A DNA stretch of 40,755 nucleotides, from contig JARGFV010000010.1 in the NCBI GenBank assembly GCA_029210545.1, positions 1-40,755 on the forward strand, written 5' to 3'. The first letter of the stretch is position 1. Each line of letters starts with the position of its first letter. A program made the translations under genes and the position numbers. This document shows, in pieces, positions 1-40,755 of this stretch. The notes under the pieces are model-generated. The model worked only from the letters and a program-made list of their open reading frames with translations. It ran no database searches and was not told the origin of the DNA. Source of the DNA: a bacterium. Lineage in GTDB: Bacteria > BMS3Abin14.

Positions 1-161
1 AAAAGCGTGGTTTTCCCTTCCCTCACGGATCGCTGACATATTTACCGGTCATCGATCCGGGCGCCCTTCCCAGGCGCAGCTTGTCATTGACTTACGGTTC
101 GAGTCATTGATTTGGGCGCCCCGCGCGGGGCGCATTGATGGACTTTTTGCGAGTCCATCAA
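1..161 (+). repeat. Dispersed multi-hairpin repeat, copy A (left edge cut by window)
   Basis: The window opens inside the second hairpin of the dispersed repeat (right arm TTTTCCC at 11-17) and runs to the terminal hairpin TTGATGGACT / AGTCCATCAA ending at 161. Like copy B, it carries an extra module not found in copies D and E: an additional TGAC/GTCA hairpin around 33-57 and an extra GGGCGCC-type block. It abuts a transposase fragment whose reading frame stops being homologous exactly where the repeat begins, so the repeat probably interrupted that gene. Confidence 0.85.
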
Positions 162-162
162 C

Positions 163-300
163 CTTGCGCGAGGAAACGATCCCCACGCAGTAGGCGTAAA
201 GCAGCAAGCTCACCATCATCTGGGGGTCGTAGGGTGGCTGCCCGCCGGCCGAACCGTCATAGGATGCGTAAATCCGTTCAAGACATATAATTCTGAGGGC
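163..300 (-). pseudogene. IS1182-family transposase fragment (DUF772 region)
   Basis: Read on the minus strand this stretch encodes about 45 residues including RIYASYDGS, GQPPYDPQMM, LLLYAYC and SSRK. That is the conserved early part of IS1182-type transposases, where a small-residue/GRPPY-HP motif precedes a helix and an SSRKIE motif. The start of the protein and everything after SSRK are missing. The 3' side runs directly into dispersed repeat copy A, and the 5' side runs into an inverted repeat at 283-322. Normal family members are roughly 450-500 residues, so this is a shard with no catalytic residues. Confidence 0.7.
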
Positions 301-322
301 GAACTTCTTCAGAATTATATGT
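283..322. repeat. 14-bp perfect inverted repeat beside IS fragment
   Basis: ACATATAATTCTGA at 283-296 is repeated as its exact reverse complement at 309-322, with a 12-nt loop. It overlaps the 5' side of the transposase fragment. It may be a relic of the IS left-end structure or of a rearrangement. Confidence 0.6.
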
Positions 323-363
323 TTTTCAGTGACATCATAGTACCATGGGCCGACAAAATATAT

Positions 364-417
364 CTAGGAGTCTGTGCCCTGCCTGTCTGGTTAGACAGGC
401 AGGGCACAGACTCCTAG
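364..417. mobile_element. 54-bp CTAG-bounded perfect palindrome, probable IS/MITE terminus
   Basis: Two perfectly complementary 25-nt arms (364-388 and 393-417) are separated by GGTT. Both outer ends are CTAG. The flanking text AATATATCTAGGAGTCTG resembles the right end of the two 211-bp elements at 17406 and 30733 (CTATATCTAGGAGCCTG), which also end in ACTCCTAG. I read it as the terminal hairpin of the IS whose transposase fragment lies just to the left. It could also act as a bidirectional terminator, but no T-run follows. Confidence 0.55.
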
Positions 418-582
418 GCCCTGTTAAATCCTGATCCCCGGCTGAACTGTAAACTGAACTGGGAACGGTGAGCAGAAGATCCGCCCCCTGTATGTATTGT
501 GAATACACTTTGTGAAAGTTCCCATTAGTAACAGGTCTTTTGGCTTTAAATATACCTTGTGCATAATTTCTCAAGAAAATCC

Positions 583-611
583 TTGACAAGGGGAGGGAAG
601 ATTGTTATAAA
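583..611 (+). promoter_or_regulatory. Strong sigma70-type promoter for the small membrane protein pair
   Basis: A consensus -35 TTGACA (583-588) is followed after 17 nt by TATAAA (606-611). Transcription would begin near 618, about 48 nt upstream of the first start codon. It is among the best promoter matches in the window, so the small genes downstream should be well expressed unless repressed. Confidence 0.75.
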
Positions 612-665
612 TTACACAAGCTCGGAAGACGAAACCCGGTTCAGAAATTCAGGGAGGTGATCAAA

Positions 666-809
666 ATGATGGAGTTCCTGCTGACGATGGCGGTAATCGC
701 CTTGATCTTCGTCGCGGCGACCATCCTGGTAGCCCTGGTTGCCGGCGGCCTCATGAAACTCAAAGACGCGGTTTTTAAGCGTGAAGCAGAGAATACGAAC
801 CCGGAATGA
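666..809 (+). CDS. Small single-pass membrane protein, first of a tandem pair (47 aa)
   Basis: The 47-residue ORF starts MMEFLLTMAV. It has one hydrophobic helix (about residues 4-30, ending VALVAGGLM) followed by a charged tail (KLKDAVFKRE). The start is supported by GGGAGGTG about 6 nt upstream, and a second in-frame ATG follows immediately. A strong promoter lies 50 bp upstream. The next gene, 34 bp downstream, encodes a paralogue with the same layout, matching at about half of positions including AAT, VAL and AGGL. I do not recognise the family. Size and topology resemble accessory subunits of membrane oxidases or small membrane regulators, but nothing in the sequence fixes a role. The paired duplication and an Rrf2 regulator downstream suggest a redox- or iron-responsive job (inference). 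Confidence 0.7.
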   Translation: MMEFLLTMAVIALIFVAATILVALVAGGLMKLKDAVFKREAENTNPE

Positions 810-843
810 TCCGGGTGCCTTGTATCTGGAGGAGGTAAATAAA

Positions 844-981
844 ATGCTGGAATTCATCACAATGCTTTCGGTTATCGCCATGGTTTTCTGCGCCGCGACA
901 GTCTTCGTGGCCCTTCTGGCCGGCGGGCTCCTCAAGGTCAGCCGAGCTCTCAAGAGGAAAGAGACGGAAGAGGCGGCATAA
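844..981 (+). CDS. Small single-pass membrane protein, second of a tandem pair (45 aa)
   Basis: The 45-residue ORF starts MLEFITMLSVIAM and is preceded by GGAGG with good spacing. An upstream in-frame start at 781 was rejected because it overlaps the previous gene and lacks a ribosome site. One transmembrane helix (about residues 4-29, ending VALLAGGLL) is followed by a basic then acidic tail (KVSRALKRKETEE). It is clearly homologous to the preceding gene, so the pair arose by tandem duplication. A factor-independent terminator follows at 1007, so the two genes form their own short transcript. Function is unknown; a shared membrane complex or heterodimer is possible. Confidence 0.7.
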   Translation: MLEFITMLSVIAMVFCAATVFVALLAGGLLKVSRALKRKETEEAA

Positions 982-1006
982 CCATCTCGCCCCAGGCGAT
1001 GGCAGG

Positions 1007-1036
1007 ACGGGGAAGCTTTGCAGCTTCCCCGTTTTG
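1007..1036 (+). terminator. Rho-independent terminator after the small membrane protein pair
   Basis: An 11-bp perfect stem, ACGGGGAAGCT / AGCTTCCCCGT, closes a 4-nt loop TTGC and is followed by TTTTGT. It ends the small-gene transcript 26 bp after the last stop codon. Confidence 0.85.
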
Positions 1037-1045
1037 TATTATAAG
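1017..1045 (+). promoter_or_regulatory. Possible promoter for the Rrf2 gene overlapping the terminator
   Basis: TTTGCA (1017-1022) and TATAAG (1040-1045) are spaced 17 nt apart and lie about 40 bp upstream of the Rrf2 start. The -35 box sits inside the terminator stem. The -10 is a good match and the -35 only fair. Confidence 0.4.
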
Positions 1046-1085
1046 ATAAACGTCATCCTGTTTAAGTGAGGGAGGGAAGAGATCA

Positions 1086-1484
1086 ATGAAGATCACGAAG
1101 GCCGCTGATTACGCGGTTCGCTGCTGTCAGCACCTTTCCGGCGCCGGCGTCGGGGTACTTGTCAGCCGCAGGGAAGTCTCTGAGGCCATGGATATCCCTT
1201 CCCCTTTCCTCGGCAAGATCGCCCAGCAACTGACCAGAGACGGCATCATCGAGATCGTCCAGGGGGCTCGTGGTGGATACAGGCTGCTCGTGGGTCCAAC
1301 GGAACTTTCCCTGCTCAGGATCATCGAAGCGGTCATGGGTCCCGTTCTGCTCAATGCGTGCGCTTTGGACGCGGGAAGCTGCACCAGGTCCGTCACCTGT
1401 TCTGTCCATGGGGTGTGGAAAGATCTCCTGGCGCAGTTCCGTCAGCAGCTGGATGAAAGGAAGATCGCTGATCTGCTGAACTGA
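1086..1484 (+). CDS. Rrf2-family transcriptional regulator, IscR/NsrR-like, with three cysteines
   Basis: The 132-residue protein starts MKITKAADYAVR, the typical Rrf2 opening, with a GGGAGGGAAGAG ribosome site upstream. The winged-helix region includes SPFLGKIAQQL and GARGGYRL. Cysteines at 92, 99 and 105 have the spacing that in IscR, NsrR and RsrR binds an iron-sulfur cluster, so it probably senses iron-sulfur status, nitric oxide or oxygen. It lies just downstream of the two small membrane proteins and is convergent with the transaldolase/isomerase gene. No isc or suf genes are in view, so it is not obviously a classical IscR. Its operator was not identified. Confidence 0.9.
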   Translation: MKITKAADYAVRCCQHLSGAGVGVLVSRREVSEAMDIPSPFLGKIAQQLTRDGIIEIVQGARGGYRLLVGPTELSLLRIIEAVMGPVLLNACALDAGSCTRSVTCSVHGVWKDLLAQFRQQLDERKIADLLN

Positions 1485-1487
1485 GGA

Positions 1488-1503
1488 GCTGTCAGCTGAC
1501 AGC
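1488..1503. repeat. 16-bp perfect palindrome between convergent genes
   Basis: GCTGTCAGCTGACAGC is fully self-complementary. It sits 3 bp past the Rrf2 stop codon and contains the stop codon of the minus-strand gene at 1492-1494. A loopless palindrome is a poor terminator by itself. Confidence 0.55.
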
Positions 1504-4281
1504 CTCCTTCAGCCGCCGTATCCCTTCCACCACATCCCCCCTCACGTGAAACCGGATAACACGTCGACCGGCGTCCAGGAGAGCCTGGCGGTCTCCCATG
1601 GCCTGGGCGGCCTTGAGAACTCCGAAGGTGATGGCTGAAGGCTCTTTCCCTGCCTCGTCGGGAATGGGCAGGTCCCTGGGGGACCAACTGGTGATCTGCA
1701 TGAACAGGCCGTTTCCCCTGTCTCCCTTGTGAAGCTGTCCGGTGGAGTGGAGGAACCTGGGTCCGAAACCGACCGTGGTGGCTGTCTTGAGCCGGTCCCG
1801 GATAGAGTGGCGCAGTTCACCAAGGGCCAGGGCTGCGTGAGCCGTGGGGTGGAGGAAGGCCTGGACAGCAACATAGTCACCCTCCCCTGCCTGGGCCAGG
1901 AAACCCGTTACAGCTTCACTGAGATCGCTCGCACCAGTATCCGTGAACACCTGGATATTCCCGTTATCCAGGTCCGCTTCAGGAGAGGGAAGTCGGCCCG
2001 TTTTGAGGTATGCGTCCAGCATGGCCCGGGCCTTTATCTTGGCCGCCTCCACGTTGGGTTGATCGAAGGGGTTTATCCCCATGACATGCCCGGCCACGGC
2101 GGTGGCCATCTCCCACCTGATAAACTCTCCTCCCAGATCATACAGGTTGGAAAGCTCGATGCGGACCACGGGATGCCCCGACTCAATGAGGGAATCGAAG
2201 GCCTCGTGAAAAGTCGTGTCCCCGTCAAGGTACAGGTAGGCGAAAAGCCGATCGCGGCCGTATACTTCCGGTGAGCCGGGGATCTCCCCTTCTACCGGCA
2301 GGATCCCCTTGCCCTCCTTGCCGGTACTTTCCGCGATGAGCTGCTCGAGCCAGGCGCCCATGGCGGTGAGGGAAGGGGAAGTGATAAAGGTCAGCTTGTC
2401 CACGTTTTCCCCATGGAGAGTGCCCAGGATCGCTCCCAGAATGGCGCCGGAGTTGTCTCCGTCAACGGGACAGTTGGACGGTTCACAGTTGCACACCATG
2501 GTGGCGGCGCGACAGAGCAGCCGTGCGATATCGATGCCGAGGAGGGCTGCCGGGACAAGGCCGAAATAGGACAGGGCGCTGTAACGGCCGCCGATATTGG
2601 GGTCGTTCAAAAAGATATCCCTGAACCCCAGCTGTCCGGCAAGACCGGCCAGGGAACTGCCGGGGTCCGTGATGGCGATAAAATGCTCCCCGGCGCTGAA
2701 GGCGCCCAGGGCGTCGCAGGTCCAGTTGTAGAAGTACTTGAAGAACGAAAGGGTCTCGGTTGTTGTCCCGGATTTGGTGGATACGATGAAAAGGGTCCTG
2801 GCCGGATCGAGACGCCTTGTGTGCTCGATGACCGCGCCCGGGTCCGTGCTGTCCAATATCCTGACGTCCAGGAACCCGGGGGTGATCCCGAAGGTCCTCC
2901 TCAGGAGGTCCGGTGCGAGGCTGGAGCCGCCCATGCCAAGGAGAAGGGCATCCGTGTATCCGGCCGCACGGACGTGGGAGACCATATCCATGATCCTGGG
3001 GATAACACCCTGCATGTTTTCAGGGCTGCTCAGCCAACCTAACCTGTTGGAAATCTCCTCCGGGGACTCTTTCCAGACGGTGTGATCGTGGTCCCGGATG
3101 CGGTCCATGATCCTGTTATCCCGGATCCCTTCCAGGGTGGACTGGATTTTCTCCCTGTAGGGCCCGGTCTCCCAGTTAAAAACAGATCTGCCCGCTCTCA
3201 GGTCGTCGACCTTGTGCCGGATCCCGGTCATGAGAGAGCTGAAGGATAACGCGAAAGCCTCGACCCCGGTAACCAGCAGTTTGTCGGTCACAGCCTCAAT
3301 GTCGATGCCGTGTCTGGCGATGGCAGCCATGTGCTGTTTCGCTTCGGAAATGTCCTCCCCCAGCGTGAAGGCGGCTGTTCCATGATCCAGGAAGGCCTGG
3401 AGGGTGTCAACGGGAAGGGCGCTCACCGTGTGGGGCCCGATGAGATGGTCCACGTACATGGTGTCGATGTAGGCAGGGTTCTTGGTGCCGGTACTGGCCC
3501 AAAGGGGGCGCTGGACACGGCCACCGAGGTATGAAAGCTGTTCCCAGTCGTGACCGGCAAAGAGCCCCAGAAAATCGGCGTAGGCGAGCCGTGCGTTGGC
3601 GATGGCCGTACGCCCCCGCAGCTCGTCGGTCCCCTTTTCCTGCAGGAGTTCGTCAACAGCTGAATCCACACGGCTGAGGAAAAAGGAGGCTACGGAGGCA
3701 AGCGTGTTGATGGATCGACCTTCGGCCGATCGTTTTTTAAGACCAACGATATAGGCTTGAGCCGCGTCCCGATACTGCTGGAGAGAAAAGATCAGGGTGA
3801 CGTTGACGTTGACACCTTGTCGTGTCAGTTCCTCGACGGCAAGGATGCCCTCTGTCGTGGCTGGAACCTTGATCATGATGTTTGGGCGGGCGAGGCGATT
3901 GAAGAGCCTGACCGCTTCAGAAACAGTACCCTCGGTGTCCGAGGCCAGATGCGGGTCGACATCAAGGCTGACGTAGCCGTCCCCTCCCCCTGTCCTCTCG
4001 TAGACAGGGCGCAAAAGGTCGGCTGCCATACCGACGTCTTCTACGGTGATAGCGTCGTATGCCAGTTCAGGGGACAGTCCGGTGCCCACAAGGGCAGAGA
4101 GAGCCCTGTCATAATCGGAACTGCCTGTGATCGCTTTTTCGAAAATGGTGGGGTTTGAAGTCATCCCGGTCACACCGAGGTCGATGAACCTTCCCATCTC
4201 TCCTGATGTGATGAATGATCTCCTGATATGGTCGATCCAGATCGATTGGCCGAGGACGCGGGCTTTATGAATGTTGTTCAT
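1492..4281 (-). CDS. tal-pgi: Bifunctional transaldolase / glucose-6-phosphate isomerase
   Basis: The 929-residue fusion has an N-terminal transaldolase (about residues 1-375; GVTGMTSNPTIFEKA; Schiff-base lysine K138 in NIMIKVPATTEG) joined to a glucose-6-phosphate isomerase (about 410-929; phosphosugar motif STKSGTTTETLS; signature GINPFDQPNVE; C-terminal PRFLHSTGQLHKGD). It links the non-oxidative pentose phosphate pathway to glycolysis in the cytosol. This fusion is known from several bacterial groups. The start at 4281 is set by GGAGG seven bases before the ATG. The reading frame is open for another 107 codons upstream, but that part reads through dispersed repeat copy B and the promoter, so it was rejected. 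Confidence 0.95.
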   Translation of the reverse strand: MNNIHKARVLGQSIWIDHIRRSFITSGEMGRFIDLGVTGMTSNPTIFEKAITGSSDYDRALSALVGTGLSPELAYDAITVEDVGMAADLLRPVYERTGGGDGYVSLDVDPHLASDTEGTVSEAVRLFNRLARPNIMIKVPATTEGILAVEELTRQGVNVNVTLIFSLQQYRDAAQAYIVGLKKRSAEGRSINTLASVASFFLSRVDSAVDELLQEKGTDELRGRTAIANARLAYADFLGLFAGHDWEQLSYLGGRVQRPLWASTGTKNPAYIDTMYVDHLIGPHTVSALPVDTLQAFLDHGTAAFTLGEDISEAKQHMAAIARHGIDIEAVTDKLLVTGVEAFALSFSSLMTGIRHKVDDLRAGRSVFNWETGPYREKIQSTLEGIRDNRIMDRIRDHDHTVWKESPEEISNRLGWLSSPENMQGVIPRIMDMVSHVRAAGYTDALLLGMGGSSLAPDLLRRTFGITPGFLDVRILDSTDPGAVIEHTRRLDPARTLFIVSTKSGTTTETLSFFKYFYNWTCDALGAFSAGEHFIAITDPGSSLAGLAGQLGFRDIFLNDPNIGGRYSALSYFGLVPAALLGIDIARLLCRAATMVCNCEPSNCPVDGDNSGAILGAILGTLHGENVDKLTFITSPSLTAMGAWLEQLIAESTGKEGKGILPVEGEIPGSPEVYGRDRLFAYLYLDGDTTFHEAFDSLIESGHPVVRIELSNLYDLGGEFIRWEMATAVAGHVMGINPFDQPNVEAAKIKARAMLDAYLKTGRLPSPEADLDNGNIQVFTDTGASDLSEAVTGFLAQAGEGDYVAVQAFLHPTAHAALALGELRHSIRDRLKTATTVGFGPRFLHSTGQLHKGDRGNGLFMQITSWSPRDLPIPDEAGKEPSAITFGVLKAAQAMGDRQALLDAGRRVIRFHVRGDVVEGIRRLKEAVS

Positions 4282-4317
4282 TGGTTCCTCCGGAACGGAA
4301 TACAGGGCGTAGCGCAC

Positions 4318-4346
4318 AGAATAAAACCATAACAACTGTTTGACAA
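4318..4346 (-). promoter_or_regulatory. Promoter for tal-pgi
   Basis: On the minus strand TTGTCA (4341-4346) is followed after 17 nt by TATTCT (4318-4323), about 36 bp upstream of the chosen start codon. This supports the start at 4281 and not the longer reading frame. Confidence 0.6.
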
Positions 4347-4402
4347 CTACCCTGGGGAAACGATGTTTTTCCGAGTTTCTGGTCCTTACCCCTGTTGAAG
4401 AA

Positions 4403-4593
4403 TGATGACTTCGCAAAAAGTCATCAACGCGCCCCGCGCGGGGCGCCCAAATCAATGACCCGCCGCGCCTGGGAGCGGCGCCCGGATCGATGACCGCCAA
4501 ATATGTCAGCGATCCGTGAGGAAAGGAAAAACCCCGCTTTTTCCTTTCCGTGGAGCGAAAAGTCCCGGATTGGACTTTTTGCGACCCTGTCAA
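4403..4593 (-). repeat. Dispersed multi-hairpin repeat, copy B (long form)
   Basis: This is the longest complete copy, inverted relative to D and E, between the divergent tal-pgi and arsS genes. Its terminal hairpin is TGATGACTT / AAGTCATCA. Its second hairpin reads GGAAAGGAAAAA (4520-4531) / TTTTTCCTTTCC (4538-4549), which keeps pairing while differing from the other copies by a G-C to A-T exchange. It has the extra TGAC/GTCA and GGGCGCC modules shared with copy A. It begins about 57 bp upstream of the predicted tal-pgi -35 box. Confidence 0.85.
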
Positions 4594-4715
4594 GTATAGC
4601 ATTGCATACGGGAAAATCGATGGGGAGCGTTGTGGGAGGACCTCCGGTGTGTTAGCCTTTTAAAAGAGGTCCGAGTCCAGCCGCTTAACAATGTTGACAA
4701 CCTCGCAATTAAAAC

Positions 4716-4754
4716 CCTGGGAAATTCCCAGGCTTTGCCGTGGGTACCTGACAG
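4716..4754. repeat. Palindrome plus short shared motif upstream of arsS
   Basis: CCTGGGAA-A-TTCCCAGG (4716-4732) is a perfect palindrome around one base. It overlaps GGCTTTGCCGTGGGTACCTG (4731-4750), which recurs almost exactly at 30127-30148 ahead of another gene. Both copies lie directly upstream of a ribosome binding site, so this could be a REP-like insertion or a leader element. Confidence 0.5.
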
Positions 4755-4763
4755 AGGGGTTCC

Positions 4764-5723
4764 ATGAACAGGTTCGAAAAACTCGTCTCCGGGACCAAAG
4801 AGAAAGGCCTGTACGCCAGCGGTATCGAAACCCTGCAGGTCAACGTTGGGCTGATCTGCAACCAGTCCTGTGCCCATTGCCACCTGGGCGCCTCGCGGGA
4901 CAACCATGAGATCATGCAGTGGTCCACCATGCAGAAGGTCCTCTGTCTGGTCCGGGAGGTTAAACCGGCCCTGGTTGATATTACCGGAGGGGCTCCGGAA
5001 CTGAACCCTCATCTGCGGCGTTTCGTCGCGGCCCTGGCGGGAGAAGGGTGCCGGATCCAGGTGAGGACGAACCTTACAGCACTCGCGGAGAAGGAAGGCG
5101 ATGAACTCCTTGCCTTCTTTGGAAAACACCGCGTTCTGCTTGCAGGATCGCTTCCCTGCTACCTCGAGGAAAACGTGACGGCTCAGCGGGGAAAAGGTGT
5201 CTACGGCAAGAGCGTCGAAACTGTCAAGCGGCTTAACAAGCTGGGCTACGGAATCGATGAAGGCCTCCAGCTCAACCTGGTCTATAACCCCGGGGGCGCT
5301 TACCTGCCAGGTGACCAGGCGGGTCTCGAGGCCGACTACAAGCGTGAGCTGAAGGAACGTTTTGGCATCCGGTTCAACAACCTTCTCACCATCGTTAACA
5401 TGCCTGTCGGCAGGTTCAGGAATATCCTCGAGGAGAAGGGAAACTACGACAAGTACATGAACCTTCTCACCGCGTCATTCAACGCCGCTACGGTCCAGGG
5501 GCTCATGTGCCGAAGCCAGATCAGCATCCGATGGGACGGCGCCCTTTACGACTGTGATTTCAACCTTGCCCTCAATCTGGTCATGAACCATGGAGCTCCC
5601 GACCACATCGACAAATGGGTTTTTGACGCTGTGGCCGGGAGGAGGATCGTAACCGGGACTCACTGTTTCGGATGCACGGCCGGTGCCGGATCGTCTTGCG
5701 GGGGGGCCATAGCGGATAGCTGA
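4764..5723 (+). CDS. arsS: ArsS-type radical SAM protein with C-terminal Cys domain (rSAM/selenodomain family)
   Basis: The 319-residue protein has the radical SAM motif CNQSCAHC (C32, C36, C39), DITGGAPELN of the SAM-binding core, and a C-terminal Cys-rich domain ending HCFGCTAGAGSSCGG (C301, C304, C312). This matches the arsenosugar biosynthesis radical SAM family (TIGR04167), in which the cysteine at the C312 position is often selenocysteine; here the codon is TGC. The reaction inferred for the family is adenosyl transfer to a methylated arsenical. An AGAGGGG ribosome site precedes the ATG. The downstream genes are the partners typical of this family: a TVP38 protein, a MerA-like flavoprotein and the two associated transferases. 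No ArsM methyltransferase is present in the window. The stop codon lies inside an 11-bp hairpin. Confidence 0.9.
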   Translation: MNRFEKLVSGTKEKGLYASGIETLQVNVGLICNQSCAHCHLGASRDNHEIMQWSTMQKVLCLVREVKPALVDITGGAPELNPHLRRFVAALAGEGCRIQVRTNLTALAEKEGDELLAFFGKHRVLLAGSLPCYLEENVTAQRGKGVYGKSVETVKRLNKLGYGIDEGLQLNLVYNPGGAYLPGDQAGLEADYKRELKERFGIRFNNLLTIVNMPVGRFRNILEEKGNYDKYMNLLTASFNAATVQGLMCRSQISIRWDGALYDCDFNLALNLVMNHGAPDHIDKWVFDAVAGRRIVTGTHCFGCTAGAGSSCGGAIADS

Positions 5724-5736
5724 AGAGCTATCCGCT
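5711..5736 (+). terminator. Stop-codon-spanning hairpin after arsS
   Basis: AGCGGATAGCT (5711-5721) pairs perfectly with AGCTATCCGCT (5726-5736) around the loop GAAG, and the arsS stop codon is within it. No T-run follows, so termination is uncertain. Confidence 0.5.
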
Positions 5737-5827
5737 GAAGGGGGAAAAGAGGAAAAGGAGAAAAGGGGAAAGATCGGTTATTGTCTCCTCTTCTCCTCTT
5801 CTCCTTTTCCTGTAAACGTGGGGCTCC

Positions 5828-6616
5828 ATGAACAAGGAACATAAAAAAACACCACCCTGGCGGCCGATCATCCTCCTTGTCGTGGTCATGGGGATCGTTG
5901 CCCTGTCGGCAAGGGTCGGGATCGGCCAAAAACTGGGCGATCTTCAGGAGTGGATAAGGTCCCTGGGTGCTCTCGGGCCCCTGGTGTTCACAGCGGTGTA
6001 TGCGGTTGCTACCGTGGCCGCCCTGCCCGGATCTGCCCTGTCCATTGTTGCCGGAGCCCTCTTCGGGCCGGTGGTAGGGGTCATTACGGTGATCTTCGCA
6101 GCCACCCTGGGGGCCAGCCTGGCCTTTCTGGTGTCCAGGTATCTTGCCCGCGGTTCCGTCGAGGGATGGCTGGAAAACAACGAGAAATTCCGCAGGCTCG
6201 ATGAGCTCACCGCGCGCCACGGTGACATCGTGGTGGCCATTACCCGCCTGGTTCCCATCTTCCCCTTCAACCTTTTGAACTACGGTTTCGGTCTGACAAA
6301 AGTGCCCTTTCGAACCTACGTCCTGTGGTCTTTCGTGTGCATGCTGCCGGGTACCATCCTGTACGTTACAGGCTCGGCAGCGGTGGTCGAAGCGGTCCGT
6401 GAAGGAAAGGTGCCGTGGATCCTGGTTCTGATAGTGGTCATGATCCTGGCGATCATTGTCGTCCTGGGTCAGCAGGCGAGGAAAAGGCTGGGAGAAGGCC
6501 CTTCGATCCCGCCAGGGCGGGCCTCAGGGTCGGGTAGCAGGCCCGTCGACCAGGCTTCCCAAGACCTGGCTCAGGGCGGGCAGGACAGGGAGGATAGAGG
6601 AGCAGACCATGGGTGA
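5828..6616 (+). CDS. TVP38/TMEM64 (DedA-like) membrane protein
   Basis: The 262-residue integral membrane protein has a cytoplasmic N-terminus, an early helix (about residues 14-28), the family core (LPGSALSIVAGALFGPVVG; TRLVPIFPFNLLNYGFGLTKV) and a final helix near 200-218. SNARE-associated/TVP38 proteins act at the inner membrane, probably as lipid or small-molecule transporters. The last 40 residues are a hydrophilic Gly/Ser/Gln/Arg tail that looks like recently captured noncoding sequence. The gene overlaps the next start codon by 8 bp, showing translational coupling to the flavoprotein. TVP38 proteins are regular neighbours of MerA-like and ArsS genes. Confidence 0.9.
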   Translation: MNKEHKKTPPWRPIILLVVVMGIVALSARVGIGQKLGDLQEWIRSLGALGPLVFTAVYAVATVAALPGSALSIVAGALFGPVVGVITVIFAATLGASLAFLVSRYLARGSVEGWLENNEKFRRLDELTARHGDIVVAITRLVPIFPFNLLNYGFGLTKVPFRTYVLWSFVCMLPGTILYVTGSAAVVEAVREGKVPWILVLIVVMILAIIVVLGQQARKRLGEGPSIPPGRASGSGSRPVDQASQDLAQGGQDREDRGADHG

Positions 6617-8132
6617 CAAACCACTGCTGACTCCACAGGATGATTACAACCGGATCCTGGAAAACAACGTTCATCCGCCCGGCTGGGTTAACCCGAAGCC
6701 GCAGAGCCGGTACAACCTGGTTGTTATCGGAGCAGGAACGGCCGGGCTGGTGACAGCGGCCGGGGCAGCCGGCCTGGGAGCAAGGGTGGCCCTGGTTGAA
6801 AGACATCTCATGGGTGGTGACTGCCTCAACGTGGGGTGCGTCCCTTCCAAATGCCTTATCCGGTCTGCCCGTGCGGCGGCGGACGTCAGGGACGCGGCCC
6901 GTTTCGGCATCGAGGTGACCGAAGGCTACGAAGTGGATTTCGCTGCCGTTATGGAGCGGATGCGAAGGCTTCGTTCGGGGATCAGCGCCAACGACTCCGC
7001 CCGGCGCTTTTCCGGGGAGTTGGGTGTCGACCTCTTCCTCGGGGAAGGGAGCTTTACGGGGCCCGACACCGTGGAGGTGGATGGCGCAAGGCTCCGGTTC
7101 AAGAAAGCCGTGATCGCCACGGGAGCTAGAGCTTTCGTTCCCCCGATAGACGGCCTTGCCGATACCGGGTATCTCACCAACGAGACGGTTTTCTCCCTTA
7201 CAGAAAGGCCGGAGCGCCTCGCCGTCATCGGTGCCGGTCCCCTGGGCTGCGAAATGGCCCAGACCTTCCAGAGGCTGGGCTGCCGGGTTTCCCTTCTGGA
7301 GATGGGACCCCGAATCCTATCAAGGGAAGATCGTGACGCAGCCCTCATGGTAGAGGCTGCCATGGTTCGTGACGGGGTCGAACTGATCCTGTCTTGCGGC
7401 ATTACCCGGGTGGAGAAGGGGGCTGACGGTAAAACCGTTCACCTGCAATGCGGGGGTGACGAGAAAACGATCACGGTGGACGAGATCCTTGTCGGCGTGG
7501 GACGGGTGCCCAACGTGGATGGTCTGAACCTGGAAGGCGTGGGAGTCGATTACGACGAGCGCAGCGGCGTCAGGGTCAACGACCGTCTTCAGACCACGAA
7601 CCCGGCCATCTACGCGGCCGGGGATATCTGCTTCCCTTACAAGTTCACGCATACCGCCGATGCCCTGGCCCGGATCGTCATCCAGAACACCCTGTTCCGG
7701 GGGCGGAAGAAGACCAGCGCCCTTACCATACCATGGTGCACATACACCGACCCAGAGGTCGCTCACGTGGGCATGTACGAAGGTGATGCGGCCTCAAGAG
7801 GGGTCGAGGTCCACACCATAACGGTTCCCATGGCTGATGTGGACCGGGCCATAGCCGAAGATGAAACCGGGGGGATGGTACGGATCCACCTGAAAAAGGG
7901 GACCGATACCATCCTTGGAGCCACCATCGTCGCCCGTCACGCAGGGGAGATGATCAGCGAACTCTCGGTGGCCATGGCCGCGAAGATGGGTCTCGGCGCT
8001 CTCTCTTCAGTCATCCATCCCTACCCCACCCAGGCCGAAGGGATCCGCAAGGCCGCGGATGCTTACAACAGGACGCGGCTCACGCCGGGAGTGAAAAAGG
8101 TTTTTGAAACGATCCTGAGATGGCAGAGGTAG
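6609..8132 (+). CDS. MerA-like pyridine nucleotide-disulfide oxidoreductase
   Basis: The 507-residue FAD enzyme has the dinucleotide motif VIGAGTAGLVTA (near residue 40), redox-active disulfide GGDCLNVGCVPSKC (C72, C77), a second Rossmann motif VIGAGPLGCEMAQ, FAD motif YAAGDI and dimerisation signature HPYPTQAEG near the end. It lacks both the N-terminal heavy-metal domain and the C-terminal vicinal Cys pair of true mercuric reductase, so mercury reduction is unlikely. The N-terminal 30 residues (QDDYNRILENNVHPPGW) are characteristic of the flavoproteins paired with TVP38. The start at 6609 has AGAGGAG upstream and overlaps the previous stop. A longer frame from 6456 was rejected. The natural substrate is unknown. 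Confidence 0.9.
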   Translation: MGDKPLLTPQDDYNRILENNVHPPGWVNPKPQSRYNLVVIGAGTAGLVTAAGAAGLGARVALVERHLMGGDCLNVGCVPSKCLIRSARAAADVRDAARFGIEVTEGYEVDFAAVMERMRRLRSGISANDSARRFSGELGVDLFLGEGSFTGPDTVEVDGARLRFKKAVIATGARAFVPPIDGLADTGYLTNETVFSLTERPERLAVIGAGPLGCEMAQTFQRLGCRVSLLEMGPRILSREDRDAALMVEAAMVRDGVELILSCGITRVEKGADGKTVHLQCGGDEKTITVDEILVGVGRVPNVDGLNLEGVGVDYDERSGVRVNDRLQTTNPAIYAAGDICFPYKFTHTADALARIVIQNTLFRGRKKTSALTIPWCTYTDPEVAHVGMYEGDAASRGVEVHTITVPMADVDRAIAEDETGGMVRIHLKKGTDTILGATIVARHAGEMISELSVAMAAKMGLGALSSVIHPYPTQAEGIRKAADAYNRTRLTPGVKKVFETILRWQR

Positions 8133-8140
8133 GTGTATAC

Positions 8141-8166
8141 TTGATGACTTTTTGCGAAGTCATCAA
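8141..8166. repeat. Solo terminal hairpin of the dispersed repeat
   Basis: TTGATGACTT / AAGTCATCAA around TTTGCG is the same as the terminal hairpin of copies B and E, here without the rest of the element. It lies 9 bp after the flavoprotein stop and may serve as its 3' end structure. Confidence 0.7.
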
Positions 8167-8266
8167 GAATTCTGCTTACTTCTTCCAGCAGGCAGCGGGC
8201 TTTTCCAGTATCTCCATAACCCAGAGCTTCGGTAAGAATTAAATGGTATCTACGTTTCTGGTTTGG
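8141..8266 (-). pseudogene. Possible 3' remnant of a four-helix-bundle (S23-type) protein
   Basis: The minus strand encodes RRYHLILTEALGYGD and LLEEVSRILDDFAKSHQ, open from an in-frame stop near 8270. The pattern YHL-LGYG-LLEEVSRIL resembles the C-terminus of small four-helix-bundle proteins of the 23S rRNA intervening-sequence type. There is no start codon and no N-terminal two-thirds. The last residues are encoded by the solo repeat hairpin. The assignment is tentative. Confidence 0.35.
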
Positions 8267-8400
8267 GGTTAATCAATCATGAGAAAGTGTGTGCAAAATC
8301 GTTGCCTGATCATATGCATCAGTAGCTCTCGCCTATCTGGTTTTAAAGTTCTACGCCCTGGATGCCGGGTACCGCATACCGGGTACTGGGTACTGGCCTC

Positions 8401-9834
8401 ATGAATTTCCGCCTCATCCTGTTCACCCGCTACCCCGTTCCCGGTTCTACAAAAACCCGCCTCATCCCGGCCCTGGGTGCCGAAGGCGCTGCCGATCTTC
8501 AGCGTGAAATGACGGAACACATCCTGAGTCGGCTCCGCCCTCTGGGGGGAGAAGGGGTCGAGATCGAGGTGCGGTACGATGGAGGGGACGAAAGTGCCAT
8601 GGCCGCCTGGCTGGGAGACGGCCTCCTTTTAACGGCGCAGGGTGCGGGAGACCTCGGGCAGCGGATGGAGCGAGCGTTTACGGGCGCCTTCGCGGACGGC
8701 ATAAAAAAGGCTGTCATCGTCGGCGGCGACTGCCCTGAGCTGGACGCTCCGGATGTCCGGGAAGCGCTGGCGCTGCTGGAGGACAACCCCATTGTCCTGG
8801 GACCGGCCTCCGACGGAGGCTATTACCTCATCGCCATGACATCGAGCGCATCGCCGGCTCTTTATGGGGCCGTGTTCTCAGATATCCCGTGGGGGACGAG
8901 GGAAGTTCTATGGCGTACGGTCAACGCCCTGGCAGACGCTGGTATGGACATGGGGCTCCTGGATGAAAAAGCAGATGTGGACGAGCCGGAGGATCTCGCC
9001 GTTTGGGAAACGGCGAGATCCAAGCGTAAAGCACGAAGCGCGAAGAGAGAGCCAGTTACCAAATGGTTCGCTTCTCCCTTCGAAGCAAGTCCCAAGTACC
9101 CGGTACCCAGTACTCAGGAAAGCAAACCTCAGGCGATCTCGGTAATTATTCCAACTCTCAACGAGGAGGAGCGGATCGGGGAGCTTCTGGTCGCCCTTGA
9201 GGATGAGGGTGTTGAGGTTGTGGTTGCCGATGGAGGCAGCACGGACAACACAGTGTCCATTTGCGAGGAGGCAGGGGTCAGGGTTGAAGTTTCACCCCGG
9301 GGGCGTGCGGAGCAGATGAACGCGGGTGCTGAGGCTGCGTCCGGGGATATTCTCCTTTTCCTCCACGCGGATACCCGCTTGCCCGAGGGGTTCGCCTTCA
9401 ATGTCAGGAAAGCGGTTGCGTATGGTGCAGCCGGAGGGGCGTTTCTTTTCGGAACAGACAGCGACACGGCTTCCATGAGGCTCATAGAGAATGCGGTCCA
9501 TTTCCGGACCGTCAGGCTTGGTATTGTTTTTGGTGATCAGGCGATTTTTATCCGTTCCGAAACTTTCCGGAAGATCGGCGGTTTTCCAGATCTTCCGGTC
9601 ATGGAAGATTACGAGCTGTGGAAGCGGCTGGGCAAGGCGGGCAGGCGGGAACTGATTCCCCTGCAGGTCACGACATCTTCCCGGAAATGGACGGATCGAG
9701 GTGTCTGGCGCACCACCCTCATCAACCAGGCGGTCATGTGGCTGTATGTCCTGGGGGTGGATCCGGGGTGGCTGGGGAGATGGTATGGGAAAACAGGGAG
9801 AAGGGAGAAGGGAAAAGGGAAAAGGGATTTATGA
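8401..9834 (+). CDS. Fused rSAM/selenodomain-associated transferases 1 and 2 (TIGR04282-TIGR04283)
   Basis: The 477-residue protein joins two GT-A-fold transferase domains. Residues 1-205 (LILFTRYPVPGSTKTRL; GDCPELDAPDV; GPASDGGYYLIAM) match the CofC/MobA-like TIGR04282 family. Residues about 245-470 (SVIIPTLNEEERIGELL; VVADGGSTDNTV; LFLHADTRLPEGF; GDQAIFIR) match the family-2 glycosyltransferase TIGR04283. Both families are named for co-occurrence with the radical SAM/selenodomain protein, and arsS lies 2.7 kb upstream. They are usually separate genes. The roughly 40-residue linker (KRKARSAKREPV...KYPVPSTQES) is encoded by DNA like the local intergenic repeats, so the fusion looks recent. 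The start at 8401 (MNFRLILF) fits the family; the frame is open upstream to 8362, but that part is repeat sequence. Confidence 0.9.
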   Translation: MNFRLILFTRYPVPGSTKTRLIPALGAEGAADLQREMTEHILSRLRPLGGEGVEIEVRYDGGDESAMAAWLGDGLLLTAQGAGDLGQRMERAFTGAFADGIKKAVIVGGDCPELDAPDVREALALLEDNPIVLGPASDGGYYLIAMTSSASPALYGAVFSDIPWGTREVLWRTVNALADAGMDMGLLDEKADVDEPEDLAVWETARSKRKARSAKREPVTKWFASPFEASPKYPVPSTQESKPQAISVIIPTLNEEERIGELLVALEDEGVEVVVADGGSTDNTVSICEEAGVRVEVSPRGRAEQMNAGAEAASGDILLFLHADTRLPEGFAFNVRKAVAYGAAGGAFLFGTDSDTASMRLIENAVHFRTVRLGIVFGDQAIFIRSETFRKIGGFPDLPVMEDYELWKRLGKAGRRELIPLQVTTSSRKWTDRGVWRTTLINQAVMWLYVLGVDPGWLGRWYGKTGRREKGKGKRDL

Positions 9835-10035
9835 ATCTCATATCCCACATCTCAAAGTGGTGAAGATTCCAATCAACAACGCAGTTCCTTGAGATCTGAG
9901 ATTTGAGATCCGAGATGGTGATTCCTGGATTCCATCCCTCCTTCCTCCTCCCTCCTTCCTCCTCCCTCCTCCCTCCTCCCTCCTCCCTGCTCTTTCCCCT
10001 TTCCCCTTTCCCCTTTCCACTGTTATTCTCCCTCC
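9835..10035 (+). repeat. Intergenic short-word repeats, including a polypyrimidine tract
   Basis: This holds variants of GAGATTTGAGATCCGAGAT (about 9893-9915) and then tandem TCCTCCC (about 9945-9990) and CTTTCCC (about 9993-10018) units up to the next gene. The reverse complement of the same words recurs at 33931-33986. No gene is seen. Confidence 0.8.
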
Positions 10036-10647
10036 ATGTCCCAACTTGCCTGGTTCCTCATCTTTCCCCTCGTCGGCGCCCTCGTCGGCTGGTTCACCAA
10101 CTGGCTGGCTATCCTCATGCTTTTCCGTCCCCGTCAGCCGATCCGTGTCCTCTGGTGGTCTCTTCAGGGTGTCATTCCGCGTCGCCACTACCAGTTCGCC
10201 GACCGCATTGCTGAAACGGTGGAGAAGAGCCTCCTGACGCGGGAGGATCTGGATAAGGCCATGTCGGGGGTCGGGTGGCACGAGGAGATAAGCCGTCTCA
10301 TAAGGGATGTCCTCCACGACAGGGGGCCGGGAGGGATCATCGAACAGATCCCCGGCGTCGCCCAGATCTGGAAGAACATCGTCCTGCCTTCCCTTCAGGA
10401 GGTTCTGAGCCGAGAGGTGATCCGGTTTGTCGAGGGGTACCGGTCCGGGTTCGTGGACCGGCTCAGGGATTCGGTGGATGTCAGGGAGATCGTCCGGTCC
10501 AGGGTGGAGCAGTTCGAGATCGAAACCCTGGAAAATCTGGTGATGTCAGTGGCCCGCAGGGAGTTCGGCCACATCCAGGTTGTGGGAGCGATCACCGGCG
10601 CCCTCATCGGGGTGATCCAGGGGCTGATCCTGCTGCTGGCAGGATGA
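10036..10647 (+). CDS. DUF445 family membrane-anchored protein
   Basis: The 203-residue protein begins with the family hallmark VGALVGWFTNWLAILMLFRPRQP in its first transmembrane segment (about residues 5-32). A long helical, mostly soluble middle follows (30-180), and a closing hydrophobic segment (GAITGALIGVIQGLILLLAG) ends it. DUF445 (YheB-like) proteins have no settled biochemical role. The start is the first methionine after the polypyrimidine tract (CTCCCTCCATG); no clear ribosome site precedes it. It faces the MscS gene convergently. Confidence 0.85.
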   Translation: MSQLAWFLIFPLVGALVGWFTNWLAILMLFRPRQPIRVLWWSLQGVIPRRHYQFADRIAETVEKSLLTREDLDKAMSGVGWHEEISRLIRDVLHDRGPGGIIEQIPGVAQIWKNIVLPSLQEVLSREVIRFVEGYRSGFVDRLRDSVDVREIVRSRVEQFEIETLENLVMSVARREFGHIQVVGAITGALIGVIQGLILLLAG

Positions 10648-10824
10648 CTTGAGTGCAGAGTGTAGAGTACAGAGGGCAGAGGTGTAAAAAAAGACCAAAG
10701 ATCAACAGCTGACCCACCGCACCCTTCCGAATATTTACCGCGTGATAAACGAGCGAGAGAAAGCCTTTTCTACCCTATACCTGCTTACTCCCTTACTCCC
10801 TTACCGCTCTTCCCACCGGCACCC

Positions 10825-11937
10825 TCATGTCTCCGCGTCCATCGGTTCTCTGGAAGCTCCAGACTTCGGTGCGTCTCCGTTTCTGTCCCGCAGGTTCAAC
10901 GTCAACTGTGGATTGTCCGGGATGTCCAGGGTCACCATGTTAAACGGTATGGTGATCCCTTCCTCGTTGTAGCGCCGTTTCAGGTGTTTGACGAACTCGT
11001 GGGTCAGTTCGTAACCGCTGAGGAACTCCTCCACGGCCAGAACGGCCCTGAAATTGATGCTCGAGCTCCCGAACTCGTTGTACCGTATCCTGGGTTCATG
11101 GTCACGCTTGGCTCCGTTCACCGCGGCCTGGACATCACGGATCACTTCCAGGGTGACCCTCTCCACCTGCTCCAGGTCGCTGTCGTAGTGCACCCCCACG
11201 GGGACGAAGACCAGCATCTCCTTTGCCGGCTGGTGGTAGTTCGTGAGGATGGCCGAGGCAAGCTTTGAGTTGGGAACGATGACCATGTTGTTGTTGATCC
11301 CTTTAATGGTCGTGTTGCGCCAGGTCACGTCGGTGACATACCCCTCCTCGCCGGTGTCGAGGTGGACAAAGTCACCGGGCTTGACCTGGCGCGCGGCGAT
11401 GATCTGCAGACCTGCGAAAAGGTTGGAAAGGGTCTCCTGGAGCGCCAGTGCCACCGCCAGGCCTCCCACCCCGAGAGCCGTGAGGACCGGCGTGATGGAG
11501 ACGCCGAGGGTCTGGAGGATGACGAGGATGCCCAGGATGTAGACCCCGAGCTTGATGAGGTTGGAAAAAAGGGAGATGGTGGGTGTATCGCCTTTCCCTT
11601 TCCCGGCCTTGAGGTCAAAAATACCAACGGAGATCCGGGCGAGGAGCACGGTCAGTGACAGCAGGAACAAAACAACAGGGATCTTTTCAAGGAACCGGAT
11701 GAGGTCCGGTTTCATGGGGGCGGCCGCAATGGCGCCGGAGAGGCCGGCAAGGAACCCCCACAGCAGGACCATCCCCTTCAGGGACCGGGCGACGAGGGTC
11801 ACCGAGTCGATGTCGAGCCTCCTGGCTGCCCTGAGCAAGAGGGGCAGGATCACCCTCTCTGCCAGCAATCCCAGGGTAATACCGCCAACCAGAAAAGCGG
11901 CGGGGATCAGCCACTCCTGTAACCATTCGATCTGCAT
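10825..11937 (-). CDS. MscS-family small-conductance mechanosensitive channel
   Basis: The 370-residue protein has about four membrane helices (residues 8-30, 50-72, 85-107, 130-150) and the pore-lining MscS helix (LTALGVGGLAVALALQETLSNLFAGLQI). The beta domain (VKPGDFVHLDTGEEGYVTDVTWRNTTIKG...NNMVIVPNSKLASA) and alpha/beta C-terminal vestibule domain follow. It releases osmolytes on hypo-osmotic shock. The frame also offers a TTG two codons upstream at 11943, but the GGGAGGG ribosome site (11944-11950) touches that codon and sits 6 nt from the ATG at 11937, so the ATG is chosen. Confidence 0.92.
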   Translation of the reverse strand: MQIEWLQEWLIPAAFLVGGITLGLLAERVILPLLLRAARRLDIDSVTLVARSLKGMVLLWGFLAGLSGAIAAAPMKPDLIRFLEKIPVVLFLLSLTVLLARISVGIFDLKAGKGKGDTPTISLFSNLIKLGVYILGILVILQTLGVSITPVLTALGVGGLAVALALQETLSNLFAGLQIIAARQVKPGDFVHLDTGEEGYVTDVTWRNTTIKGINNNMVIVPNSKLASAILTNYHQPAKEMLVFVPVGVHYDSDLEQVERVTLEVIRDVQAAVNGAKRDHEPRIRYNEFGSSSINFRAVLAVEEFLSGYELTHEFVKHLKRRYNEEGITIPFNMVTLDIPDNPQLTLNLRDRNGDAPKSGASREPMDAET

Positions 11938-12007
11938 CGGCAACCCTCCCCGGATTGGCCCTGCTCCCTGATTTCCTTAGCGTTTTGACGACCATATTGT
12001 ATCATAA

Positions 12008-12070
12008 AAAAAAGGGCGCCCCCGGAATTGTAAAATCAGACCCATCGCAATTCCGGGCGCGCCCTTTTTT
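12008..12070. terminator. Terminator-like hairpin between divergent genes
   Basis: Two 23-nt arms (12008-12030 and 12048-12070) pair with one mismatch around a 17-nt loop. There are A-runs on the left and a T-run on the right, so it would look like an intrinsic terminator on either strand. It sits in the common upstream region of MscS (leftward) and CorA (rightward), where a terminator is not expected. Confidence 0.7.
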
Positions 12071-12149
12071 ATAAGTCTCCCGGTATGGTACTATTCTGAC
12101 AGGGACAGGTACGGGGCGTGTTACGGACTCTTGGGACTGCCGGGAGAGG

Positions 12150-13268
12150 ATGATGGAAAGAGTGAAAGGGAAGGTAAAGAGGCGCAGGGTGTTTCACCGC
12201 CGGACCATGCCCGGGGAGGTTCCCGGAACCGTCCAGACAGATCCCGGCGCCCCTTTCCCGGTGATCCACATCATCTCCTTTTCTCCCGAGGAGAGCGTGG
12301 AGGTCGAGCACGCGACGGTTGAGGAAATCGGTTCCTGCCTGGAAAAGTGGCCCGTTACGTGGGTCAACGTGGACGGCCTGGGGGATGCCGACACCCTCAT
12401 TGCCCTGGCTGAACTTTTCGGGATCCACGGGCTGGCCCTCGAGGATGTGGTCCACGTTCACCAGAGGCCCAAGGTCGAGGAGTACGAGGATAACCTTTTC
12501 ATCGTGGCGCGGATGCTGTCGCTGGCAGAGGGGCGGGTCGGCTCCGAGCAGGTGGGGGTCTTCCTCGGTGACAGGTTTGTGCTGACCTTCCAGGAGCGCC
12601 AGGGCGACTGTCTCGATCCGGTCCGTGAAAGGATCCGCAAAGCCCGTGGCCGGATCAGAAAATTCGGGGCAGACTACCTCGCCTACGCTATCCTCGACGC
12701 TGTGGTCGACGCCTGGTTCCCCCTGCTGGAAGATTACGGTGAACTGTTGGACAATCTTGAGGTCGTCATTCTCGACGAACCCGACGAGACCACCGTTAAT
12801 GACATCCACCGGGTCAAGCGCGACCTGATGGAGATAAGGCGCACCGTTTGGCCCATGCGGGAAACGGTCAACTCATTGTTCAGGAACGATTCCTTCATCA
12901 AACCGGAAACCCAGCTGTACCTCCGGGACTGCTACGATCACGTTGCCCAGGTCATCGACATGGTGGAAAGTTACCGTGACATGGCCAGCGGACTCATGGA
13001 CGTTTACCTCTCCTCGATCAGCAACCGCATGAACGAGGTGATGAAAGTCCTCACTATCATCGCCACCATCTTTATCCCCCTGACCTTCGTGGCGGGGATC
13101 TACGGCATGAACTTCAACACCGAAGCGTCTCCCTTTAACATGCCGGAACTCAATTGGAAGTACGGCTACCCGGCTTTCTGGGGCCTGATGCTCGTCATAG
13201 GCGGTGCCATGGCCCTTTTCTTTCGCAGTCGCGGGTGGCTGGGTGGGGGAAAACGACCCCGCAGTTGA
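12150..13268 (+). CDS. corA: CorA-family magnesium/cobalt transporter
   Basis: The 372-residue protein has a large cytoplasmic N-terminal alpha/beta domain (VNVDGLGDADTLIALAELFGIHGLALEDVVH), the long stalk helix (about 215-300), and two C-terminal membrane helices. The pore signature YGMNF lies between the helices at about residue 318. CorA forms a pentameric channel for magnesium (also cobalt or nickel). The start at 12150 follows GGGAGAGG; a second in-frame ATG follows immediately. Upstream is the terminator-like hairpin shared with the divergent MscS gene. The basic N-terminus (KVKRRRVFHRR) is longer than usual but plausible. Confidence 0.93.
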   Translation: MMERVKGKVKRRRVFHRRTMPGEVPGTVQTDPGAPFPVIHIISFSPEESVEVEHATVEEIGSCLEKWPVTWVNVDGLGDADTLIALAELFGIHGLALEDVVHVHQRPKVEEYEDNLFIVARMLSLAEGRVGSEQVGVFLGDRFVLTFQERQGDCLDPVRERIRKARGRIRKFGADYLAYAILDAVVDAWFPLLEDYGELLDNLEVVILDEPDETTVNDIHRVKRDLMEIRRTVWPMRETVNSLFRNDSFIKPETQLYLRDCYDHVAQVIDMVESYRDMASGLMDVYLSSISNRMNEVMKVLTIIATIFIPLTFVAGIYGMNFNTEASPFNMPELNWKYGYPAFWGLMLVIGGAMALFFRSRGWLGGGKRPRS

Positions 13269-13332
13269 GTCCTCAGCTTGAAGCGCTGGATATGAACATC
13301 CCCAGTGACCTTTGTTCCGCCAGGAGGTTTTC

Positions 13333-14802
13333 GTGAACGGGGAAAAGCAAGACAAGCCGCTTATTCTGCTCACGGGAGCCTCAGGCTACATCGGAGGCCG
13401 CCTGCTTCCCTTGTTGGAAAACAAAGGTCTCCGGGTCCGGTGTATCGCCCGTCATCCGGCGTACCTGATATCAAGGGTGGGTAAGGGGACGGAGGTGGTT
13501 CACGCTGATCTCCTGGAGCCCGATAGCCTTGAAGCCGCCCTGGAGGGCGTCCAGGCCGCATACTACCTGGTCCACTCCATGGGGGCGGCGGGCGATTTTG
13601 AGGAAAGGGACCGGGTGGCGGCGCAAAACTTCGGACGCGCCGCACAGAAGGCCGGTGTGGACCGGATCGTCTACCTGGGGGGGTTGGCGCAGGGGGAGGA
13701 GCTGTCAACTCACCTTGCCAGCCGGCATGAGGTGGGAAGGATCCTGGCTGACTCCGGTGTCCCGGTCATCGAGTTTCGCGCCTCCATTATCATCGGTTCG
13801 GGCAGCCTGTCCTTCGAGATGGTCAGGGCGCTGGTTGAGCGGCTTCCGGTCATGACGACTCCCATGTGGGTGCGGTCCTGCACCCAGCCCATCGCTGTTG
13901 AGGATGCCCTGGCTTACCTCGTCTCGGCCCTCGACCTTCCTGAAGGACAGGAGGGTATCTTCGAGATAGGCGGCGCCGACCGCGTTTCCTACGACGGCAT
14001 CCTCCGGGAGTACGCCCGACAGAGGGGCCTTCCCCGGCTCATCATCCCCGTGCCTTTCATGTCGCCCCACCTGTCCAGCCACTGGCTGGCGCTGGTTACT
14101 CCGCTTTACGCGAAAGTGGGCCGCAAGCTCATCGAGGGGGTGCGTAACGACAGCTGCGTCGCGGACCCGCGGGCGCTGCAAATGTTCGATATTCAGCCCA
14201 GGGGGCTTTCCGATGCCATAGCCAGGGCCATTGCCAACGAGGATCAGCAGATCGCCGCCACCCACTGGTCCGATGCCCTTGCGGACAGGAGCGACGAACA
14301 CCACTGGTGGGGGCTGCCCTTCGGAACACGTCGTGTGGATTCCTACTCGCGGTTCCTGTGTTATGAACCGGAAGAGGTCTTCGCTCCCATCCAGTGCATC
14401 GGCGGGGAAAATGGATGGTACGCTTACAACTGGATGTGGAAGTTTCGGGGGGCGATGGACCGGATCAGCGGCGGTGTCGGTCTGCGCCGGGGCCGTCGCG
14501 ACCCCTTTGATATCAGGGAGGGGGACGCCATCGATTTCTGGCGGGTTGAAAAGTACGTCAAGGACCGTCTGCTCCTCCTTTACGCAGAGATGAAGCTTCC
14601 GGGGCGGGCATGGCTTTATTTCGAGGTCGGCCCCCACGAGGGAGGTTCAGAGGTCCGGATGACAGCCGTGTTCGATCCTGTCGGGGTCTGGGGAAGGGTA
14701 TACTGGTACGCGGTCTACCCCTTCCACTTTTTTGTCTTTAACGGGATGTTCCGGGGGATCGTCAGGACCATCGAGCGCAGCAGAAAGGAGTGTACCGTCT
14801 GA
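13333..14802 (+). CDS. NAD(P)-binding SDR-like protein with DUF2867 domain (YbjT type)
   Basis: The 489-residue protein has an atypical SDR Rossmann domain (LLTGASGYIGGRLLPLLENKGL near the start; AAYYLVHSMG; about 1-290) and a C-terminal DUF2867 domain (about 310-480; HHWWGLPFG, RRGRRDPFDIREGDAIDFWRV). Its reaction is unknown; family members are probable NAD(P)H-dependent reductases or epimerases. A GTG at 13333 is chosen because AGGAGG (13322-13327) ends 5 nt before it; the TTG at 13312 precedes the ribosome site. The stop overlaps the TspO start by one base, so the two are translationally coupled. Confidence 0.88.
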   Translation: MNGEKQDKPLILLTGASGYIGGRLLPLLENKGLRVRCIARHPAYLISRVGKGTEVVHADLLEPDSLEAALEGVQAAYYLVHSMGAAGDFEERDRVAAQNFGRAAQKAGVDRIVYLGGLAQGEELSTHLASRHEVGRILADSGVPVIEFRASIIIGSGSLSFEMVRALVERLPVMTTPMWVRSCTQPIAVEDALAYLVSALDLPEGQEGIFEIGGADRVSYDGILREYARQRGLPRLIIPVPFMSPHLSSHWLALVTPLYAKVGRKLIEGVRNDSCVADPRALQMFDIQPRGLSDAIARAIANEDQQIAATHWSDALADRSDEHHWWGLPFGTRRVDSYSRFLCYEPEEVFAPIQCIGGENGWYAYNWMWKFRGAMDRISGGVGLRRGRRDPFDIREGDAIDFWRVEKYVKDRLLLLYAEMKLPGRAWLYFEVGPHEGGSEVRMTAVFDPVGVWGRVYWYAVYPFHFFVFNGMFRGIVRTIERSRKECTV

Positions 14803-15317
14803 TGGACCGTTACCGTTGGGCCGCGGCGTTCTTCATATTCCTGATGATGTGCCTGGGTGCCGAGCTTACGGGAAGCCTTCTCACCGCTCCTGCCATCCGT
14901 TCCGGCTGGTTCGAAGCCCTTGAAAAACCGGCGTTTAACCCCCCGGCATGGGTCTTCGGCCCCGTGTGGACGGCCCTGTTCTTCCTCATGGCAGTGGCCG
15001 CCTGGCTCGTCTGGAGACAGGAGGGTGAAAAACCGGTACGCATTCCCCTGGTCGCGTTCTACATCCAGCTTGTGTGCAACGTCATGTGGTCGGCCCTGTT
15101 TTTCGGGTCCATGCGGCCGGGGTGGGCACTGGCTGAGATCGTTATCCTCTGGGGTCTCATCCTGATAACGGCGATGCTGTTTTACAGGGTCAGCCGTCTT
15201 GCCGGGCTCCTGTTCATCCCTTACCTCGGATGGGTGGCTTTCGCGGCGGTGCTTAACGGGTTCATCTGGTGGATGAACCGCGAAGGAGTCGTGCAGGTCA
15301 CCGGAATGCAGTTGTAA
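14802..15317 (+). CDS. tspO: TspO/MBR family protein
   Basis: The 171-residue five-helix membrane protein has the family signature KPAFNPPAWVFGPVWTALF and Trp-rich helices (VMWSALFFGSMRPGWA; YLGWVAFAAVLNGFIWWMN). TspO binds tetrapyrroles, especially protoporphyrin IX, in the membrane and is linked to porphyrin or stress signalling. The ATG at 14802 overlaps the preceding stop (TGATG). A GTG at 14790 lies within the ribosome site and was rejected. Coupling to the SDR/DUF2867 gene suggests a shared pathway, but the pair's joint function is not known to me. Confidence 0.93.
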   Translation: MDRYRWAAAFFIFLMMCLGAELTGSLLTAPAIRSGWFEALEKPAFNPPAWVFGPVWTALFFLMAVAAWLVWRQEGEKPVRIPLVAFYIQLVCNVMWSALFFGSMRPGWALAEIVILWGLILITAMLFYRVSRLAGLLFIPYLGWVAFAAVLNGFIWWMNREGVVQVTGMQL

Positions 15318-15381
15318 CCCGGTCCCGCCCTGGGAGGGGGAAAACCTTCCCGGCCCCTGATCTCTTCTGGCTACGGAAACT

Positions 15382-15846
15382 TTACCCTTCCGTAAGGTAC
15401 CTGGATATTTCGGTCTGCAGGATGTGGGAGATGGCATCAGGGTCCTCGGAGATCTCCCAGATGGAATCGATGTGTTTGAAGCGGGCTACCGATCCCTTGC
15501 TTTTCTTTACGATAACAAGGGACGTGGATAGGAGTTGGAACTGCTCCAGGTAGTGCCTGTTGGCCGGATCGTCGATGTTGACCACGCACATGGCCAGCCG
15601 GCCGTTAGTGAAGTGAGGACCGTAATAGGTTTCGAGGGCTCTTTGCAGCGTCGATTCGATGACCTCACACGAACCGCATCTGAACTTTCGATGGAAATAG
15701 TAAACGATGACCTGGTCGTCGGTCAGGTTGCCGAGGCAGCCATCGGGCAGGACATCTTCGGCATGGGCCGGTCCGGGTCCCGCGGCCATAAGGCCCGGCA
15801 GCGTCAGGAAAATGAGAAGGAACCCAAGGAGGCGGAATACGGTCAT
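15382..15846 (-). CDS. ArsF-like thioredoxin-fold exported protein
   Basis: The 154-residue protein has a signal peptide (MTVFRLLGFLLIFLTLPGL...AHA, cleaved near 29) and a thioredoxin-like domain with CGSC at C57/C60 in YYFHRKFRCGSCEVIE. The remainder (VNIDDPANRHYLEQFQL; STSLVIVKKSKG) matches the family annotated as nitrophenyl compound nitroreductase subunit ArsF. That name comes from a plasmid locus, and the real role is probably periplasmic thiol-disulfide chemistry. The start at 15846 begins the signal peptide; a start ten codons upstream at 15876 is also open. It is convergent with tspO and downstream of the metallophosphoesterase on the same strand. Confidence 0.8.
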   Translation of the reverse strand: MTVFRLLGFLLIFLTLPGLMAAGPGPAHAEDVLPDGCLGNLTDDQVIVYYFHRKFRCGSCEVIESTLQRALETYYGPHFTNGRLAMCVVNIDDPANRHYLEQFQLLSTSLVIVKKSKGSVARFKHIDSIWEISEDPDAISHILQTEISRYLTEG

Positions 15847-15984
15847 TTCGGATAGATTCTCCAGCGTGCAGGCCACCTTGACACGATCGTCTGAAACAAC
15901 ACCCGACAGGCCGGTGAAACCGCCCCGTTTACCTGCCGAACAACTAGTTATACTAGACCTATGTGAACTAAAATTCCAGCTAAA

Positions 15985-17112
15985 TTAGGGATTTATCGTA
16001 AAGATCGTGACCTCCGCTGGAGCCAACAACCTCAGGGGCGGCCCCCAGGTCCCCGTCCCCCGGCTGGTGTAGATACGGCTTCCGCTGTCGAGTTCGTACA
16101 GGCCGGCAATGTAGGGGTGCCGCAGCTTTACCGGGAAGTTGAAGGGGAAGATCTGGCCTTTGTGGGTGTGTCCGGAGAGCTGAAGGTCGAACTGCCCCAG
16201 CGACCGGGTCGTGATATCGGGTTGGTGCTTCATGAGAATGGTGAAGCTGCTCCCGTTCCCCATGGCGAGGGCAGCGGCCTCATCGGTGTAGGACGCTTCA
16301 CCGGTCCGTGATCCGGCCGGATCGTCCACCCCGGCGATGCGAAGCGGACCGGCCTGTGCTGACGTGCCGCGGAGCACCGTAAAACCGGCTTCTTCCATGA
16401 AAGCCAGGCTCCCCCTGAGCCCGGCGTAAAATTCGTGGTTCCCGGTGACGGCAAACTTTCCCAGGGGCGGATCGTACCGGGTGAAGGCTTTGCTGAGGTG
16501 GTTGGTGTGCGGCGTCATGCCGTCGATGAGGTCGCCGGTACACAGGAGGATGTCAGGCTTTTCCCTCTCAAGGATGGCAACGATCTGTTCCAGGCGCCTT
16601 TGCCCCTCGATAAGGCCGATGTGGATGTCGGAGATCTGGGCCACCTTCACGGGGCCGCTGGTCGAGGAGAAGGCTCCGCTTTTAATGGTGACATGCTCGA
16701 CGGTGAGCCCGCGGGCCTCCACCAGCCCCCAGATGGTGGCGAGGGCGATGAGGACGAGGCTGACGAGCAGGGCGGGCCTGGCATGTATGATGAGGCGGTA
16801 GGCATCGGGTGCGATCTGTGCGGCTATCCGCACCCCGATATTGAACAGGTCCCGGATCACCGCGAGGAACCAGAACCAGAGAAGAAAGGCCATCCAGGTG
16901 TAGGAGATCCAGGCCAGCACGGTAGCCGGCATGATCTGGCCGTTTCGTTCCAGGATCCTGACGAGGATGGGGCCGTTGAGCATGAGCAGCAGGAAACCTG
17001 TAAAGGCGGCAAGAAACAACCCCTCGGGCTGGAGCACCTGGTGGATCTTCCAGAAAAGATAGGCGTGCATCGAGCCGTAGATGCCGAAATAGACAAGCAT
17101 GAAAAGAATCAT
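15985..17112 (-). CDS. Membrane-anchored metallophosphoesterase (YkuE-like)
   Basis: The 375-residue protein has about four N-terminal membrane helices (1-145) followed by a calcineurin-like phosphoesterase domain. Metal-ligand motifs appear in order: SDIHIG, GDLIDG, GNHEFY, KHQPD and SGHTHKGQ. Related proteins act outside the cytoplasmic membrane on phosphorylated lipids or nucleotides. GGGAG ends 5 nt before the ATG. The substrate is not deducible. Confidence 0.9.
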   Translation of the reverse strand: MILFMLVYFGIYGSMHAYLFWKIHQVLQPEGLFLAAFTGFLLLMLNGPILVRILERNGQIMPATVLAWISYTWMAFLLWFWFLAVIRDLFNIGVRIAAQIAPDAYRLIIHARPALLVSLVLIALATIWGLVEARGLTVEHVTIKSGAFSSTSGPVKVAQISDIHIGLIEGQRRLEQIVAILEREKPDILLCTGDLIDGMTPHTNHLSKAFTRYDPPLGKFAVTGNHEFYAGLRGSLAFMEEAGFTVLRGTSAQAGPLRIAGVDDPAGSRTGEASYTDEAAALAMGNGSSFTILMKHQPDITTRSLGQFDLQLSGHTHKGQIFPFNFPVKLRHPYIAGLYELDSGSRIYTSRGTGTWGPPLRLLAPAEVTIFTINP

Positions 17113-17405
17113 AATGACTCCCGGTTCCCGGATCTCTTCCCCTTTTAAAAATTACCACGATTCTTGCTGCGGTTGGCGAGCATCGACGGATTCCTCATCG
17201 CAATGCTGATGCCCGATAAGGCAATATACTGCGATTTCTCCATGTGTTAGAATCTGTAATGTATCATAATGAGAAATATATCCAGGCAAGTGGCCGAGCC
17301 TGGAGTCAATTTCATGGATTGTTATATTAGAATACGTTCAGGTTCCGCAAGCGCAACCTGAATGGAAATGTCCTGGGGGGCAGACGGATAAATGGTCGAG
17401 CTTGT
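17113..17405. other. Intergenic region, no gene recognised
   Basis: No supported coding region is seen. It contains partly complementary segments near 17197-17236 (ATCGCA...TGCGAT) and a hairpin TTCAGGTT / AACCTGAA at about 17338-17363. A structured leader or small RNA is possible but unsupported. Confidence 0.4.
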
Positions 17406-17616
17406 CTAGCAGCGTGTCGGAAAACCTCTTGACACGCTGCTATAGGTTTTTCGGAAAGCCCTTTTTTGGGTCTTTTCTTGAAAACAAGAGCATTAAACCG
17501 GTAAATAACTCCGGTGAACTACCAAATGTGCCATATATTTGTTCTTTTCGGTCTAAATGCTACTTCCGAAAAACTATATTTAGGAGCCTGCATGGGGTTC
17601 TCCGACAGGCTCCTAG
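17406..17616 (+). mobile_element. 211-bp MITE, copy 1 (CTAG-bounded)
   Basis: The element is bounded by CTAG on both sides. Its imperfect terminal inverted repeats read CAGCGTGTCGGAAAACC inward from the left and GAGCCTGTCGGAGAACC inward from the right. The left end folds as AGCAGCGTGTC / GACACGCTGCT and the right end as AGGAGCCTG / CAGGCTCCT. A nearly identical copy of equal length lies at 30733-30943. It has no transposase. It ends one base before the ribosome site of the M48 protease gene, so it separates that gene from any older promoter. Confidence 0.85.
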
Positions 17617-17629
17617 AAAGGAGCTTCCC

Positions 17630-19051
17630 ATGTTTGTTTCTGTGCGGCTAGTCATAATCCTTGTCGTTGGATTTATCGCCACCTTACCAACAGCTTCGGT
17701 AGAAGCTGTTGGTCTCAACGAGGACGGGCAGGCGGTGGTAAGGCTCGCTGCCGACGAATACCGGCGAGTCAGCGAACAGAACCCCGTGGTCTCGCACCGG
17801 GAACTCGGCAGCTACGTCGAAAAGGTGGCGAGGGGCCTGGTCCCTGGAGGGACAACGCTGCCCAAAGGGGTGTCCCTTTCAGTGACCATCCTGGACAAAC
17901 AGGTGCCGGAGATCTTTTCCCTCGCAAACGGGGTGCTGGTGATCACGACGGGGGCCCTCCTGACCCTGGAAAACGAGGCCCAGCTGGCGGCGGTCCTGTC
18001 CCACGAGGCGGCTCATATCACAGGTTCCCACTATCCGGCTATCTACCAGGCGTTCAGGGAAGGGGAGAAAAAGGCCCGCAGCAGATCCCTCGCGTCCGGC
18101 CTGGCGGGAGTGGTGGTGGGGGCTGCCATAGACTACACGGTCCTGTCGAAGACCAACGAAGTATACAGCGACCTCGAAGCCGGCGATGTCAGCTACCGGG
18201 AAGCCATGAAGAAGGTCCTTGCCCTCGAGGCCGGCGCAGGGGTTGTCGAGGGGTTTTCGGATGTTTACCAGGGACTGCCGCCGGAGACGAGGGCCGGTTC
18301 CGGGGATCCGAGGGTACCTCTCGAGATGGTGGCCGACGCGGAGGGGCTCAAGCTGCTGGCCATCGCGGGATACGATCCTTTACAGGCCGGAGAGGCGTGG
18401 CGGCGGCTCAGGAAGGCCGGCGATAAGGCGAAGGCTGGCAGCACCGAGTCCATGGCCATGGCGTTCCTGCCGCCGGAGATGCGGACACTGCTCACCGGGG
18501 TTGAAGGGCCCATGGGCGGGATCCGGGCCGAGCGCCTCACCCGGACGGTGAGCCAGAACCCTCCCGACCGTCCCGGCTTCCTGGATTCCATGGCCAGGTC
18601 GAAGGAGGTCACAGCCCTGACGAAAGGACGCGGGAAGGTCGGCCGGGAAGAGTTCGCCGCGGTCATCGGCAACTATGTTATGGGGGACGCCAGGGCTGCC
18701 TTCGACGCGGGGGATTACGCGACCTCGAAAAAACTTTTTCAGGCTGCCTGGGACTCCGGAAAACGCACCGCCCCCATCGCCTACTACCTGGGCCGGTCCC
18801 AGGTGGGAGAATTTGCCTTCGCCGCTTCCCAGCGGGAGAAGGAGAGCGCCGAGGAGTACCTTCTCAAGGCGACCGAAATGGACCCGAGGATGCCGGAGCC
18901 GTACAAGGCGCTGGGGGACCTTTACGGGGAATGGGAGATGTACGCCGAGGCGGCGGCGATGTACAAAAAATACCTCAAGGTAAACCCCAAGGCGTCCGAT
19001 CGAAGCCGTGTCGAGAGTCAGATCGGCAAGATGGAAAGGAAAGCGAGATGA
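17630..19051 (+). CDS. Secreted M48-family metalloprotease with C-terminal TPRs (BepA-like)
   Basis: The 473-residue protein has a signal peptide (about 1-27, VRLVIILVVGFIATLPTA). The peptidase M48 domain has zinc motif SHEAAHITGSH (about residue 125) after FSLANGVLVITTGALL, and a downstream glutamate region near AEGLKLLAIAGYDP. C-terminal TPR-like repeats lie at about 350-470 (DAGDYATSKKLFQAAW; EPYKALGDLYGEWEMYAEAAAMYKKYLKVNP). Such periplasmic proteases act in outer-membrane protein quality control. The start at 17630 follows AAAGGAGCTTCCC. The frame is open further upstream only through the MITE, so that extension was rejected. It overlaps the next gene by 4 bp (ATGA). Confidence 0.9.
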   Translation: MFVSVRLVIILVVGFIATLPTASVEAVGLNEDGQAVVRLAADEYRRVSEQNPVVSHRELGSYVEKVARGLVPGGTTLPKGVSLSVTILDKQVPEIFSLANGVLVITTGALLTLENEAQLAAVLSHEAAHITGSHYPAIYQAFREGEKKARSRSLASGLAGVVVGAAIDYTVLSKTNEVYSDLEAGDVSYREAMKKVLALEAGAGVVEGFSDVYQGLPPETRAGSGDPRVPLEMVADAEGLKLLAIAGYDPLQAGEAWRRLRKAGDKAKAGSTESMAMAFLPPEMRTLLTGVEGPMGGIRAERLTRTVSQNPPDRPGFLDSMARSKEVTALTKGRGKVGREEFAAVIGNYVMGDARAAFDAGDYATSKKLFQAAWDSGKRTAPIAYYLGRSQVGEFAFAASQREKESAEEYLLKATEMDPRMPEPYKALGDLYGEWEMYAEAAAMYKKYLKVNPKASDRSRVESQIGKMERKAR

Positions 19052-19923
19052 GAAGAGCCGCGGTTAACCTGGCAGCACCCATGACCTGCATCCTGCTTGC
19101 CGTCGCCTGCGTCGGGGTGTCGGAGGCCGCATCGGTAAAGCTGCGGTACGGCTTTCAAACCGGATCGGTTTACAGGGTGACCGAGCAGTACCACGACGTC
19201 GGCAAGTCGGTCACCGAAATGAACGTCATGGGGCAGCAGCAGACCATGGAAACCCCCACAGACCAGGTGTCCTCAGGCACCTGGAAGGCGAAGGTGGTAG
19301 GCAAAGTCGCAGGCGGCGTCAAACTGGCCGTTGAATACGGCCAGTACAAGGGAGGGGAGCGGTGGGCCTCCAACAAGATGGAGACGGGCGATATCTTCGG
19401 CAGCAGCAGCGCCGAGGTTGTGGTGCATCCTGTCGACGGGGCCGTTAAGGTCGTGGCCAGTCCCGCCGGGGACCAGACGGTCGAGATCATCTACCAGGGC
19501 CGTTTCGCGTGGATGCCGGAACTGCCGGAAGGCCCTGTCGGTGTGGGCAGCGAGTTCACCCACGAGTATGTGCTCCAGTCCGGGATGTACAACATCAAGG
19601 CTACGGATGAGTATTACCTCGCCGGGATCAAGGGCGGGTTTGCCACCTTCGATGTGGAAACGAGGCAGCTCATGGTGATCAGAATGGACCAGGGGGCCGG
19701 CGGTGGCGGGGCCATACCCGGTATGGCCATGGCGGACATGAAACTGGCCTACAAGGGGGAGGGGACCGCCGTTTTCGACCTGAAGGAGGGGATCTTCGTC
19801 GAGCGGGAAGGCAGGATGTCCTACTCCAACCTGGACAGCGGCCAGACAAATACCATGGGGATGGCCTTCTCCACGAGGATGACCGGGGTAGCAAGATACA
19901 AATGGGAAATGGAACGCCAATAA
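19048..19923 (+). CDS. Secreted protein of unknown function, coupled to the M48 protease
   Basis: The 291-residue protein has a signal peptide (about 1-27, MTCILLAVACVGVSEA) and a beta-rich body without catalytic motifs I recognise. A glycine-rich patch (GAGGGGAIPGMAMADM) lies near 228-243. The layout (LRYGFQTGSVYRVTEQY at the start, TRMTGVARYKWEM at the end) resembles secreted domains such as DUF6263, but I am not certain. The ATGA overlap with the protease gene implies co-translation and perhaps a substrate, chaperone or partner relationship. The stop codon lies inside a 13-bp perfect hairpin. Confidence 0.8.
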   Translation: MRRAAVNLAAPMTCILLAVACVGVSEAASVKLRYGFQTGSVYRVTEQYHDVGKSVTEMNVMGQQQTMETPTDQVSSGTWKAKVVGKVAGGVKLAVEYGQYKGGERWASNKMETGDIFGSSSAEVVVHPVDGAVKVVASPAGDQTVEIIYQGRFAWMPELPEGPVGVGSEFTHEYVLQSGMYNIKATDEYYLAGIKGGFATFDVETRQLMVIRMDQGAGGGGAIPGMAMADMKLAYKGEGTAVFDLKEGIFVEREGRMSYSNLDSGQTNTMGMAFSTRMTGVARYKWEMERQ

Positions 19924-19943
19924 AGGCTACGCCTTTATTGGCG
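19915..19943 (+). terminator. Stop-codon-spanning hairpin
   Basis: CGCCAATAAAGGC (19915-19927) and GCCTTTATTGGCG (19931-19943) are perfect complements around TAC, and the stop codon of the preceding gene is within the left arm. There is no T-run, so it is terminator-like only. Confidence 0.55.
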
Positions 19944-20252
19944 TATTGTCTGGGGGCTGGGAAAAACAGGGTGAACAGCGACTTGGCGATAGGGCGACCC
20001 TCTTTCGTATAAAGCTTCCACCGGCACTCTTCGAGCTATGGGGGACAAGTCGGAGGGCAGGCTGAGCGAGGTGGTGAAAAGGCCGTCATTTCGTGACTCC
20101 TCCGTGTTTGTCATCGCGAGCCGTGACCAGAGCGAAGCGATCTCACAGCGAGGGCCGTAAAGGCCGTAATTCCGGAAATCGACGCCCGGTGCGCGATTAT
20201 CCGGAATCCAGGGGGAATATCCGAAACAGAGAAACAGGGAAAAGGCTGAAAC
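19944..20252. repeat. Intergenic region with two widespread-type dispersed repeats
   Basis: GCTTCCACCGGCACTCTTCG...AAGTCGGAGGG (20014-20057) recurs in variant form at 24108-24155. A second block (about 20085-20150) contains GTCATCGCGAGCC and AGCGAAGCGATCTCA, the kind of word family found dispersed in many environmental genomes. No gene is recognised in this gap. Confidence 0.65.
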
Positions 20253-21248
20253 ATGAAACCTGAAAAACTTCACTACCACGGGGGAAGTGGAACGAATCTA
20301 TCGATCAATCCGGGTTCGGCTCTGGTCGCAAAAACGATCTTTTTTATAACCCTGGCCATTTTCCTGTTCAGTGCTTCCCCCGCCATGGCTACCGAGGATT
20401 ACGCGGCCGAGACGGGGCAGGGATGCCCGGTGTGCCATATCTCGGCCTCCGGCGGCGGCGGGCTGACCCAGGCCGGGGAGTCCTACAGTGAAGATCCGGG
20501 AAACTGGCGGCCGCCGGTGAGTTCAGGAAGAAAGACTCCCGTGTACCTTCGCATCGCTCACGTTGTGGTCCTGTACGGTCACCTCTTTTTCGGGATCATC
20601 TGGATCGGGACCATTTTCTACGTCCACCTTGTGCTCAAGCCCAGGTATGCCCTGGGAGGTCTTCCCAGATCGGAACTGAGGCTCGCCTGGATGTCCATGC
20701 CCATCCTCGCCGTGTCGGGGGTGCTTCTCACATTCTGGAGGTTGCGCCTGGCTCCAGGGCTCTTTTCCTCCCTTTTCGGGAAGCTGCTTCTCGTAAAAAT
20801 GGCTGTCTTCGGACTCATGGTTTCATCGGCCGCCTTTGTCACCCTCTACGTGGGGCCCCGGTTAAAGGCCCTGGCCGCCATGCACGGGCCTGTGGAGGAC
20901 GAGCCCGGGAAGGACAGGTACACCCTGGAAGAACTGAGGGATCATGACGGCGCCCAGGGCCAAAGGGTTTTTATCGCGGCCAATGGAAAGGTTTATGATG
21001 TTTCGTCGAGTCCCATGTGGAAGGGGGGGACGCACGCCAGGCGCCACAAGGCCGGGGCGGACCTCACCGAATTCCTCAAGGACGCCCCTCACGAATCGAA
21101 CGTCCTGGACAGGTACGAAATGGTGGGGGAGCTTGACGTGAAAACCGCTCAGGTCCCTGCCGTGGTGAGGATCTTCACCGTGAACGCCTACTTCAACCTC
21201 ATCGGGTGCTTTGTCATAATCCTCGTTCTCGTTCTGTGGAGATGGTAA
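20253..21248 (+). CDS. Haem c / CopD-like / cytochrome b5-like fusion membrane protein, paralogue 1
   Basis: The 331-residue protein has three parts. After a signal-like hydrophobic segment (about 26-46) comes a short exported region with one haem c motif, CPVCH. Next is a CopD-like membrane region with three helices (HVVVLYGHLFFGIIWIGTIFYVHLVLKPR; SMPILAVSGVLLTFWR; LFGKLLLVKMAVFGLM). A cytochrome b5-like haem/steroid-binding domain follows (about 225-295; YTLEELRDHDG, KVYDVSSSPMWKGG, HKAGADLTEFLKDAPH), then a last helix (LIGCFVIILVLVLWRW). It is probably a membrane electron-transfer protein with c- and b-type haem. A close paralogue lies 1.4 kb downstream. The combination is unusual; partner and pathway are unknown. 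Confidence 0.85.
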   Translation: MKPEKLHYHGGSGTNLSINPGSALVAKTIFFITLAIFLFSASPAMATEDYAAETGQGCPVCHISASGGGGLTQAGESYSEDPGNWRPPVSSGRKTPVYLRIAHVVVLYGHLFFGIIWIGTIFYVHLVLKPRYALGGLPRSELRLAWMSMPILAVSGVLLTFWRLRLAPGLFSSLFGKLLLVKMAVFGLMVSSAAFVTLYVGPRLKALAAMHGPVEDEPGKDRYTLEELRDHDGAQGQRVFIAANGKVYDVSSSPMWKGGTHARRHKAGADLTEFLKDAPHESNVLDRYEMVGELDVKTAQVPAVVRIFTVNAYFNLIGCFVIILVLVLWRW

Positions 21249-21395
21249 TGCCCATTGAGGACGAAAAGTAAGTCACGGCCACAGAATCAGTCACAGTCTC
21301 AGGCTCAGTAATCGCTCCAGCAAGATAACCAGGGGAGGAAGGGGATGAAGGCAGTCCGGTTTCATACCTCCTCCCTTCTGCCTCCCGCCTTCTCC

Positions 21396-22382
21396 CTACT
21401 TTTTCCTCGTCGGCGGCGCCATGAACTCCGGGCCTACCGGATCGGTGACCGTTTCAGACAGGATCGTGTCTATCACTGCCATGTCCTCTTCGGTAAGTGA
21501 CCAGCCGAACGCCTCCTCTACCGCGTCCAGTTGACCCGGATGCCTTCCGCCCCAGAGGGCGATTTCCACTCCCCGGTCGAGGATCCACCGTACGGCCAGG
21601 GCCATCACTGTTTTTCCGTAACGCTCCCGTGCCAGGCTGTTAAGGCGGGTCACTGCTTCGAGGTACTGTCCAAAACGGGGCTGCTTGAACTTGGGGTCCC
21701 ATTTCCGCAGGTCATCGCCGGAAAACTCCGTGTCCGGCCGCATCCTTCCCGAGAGCAGGCCCCTGCACAGGGCACCGTAGGTGAGAAGGGCAACCCCGTT
21801 TTCCTGACACCAGGGCAGGACATCAGCCTCGATCCCGCGTTCGAAGAGGTTGTAGGGCGGCTGAGCGGTTGAGAGCCTCGCCTCCCTGGAAAAAGAAGCC
21901 ATTTCCTCCGGGGAGTAGTTGCTCACACCGACGGCCCGGATTTTCCCCTCCTCGACAAGGCGCTGCATCTGCTCCGCGGTTTCCTCCCTGGCCACAAGGG
22001 GATCCGGCCAGTGGACCTGGTACAGGTCGATAACATCCACATCGAGGCGGCGCAGGGAATCCTCAACCTCAAGTCTGATCCTCTCCCCCGTTGAGTTGCG
22101 GAAGACCTTGTTCTCCTTCCACTCCAGACCCACCTTGGTGGCCACGATGACCTTGTCCCGATCCAGCCCTTTAAGGGCTTTCCCCACGATCTCCTCTGAC
22201 TTGCCGAAGCCGTAAACGGGAGCTGTGTCGATGAGGGTGATCCCCATCTCCACCGCCCGATGAATCGTGTTGATGGACTCCCGCTTGTCGGTCCCTCCCC
22301 ACATCCATCCGCCGATGGCCCAGGTGCCAAGGCCCACCCTTGAAATCTGCATGTCCGTTCCCGGAACTGTGACGTATTCCAT
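21396..22382 (-). CDS. Aldo/keto reductase
   Basis: The 328-residue (beta/alpha)8 oxidoreductase has the catalytic tetrad in place: Asp and Tyr in IDTAPVYGFG, Lys in VATKVGLEW and His in YQVHWPDP. NADPH-binding features include VGVSNYSPEEM and ALWGGRHPGQLDAV. It belongs to the general aldo/keto reductase group (YajO/YghZ-like); the substrate is not predictable. The start at 22382 is set by GGAGGATCGAG before the ATG; the longer frame to 22556 lacks a ribosome site. It lies antisense between the two CopD/b5 paralogues, so it was either trapped by their duplication or inserted afterwards. Confidence 0.93.
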   Translation of the reverse strand: MEYVTVPGTDMQISRVGLGTWAIGGWMWGGTDKRESINTIHRAVEMGITLIDTAPVYGFGKSEEIVGKALKGLDRDKVIVATKVGLEWKENKVFRNSTGERIRLEVEDSLRRLDVDVIDLYQVHWPDPLVAREETAEQMQRLVEEGKIRAVGVSNYSPEEMASFSREARLSTAQPPYNLFERGIEADVLPWCQENGVALLTYGALCRGLLSGRMRPDTEFSGDDLRKWDPKFKQPRFGQYLEAVTRLNSLARERYGKTVMALAVRWILDRGVEIALWGGRHPGQLDAVEEAFGWSLTEEDMAVIDTILSETVTDPVGPEFMAPPTRKK

Positions 22383-22646
22383 CTCGATCCTCCATTTGCA
22401 GTTCAGTGCGAAGAGCCTTTCGGCAAGACCCCTTCGACAAGTTCCCCTCGACCAGGCTCCCTTCCATGACCTTCCACCTTCGCGTAAACCTCCTTCGCTG
22501 AAGAACAATAAATACAGTGTAGCAGATTGCACCGGGAACCTGCCGGAGGACCCCACACAGACTCCTGGTGTGATAAACTTCTTTCACTTGACCACGCACA
22601 ACGTACAGGCGGACAGTTGTTCCAGGTCCGAGGGGAGGTGCATTGA

Positions 22647-23585
22647 ATGAAGTTATCACAGACTCAAAAAATGATCCTTCTCGCAGCCCTGGCTTTTTCC
22701 CTCTTCTCCGTTTCCTCCGCCCTGGCGACGACCGACTACGCTGCAAAAACGGGTCAGGGGTGTTCGGTGTGCCATATCTCGGCATCCGGTGGCGGAAGCC
22801 TGACGCCGGCAGGGGAATCTTACGGCGAAGATCCTGGAAACTGGCAGCCACCGGTGAGTTCAGGGAAAAAGATATCCCTGTACCTTCGCATCGCCCACGG
22901 AGTGATCCTGTACGCCCACTTCTTTTTCGGGATTATCTGGATCGGGACGATCCTGTACGTCCATCTGGTGCTCAAGCCCAGGTACGCTCTGGGAGGTCTT
23001 CCCAGGTCGGAACTGAGGCTGGCATGGGTGTCCATGCCAGCCGTCGCGCTGTCAGGTGTGCTCCTTACCATCTGGAGGGTCCACCTGGCCCCGGGGATTT
23101 TTTCCACTGTGTTCGGGAAACTTCTTCTCGTGAAGATAACAGTTTTCGGTTTGATGCTGTCGTCGGCCACCTTCGTCACTCTTTACATCGGGCCCCGGTT
23201 AAGAGCCCTGGCGGCCGCGCACCGGGCTGTGGAAGACGAACCCGGGAAGGACAGGTACAGCTTGGAGGAACTGAGGGACCACGATGGCTCCCGGGGAGGC
23301 AGGATCCTGGTTGCGGCACATGGAAAGGTTTACGATGTTTCTGCAAGTCACCTGTGGAGGGGAGGGATGCACGCCGGACGCCACAAGGCCGGGGAGGACC
23401 TGACCGGGTATCTGAACGACGCCCCCCACGGGCCGGATGTCCTGGACAGATACGAAAAAGCGGGGGCACTCGTCCGGGCTACCGGCAAGGTTCCCCCCGT
23501 GGTTCGGATCTTCACGGTGAACGCGTACTTCAACCTCATGGGGTGCTTTCTCATCATCCTGGTCATGGTGTTGTGGAGGTGGTAA
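22647..23585 (+). CDS. Haem c / CopD-like / cytochrome b5-like fusion membrane protein, paralogue 2
   Basis: The 312-residue paralogue of the 20253 gene has the same order: signal peptide (LAALAFSLFSVSSALA), haem c motif CSVCH, CopD-like helices (LYAHFFFGIIWIGTILYVHLVLKPR onward), b5-like domain (YSLEELRDHDG; VYDVSASHLWRGG; HKAGEDLTGYLNDAPH) and C-terminal helix ending LWRW. GGGGAGGTG lies 6 nt before the ATG. Divergence is concentrated at the N-terminus and in the b5 region after WRGG, while the CopD helices are nearly unchanged. A GNAT gene follows 11 bp later, probably in the same transcript. Confidence 0.85.
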   Translation: MKLSQTQKMILLAALAFSLFSVSSALATTDYAAKTGQGCSVCHISASGGGSLTPAGESYGEDPGNWQPPVSSGKKISLYLRIAHGVILYAHFFFGIIWIGTILYVHLVLKPRYALGGLPRSELRLAWVSMPAVALSGVLLTIWRVHLAPGIFSTVFGKLLLVKITVFGLMLSSATFVTLYIGPRLRALAAAHRAVEDEPGKDRYSLEELRDHDGSRGGRILVAAHGKVYDVSASHLWRGGMHAGRHKAGEDLTGYLNDAPHGPDVLDRYEKAGALVRATGKVPPVVRIFTVNAYFNLMGCFLIILVMVLWRW

Positions 23586-23596
23586 AGGGCAGTCCC

Positions 23597-24082
23597 ATGT
23601 CCAAAGTCCAACCGAAGGTTGGCATCACCTTCCGGGCCATGCGCCCCGGCGAGGAGATGGAAGTCTGCCATCTTGTCCACAGCTCTTTTGACCATTCGGT
23701 GGCCGCTGCCTTTACGAAAAGGGGCCAGGGTAACTTTAAAAAATACGCTGAACCTGAAGAGATGGCACGAAGGGTCCGGGAAGGCCATTTCGTTCTGCTG
23801 GCACTGGCAGACGGCCATATTGCCGGGATGATCGAGATGCGGCATTATCGCCATGTTTCCCTGTTTTTCGTGGGACCGGAACTCCAGGGGAGGGGGATCG
23901 GGGAAGAACTTCTTGAGAGAGCCATTGAGCTCAGCCGCTCGGTAAATCCACACCTCGGGAGCGTGACGGTCAACTCATCCCCCAACGCCCGCGGTGCCTA
24001 TGAGCGGATGGGGTTTACAGGCACAGGGAGGGAACAGGACATCAACGGAGTGCGATCCGTTCCCATGAGAAAGGTATTGTGA
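23597..24082 (+). CDS. GNAT-family N-acetyltransferase
   Basis: The 161-residue protein has the acetyl-CoA-binding motif VGPELQGRGIGEELLERA and the C-terminal NARGAYERMGFTGTG typical of GNATs (RimI-like). The acceptor is unknown. Its frame is open far upstream, but that part is a shadow of the preceding gene in another frame. The ATG at 23597 lies 11 bp after the preceding stop, although no good ribosome site is visible. Confidence 0.85.
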   Translation: MSKVQPKVGITFRAMRPGEEMEVCHLVHSSFDHSVAAAFTKRGQGNFKKYAEPEEMARRVREGHFVLLALADGHIAGMIEMRHYRHVSLFFVGPELQGRGIGEELLERAIELSRSVNPHLGSVTVNSSPNARGAYERMGFTGTGREQDINGVRSVPMRKVL

Positions 24083-24107
24083 AAAGATCAGGAGCCATCC
24101 TCCTTCG

Positions 24108-24155
24108 CCAAGGCTTCCACCGTCGCTCTTTGAGCTTTGGCGGACAAGTCGGAGG
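24108..24155. repeat. Imperfect hairpin repeat, second copy
   Basis: The segment begins TCCTCCTTCGCCAAGGCTTC and ends CAAGTCGGAGGA. Its ends are complementary (TCCTCC/GGAGGA, GCCAAGGC/GCTTTGGC), and it matches 20014-20057. Repeats of this style are common in intergenic DNA of many environmental bacteria. Confidence 0.6.
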
Positions 24156-24190
24156 ATAGGGGGGTCAGCTAAAAGCTACCAGCTACCACT

Positions 24191-24319
24191 GCGCCCGGGG
24201 AGGGTGCCCGGATCAATGATGAACAGGTTGGATCATTGATCCGTGAGGAGAGGGAAAACCACGCTTTTCCCTCTCCGTGGAGCGGGAAGTCCCGGCTGGA
24301 CTTTCCGCGACCCTGTCAA
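24191..24319 (-). repeat. Dispersed multi-hairpin repeat, copy C (divergent, partial)
   Basis: This copy is inverted and diverged. It keeps the second hairpin as GGAGAGGGAAAA (24247-24258) / TTTTCCCTCTCC (24265-24276), an A-T to G-C exchange made on both arms relative to other copies. It also keeps the TCGC...GACAGGG-type end (GCGACCCTGTCAA at 24307-24319) and a hairpin GGATCAATGAT / ATCATTGATCC. The terminal TTGATGGACT hairpin is missing. It lies 10 bp upstream of the truncated MarC gene. Confidence 0.75.
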
Positions 24320-24329
24320 TAGAGGTGAC

Positions 24330-24629
24330 ATGAAAAGTTTTCTTAAGGCTTTAGTGGCCTGTTCCGTGGTGGTAGATCCCGTGGGCACCTCCCTGGTGTT
24401 CAATGCCCCCACTGGCGGAAATGATGAGCCTTACAGCCGGAAGATGGCCTCCCGTGATGTCGTCCTGTCCACCGGCTTGGTGTTGTTTTTCGGTTTTCTT
24501 TTTTCAAAGGCTCTTGTCCGCCTCGTCGGCCAGACGATCAACAACGTTTTCAAGAGACCCCTGGTTGTTCTTCTCGCTTCTCTCGCCATCCGGTTCGTGG
24601 CCCACGGTATCAAGGGACCGTGGGGCTAG
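24330..24629 (+). pseudogene. Internally deleted MarC-family membrane protein (99 aa)
   Basis: The ORF reads like MarC at both ends but lacks the middle. The N-terminus (FLKALVACSVVVDPVGTSLVF; YSRKMASRDVVLSTGLVLFFG) matches the first two helices and linker of MarC proteins. The C-terminus (VVLLASLAIRFVAHGIKGPWG) matches their last helix. Full MarC proteins have about 200-215 residues and six helices, so roughly half is missing, with the junction near NNVFKRP. The frame is intact and AGAGGTGAC precedes the ATG, so a small protein could still be made; loss of the original function is the likeliest reading. rsgA follows 19 bp later. Confidence 0.65.
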
Positions 24630-24648
24630 GAACCTGCCGGAGAACCCC

Positions 24649-25713
24649 ATGCTGATGGAAAATCTGGGATACAATGGCACTTTGGCCCGGGCACTGAAAG
24701 AACTGGGCCTGGACGATGTCGTTCCCGGCCGCATCGTGTGGCAAAGCGCCTACGACTACCGTGTTCAGTGCGAGGAGGGGGAGGTCGCGGCCCAGGTCAC
24801 AGGCAGGATCCGATCGTCAGGACTTCCCGGAGTAGGTGACTGGGTGGCCGTGCGGGCCGACCCGGACTTTGAGAAGGGGACCATCGCCGCGATCCTTCCA
24901 AGGAAAAGCGCTTTTTCCAGAAGCGCTATCGGAAGGATGGTTTCAGAGCAGGTGATCGCCGCCAATATCGACGAAGTATTCATTGTCACCGATCTGGACA
25001 CCGATTTCAACCTGCGCCGCATCGAGCGGTACATCACTCTGGTCTACAACAGCGGTGCCATCCCGGTCGTTGTGCTCAACAAGACCGACCTGGCGTTGGA
25101 CGTCCAGTCGGTCCTTGATGAAACGGAGGCTGTTTCTCCCGGGATCCCCGTCTACGCTGTGAGCGCCGAAGAGGGGCAGGGGATCGATCAGCTGGAAAAT
25201 CGGCTGGGACACGGGAAGACGGTTGCATTTCTGGGATCGTCCGGCGTGGGCAAGTCGACCCTGATCAACTGCCTGCTGGGCGAAGAGCGCATGGAGGTTG
25301 GAGCAGTCCGGGAGGGGGACGGCAAGGGACGCCACACGACGACTCACAGAGAGCTCATCCTTTTACCGGGAGGGGGCGCCGTCATCGATACTCCCGGGAT
25401 GCGGGAGATCGGGGTCTGGGGCGATGAGCAGGGACTGGCCGGAGCCTTTCCGGAGGTCGGCGACCTGGCTTCAGCGTGCCGGTTCCGGGACTGTCGTCAC
25501 GAGATCGAAAAGGGGTGCGCGGTCATTGCGGCTGCCGATTCCGGTGCGATCGACTCTGACAGGCTCGAAAGCTACAGAAAGCTCAGGGCCGAGTTCGAAA
25601 ACCTCGAGGTCAGGAAGGGCCGGCACGCCCGCATGGAGGAAAGGCGTGAGGGTAAAAGGTTTGCGAAGATGGTCAGAGAAGTGGAGAGGGATAATCCGAA
25701 GAGACGAAAATAA
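24649..25713 (+). CDS. rsgA: RsgA, small ribosomal subunit-dependent GTPase
   Basis: The 354-residue circularly permuted GTPase has an N-terminal OB fold (about 1-110; PGVGDWVAVR). G motifs appear in permuted order: NKTD (G4), SAEEGQGI (G5), GSSGVGKST (G1), GRHTTTHREL (G2) and DTPGMREIG (G3). The C-terminal zinc domain has CRFRDCRHEIEKGC. RsgA matures the 30S subunit. The start is taken at 24649 (GGAGAACCCC ATG); the ATG at 24655 is an alternative. The frame also extends upstream across the MarC fragment in a different frame and was rejected. The lysine/arginine-rich C-terminus is normal for the family. Confidence 0.95.
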   Translation: MLMENLGYNGTLARALKELGLDDVVPGRIVWQSAYDYRVQCEEGEVAAQVTGRIRSSGLPGVGDWVAVRADPDFEKGTIAAILPRKSAFSRSAIGRMVSEQVIAANIDEVFIVTDLDTDFNLRRIERYITLVYNSGAIPVVVLNKTDLALDVQSVLDETEAVSPGIPVYAVSAEEGQGIDQLENRLGHGKTVAFLGSSGVGKSTLINCLLGEERMEVGAVREGDGKGRHTTTHRELILLPGGGAVIDTPGMREIGVWGDEQGLAGAFPEVGDLASACRFRDCRHEIEKGCAVIAAADSGAIDSDRLESYRKLRAEFENLEVRKGRHARMEERREGKRFAKMVREVERDNPKRRK

Positions 25714-25934
25714 AGGGTCTGGTCTCAAGAAGTGGTACCTGTTCAACCGGGGCAGGGACTTCATCTATGCACCTGGTAGCGTGTCGAGGTTCTTCGACAC
25801 CCTGCCAGTCTCCCTGCACCTGGCGGCACTTCTGCACTTGAACTCAATACCCGAATCGAAGACACAGGAACCCTCCACCAGCTAAACAGCCCCTCGACTT
25901 TCATTATCCCGATAAAATTTGTAAGTAAAAAAGA

Positions 25935-25963
25935 TTGACAAGCCTTGTCTGTTTTAATATAGT
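25935..25963 (+). promoter_or_regulatory. Promoter of the Fur/PerR-type regulator gene
   Basis: Consensus TTGACA (25935-25940) and TATAGT (25958-25963) are exactly 17 nt apart, and the start codon is at 25997. The putative operator begins 8 nt after the -10 box, so a bound repressor would block initiation and give autoregulation. Confidence 0.75.
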
Positions 25964-25965
25964 AA

Positions 25966-25988
25966 TGATTATTATTAGCAATAATTGG
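25966..25988 (+). promoter_or_regulatory. Putative Fur/PerR operator
   Basis: ATTATT-AGC-AATAAT (25971-25985) is a symmetric AT-rich site embedded in TGATTATTATTAGCAATAAT. It resembles Fur and PerR boxes and overlaps the expected transcription start of the regulator's own gene. Confidence 0.6.
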
Positions 25989-25996
25989 AGGGTTCG

Positions 25997-26428
25997 ATGA
26001 GTGGACAGTCCCGGAGAATGACCCGGCAAAGAGATATGATCCTGGAGGAGGTCCGCAAAGTCCGGACACACCCCACGGCGGACGATGTTTACGAAATGGT
26101 GCGTCGGCGTCTTCCCAGGATCAGCCTGGGAACCGTTTACCGCAACCTCGACCGCCTCTCGCGGGAAGGACTCATCCTGAAGATCGAAGGGGAAGGCCAG
26201 AGGCGGTACGACGGCGACACCGGCGATCACCTCCACCTTCGCTGCGCCCGGTGCGGATGTGTCGGGGACCTTCCCCAAGCCGCACGCATACCGGCCGAGG
26301 TCCTGCGGGCCGCCAGGGCGGTGGGTTTCGCCGTGACCGGTTGTCGCGTCGAGTATCTGGGGCTGTGCGGGGAATGCGCGAAAGCCAGGAGTCAGGATCC
26401 AGGAGCCAGGACCCGGGAAGAAGCATGA
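25997..26428 (+). CDS. Fur-family regulator, PerR-like
   Basis: The 143-residue protein has an N-terminal winged helix (MTRQRDMILEEV; PTADDVYEMVRRRLP; SLGTVYRNLDRLSREGL) and a metal-binding dimerisation domain (YDGDTGDHLHLRCARCG; CGECAK). CARC and CGEC are the two halves of a structural zinc site. Position beside rubrerythrin and desulfoferrodoxin favours a peroxide sensor (PerR) over an iron-uptake Fur, but the sequence alone does not settle this. It has its own promoter and likely operator. The last 12 residues (ARSQDPGARTREEA) are encoded by an intergenic-type repeat (GGATCCAGGAGCCAGGACCC) and look like a recent extension. The stop overlaps the next start (ATGA). Confidence 0.9.
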   Translation: MSGQSRRMTRQRDMILEEVRKVRTHPTADDVYEMVRRRLPRISLGTVYRNLDRLSREGLILKIEGEGQRRYDGDTGDHLHLRCARCGCVGDLPQAARIPAEVLRAARAVGFAVTGCRVEYLGLCGECAKARSQDPGARTREEA

Positions 26429-27069
26429 AAATGAACTCTCTTCCCAAAAAGACACCAAGGCCGCCGGATCAGTTGGACCTGACCAGGGAGCGGTTCGAGG
26501 AGATTTACGAGGTCTACAACCGGCCCGAGTTCATCCATCCTGATCCCCTCGAGATGGTACTTCGCTACCATAGCCCGGCGGACCAGGATGTTGTTGGTCT
26601 CATCGCCTCTTCCCTGGCCTACGGAAAGGTGAGCCATATCCTCGCCAGCCTGGAAAAGGTTCTTCCTCTTCTGCCGCACCCGGCTCCTGACCTGGAAGGA
26701 GCCCCCCGCAGCAGTCTGAGGCATCTGTTCGACGGTTTTCGCCACCGCTGGACCAATGGAGAAGAGCTTGCGGACCTGCTTCTCGGGATCAGGATGGTCA
26801 GGGAACAGTGGGGCAGCCTTCAAGCGTGCTTTGCCTCGGGTATCAAGAATGGTGACGAGGATGTTCTGCCCGCCCTGACGGCGTTTGTCGCCCAGCTGAG
26901 GGCTGCGTCGGGCAGGAGGGACTCAAGCCTCCTGGCATGCCCCTCACGAGGGAGCGCCTGCAAAAGGAGCTTTTTGTACCTGCGCTGGATGGTGCGCAGG
27001 GACGCTGTGGATCCGGGGCCGTGGACAAGCGTGAACCCGTCGATGTGGGACGTGTCAGTGAATATTTAG
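26425..27069 (+). pseudogene. TIGR02757 family (DUF2400) protein, C-terminally truncated
   Basis: The 214-residue ORF follows the TIGR02757 pattern (YEVYNRPEFIHPDPLEMVLRYHSPADQDVVGLIASSLAYGKV; LLACPSRGSACKRSFLYLRWMVRRDAVDPGPWTSVNPS). It then ends abruptly with MWDVSVNI. In full-length members (about 260-280 residues) this point is followed by the conserved PLDTH region and a C-terminal helical part, absent here. A small deletion or frameshift near 27040 is the simplest explanation. The family's function is not established to my knowledge. It is translationally coupled to the Fur-family gene by an ATGA overlap. Confidence 0.7.
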
Positions 27070-27137
27070 TACCCCGGGCAGTTCAGTCTGCTAACCTGTA
27101 ATGTGAGCCTTAAAAAACCCGAAAAGGAGAGATTGCC

Positions 27138-27710
27138 ATGAGTCTCAAGGGAACACAGACCGAAAAGAATATCCTGGCGGCGTTTGCCGGAGAGTCACAG
27201 GCCAGGAACAGGTACACCTACTTTGCCGGCAAGGCCAGGAAAGAGGGATACAGGCAGATCGCCGAGATCTTCGAGGAGACAGCCAACCAGGAGCGGGAAC
27301 ATGCCAAGAAGCTCTTCAAGTATCTCGAGGGTGGCGAGGTGGAGATCACAGCCACCTTCCCGGCCGGTGTCATTGCGAGCACTGTCGAGAACCTGGCAGA
27401 GGCCGCTGGTGGAGAGAACTACGAGTGGACCGAGATGTACCCCTCCTTCGCCGGAACGGCCCGCGAAGAAGGGCTGGAGGAAATCGCTGCCGTGTTCCTG
27501 GCTATCGCAATCGCCGAAAAACAGCATGAAAAGCGATACCGGGCCCTCAAGAGAAATATCGAGGCCGGCGAAGTGTTCTCCAGGGACGAAGAGGTGACCT
27601 GGCGGTGCCTGAACTGCGGGTACGTCCACGAGGGCACCGAAGCCCCCGGGGAGTGCCCGGCATGTGACCATCCCCGGGACCACTTCGAACTGCTGTGCGA
27701 GAACTGGTAA
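27138..27710 (+). CDS. Rubrerythrin
   Basis: The 190-residue protein has an N-terminal ferritin-like diiron domain (about 1-145; helices with [57 protein letters not shown] supplying the Glu/His ligands). A C-terminal rubredoxin-type Fe(Cys)4 site is formed by [12 protein letters not shown] and [14 protein letters not shown]. It reduces hydrogen peroxide to water in the cytosol using electrons from rubredoxin or ferredoxin. An AAAAGGAGAG ribosome site is present. It follows the Fur/PerR-type regulator by 0.7 kb and precedes desulfoferrodoxin, the classic anaerobe oxygen-defence pairing. Confidence 0.97.
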
Positions 27711-27812
27711 TTCTAAATTCGGTTCCCGAATTAAGAATATGGAATGCGGATACCGGAAATCAGACATCAGAAACCGGGGCGCCAAAGCGTCCCCTCGAAG
27801 GGAGAAACCGTT

Positions 27813-28193
27813 ATGAGTACTGAAAGACTGCAGGTATACAAATGCGGAGTTTGCGGGAATATCGTGGAGGTCGTCCACCCCGCCGCCGGGGAACTGGTCT
27901 GCTGCGGGCAGCCCATGAACCTTCTCGTGGAGAACACAACCGATGCGGCGGTGGAGAAGCACGTGCCGGTCATCGAGGAGCTCGAGCACGGCGTCAAGGT
28001 GACGGTGGGAAGTGTTCCCCATCCCATGGGACAAGACCATTACATCGAGTGGATCGAGGTGGTAGCCGCTGGCAAATCGTACACGGCTTTCCTCAAGCCC
28101 GGCGATGCTCCGGAGGCGACCTTCTGCATCAAGGCCGGGGATATCACCACGGTTCGTGAGTACTGCAACCTCCATGGGCATTGGAAAAGCTGA
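27813..28193 (+). CDS. dfx: Desulfoferrodoxin (two-iron superoxide reductase)
   Basis: The 126-residue protein has an N-terminal desulforedoxin site ([12 protein letters not shown]...LVCCGQPM, four cysteines). The superoxide reductase domain has His and Cys ligands of the active iron ([36 protein letters not shown]) and the active-site Glu-Lys region. It reduces superoxide to hydrogen peroxide, which the adjacent rubrerythrin can remove. The start follows GGGAGAAACCGTT. It lies 103 bp after rubrerythrin, with word-type intergenic repeats between, and a terminator-like stem follows at 28231. Confidence 0.96.
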
Positions 28194-28230
28194 AAAACAG
28201 TATACAGTTATCAGTGATCAGGTGATCTTG

Positions 28231-28255
28231 AGCCCGGAGGTCTTTCCTCCGGGCT
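28231..28255 (+). terminator. Terminator-like stem after desulfoferrodoxin
   Basis: AGCCCGGAGG (28231-28240) pairs with CCTCCGGGCT (28246-28255) around TCTTT. The following bases TCGGTATT are only weakly T-rich. Confidence 0.65.
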
Positions 28256-28320
28256 TCGGTATTCAGGGCTGTCGGAAGAACCAGTTACCTGATTTAAGTG
28301 TCCTGAGTCGGTCCAATTTT

Positions 28321-28477
28321 GACAGGGTCGCAAAAAGTCCAATCCGGGATTTTTCGCTCCACGGAAAGGGAAAAGCGTCGTTTTCCCTTTCCTTACAAAT
28401 CAATGACTTACGGAGTGAGTCATTGATTTGGGCGCCCCGCGCGGGGCACGTTGATGGACTTTTTGCGAGTCCATCAA
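28321..28477 (+). repeat. Dispersed multi-hairpin repeat, copy D (full short form)
   Basis: Five consecutive hairpins are seen: H1 GCAAAAAGTCC with an imperfect GGGATTTTTCGC partner (28330-28355); H2 GGAAAGGGAAAA / TTTTCCCTTTCC (28363-28392); H3 AATCAATGACT / AGTCATTGATT (28398-28428); H4, a GCGCCCCGCGCGGGGC palindrome (about 28432-28449); H5 TTGATGGACT / AGTCCATCAA (28451-28477). The outer ends carry inverted CGCAAAAAGTCC. CAATTTTGACA occurs on both sides (28314-28324 and 28475-28485), a possible target duplication that partly overlaps the element ends. The rest of this 446-bp gap contains only TACTG-type word repeats. Confidence 0.88.
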
Positions 28478-28640
28478 TTTTGACACCAGTCAAAAAGCGA
28501 CAGTTTTAGGGGTGTTCAGGGCAAGGTTATCCTATGATTCGCAGGGACACTTGTTATATTGCAGCCATGAAAAGCGATTTGAGGACTACTACTGAATACT
28601 GGTTACTGATTACTCAGTACTGATTCCAAGGAGGTTCAAA

Positions 28641-29534
28641 ATGGCTGTCAGAACGATGGTGCATATCGACGAGGACAAATGCGACGGGTGCGGATTGTGT
28701 GTGCCCGATTGTGCCGAAGGTGCATTACAGATCATCGACGGCAAGGCGAAACTGGTAAGCGACATCTACTGTGACGGACTTGGCGCCTGTCTGGGCTCCT
28801 GTCCCCGGGACGCCATCACCATGGTGAAAAGGGACGCGGACGAATACGACGAAGAGGCCGTTAACGGGCGCCTCAAGGACCTGGGCAGGGATCCCCTGTC
28901 CCATGACCACGACCATGGCCACGGGACTCAGGCCGATCCTCCCAAAGCCCAGATCGACGATCTGGCCTGCGGCTGCCCCGGCACCCTGTCACAGTCCTTC
29001 GATCGTCCCAGGCAGGGCCTGAGCCCCAGGGTCCCGGCTGCCGCCCCCGTGGCTAGCGGAGGCGGTTGTCCGGGTTCCCGTGCGCAGCAATTTGCCAGGC
29101 CGGAGGTTGCAGCGCAAGCCGCCCAGGGCAGACCGATGGCGTCGAGGCTGGGAAACTGGCCTGTGCAGATCATGCTCGTTCCCCCCAAGGCTCCTTATTT
29201 TGACGGTGCTGACCTGCTCATCGCTGCCGATTGCGCCCCCTTCGCTTACGGCGATTTTCATCGGAGGTTCATGGAGGGAAGAACCCTCCTGGTTGGCTGC
29301 CCGAAGCTGGACAACACGGATATCTATGTGGACAAGCTGACAGCCATCTTCCGGAACAACGATATCCGGTCCATCGGTGTCGTGTACATGGAGGTGCCCT
29401 GCTGCACCGGTCTGGTTCACCTCGCCAGGACCGCACTGGAGAAGAGCGGCAAGGCCATCCCCACCACACTGTACAGGATCGGGATCAAGGGCGATTTTGT
29501 GGAGGAGAGGGCCCTGGATCAGCCGGCGGCGTAG
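28641..29534 (+). CDS. Ferredoxin-type 4Fe-4S protein with Cys/GCPG-rich linker
   Basis: The 297-residue protein has an N-terminal ferredoxin domain with one complete CDGCGLCVPDC site. A second site (CDGLGACLGSCP) has leucine where the second cysteine of a classical motif would be. A histidine-rich stretch (DHDHGHGTQ) and a linker with CGCPG and GGCPGS follow (about 85-150). The C-terminal domain (ADLLIAADCAPFAYGDF; LLVGCPKLDN; VYMEVPCCTGL) has conserved cysteines. Proteins of this type are common in sulfate- and metal-reducing anaerobes beside rubrerythrin-like genes; their role is presumably redox or iron-sulfur handling, not proven. AAGGAGG precedes the ATG. It is followed by two ferritin-like genes. 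Confidence 0.88.
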   Translation: MAVRTMVHIDEDKCDGCGLCVPDCAEGALQIIDGKAKLVSDIYCDGLGACLGSCPRDAITMVKRDADEYDEEAVNGRLKDLGRDPLSHDHDHGHGTQADPPKAQIDDLACGCPGTLSQSFDRPRQGLSPRVPAAAPVASGGGCPGSRAQQFARPEVAAQAAQGRPMASRLGNWPVQIMLVPPKAPYFDGADLLIAADCAPFAYGDFHRRFMEGRTLLVGCPKLDNTDIYVDKLTAIFRNNDIRSIGVVYMEVPCCTGLVHLARTALEKSGKAIPTTLYRIGIKGDFVEERALDQPAA

Positions 29535-29611
29535 GACTCGTGCGTGCGTGAGGCGTACATGCGTAATTGCGGGGTTTCCAAAGTCCGAACAGCACAACAG
29601 GGAGGAAAATC

Positions 29612-30100
29612 ATGGACAGGAAAAAGGCGTACGGTCTCTATGAGGCCGTCATGCTGGGAGCAGAACTGGAGGATGCGGGGTACGCTTTTTACTCGAGGGT
29701 CGCCGAGATAGCTGTTGATTACCGGGTCAAGAACCTTTTCGCGCATCTTGCCGATGCGGAGAAAGAACATAAAAGGGTCATCCTGGAGGATATCGAGCCC
29801 CTTTTCACACCTGAATGGTACCGTGAAGAGGACCATCAGATGATGGCTGACTACCTTCACAGTGTGGAGAAACAGCCGATCTTTCCTTCGCCTGACCATG
29901 CGGAGGAGTTTGCCGGAGCCACCTCGGACCCGGTGACGGCCGTGGATGTCGGGATACTCGCGGAGGAGCGTGCTATCGAATATTTCGGCATGCTCCGGGA
30001 TGCGAGCCAGGACCAGGAGGGGAAGGACGTTTTTCATCGCCTGCATCTGGAAGAGATCAAGCACCTGCAGCTTCTTCAGGACCTGAAAAAGGAGATCTGA
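29612..30100 (+). CDS. Ferritin-like (rubrerythrin-domain) protein, no rubredoxin domain
   Basis: The 162-residue four-helix diiron protein has helix pairs ELEDAGYAFYSRV, HLADAEKEHKRVIL, GILAEERAIEYF and HLEEIKHLQLL, giving the ExxH ligand pattern. It lacks a rubredoxin module, so it probably depends on a partner such as the upstream ferredoxin. The start at 29612 follows GGGAGGAAAATC. It likely takes part in peroxide or iron handling. It is separated from the next ferritin-like gene by a small hairpin region. Confidence 0.88.
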   Translation: MDRKKAYGLYEAVMLGAELEDAGYAFYSRVAEIAVDYRVKNLFAHLADAEKEHKRVILEDIEPLFTPEWYREEDHQMMADYLHSVEKQPIFPSPDHAEEFAGATSDPVTAVDVGILAEERAIEYFGMLRDASQDQEGKDVFHRLHLEEIKHLQLLQDLKKEI

Positions 30101-30117
30101 AGCGTTAGTACTTAGGG

Positions 30118-30148
30118 AACCCCCCCGGCTTTGCCGGGGGTACGTGAC
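30118..30148 (+). repeat. C/G-rich hairpin with motif shared with the arsS leader
   Basis: CCCCCGGC-TTT-GCCGGGGG forms an 8-bp stem (30122-30140), and GGCTTTGCCGGGGGTACGTG continues as in the region before arsS at 4731. It sits directly upstream of the ribosome site of the next gene. Either a REP-like element or a leader hairpin is possible. Confidence 0.5.
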
Positions 30149-30176
30149 TTAATGGGAGGGGGAGGAGGTAGAATGT

Positions 30177-30698
30177 ATGGCTGATAAACGTGAGGCCCAT
30201 GTGGAGGCCCTCCAGATTGCTATGGACACCGAGAAGAAGGGGTGCAAGTTCTACAGGATCGCCGCAAAAAGCAGCAGCGACCCCCAGGCAAGGGAGGTAT
30301 TCAAACACCTCGCTGACGACGAGATCGAACACATGGGTGCGTTCGCCACCCTGTACGAGTCGCTCCTGAACGACGAGCCCTGGATGACCTACGAGGAGGC
30401 TGCGGCCCGGTTCGGGGATACACCCCCCGAGGACATCATCTTCCTTGAGGTCCCCGAGGAGGCCCAGGAGGGGTTCGATGACCTGAAGGCCCTCGAGGAG
30501 GCCCTGGAGTTCGAGAAGAAGGCCGTCGCTTTTTACACCGAGCGTGCCGAAGCCGAAAAGGAAGGGAAAGCCAGGGCGTTCTACCGGAGCCTGGTGGAGA
30601 TCGAGGGGGCTCACGTTCAGATCGTCCAGGCCGAGATCGATTCCCTGTCCGGCTCCGGGTTCTGGCTCGGTTACCAGGAGATCTCCCTGGAGGACTGA
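30177..30698 (+). CDS. Ferritin-like (rubrerythrin-domain) protein
   Basis: The 173-residue four-helix protein has diiron-type segments: ALQIAMDTEKKGCKFYRIAA, LADDEIEHMGAF, ALEFEKKAVAFYTERA and LVEIEGAHVQIV. It has no C-terminal rubredoxin centre. An unusually strong GGGAGGGGGAGGAGG tract precedes the start; a nearer ATG at 30173 is out of frame. Together with the preceding two genes it forms a redox/iron set. It is related to, but clearly diverged from, the 29612 product. Confidence 0.88.
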   Translation: MADKREAHVEALQIAMDTEKKGCKFYRIAAKSSSDPQAREVFKHLADDEIEHMGAFATLYESLLNDEPWMTYEEAAARFGDTPPEDIIFLEVPEEAQEGFDDLKALEEALEFEKKAVAFYTERAEAEKEGKARAFYRSLVEIEGAHVQIVQAEIDSLSGSGFWLGYQEISLED

Positions 30699-30732
30699 AA
30701 ACCGGACACGGAGACGCGGAGACACGGGGAGG

Positions 30733-30943
30733 CTAGCAGCGTGTCGGAAAACCTCTTGACACGCTGCTGTAAGTTTTTCGGAAAGCCCTTTTTTGGGTCT
30801 TTTCTTGAAAACAAGAGCATTAAACCGGTGAATAACTCCAGTGAATTACCAAATGTGCCATATATTTGTTCTTTTCGGTCTAAATGCTACTTCCGAAAAA
30901 CTATATCTAGGAGCCTGCATGGGGTTCTCCGACAGACTCCTAG
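30733..30943 (+). mobile_element. 211-bp MITE, copy 2 (CTAG-bounded)
   Basis: This element has the same length and nearly the same sequence as 17406-17616, with CTAG at both ends and terminal hairpins AGCAGCGTGTC / GACACGCTGCT and AGGAGCCTG / CAGACTCCT. The few differences (for example GGCTCC to GACTCC near the right end) argue that the copies are not a very recent assembly duplicate. It has no ORF of its own and faces fxsA in the same orientation that copy 1 faces the M48 gene. Confidence 0.85.
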
Positions 30944-31007
30944 GGGCAGTGAAAGGTGAAAGAAAAGTCGTGGCCTGTGATCATCAATGCAGTTGTATTA
31001 TTCACTC

Positions 31008-31065
31008 TTGACAAGAATGTTCGGAAGAACGAATGTTTTTCACGCTTCACGCTTCACGCTTCACG
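31008..31065 (+). repeat. fxsA leader: TTGACA box, palindrome and TTCACGC tandem repeat
   Basis: TTGACA occurs at 31008-31013, but no good -10 is at the right distance. GTTC-GGAA-GAAC (31019-31030) is a small palindrome. TTCACGC is repeated nearly four times at 31039-31065 and ends directly before the AAAGGAG ribosome site of fxsA. Confidence 0.5.
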
Positions 31066-31078
31066 AAAGGAGCCCCCT

Positions 31079-31501
31079 TTGTTCCTCCGCCTCTTCCTCC
31101 TCTTCACCCTCATCCCGGCCATTGAGCTTTACCTCCTCATCAAGGTGGGAGCCTTCATCGGGGCCGGGAACACCATCCTGCTCATTATCGGTACGGGGAT
31201 CCTGGGTGCCTATTATGCCCGGCAGCAGGGTCTTGCTGTCATGACCAGCATCCAGGTGAGGATGCAGCAGGGGCGGCTTCCCGGTGACGACCTGGTGAAC
31301 GGGGCCATGCTCCTGGTGGGCGGCGCCCTCCTCATCACCCCCGGCTTTCTTACGGATATTGCGGGTTTTTCCCTCATTTTCCCTCCCACCCGTGAGGTCA
31401 TCAAGGTGGCGGTAAAGGGGTGGCTGGAAAGGAAGGCCAGGGAAGGGCAGGTCATCATCAACCGTGGTCACGATGACGGTGGCCCGTTCATCGACGTGTA
31501 A
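31079..31501 (+). CDS. fxsA: FxsA family membrane protein
   Basis: The 140-residue protein has the FxsA pattern: FLRLFLLFTLIPAIELYLLIKVG (helix 1), a second helix with GAGNTILLIIGTGILGA, and a third (MLLVGGALLITPGFLTDIAGFSLI) followed by PPTREVIK. In E. coli FxsA overproduction relieves exclusion of phage T7 by the F factor. The start is TTG at 31079, chosen because AGGAG ends 6 nt before it and the family begins here; the frame continues upstream into intergenic repeats. The stop codon lies within a 16-bp perfect hairpin. Confidence 0.9.
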   Translation: MFLRLFLLFTLIPAIELYLLIKVGAFIGAGNTILLIIGTGILGAYYARQQGLAVMTSIQVRMQQGRLPGDDLVNGAMLLVGGALLITPGFLTDIAGFSLIFPPTREVIKVAVKGWLERKAREGQVIINRGHDDGGPFIDV

Positions 31502-31530
31502 ATGCGGGCTGTCGGCCCGCATTTACACGT
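31494..31530 (+). terminator. 16-bp perfect stop-codon hairpin after fxsA
   Basis: ACGTGTAAATGCGGGC (31494-31509) pairs with GCCCGCATTTACACGT (31515-31530) around TGTCG. The fxsA stop codon is in the left arm. The stem is very stable but no T-run follows. Confidence 0.65.
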
Positions 31531-31652
31531 GGCAGCTGAGAACCGAGAAACAAATTCCAGATTTCAAACCAGGAACAGCTTGCCTGGGTAAAGGAAAGGG
31601 CCGCATTCGCGGCCCCATAATCTTTCCACCTTCCACCTTCCACTTTTCCTCT

Positions 31653-32570
31653 TCACTTCCATATAAAATCCTTCCCCCTCGGATAACCCAGCTTGACCAG
31701 CATGTTTTCCAGGGGACACCAGCGGGTGAACGCCGACTGGATGAGGTTGACGGCGACGAAAGCCGGAAGAAGGTACCATAGTGGATCGAGGATCGCTCCA
31801 AGCAGCACGCCGGTCCCCACCATTGTGCCCGCGAAGATCCTCACCACGCACTCGGCCATCATCTTGTTCTTCGTGGCCTCGCCGCGCCGGATCTCGTCCA
31901 TCCAGAGGGGGTGACGTTCTTCGGCGTAATCCAGTTTCACTTTCCCGCTGAACATGGAGGAGAACAGGGGCCAGTTGGCTTTAAGGACAAAGGCCCCGAT
32001 GTGGGCGATGAAGGCCAGGAAGAAAAGCACGGTCCCGACGTTGTGCAGCATGGTGTTCCAGAAGGTGGCCCACCAGGGCATGTCCACGGCGGGGAGGTTG
32101 TCGGCGAATTTGACGAAACCGGTGACGATGAGAAGGATGATGGAAAAGCCGATGAGGGCGTAGGCCAGCCTCTGCTCGGCCAGGAACTTGCCGTGGGGAG
32201 GTTCCTTTTCGCCTTTGAGGATCGCCTTGATGATGTGGATCGATTCCCGGACATCCCCTTTCATGGGCAGGATGGAACGGCCTCCCTCGATGTAGTGGTA
32301 TACGAGGTGGAAGATCCCCGCGAAGGTGAAGACGGCCGCAGCCACCATGTGGATCTCGAACTGGAGGATGAAATCGGAGACCCAGCCCAGGCCGGGAACC
32401 TCGTTGAGCATGTACCTCTTGTAGAGGGGCATCTGCCCGAACCCGGAGAAGAGGAGTACCAGGCCGGACAGGGCAACCAGCCAGTGCTGCATCATCACCA
32501 GGAAACTGTGCCTGACCACGTATCCCTCAGCCTGGTGGATCATGTCGGTTTCATGGATGTCGCGTTTCAT
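31653..32570 (-). CDS. Cytochrome b fused to a DUF2892-like membrane domain
   Basis: The 305-residue protein has an N-terminal di-haem cytochrome b of the formate dehydrogenase/thiosulfate reductase gamma type (about 1-225; histidines in HSFLVMMQHWL, FEIHMVAAA, FHLVYHYI, NTMLHNVG and IAHIGAF). The C-terminal two-helix domain (FAGTMVGTGVLLGAILDPLWYLLPAFVAVNLIQSAFTRWCPL) looks like DUF2892/YgaP-type membrane modules and ends CPLENMLVKLGYPRG. It should pass electrons between the quinone pool and the upstream FeS subunit. AGGAGG precedes the start, which overlaps the FeS gene stop by 4 bp. The added domain suggests a link to sulfur chemistry (inference). Confidence 0.85.
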   Translation of the reverse strand: MKRDIHETDMIHQAEGYVVRHSFLVMMQHWLVALSGLVLLFSGFGQMPLYKRYMLNEVPGLGWVSDFILQFEIHMVAAAVFTFAGIFHLVYHYIEGGRSILPMKGDVRESIHIIKAILKGEKEPPHGKFLAEQRLAYALIGFSIILLIVTGFVKFADNLPAVDMPWWATFWNTMLHNVGTVLFFLAFIAHIGAFVLKANWPLFSSMFSGKVKLDYAEERHPLWMDEIRRGEATKNKMMAECVVRIFAGTMVGTGVLLGAILDPLWYLLPAFVAVNLIQSAFTRWCPLENMLVKLGYPRGKDFIWK

Positions 32571-33649
32571 TTTTCCACCTCCTGGCTGGTTGAACCGGTG
32601 CTGCTTTCATTTCCCGATACCTCATGCCTGGTTGGCGGTGGAACAGGGTCGTTTCTCTTCCCCGCTCCGAGAGCCCGCGCGCCGGCCATAACAGCCCCGG
32701 CGACCGCTGCGACCGGTGCCACAAGGGTAGCCTGGGCCCAGATGTTGGCTCTTTTCAGGGGGTTGGGATCCTTCGGGAAGAAGAACCGTTCCTTCTCCCT
32801 TTCGTGAAGGGCTGCATCGATCTTTTCGTAGGGAACCGGTGAGACGTAGAAGGTCCCGGTCCCGCCGTTCTCGTCGTCGCCGTAGACATAGCCGCCGATC
32901 TGTCCGGCCCTGATCCGGGCGAGGCTCAACATGTCCTTCCGCGGCCCGAAGGTGAGGGGAGCTTCCCTGCCGGGCCTGCTCCGGCAGGCGTCGACGCAGG
33001 CCGGCTGCTGTCCCCCGGCGATACGGGGAGCGCACAGGTCACACTTGTACATGACACCCCCGCCTGCCAGCTTCGGCATGAGCTTCAGGTAGATCCCGAC
33101 TCCGGCCTGCCTCTGGGGGATACCCCATGGGCAGATCGTCCGGCACTTGGCGCCGCCCATGCAGCCCACCTCGTGGATGGATACGGCCCCCTTGCTGTCC
33201 TTCTCGATGACGCCGAAGGGACACACGGCGGCGCAGGTCGGTGTGTCGCAGTGCATGCACCGCCTCTGGATATTCAGGTTGTGGACGGTTCCCTCGTGTT
33301 CGATGTTGACCTTCTGCACGAAGGTGCAGTTATAGGGCGTCAGGGTCGTTTTAAGGTTGCGCCTGGATCTCCAGTCCTCGTGTTTTGTCTGGGGCCAGTA
33401 ATCCCGGACATCCTCGTCCCTGGGTTCAGGGTACCTGGCTTCGTTCTGGGCCTGGCAGGAACTGACGCAGCGAGGGACGGGGACGTCGGAACAGCCGTCG
33501 CATTTCGCCAGTTCGACGACGATCCCGACATTTTCGTCGGTGGGGGCGGCCAATGCAGGTGCGGCCCGGACGATCCCCGTGGCGCTTCCCACGGCCGCCG
33601 CGGCGCCGATCCGTTTGAGGAACGAGCGTCGGGAGATGGTTTCTGGCAT
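32567..33649 (-). CDS. Tat-exported multi-[4Fe-4S] electron-transfer subunit
   Basis: The 360-residue protein has a twin-arginine signal (ISRRSFLKRIGAAAAVG) and four cysteine clusters: KCDGCSDVPVPRCVSSC, RRCMHCDTPTCAAVCPFG, GCMGGAKCRTICPWG and YKCDLCAPRIAGGQQPACVDAC. A C-terminal membrane anchor lies at about 300-325 (ATLVAPVAAVAGAVMAGARAL). It resembles the beta subunits of formate dehydrogenase, HybA and related enzymes. It pairs with the cytochrome b gene that overlaps it, but no molybdopterin or hydrogenase catalytic subunit lies nearby. AGGAGGTCAGC sets the start at 33649. Repeat copy E lies 41 bp upstream. Confidence 0.9.
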   Translation of the reverse strand: MPETISRRSFLKRIGAAAAVGSATGIVRAAPALAAPTDENVGIVVELAKCDGCSDVPVPRCVSSCQAQNEARYPEPRDEDVRDYWPQTKHEDWRSRRNLKTTLTPYNCTFVQKVNIEHEGTVHNLNIQRRCMHCDTPTCAAVCPFGVIEKDSKGAVSIHEVGCMGGAKCRTICPWGIPQRQAGVGIYLKLMPKLAGGGVMYKCDLCAPRIAGGQQPACVDACRSRPGREAPLTFGPRKDMLSLARIRAGQIGGYVYGDDENGGTGTFYVSPVPYEKIDAALHEREKERFFFPKDPNPLKRANIWAQATLVAPVAAVAGAVMAGARALGAGKRNDPVPPPTRHEVSGNESSTGSTSQEVEK

Positions 33650-33690
33650 GCTGACCTCCTTGAATTTGTATTGGGTATTCAATATATGAT

Positions 33691-33843
33691 AGGGTCGCAA
33701 AAAGTCCAATCCGGGACTTTTCGCTCCACGGAAAGGGAAAAGCGTCGTTTTCCCTTTCCTTACAAATCAATGACTTACAGTGCCGGTCATTGATTTGGGC
33801 GCCCCGCGCGGGGCGCGTTGATGACTTTTTGCGAGGTCATCAA
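33691..33843 (+). repeat. Dispersed multi-hairpin repeat, copy E (full short form)
   Basis: This has the same five-hairpin order as copy D with perfect H2 (GGAAAGGGAAAA / TTTTCCCTTTCC) and H4 (GCGCCCCGCGCGGGGCGC). H3 is altered in the loop. H5 reads TTGATGACTTTTTGCGAGGTCATCAA. TCAATATAT occurs on both flanks (33679-33687 and 33840-33848), a possible 9-bp target duplication. It sits between the FeS operon start and the end of the pabB-pabC gene. Confidence 0.88.
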
Positions 33844-33848
33844 TATAT

Positions 33849-34010
33849 TATCATAACCTTATATTGTCAACCGATCATCAGAAGGGCATGCAGGTGCCAC
33901 ATTCCCCCAAGCTTTACCGGTTAATTATAGCAAAGAGGCAGGGAGGAGGGAGGAGGGAAAGGGGAAAGGGGAAAGGGGAAAGGGGAACTCTGAACCCTGG
34001 AACCTGGACT
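33849..34010. repeat. Intergenic word repeats downstream of pabB-pabC
   Basis: GGGAGGA and GGGGAAA tandem units (about 33937-33987), the reverse complement of those at 9945-10020, are followed by CCCTGGAACCTGGAC-type words that continue into the last codons of the pabB-pabC gene. No gene is seen. Confidence 0.75.
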
Positions 34011-35876
34011 CTAGAATCTAGACCCTGGACCCTGGCCCTTTCTGTACAGCACCCATCCATCCTCATCGACGATCATATCCACAACCATCTTCCCCCGCAC
34101 GGCGTTTCCCACAACGACTTCCAGGGCTGTCTGGAAAACGTCCGGCGTGATGCTTCCCTCCCTGGCGCCGGTTTCTGCCAGGTAGCGGGCTCGCCACGTA
34201 CCGGGGAGAAGACCGCAGGAGAGAGCCGGTGTGATCCATCCGTCAGATGTCCGGATAGACAGGCTGGTGATGGCGCCCTCGGTCATCTCACCAGCAGTGT
34301 TGCTGAACAGAACCTCGTCGAACCCCTCATCCCGGGCTGCGGCAAGTTCCTGGTCGTAAACTTTCCGGGACGTTGTCTTGTGAGCAAGGAGCGGTTCTGT
34401 CCGGTCCATGGCAACGGAGCTGAAAATGACCTTCAGCCCATTATCGTTCCTTTTCGTGGGTGAGGGGAGAAGCTCGTGCCATGTGTCGCCGCGCTTGTCC
34501 AGGCGCAGCCGTACCACCGCAGGACCCTCTGTGTTCTCGCCCAACCACTGAAAGAGCGCCCCCCTTATCATGGAAACCTCGAAGGGGTATCCCAGTTTCT
34601 CCGCCGAGTCCGCCATTCTGTTCATGTGATCTTCAAAAAACGGCAGGATTCCCTTCGAGTCGAGGAGCATCGTCTCCAGCAGGTCCACCTCTCCGCTGTT
34701 CATGTGGTTTAAAAAGGAGGATTTGAGAACGGTTTCCCGATACTCGTCTGAGGGGTCCGAGTCGGACACGATCCCGCTTCCCACTCCCATTTCACATTCT
34801 CCGTTCCGGTCCATCACGATGGTTCGGATGGCCACGTTCATGGCGAAATCGCCATCCGGGCCAAAGCGGCCGACAGCTCCGGTGTAGACCTTCCGCGGCG
34901 AACGTTCCAGCTCCCTGATGATCTGCATTGTCCTGACCTTGGGCGCGCCAGTGATGGAGCCCGGGGGAAAGGTGTGACTGATGATTTGCGAAAGGGTGCA
35001 TTCCGGGTGAAGCTTACCCCGGACCCCGGTGGTCATCTGGTGCAAGGTCCTGTAGGACTCCATGTGGAAAGGGTCGAGGACCGTGACCGTACCAGCCTGG
35101 GCCAGGCGGCCGATATCGTTCCTCATGAGGTCCGTGATCATGAGGTTTTCGGCCCGATTCTTTTCGCTGCCCGCCAGCCAGTGGACCAGTTCCAGGTCCT
35201 TTGACCGGGTCTTTCCCCTCGGTGCGGTGCCTTTCATCGGTTTCGTTTCGAGGTCGTCCCCCCTTTTCACCAGGAACAGTTCCGGAGACTGGGAGAGCAC
35301 TGAAAAGCTGCCGCAGTTCAGAAAAGCGGCGTAAGGGACAGGTTGAGCTCTTTTGAGTAGGAGGTAGAGTTCCCAGGGTGTCAGGGTGGACCTGAATCGG
35401 GCCCTGCAGGTGTAGTTGACCTGGTACGTTTCGCCGGCTCGAATGTGATCGAGGATCTGCTGAACATCGCTGGTGAATTCGTCAGGTGTGACATCGAGGA
35501 TCGGGTCCAGGCTTTCTGTGACGGCCGGTGGGGCGGGGAGCTGGACAGGCCGGCGAGTGATCCTGGTACTATTGTACAAACCCATCCATATCAGGGGAAA
35601 GTCGGGGCGGTCCCGGTGCTCCTGATGAGGAACAAGGGCGCTCCCCGCCTCGTAACTGATAAAACCGGCCACATGGAACCCTTCGTCAAGGGCCTCGTCG
35701 ATGGACTCCAGGGTCGAAAAGACATCTGAGGGTTCAGAGCAGATAATGATCTGTACAGGATCGGTGTACAAGGCCGACTCCCCGGACCAACCGTCTCCCA
35801 GCTGGTTTTCAAGCAGGATCGAGCCGGGGGAGGCCAGGTCGTCGGAACTCAGTGTCAGCAGGTTATGTTTATCCAT
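34011..35876 (-). CDS. pabB-pabC: Aminodeoxychorismate synthase component I fused to 4-amino-4-deoxychorismate lyase
   Basis: The 621-residue fusion has PabB at about residues 1-375 (AGETYQVNYTCRARF; catalytic-lysine motif KPMKGTAPRG; FPPGSITGAPKVRTMQII; GVGSGIVSDSDPSDEYRET) and a PLP-dependent PabC lyase at about 390-610 (HKTTSRKVYD with the PLP lysine; DEVLFSNTAGEMTEGAITS; CGLLPGTWRARYL). Together they turn chorismate plus amide ammonia into p-aminobenzoate for folate; a PabA glutaminase would be needed and is not here. The start MDKHNLLTL at 35876 is the first plausible one, though no clear ribosome site precedes it. The last residues (GQGPGSRF) are encoded by intergenic-type repeat DNA. 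Confidence 0.92.
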   Translation of the reverse strand: MDKHNLLTLSSDDLASPGSILLENQLGDGWSGESALYTDPVQIIICSEPSDVFSTLESIDEALDEGFHVAGFISYEAGSALVPHQEHRDRPDFPLIWMGLYNSTRITRRPVQLPAPPAVTESLDPILDVTPDEFTSDVQQILDHIRAGETYQVNYTCRARFRSTLTPWELYLLLKRAQPVPYAAFLNCGSFSVLSQSPELFLVKRGDDLETKPMKGTAPRGKTRSKDLELVHWLAGSEKNRAENLMITDLMRNDIGRLAQAGTVTVLDPFHMESYRTLHQMTTGVRGKLHPECTLSQIISHTFPPGSITGAPKVRTMQIIRELERSPRKVYTGAVGRFGPDGDFAMNVAIRTIVMDRNGECEMGVGSGIVSDSDPSDEYRETVLKSSFLNHMNSGEVDLLETMLLDSKGILPFFEDHMNRMADSAEKLGYPFEVSMIRGALFQWLGENTEGPAVVRLRLDKRGDTWHELLPSPTKRNDNGLKVIFSSVAMDRTEPLLAHKTTSRKVYDQELAAARDEGFDEVLFSNTAGEMTEGAITSLSIRTSDGWITPALSCGLLPGTWRARYLAETGAREGSITPDVFQTALEVVVGNAVRGKMVVDMIVDEDGWVLYRKGQGPGSRF

Positions 35877-36081
35877 AATAGTTTGATTACAAAGTGCGAA
35901 GCGCAATGAGCGAAGCGCGAAGAAGAACAGGAACTTTACCAGATTTCTTTCTGTGAAACACTGCGGAATAAGGAAGTGGGAACAGGGAATTGGGAATATG
36001 ATCTGCGCATTTTTTCCACCCTCCCCTTTCCGCATTTTCCCTGTTGACGCGATAAGAGCAGATGGCCCATCATTGTTAACG

Positions 36082-38442
36082 ATGCAAGGCCTGCTTTACC
36101 GGATAGATGAAAAGCCACCTCCTTCCGCCATGCTTCTGTATGCCCTTCAGTGGCTTGTGGTGGTGCTTCCCCTCGTGGTGATCTCGGCCCGTCTCATGGC
36201 TGCCTTCCTCGGCATGGATGCAGGGGAGGGGAACCTGCTTTTCCAGAAGATGCTTCTCGTGGTCGGTGCCGTTACGGTGATCCAGTGCCGGCTCGGGCAC
36301 CGCTACCCCCTGGTGGACGGGCCTTCCGCAGCCCTGCTGCTCTCTGTGGCTGCTCTCGCCCAGGAGGGGTACGCAGCGGTCCTTGGCGGGATGCTCACCG
36401 GCGCCGCTGCCCTGGTGCTTCTCGGAATAACAGGTCTTCTGGGCAAGGTGACGGGACTTTTCGCCGATCGTGTCGTGGGCGTTGTCCTTATCCTCATCGC
36501 ACTGACCTTTCTACCCCACCTGGTGCCGATGGTCACCGGTACCTCCCCATCGCACCCCGGCGGTGACCCGTTTATCATGCTTGTGGCGATCATTGTAACA
36601 ATAACTATCATAGTGATATCAAGCTATGCCAGGGGTTTCCTGGGGAACCTTTCCATCCTGGCAGGCATCGTTCTGGGTTATATGATCATGGTCTTTGCCG
36701 GAAGGGTGGATTTTGCCCACGCCGCTTCCGCGCCTCTCGTTTCCCTGCCCTGGCCCATCCTGGGTCCGACTCCGAGGTTCACCACAGCGGGAACGGTTTC
36801 TTTCCTCCTGGCCAACGTGGCCGTCCTCATCAACGGGCTTGGCAGTTACACGGCCTCGGCACAGGTTGTCGGAGGAGAAGATGTCGACGGCCGTGTCCGT
36901 CGGGGTGTCTCAACCACAGGGGCGGCGGGAGTTTTAGCCGCCCTGACCGGGACCCTCGGCACCGTAAGCTACTCACAGGGTCCTGGTATCGTTCTGGTCA
37001 CCCGGGTGGGCAGTCGCTATCCGGTCCTCGTCAGTGGTCTTATGCTGTGCGCCCTGGCCTTTTTTACCAGGTTCACGGCTTATCTCATCACGGTCCCGGA
37101 GGCGGTGGTCGGTGCCGCGCTCCTTGTAACCCTTTCCACCATGGTCGGCCTGGGCGTTTCGATCATCGGACGGCAGGGGGGTAAGGCGAGGGCGCGTGAA
37201 AACATGATCGTTGGACTTCCTCTTCTTCTGGGCGGCAGTGCGGCGTTGCTCAATGATCCCTTTTTAAGCCAGCTTCCCCTGCCGGTCCGTGGGATTGTGG
37301 GAAACGGCCTCATCGTCGGGATCGTAGCGGTACTGCTGTTGGAGCATGTGATTTTTAAGGCATCCAGGATCCAAGATCCAAGATCTAAAATCCAAGATCC
37401 AAGATCCAATGCGGCTAAAGACAATATGGTGCATAACATGACTATGCGAGCAATGCTATTACACAAACCCGCTCCAATAACCACGGCCCCCCTCGTCCTG
37501 ACGGAAGTGGAGACTCCTGTCCCTGGTCCCGGGGAGATCCTCGTCAAGGTGTCGGCCTGCGGCGTCTGCCACACCGATCTCCACACGGTTGAGGGGGATC
37601 TGCCTATACCTTCGATACCCGTTATTCCCGGACACCAGGTGGTGGGTACTGTGGCGGCAGGGGGGGCTGGAACCAGCCGTTTCAAAATGGGGGATCGTGT
37701 CGGAGTTGCCTGGTTGAACATGACCTGTGGAAAGTGTGATTTCTGTGTTTCCGGCAGGGAGAACCTTTGTCCGGATGCACTCTTTACCGGGTACGACAGG
37801 AACGGCGGTTACGCCGAGTCCATAATCGTCCCGGAACAGTATGCCTATGCCATCCCGGAGGGGTTCGCGGACCTGGAAGCGGCCCCGCTGCTGTGCGCTG
37901 GGATCATAGGTTATCGGGCTCTGAAACTGAGCGGGGTGCGGCCGGGCCAGCGCCTTGGTCTATACGGTTTCGGGGCCTCGGCCCACTTGACGATCCAGGT
38001 TGCCGCACACTTGGGCTGTGAGGTTTACGTTTTTTCCAGGGGCGACGGGCACAGGAAACTGGCGGGCGTGCTGGGCGCCGTGTGGACGGGGCAGGTACCG
38101 GAACGGCCAGGTGTGAAGCTTGACGCGTCGATCATCTTCGCGCCCGCCGGCAGCCTGGTGCCTCCGGCCCTGGAAGCGCTGGAACGGGGGGGCACCCTCG
38201 TTCTGGCTGGGATCCACATGAGCGAGGTCCCCGCACTCGACTACGAGCGCCACCTCTATTACGAGAAGCAGATCGTCAGCGTGACCGCCAGCACGAGGGC
38301 AGACGGTCAGGAGTTCCTTGATCTGGCCGCCTCGATTCCGGCCAGGACAAAGGTCAGGACCTATCCCCTGGACGAGGCGAACGCTGCCCTCCTTGATCTA
38401 AAAGAGGGCAGAATAAACGGTGCGGCTGTCCTGGTGCCCTGA
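36082..38442 (+). CDS. NCS2-type nucleobase permease joined in frame to a zinc alcohol dehydrogenase
   Basis: The continuous 786-residue frame encodes a xanthine/uracil permease-like protein (about 1-430; YALQWLVVVLPLVVISA; LGHRYPLVDGPSAALLLS; SSYARGFLGNLSILAG; GLGSYTASAQV). A zinc-dependent alcohol dehydrogenase follows (about 455-786; GVCHTDLHTVEGDLPIP, IPGHQVVG, CGKCDFCVSGRENLC, GYDRNGGYAES), matching the TIGR02822 type, with Gln where GHE is usual. The linker RIQDPRSKIQDPRSNAAKD comes from a tandem CCAAGATC intergenic repeat, so two genes may have been joined by loss of a stop. The dehydrogenase may also start internally at 37426, 37438 or 37444. No good ribosome site is seen for either part. 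Confidence 0.8.
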   Translation: MQGLLYRIDEKPPPSAMLLYALQWLVVVLPLVVISARLMAAFLGMDAGEGNLLFQKMLLVVGAVTVIQCRLGHRYPLVDGPSAALLLSVAALAQEGYAAVLGGMLTGAAALVLLGITGLLGKVTGLFADRVVGVVLILIALTFLPHLVPMVTGTSPSHPGGDPFIMLVAIIVTITIIVISSYARGFLGNLSILAGIVLGYMIMVFAGRVDFAHAASAPLVSLPWPILGPTPRFTTAGTVSFLLANVAVLINGLGSYTASAQVVGGEDVDGRVRRGVSTTGAAGVLAALTGTLGTVSYSQGPGIVLVTRVGSRYPVLVSGLMLCALAFFTRFTAYLITVPEAVVGAALLVTLSTMVGLGVSIIGRQGGKARARENMIVGLPLLLGGSAALLNDPFLSQLPLPVRGIVGNGLIVGIVAVLLLEHVIFKASRIQDPRSKIQDPRSNAAKDNMVHNMTMRAMLLHKPAPITTAPLVLTEVETPVPGPGEILVKVSACGVCHTDLHTVEGDLPIPSIPVIPGHQVVGTVAAGGAGTSRFKMGDRVGVAWLNMTCGKCDFCVSGRENLCPDALFTGYDRNGGYAESIIVPEQYAYAIPEGFADLEAAPLLCAGIIGYRALKLSGVRPGQRLGLYGFGASAHLTIQVAAHLGCEVYVFSRGDGHRKLAGVLGAVWTGQVPERPGVKLDASIIFAPAGSLVPPALEALERGGTLVLAGIHMSEVPALDYERHLYYEKQIVSVTASTRADGQEFLDLAASIPARTKVRTYPLDEANAALLDLKEGRINGAAVLVP
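37368..37410 (+). repeat. CCAAGATC tandem words forming a coding linker
   Basis: GATCCAAGATC and close variants are repeated about four times between the permease and dehydrogenase coding regions. The same type of word (GAGATCTGAGATTTGAGATC, CTTGGATCTTGAATCTC) fills noncoding gaps at 9893 and 38537, which suggests this was an intergenic spacer. Confidence 0.75.
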
Positions 38443-38557
38443 GTTTCGACGCGTCAGCCGCGCCGGTGAAAAGTTTCCAGTATCTGGTGTCCGGCAAGTT
38501 CAGAAAAAATTGCCAAGTATGCGGTTACCTTAGCTCTTGGCTCTTGGATCTTGAATC

Positions 38558-39352
38558 TCAGATCATACTATTCCCCCCGTCCACGGGCAGCCAGGTGCCC
38601 GTGACGAAGCTGCCGTGACGGCTAGCAAAAAAGAGGACCGCTCCCGCGATATCTTCGGGATGGCCAATGCGCCTCAACGGCGTGTGAGCGGCCGCCCCTG
38701 CCTTGGCCTCCGCCGGGAGCCAGGCGGTGGCGTCGGTCTCCGTGAGGCCGGGGGCGACGGTATTGACAGTGATCCCGTGGGGCCCGAGTTCGTGGGCGAG
38801 GGCCCTGGTCAAGGCGTCGAGGCCGGATTTGGCGGTGCTGTGGGCCACGAAGCCGTCCCCTGGAGTTCGGCTAAGTCCGCTGCTGACGTTGATGATCCTG
38901 CCCCATCCGCGTTCGATCATCTTGGGAACAACCGCCTGGCAGCAGTAAAAGGAGGCCCCGATCTCACCGTTTAACTTTTCGGCCATCCCCTCCCAGGGGA
39001 ATTCAACGAAGGGTTTGACGGGGAAATTGATGTTGGCGTTGTTGACCAGGATGTCAACAGGGCCGAAGGTGCTCTCCACCGCATTGACAAGGGTCTGAAC
39101 CTGCCCACTGTCTCTCACGTCCGCCTGGAAGGCTGACGCCTGCCCTCCGCCGGACCGTACCTTTTCGACAACCTGATCGGCGGCTTTTCGGTTGGCAAAA
39201 TAGTTGACTGCTACGGCGGCTCCGTTTTCGGCCAGCAGCGCGGCTGTCGCGGCTCCGATGCCCCTGCTCGCGCCTGTGACAAGGGCAGTTTGTCCTTTCA
39301 GCAGTATGATAACCTCCTTTGCTTCTGTGTGAGAGAAGAGGGCCGAATCCAA
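38558..39352 (-). CDS. Short-chain dehydrogenase/reductase, FabG-like, with His in place of the catalytic Tyr
   Basis: The 264-residue SDR has the cofactor motif TGASRGIGAAT, NNAN, INVSSG and the C-terminal PVDGGNSMI. The usual YxxxK reads HSTAK, so the catalytic tyrosine is replaced. The annotated start is TTG at 39352, 7 nt after the MFS stop and without a ribosome site. A perfect AAAGGAGG (39313-39320) lies inside the frame and ends 8 nt before CTG (39304), from which the protein would begin LLKGQTALVTGASRG as in the family. A CTG (or ATC/ATA) start is therefore likely; the protein would then have 249 residues. It is in an operon with the MFS gene. Confidence 0.85.
   Translation of the reverse strand: MDSALFSHTEAKEVIILLKGQTALVTGASRGIGAATAALLAENGAAVAVNYFANRKAADQVVEKVRSGGGQASAFQADVRDSGQVQTLVNAVESTFGPVDILVNNANINFPVKPFVEFPWEGMAEKLNGEIGASFYCCQAVVPKMIERGWGRIINVSSGLSRTPGDGFVAHSTAKSGLDALTRALAHELGPHGITVNTVAPGLTETDATAWLPAEAKAGAAAHTPLRRIGHPEDIAGAVLFFASRHGSFVTGTWLPVDGGNSMI
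39313..39320 (-). promoter_or_regulatory. Strong ribosome binding site pointing to a non-AUG SDR start
   Basis: AAAGGAGG on the minus strand is followed by TTATCATA and then CTG CTG AAA. No ATG, GTG or TTG lies at a workable distance. Confidence 0.6.
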
Positions 39353-39359
39353 GCTATCG

Positions 39360-40538
39360 TTATGATAGCATGCGGTTTGATACCCCTCCTATGACGGTTC
39401 CAAGCACGAGGATCATCGACATGACGACAAAGCTGCCCACGTAATTGCTGAAGATGTCCCTGGTGTAACCGATGAGGGGAATCCCCAGGAAGACGCCTAC
39501 GTTAAAAACAGTGGTGAGGAGCCCGTACCCGGTACCGATCCTGGACGCGGGGACCACCTGGCCGGCAATGGTGAATATGGCGGGCGGCACCAGAGATATG
39601 CCCAGGCCGAGGATGATGGACCACCCGACAGCGAAGCCGCCCGGGTTGAGACCTATGGCCGCGACAGCTGCCGAGGAGATCAGACATCCGGTGACGGGGA
39701 GAGACCACCTCAGCCCGAACCTGTGGATGGCAAGGCCCGCAAGCGGGGTCACCCCGATGGACAGGATCATGGGAAGACTTCCCAGGAAACGGGCCCTGGC
39801 CTCGGGGATCCCGGCAGCGATGAAATGGTCGATAACATAGGTGAAATAGGACAGGACCCCAATGTTGAACAGAACCCACACTAAAGCTGTCAGCCAGATC
39901 CCTTTTCCCAGCCCCGGTGGGGAAGACGTCATGCCGTCTGGCCGGTTGGTTACGGGAGGAGGCGTGTCCGCAAAGGTCAGGGTGAAGGCGGCAAGGGCAA
40001 CGAGGGAAAGGCCGGCCGTTGCGATAATGGGCACCGGGATCCCGTAGCGCTCAGCAAGGAGTCCCAGGAGGTTAAAAGCAGTGATGGTGCCCAGCGGTAC
40101 AGCAGTGTTGAAGAGCCCCATGGCCCTGCCCAGTTCCCGACCGGTAAAACGCCTGGCGACGATCTGGGGTGCGACAACCACGAGAACCCCGGCACCGATG
40201 CCCCCGCAGATCCTGCCCGTATACAAAAAAAACGGCTCCAGGGGCATCATGAGCAAGGTCCCAACGGCCATGAGGGACAGGGACCAGATCCCCACGCTGC
40301 GAGGCCCCAGGGCATCAGCGACCCTGCCCCCGGGAAGGGCCAGGAACACCCCCGGCAGTGTGAAAAGACCCATGAGGACGCCCGCCTGGGCGTGGGTCAA
40401 CCCCGTCCTCGCAACGAGTTGAGGCACAAGGGGGGGGATCATCTGCAGCGTGACGGCGAAAGAGAACATGGCCGCGTAGACCAGGACCAGGACCCACCAC
40501 CGGGAAATGACTGAGGTTGTTGGGGGTGCAGATTCCAT
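39360..40538 (-). CDS. Major facilitator superfamily transporter
   Basis: The 392-residue protein has about 12 membrane helices. MFS features include RVADALGPRS between helices 2 and 3, GRICGGIGAGVLVVVAPQIVARRF in helices 4-5, a central hydrophilic loop (DTPPPVTNRPDGMTSSPPG, about 195-213) and a second half with HRFGLRW. It is closest in style to CynX/nitrate-nitrite or sugar-phosphate type MFS proteins; the substrate is not predictable. The start MESAPPTTSV follows TAGGGCA. The SDR gene follows within 10 bp, so the pair may import or export and modify a small molecule. Repeat copy F lies 142 bp upstream. Confidence 0.9.
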   Translation of the reverse strand: MESAPPTTSVISRWWVLVLVYAAMFSFAVTLQMIPPLVPQLVARTGLTHAQAGVLMGLFTLPGVFLALPGGRVADALGPRSVGIWSLSLMAVGTLLMMPLEPFFLYTGRICGGIGAGVLVVVAPQIVARRFTGRELGRAMGLFNTAVPLGTITAFNLLGLLAERYGIPVPIIATAGLSLVALAAFTLTFADTPPPVTNRPDGMTSSPPGLGKGIWLTALVWVLFNIGVLSYFTYVIDHFIAAGIPEARARFLGSLPMILSIGVTPLAGLAIHRFGLRWSLPVTGCLISSAAVAAIGLNPGGFAVGWSIILGLGISLVPPAIFTIAGQVVPASRIGTGYGLLTTVFNVGVFLGIPLIGYTRDIFSNYVGSFVVMSMILVLGTVIGGVSNRMLS

Positions 40539-40680
40539 TGCCCTACTCTAAAGGGTCTGGACGATTTAAGGCAAGGGGAGAAGGGCGGAAAAGACGGCGC
40601 GGGAGCAGGGGCGAGGGGGAGCAAAATCGAAGGCCCGGCACCAGACCCAGGAACTCTTTCCTCTTTCCTCTTTCCTCCTT

Positions 40681-40755
40681 GATAGAGTCGCAAAAAGTCC
40701 AATCCGGGACTTTTCGCTCCACGGAAAGGGAAAAGCGTGGTTTTCCCTTTCCTTA
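40681..40755 (+). repeat. Dispersed multi-hairpin repeat, copy F (right edge cut by window)
   Basis: The first 75 bp of the element (H1 and H2; GGAAAGGGAAAA-GCGTGG-TTTTCCCTTTCC) are present and then the window ends. The preceding stretch (40560-40680) holds GGGGAG and CTTTCCTC word repeats and no gene. Confidence 0.85.

Follow-up and report, generated by a model that had tools for sequence, protein, structure and literature searches.

The stretch of DNA analysed here, which we call the window, is 40,755 nucleotides long and corresponds to one entire contig (C10) in the 241-contig, 97.5% complete assembly of genome G000 (2.72 Mb). It contains six copies (A to F) of a dispersed element built from consecutive hairpins, together with a solo end, as an earlier note had described with positions that were exact or off by one to three bases (Table 1). 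The extra hairpin module noticed in copies A and B is real, and the outer ends said to be inverted are terminal inverted repeats in copy D. A remnant of another IS1182-family transposase (157-288, minus strand) directly adjoins copy A. The window also carries a second dispersed repeat, with 211-nt copies at 17406-17616 and 30733-30943 that are 97% identical, shorter pieces containing CTAGGAGCCTG... at 350-417 and 24626-24652, and, at 364-417, an inverted repeat whose 25-bp arms match perfectly across a 4-nt gap. Long purine/pyrimidine tracts (GGAAAGGGGAAAGGGG...) lie in opposite orientation at 9963-10021 and 33938-33987.

Table 1. Features of the hairpin element in the window (limits of copies A to F leave out the target duplication; covariation is given as pairs of alignment columns)
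Feature	Positions	Strand	Remarks
Copy A	1-159	+	Cut by contig start; extra H3/H4-type module
Copy B	4404-4591	-	188 bp; extra H3/H4-type module; flanks AAGAAT / AAGTAT
Solo H5 hairpin	8143-8164	.	
Copy C	24190-24317 (start approximate)	-	Without H5
Left target-site duplication, copy D	28315-28320	.	AATTTT
Copy D, full-length putative hairpin-chain MITE	28321-28475	+	155 bp; covariance model 164.8 bits
Left terminal inverted repeat, copy D	28321-28340	+	GACAGGGTCGCAAAAAGTCC
Hairpin H1	28330-28357	+	Holds inner part of left end; covariation 11-37 in A2
Hairpin H2	28363-28392	+	12 bp stem plus tip pair; covariation 51-68, 58-62
Hairpin H3	28397-28429	+	15 bp; covariation 80-112, 81-111
Hairpin H4	28432-28449	+	7 bp, GC-rich; covariation 117-130
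Hairpin H5	28453-28475	+	The right end itself
Right terminal inverted repeat, copy D	28457-28475	-	Inverted: GATGGACTCGCAAAAAGTC
Right target-site duplication, copy D	28476-28481	.	AATTTT
Copy E, full length	33688-33841	+	
7-bp duplication, copy E	33681-33687 and 33842-33848		AATATAT
Copy F	40681-40755	+	Cut by contig end

The host genome is densely populated by this element. Approximately 40 near-full copies of D were found among the scored matches in G000 (E as low as 1e-77), and the end motif TCGCAAAAAGTC, allowing at most one mismatch, occurs 487 times compared with 19 for a reversed-pattern control. Counting partial copies and solo ends, this amounts to about 235 element equivalents. Individual copies were sampled from the stretches surrounding matches. 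Because many contigs begin or end inside copies, the element is a main cause of assembly fragmentation in this genome; copies A and F each hold one end of the window's contig, and contigs C1, C2, C4, C5, C7, C8, C9, C13, C16 and others likewise start or end within copies. Variants on the basic form are also present. At one locus (L061, 400-970) three 82-bp H2+H1 modules in tandem enlarge the element; the stem particular to them (GGGAACCGG/CGGTTCCC) departs from the usual H2 on each arm. At two others (L059, 403-730; L141, 166-478) tandem copies stand head-to-tail with few bases between them. A 361-aa ORF at L060 includes, in frame, an element-type end (471-510) that is translated as LMDSQKVSS and looks as though the protein had taken it up.

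The element ends in GAYRGNGTCGCAAAAAGTC, and most elements measure 153-155 bp, the longer ones holding extra hairpin modules. We delimited 139 elements by their ends and compared the flanks: the 6 bp on the two sides are identical in 47 elements, whereas shuffling left against right flanks gives 3.1 (maximum 10), and 47 is a lower bound as the set includes some mis-paired ends. Identical 7-bp flanks occur in 6 of the 139 against 0.14 in shuffles. The duplicated target is AANNTT (consensus A96 A83 N N T89 T100), and target flanks show no palindrome past the duplication (163 compared with 178 shuffled). A comparison of one orthologous site (L035) between two species of one genus found the element in G004 and missing in G009, where the exact empty site is not preserved.

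Far from being confined to a single genome as a relic, the element spans a whole family of bacteria. Of 61 genomes searched with blastn, the host's family contributes 11 besides the host itself, 10 of which carry the element, whereas the 49 genomes from other families gave no match; the class of the host is represented by the same 12 genomes as the family. A covariance model (R1, built from 94 sequences) searched against 241 genomes recovered the family again and, outside it, only G103 (E=1e-8) and G232 (E=4e-10). Architecture-matched relatives of the element exist in two other lineages. Plasmid and phage collections yielded no match to the element. The end pattern turned up in 27 IMG/VR contigs, but the covariance model supported none of them, so these are probably chance occurrences.

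The interior of the element is an unusually conserved, ordered chain of five hairpins. The earlier note proposed a fold maintained by compensatory changes, and 94 sequences drawn from 11 genomes bear this out: over 49 pairs in five helices, 92.2% of cells are paired, compared with 38-52% when the helix pairs are slid by one to three columns. Cells with both sides changed number 198 against 73 in shuffles, and the covariation score is 0.151 against 0.093. The H2 variants quoted for copies B, C and D/E/F are exact, with both arms changed, and the H5 alternation between GGACT/AGTCC and GACTT/AAGTC is seen again in other genomes. In a covariation test run with a home-made tree null on the 94 sequences, the six top-covarying column pairs are all helix pairs. 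Over all column pairs, 58-62 and 51-68 alone fall below E=0.05; 81-111, 80-112, 117-130 and 11-37 rank next, and would pass only if the test were confined to the 49 proposed pairs (our own scaling). Fold z-scores are -7.5 and -9.1. Energy models favour another shape, a point against the chain of five: in minimum-energy folds of single copies the two ends pair with each other in place of H1 and H5, giving a cloverleaf. Where the left end has changed from C to T, its partner in H1 has followed (16/16 UA), and against the other end the same change gives 11 T.G and 5 TA; the partner that changes along with it is thus in H1 and not at the opposite end.

Mismatches in the stems differ between the strands. 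A one-sided stem mismatch that is A.C or G.T on the plus strand is G.T or A.C, respectively, on the other. On inner branches, one-sided mismatches on the plus strand comprise 13 A.C and no G.T (p=0.0002), an asymmetry that depends on the repeat tree and on seven loop-near pairs dropped after looking; with the loop-near pairs kept, the counts are 20 A.C and 6 G.T (p=0.009). Mismatches in genome consensus sequences show 8 A.C and no G.T, and those private to one copy show 50 to 36, which is not significant (p=0.16). Mismatches fixed in subfamilies are therefore wobble-tolerant on one strand only, which suggests selection on a single-stranded form, and the pattern is consistent with selection for folding of the minus strand (H5 to H1) in spreading copies while resident copies drift. 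That form may be RNA or DNA.

The paired changes could also have a mutational origin within the same MITE, through quasipalindrome correction, in which replication transfers a change from one arm to the other, or through gene conversion swapping whole hairpins between copies, an account that we consider somewhat unlikely for the paired changes as a whole. It would fit the recurrent toggling with hardly any intermediates (at 58-62, 59 sequences have CG, 34 UA and 1 another pair) and the double complementary changes private to one copy, of which there are 2 against 0.05 expected. Both of these run from A-T to C-G without a wobble intermediate, and one is in a copy with only 4 differences. Additionally, 47 one-sided private changes indicate that resident copies tolerate broken pairs. 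However, mutation of this kind should show no strand preference, yet fixed mismatches stand at 13 to 0, and it leaves unexplained why the five-hairpin order recurs with unrelated stems in G103 and G241 (below). Selection and hairpin-templated correction may both act, and some of the paired changes may have arisen by templated mutation rather than by selection.

We judge it improbable that the element is a structured RNA that serves the host, for instance as a terminator, regulatory leader or mRNA stabiliser, and that transposition disperses while selection retains it where it has landed. The strong fold, covariation and strand asymmetry would suit such an RNA, as would the placement of copies between ORFs in 67 of 70 cases, at a median of 78-108 bp from the flanking ORFs (position and orientation being judged from ORFs, without a gene finder); the bcr elements of Bacillus cereus, likened to MITEs, are often within transcripts (PMC3446304). 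However, orientation is unbiased relative to flanking genes (++ 15, -- 20, -+ 14, +- 12), and a host function in cis fits the asymmetry badly because copies are not oriented to genes. Copy D has no promoter or terminator pattern, and the element is missing from the orthologous site in the second species of the genus. Rfam gave no match in the window and nothing near the gathering score with lax filters. A REP/BIME-type element moved by a Y1 (HUH) RAYT transposase, with H5 as the REP, would accord with H5 occurring alone in the window and with a short high-copy palindrome, but is extremely improbable given 6-bp target duplications and terminal inverted repeats, which are DDE and not HUH features, and ends held in common with a DDE IS.

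Several genomes contain candidate partners for the element. In G000, ends like those of the MITE, with AANNTT-type flanks, enclose a 520-aa ORF (L079) whose best matches are IS1182-family models. Its ends and those of homologous ISs in G009 (L084) and G007 (L087) read GAYGG..TCGCAAAAAGT and adjoin AATATT, AATAAT and AAGGTT; the latter two ends are not stray MITE copies nearby because each is followed by IS-specific sequence missing from the MITE. IS copies with MITE-like ends occur in four genomes. The best model for the partner transposase is NF033551 (E=1.6e-46 over 450 positions), at 159 bits against a 270-bit cut-off. A complete IS in G241 (L220, 667-2603, 1937 bp) encodes a 607-aa transposase with DDE_Tnp_1 and DDE_Tnp_1_6 domains scoring above their cut-offs, and its end GATGGCTTCGTAAGAAGTC matches the right end of the G241 MITE at 19 of 19 bases. 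The IS end in G007 matches the best-matching MITE end type at 18 of 19, and in G000 and G009 the IS end and the common MITE end disagree at 4-5 of the 19 positions. The complete genome G146 carries three identical copies of a relative (40% identity), intact at both ends, with ends GACGGGGCGGCAAAAAG and duplications AGCTTT, TAGATTT and AATTTAT (6-7 bp). IS and MITE thus concur in the type of end, the length of the duplication and the AT-rich target. However, no matching duplications flank the L079 and L220 ISs themselves.

Only one such IS was found in the assembly of the host, G000, and its transposase is missing about 77 residues, among them the region of the catalytic E; the host's own IS copy is therefore probably dead. 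Most of the MITE-rich relatives have no IS of this type at the protein level. Thus, the MITE is commonest in genomes that show no working partner. Among other candidates considered, an IS1634-family transposase fragment (NF033559) adjoining a copy in G000 (L078, 1291-2121, minus strand) was rejected as a partner as no common ends were seen. End motifs a few kilobases apart were also considered as bounds of an autonomous element and rejected: at L060 they enclose ordinary host genes, and at L058 no transposase was seen when the sequence was read by eye (L063, L070 and L077 were scanned for ends only).

The element is short, present in many copies, bounded by terminal inverted repeats and duplications of fixed length, free of any internal transposase gene, and has ends in common with an autonomous element, more weakly in G000 and G009. 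It is thus very probably a MITE, a non-autonomous DNA transposon, linked to a clade of the IS1182 family, and it represents a new MITE family. Of the two options raised in the earlier note, that of a mobile hairpin DNA is mostly right, supported by the 6-bp target duplications and by ends common to an IS. The mobiliser is likely to be a clade of IS1182-family DDE transposases; the ends, their occurrence in ISs, the duplications and the target preference are all read from sequence, and from them we infer mobilisation in trans.

We suggest that the approximately 19-bp MITE ends would be recognised by the transposase of one IS1182-family clade, which would insert the MITE in trans at AANNTT with a stagger of 6 bp, sometimes 7. 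Tentatively, we further propose that one strand (H5 to H1) must fold while single-stranded, as ssDNA or transcript, and that this folding serves propagation or tolerance of the element, which would account for an interior made up of a hairpin chain. The fold would be selected in copies that spread and not in every resident copy. A bolder possibility, which we consider unlikely, is that this strand-specific folded form (ssDNA or the element's own RNA) is a working intermediate in transposition by the IS1182 clade, with the ordered five-hairpin scaffold inherited in place of sequence.

Inheritance of the scaffold would explain why the same architecture occurs with unrelated stems in distant lineages. 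The elements of G103 and G241 resemble the window element in ends, length and duplication: they have ends GATGACCTCGTAAAAAGTC and GATGGCTTCGTAAGAAGTC and are 153 bp long, with at least 29 among the matches listed in G241, duplications in 10 of 12, and a fold z-score of -10.2 for the G241 family. By inspection, they contain five hairpins in the order of the window element, and their H2 (GGCGGGGGAGGAG/CTCCTCCCCCGCC), H3 (CCATTTGAA/TTCAAATGG) and H4 have no evident sequence in common with the window stems. In G232 the element takes a third form, with CTCTGAAAAAGTC at its ends, and remnants resembling IS1182 lie close to similar ends. Common descent with turnover of stems probably relates these elements to that of the window, convergence of the designs being the less likely alternative.

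It is common to regard bacterial MITEs as decayed remains, and here an interior hairpin chain has been kept through deep divergence. The element combines paired changes and strand bias with a partner family known elsewhere for stem-loop targets. Thus, it offers a natural system for asking whether folded single strands join DDE transposition, and whether palindromes maintain themselves by templated mutation.

Bacterial MITEs such as ERIC/RU, RUP, BOX and Correia are short, intergenic and hairpin-forming with inverted ends, but their ends and hosts differ from those of the window element. To our knowledge, none of this type has been tied to IS1182, and we know of none with five hairpins conserved in order across lineages despite non-identical stems. 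REP/BIME elements with RAYT are likewise palindromic, modular and of high copy number; a target duplication would be unexpected there, and its presence places the window element with DDE-type systems and outside the HUH/RAYT group. RU-1 to RU-3 are published examples of such short bacterial repeats (PMC2759123). The repeats of Bacillus cereus, including bcr1, resemble our element in length (100-400 bp) and high copy number, with bcr1-3 described as MITE-like and bcr10/bcr18 as having conserved secondary structure (PMC6542083, PMC3446304), although their hosts are unrelated. A further comparison is with the IS1182 family (for example, IS1272), to which the partner transposases probably belong by profile (NF033551 best, below cut-off) and whose members have terminal inverted repeats. 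IS1272 has been reported to replace stem-loop targets without target duplication (PMC5678879). In contrast, the window element and its putative partner clade make a 6-7 bp duplication at AANNTT, in flanks that are not palindromic (the 163 compared with 178 shuffled given above), which sets them apart from stem-loop replacement of the IS1272 kind.
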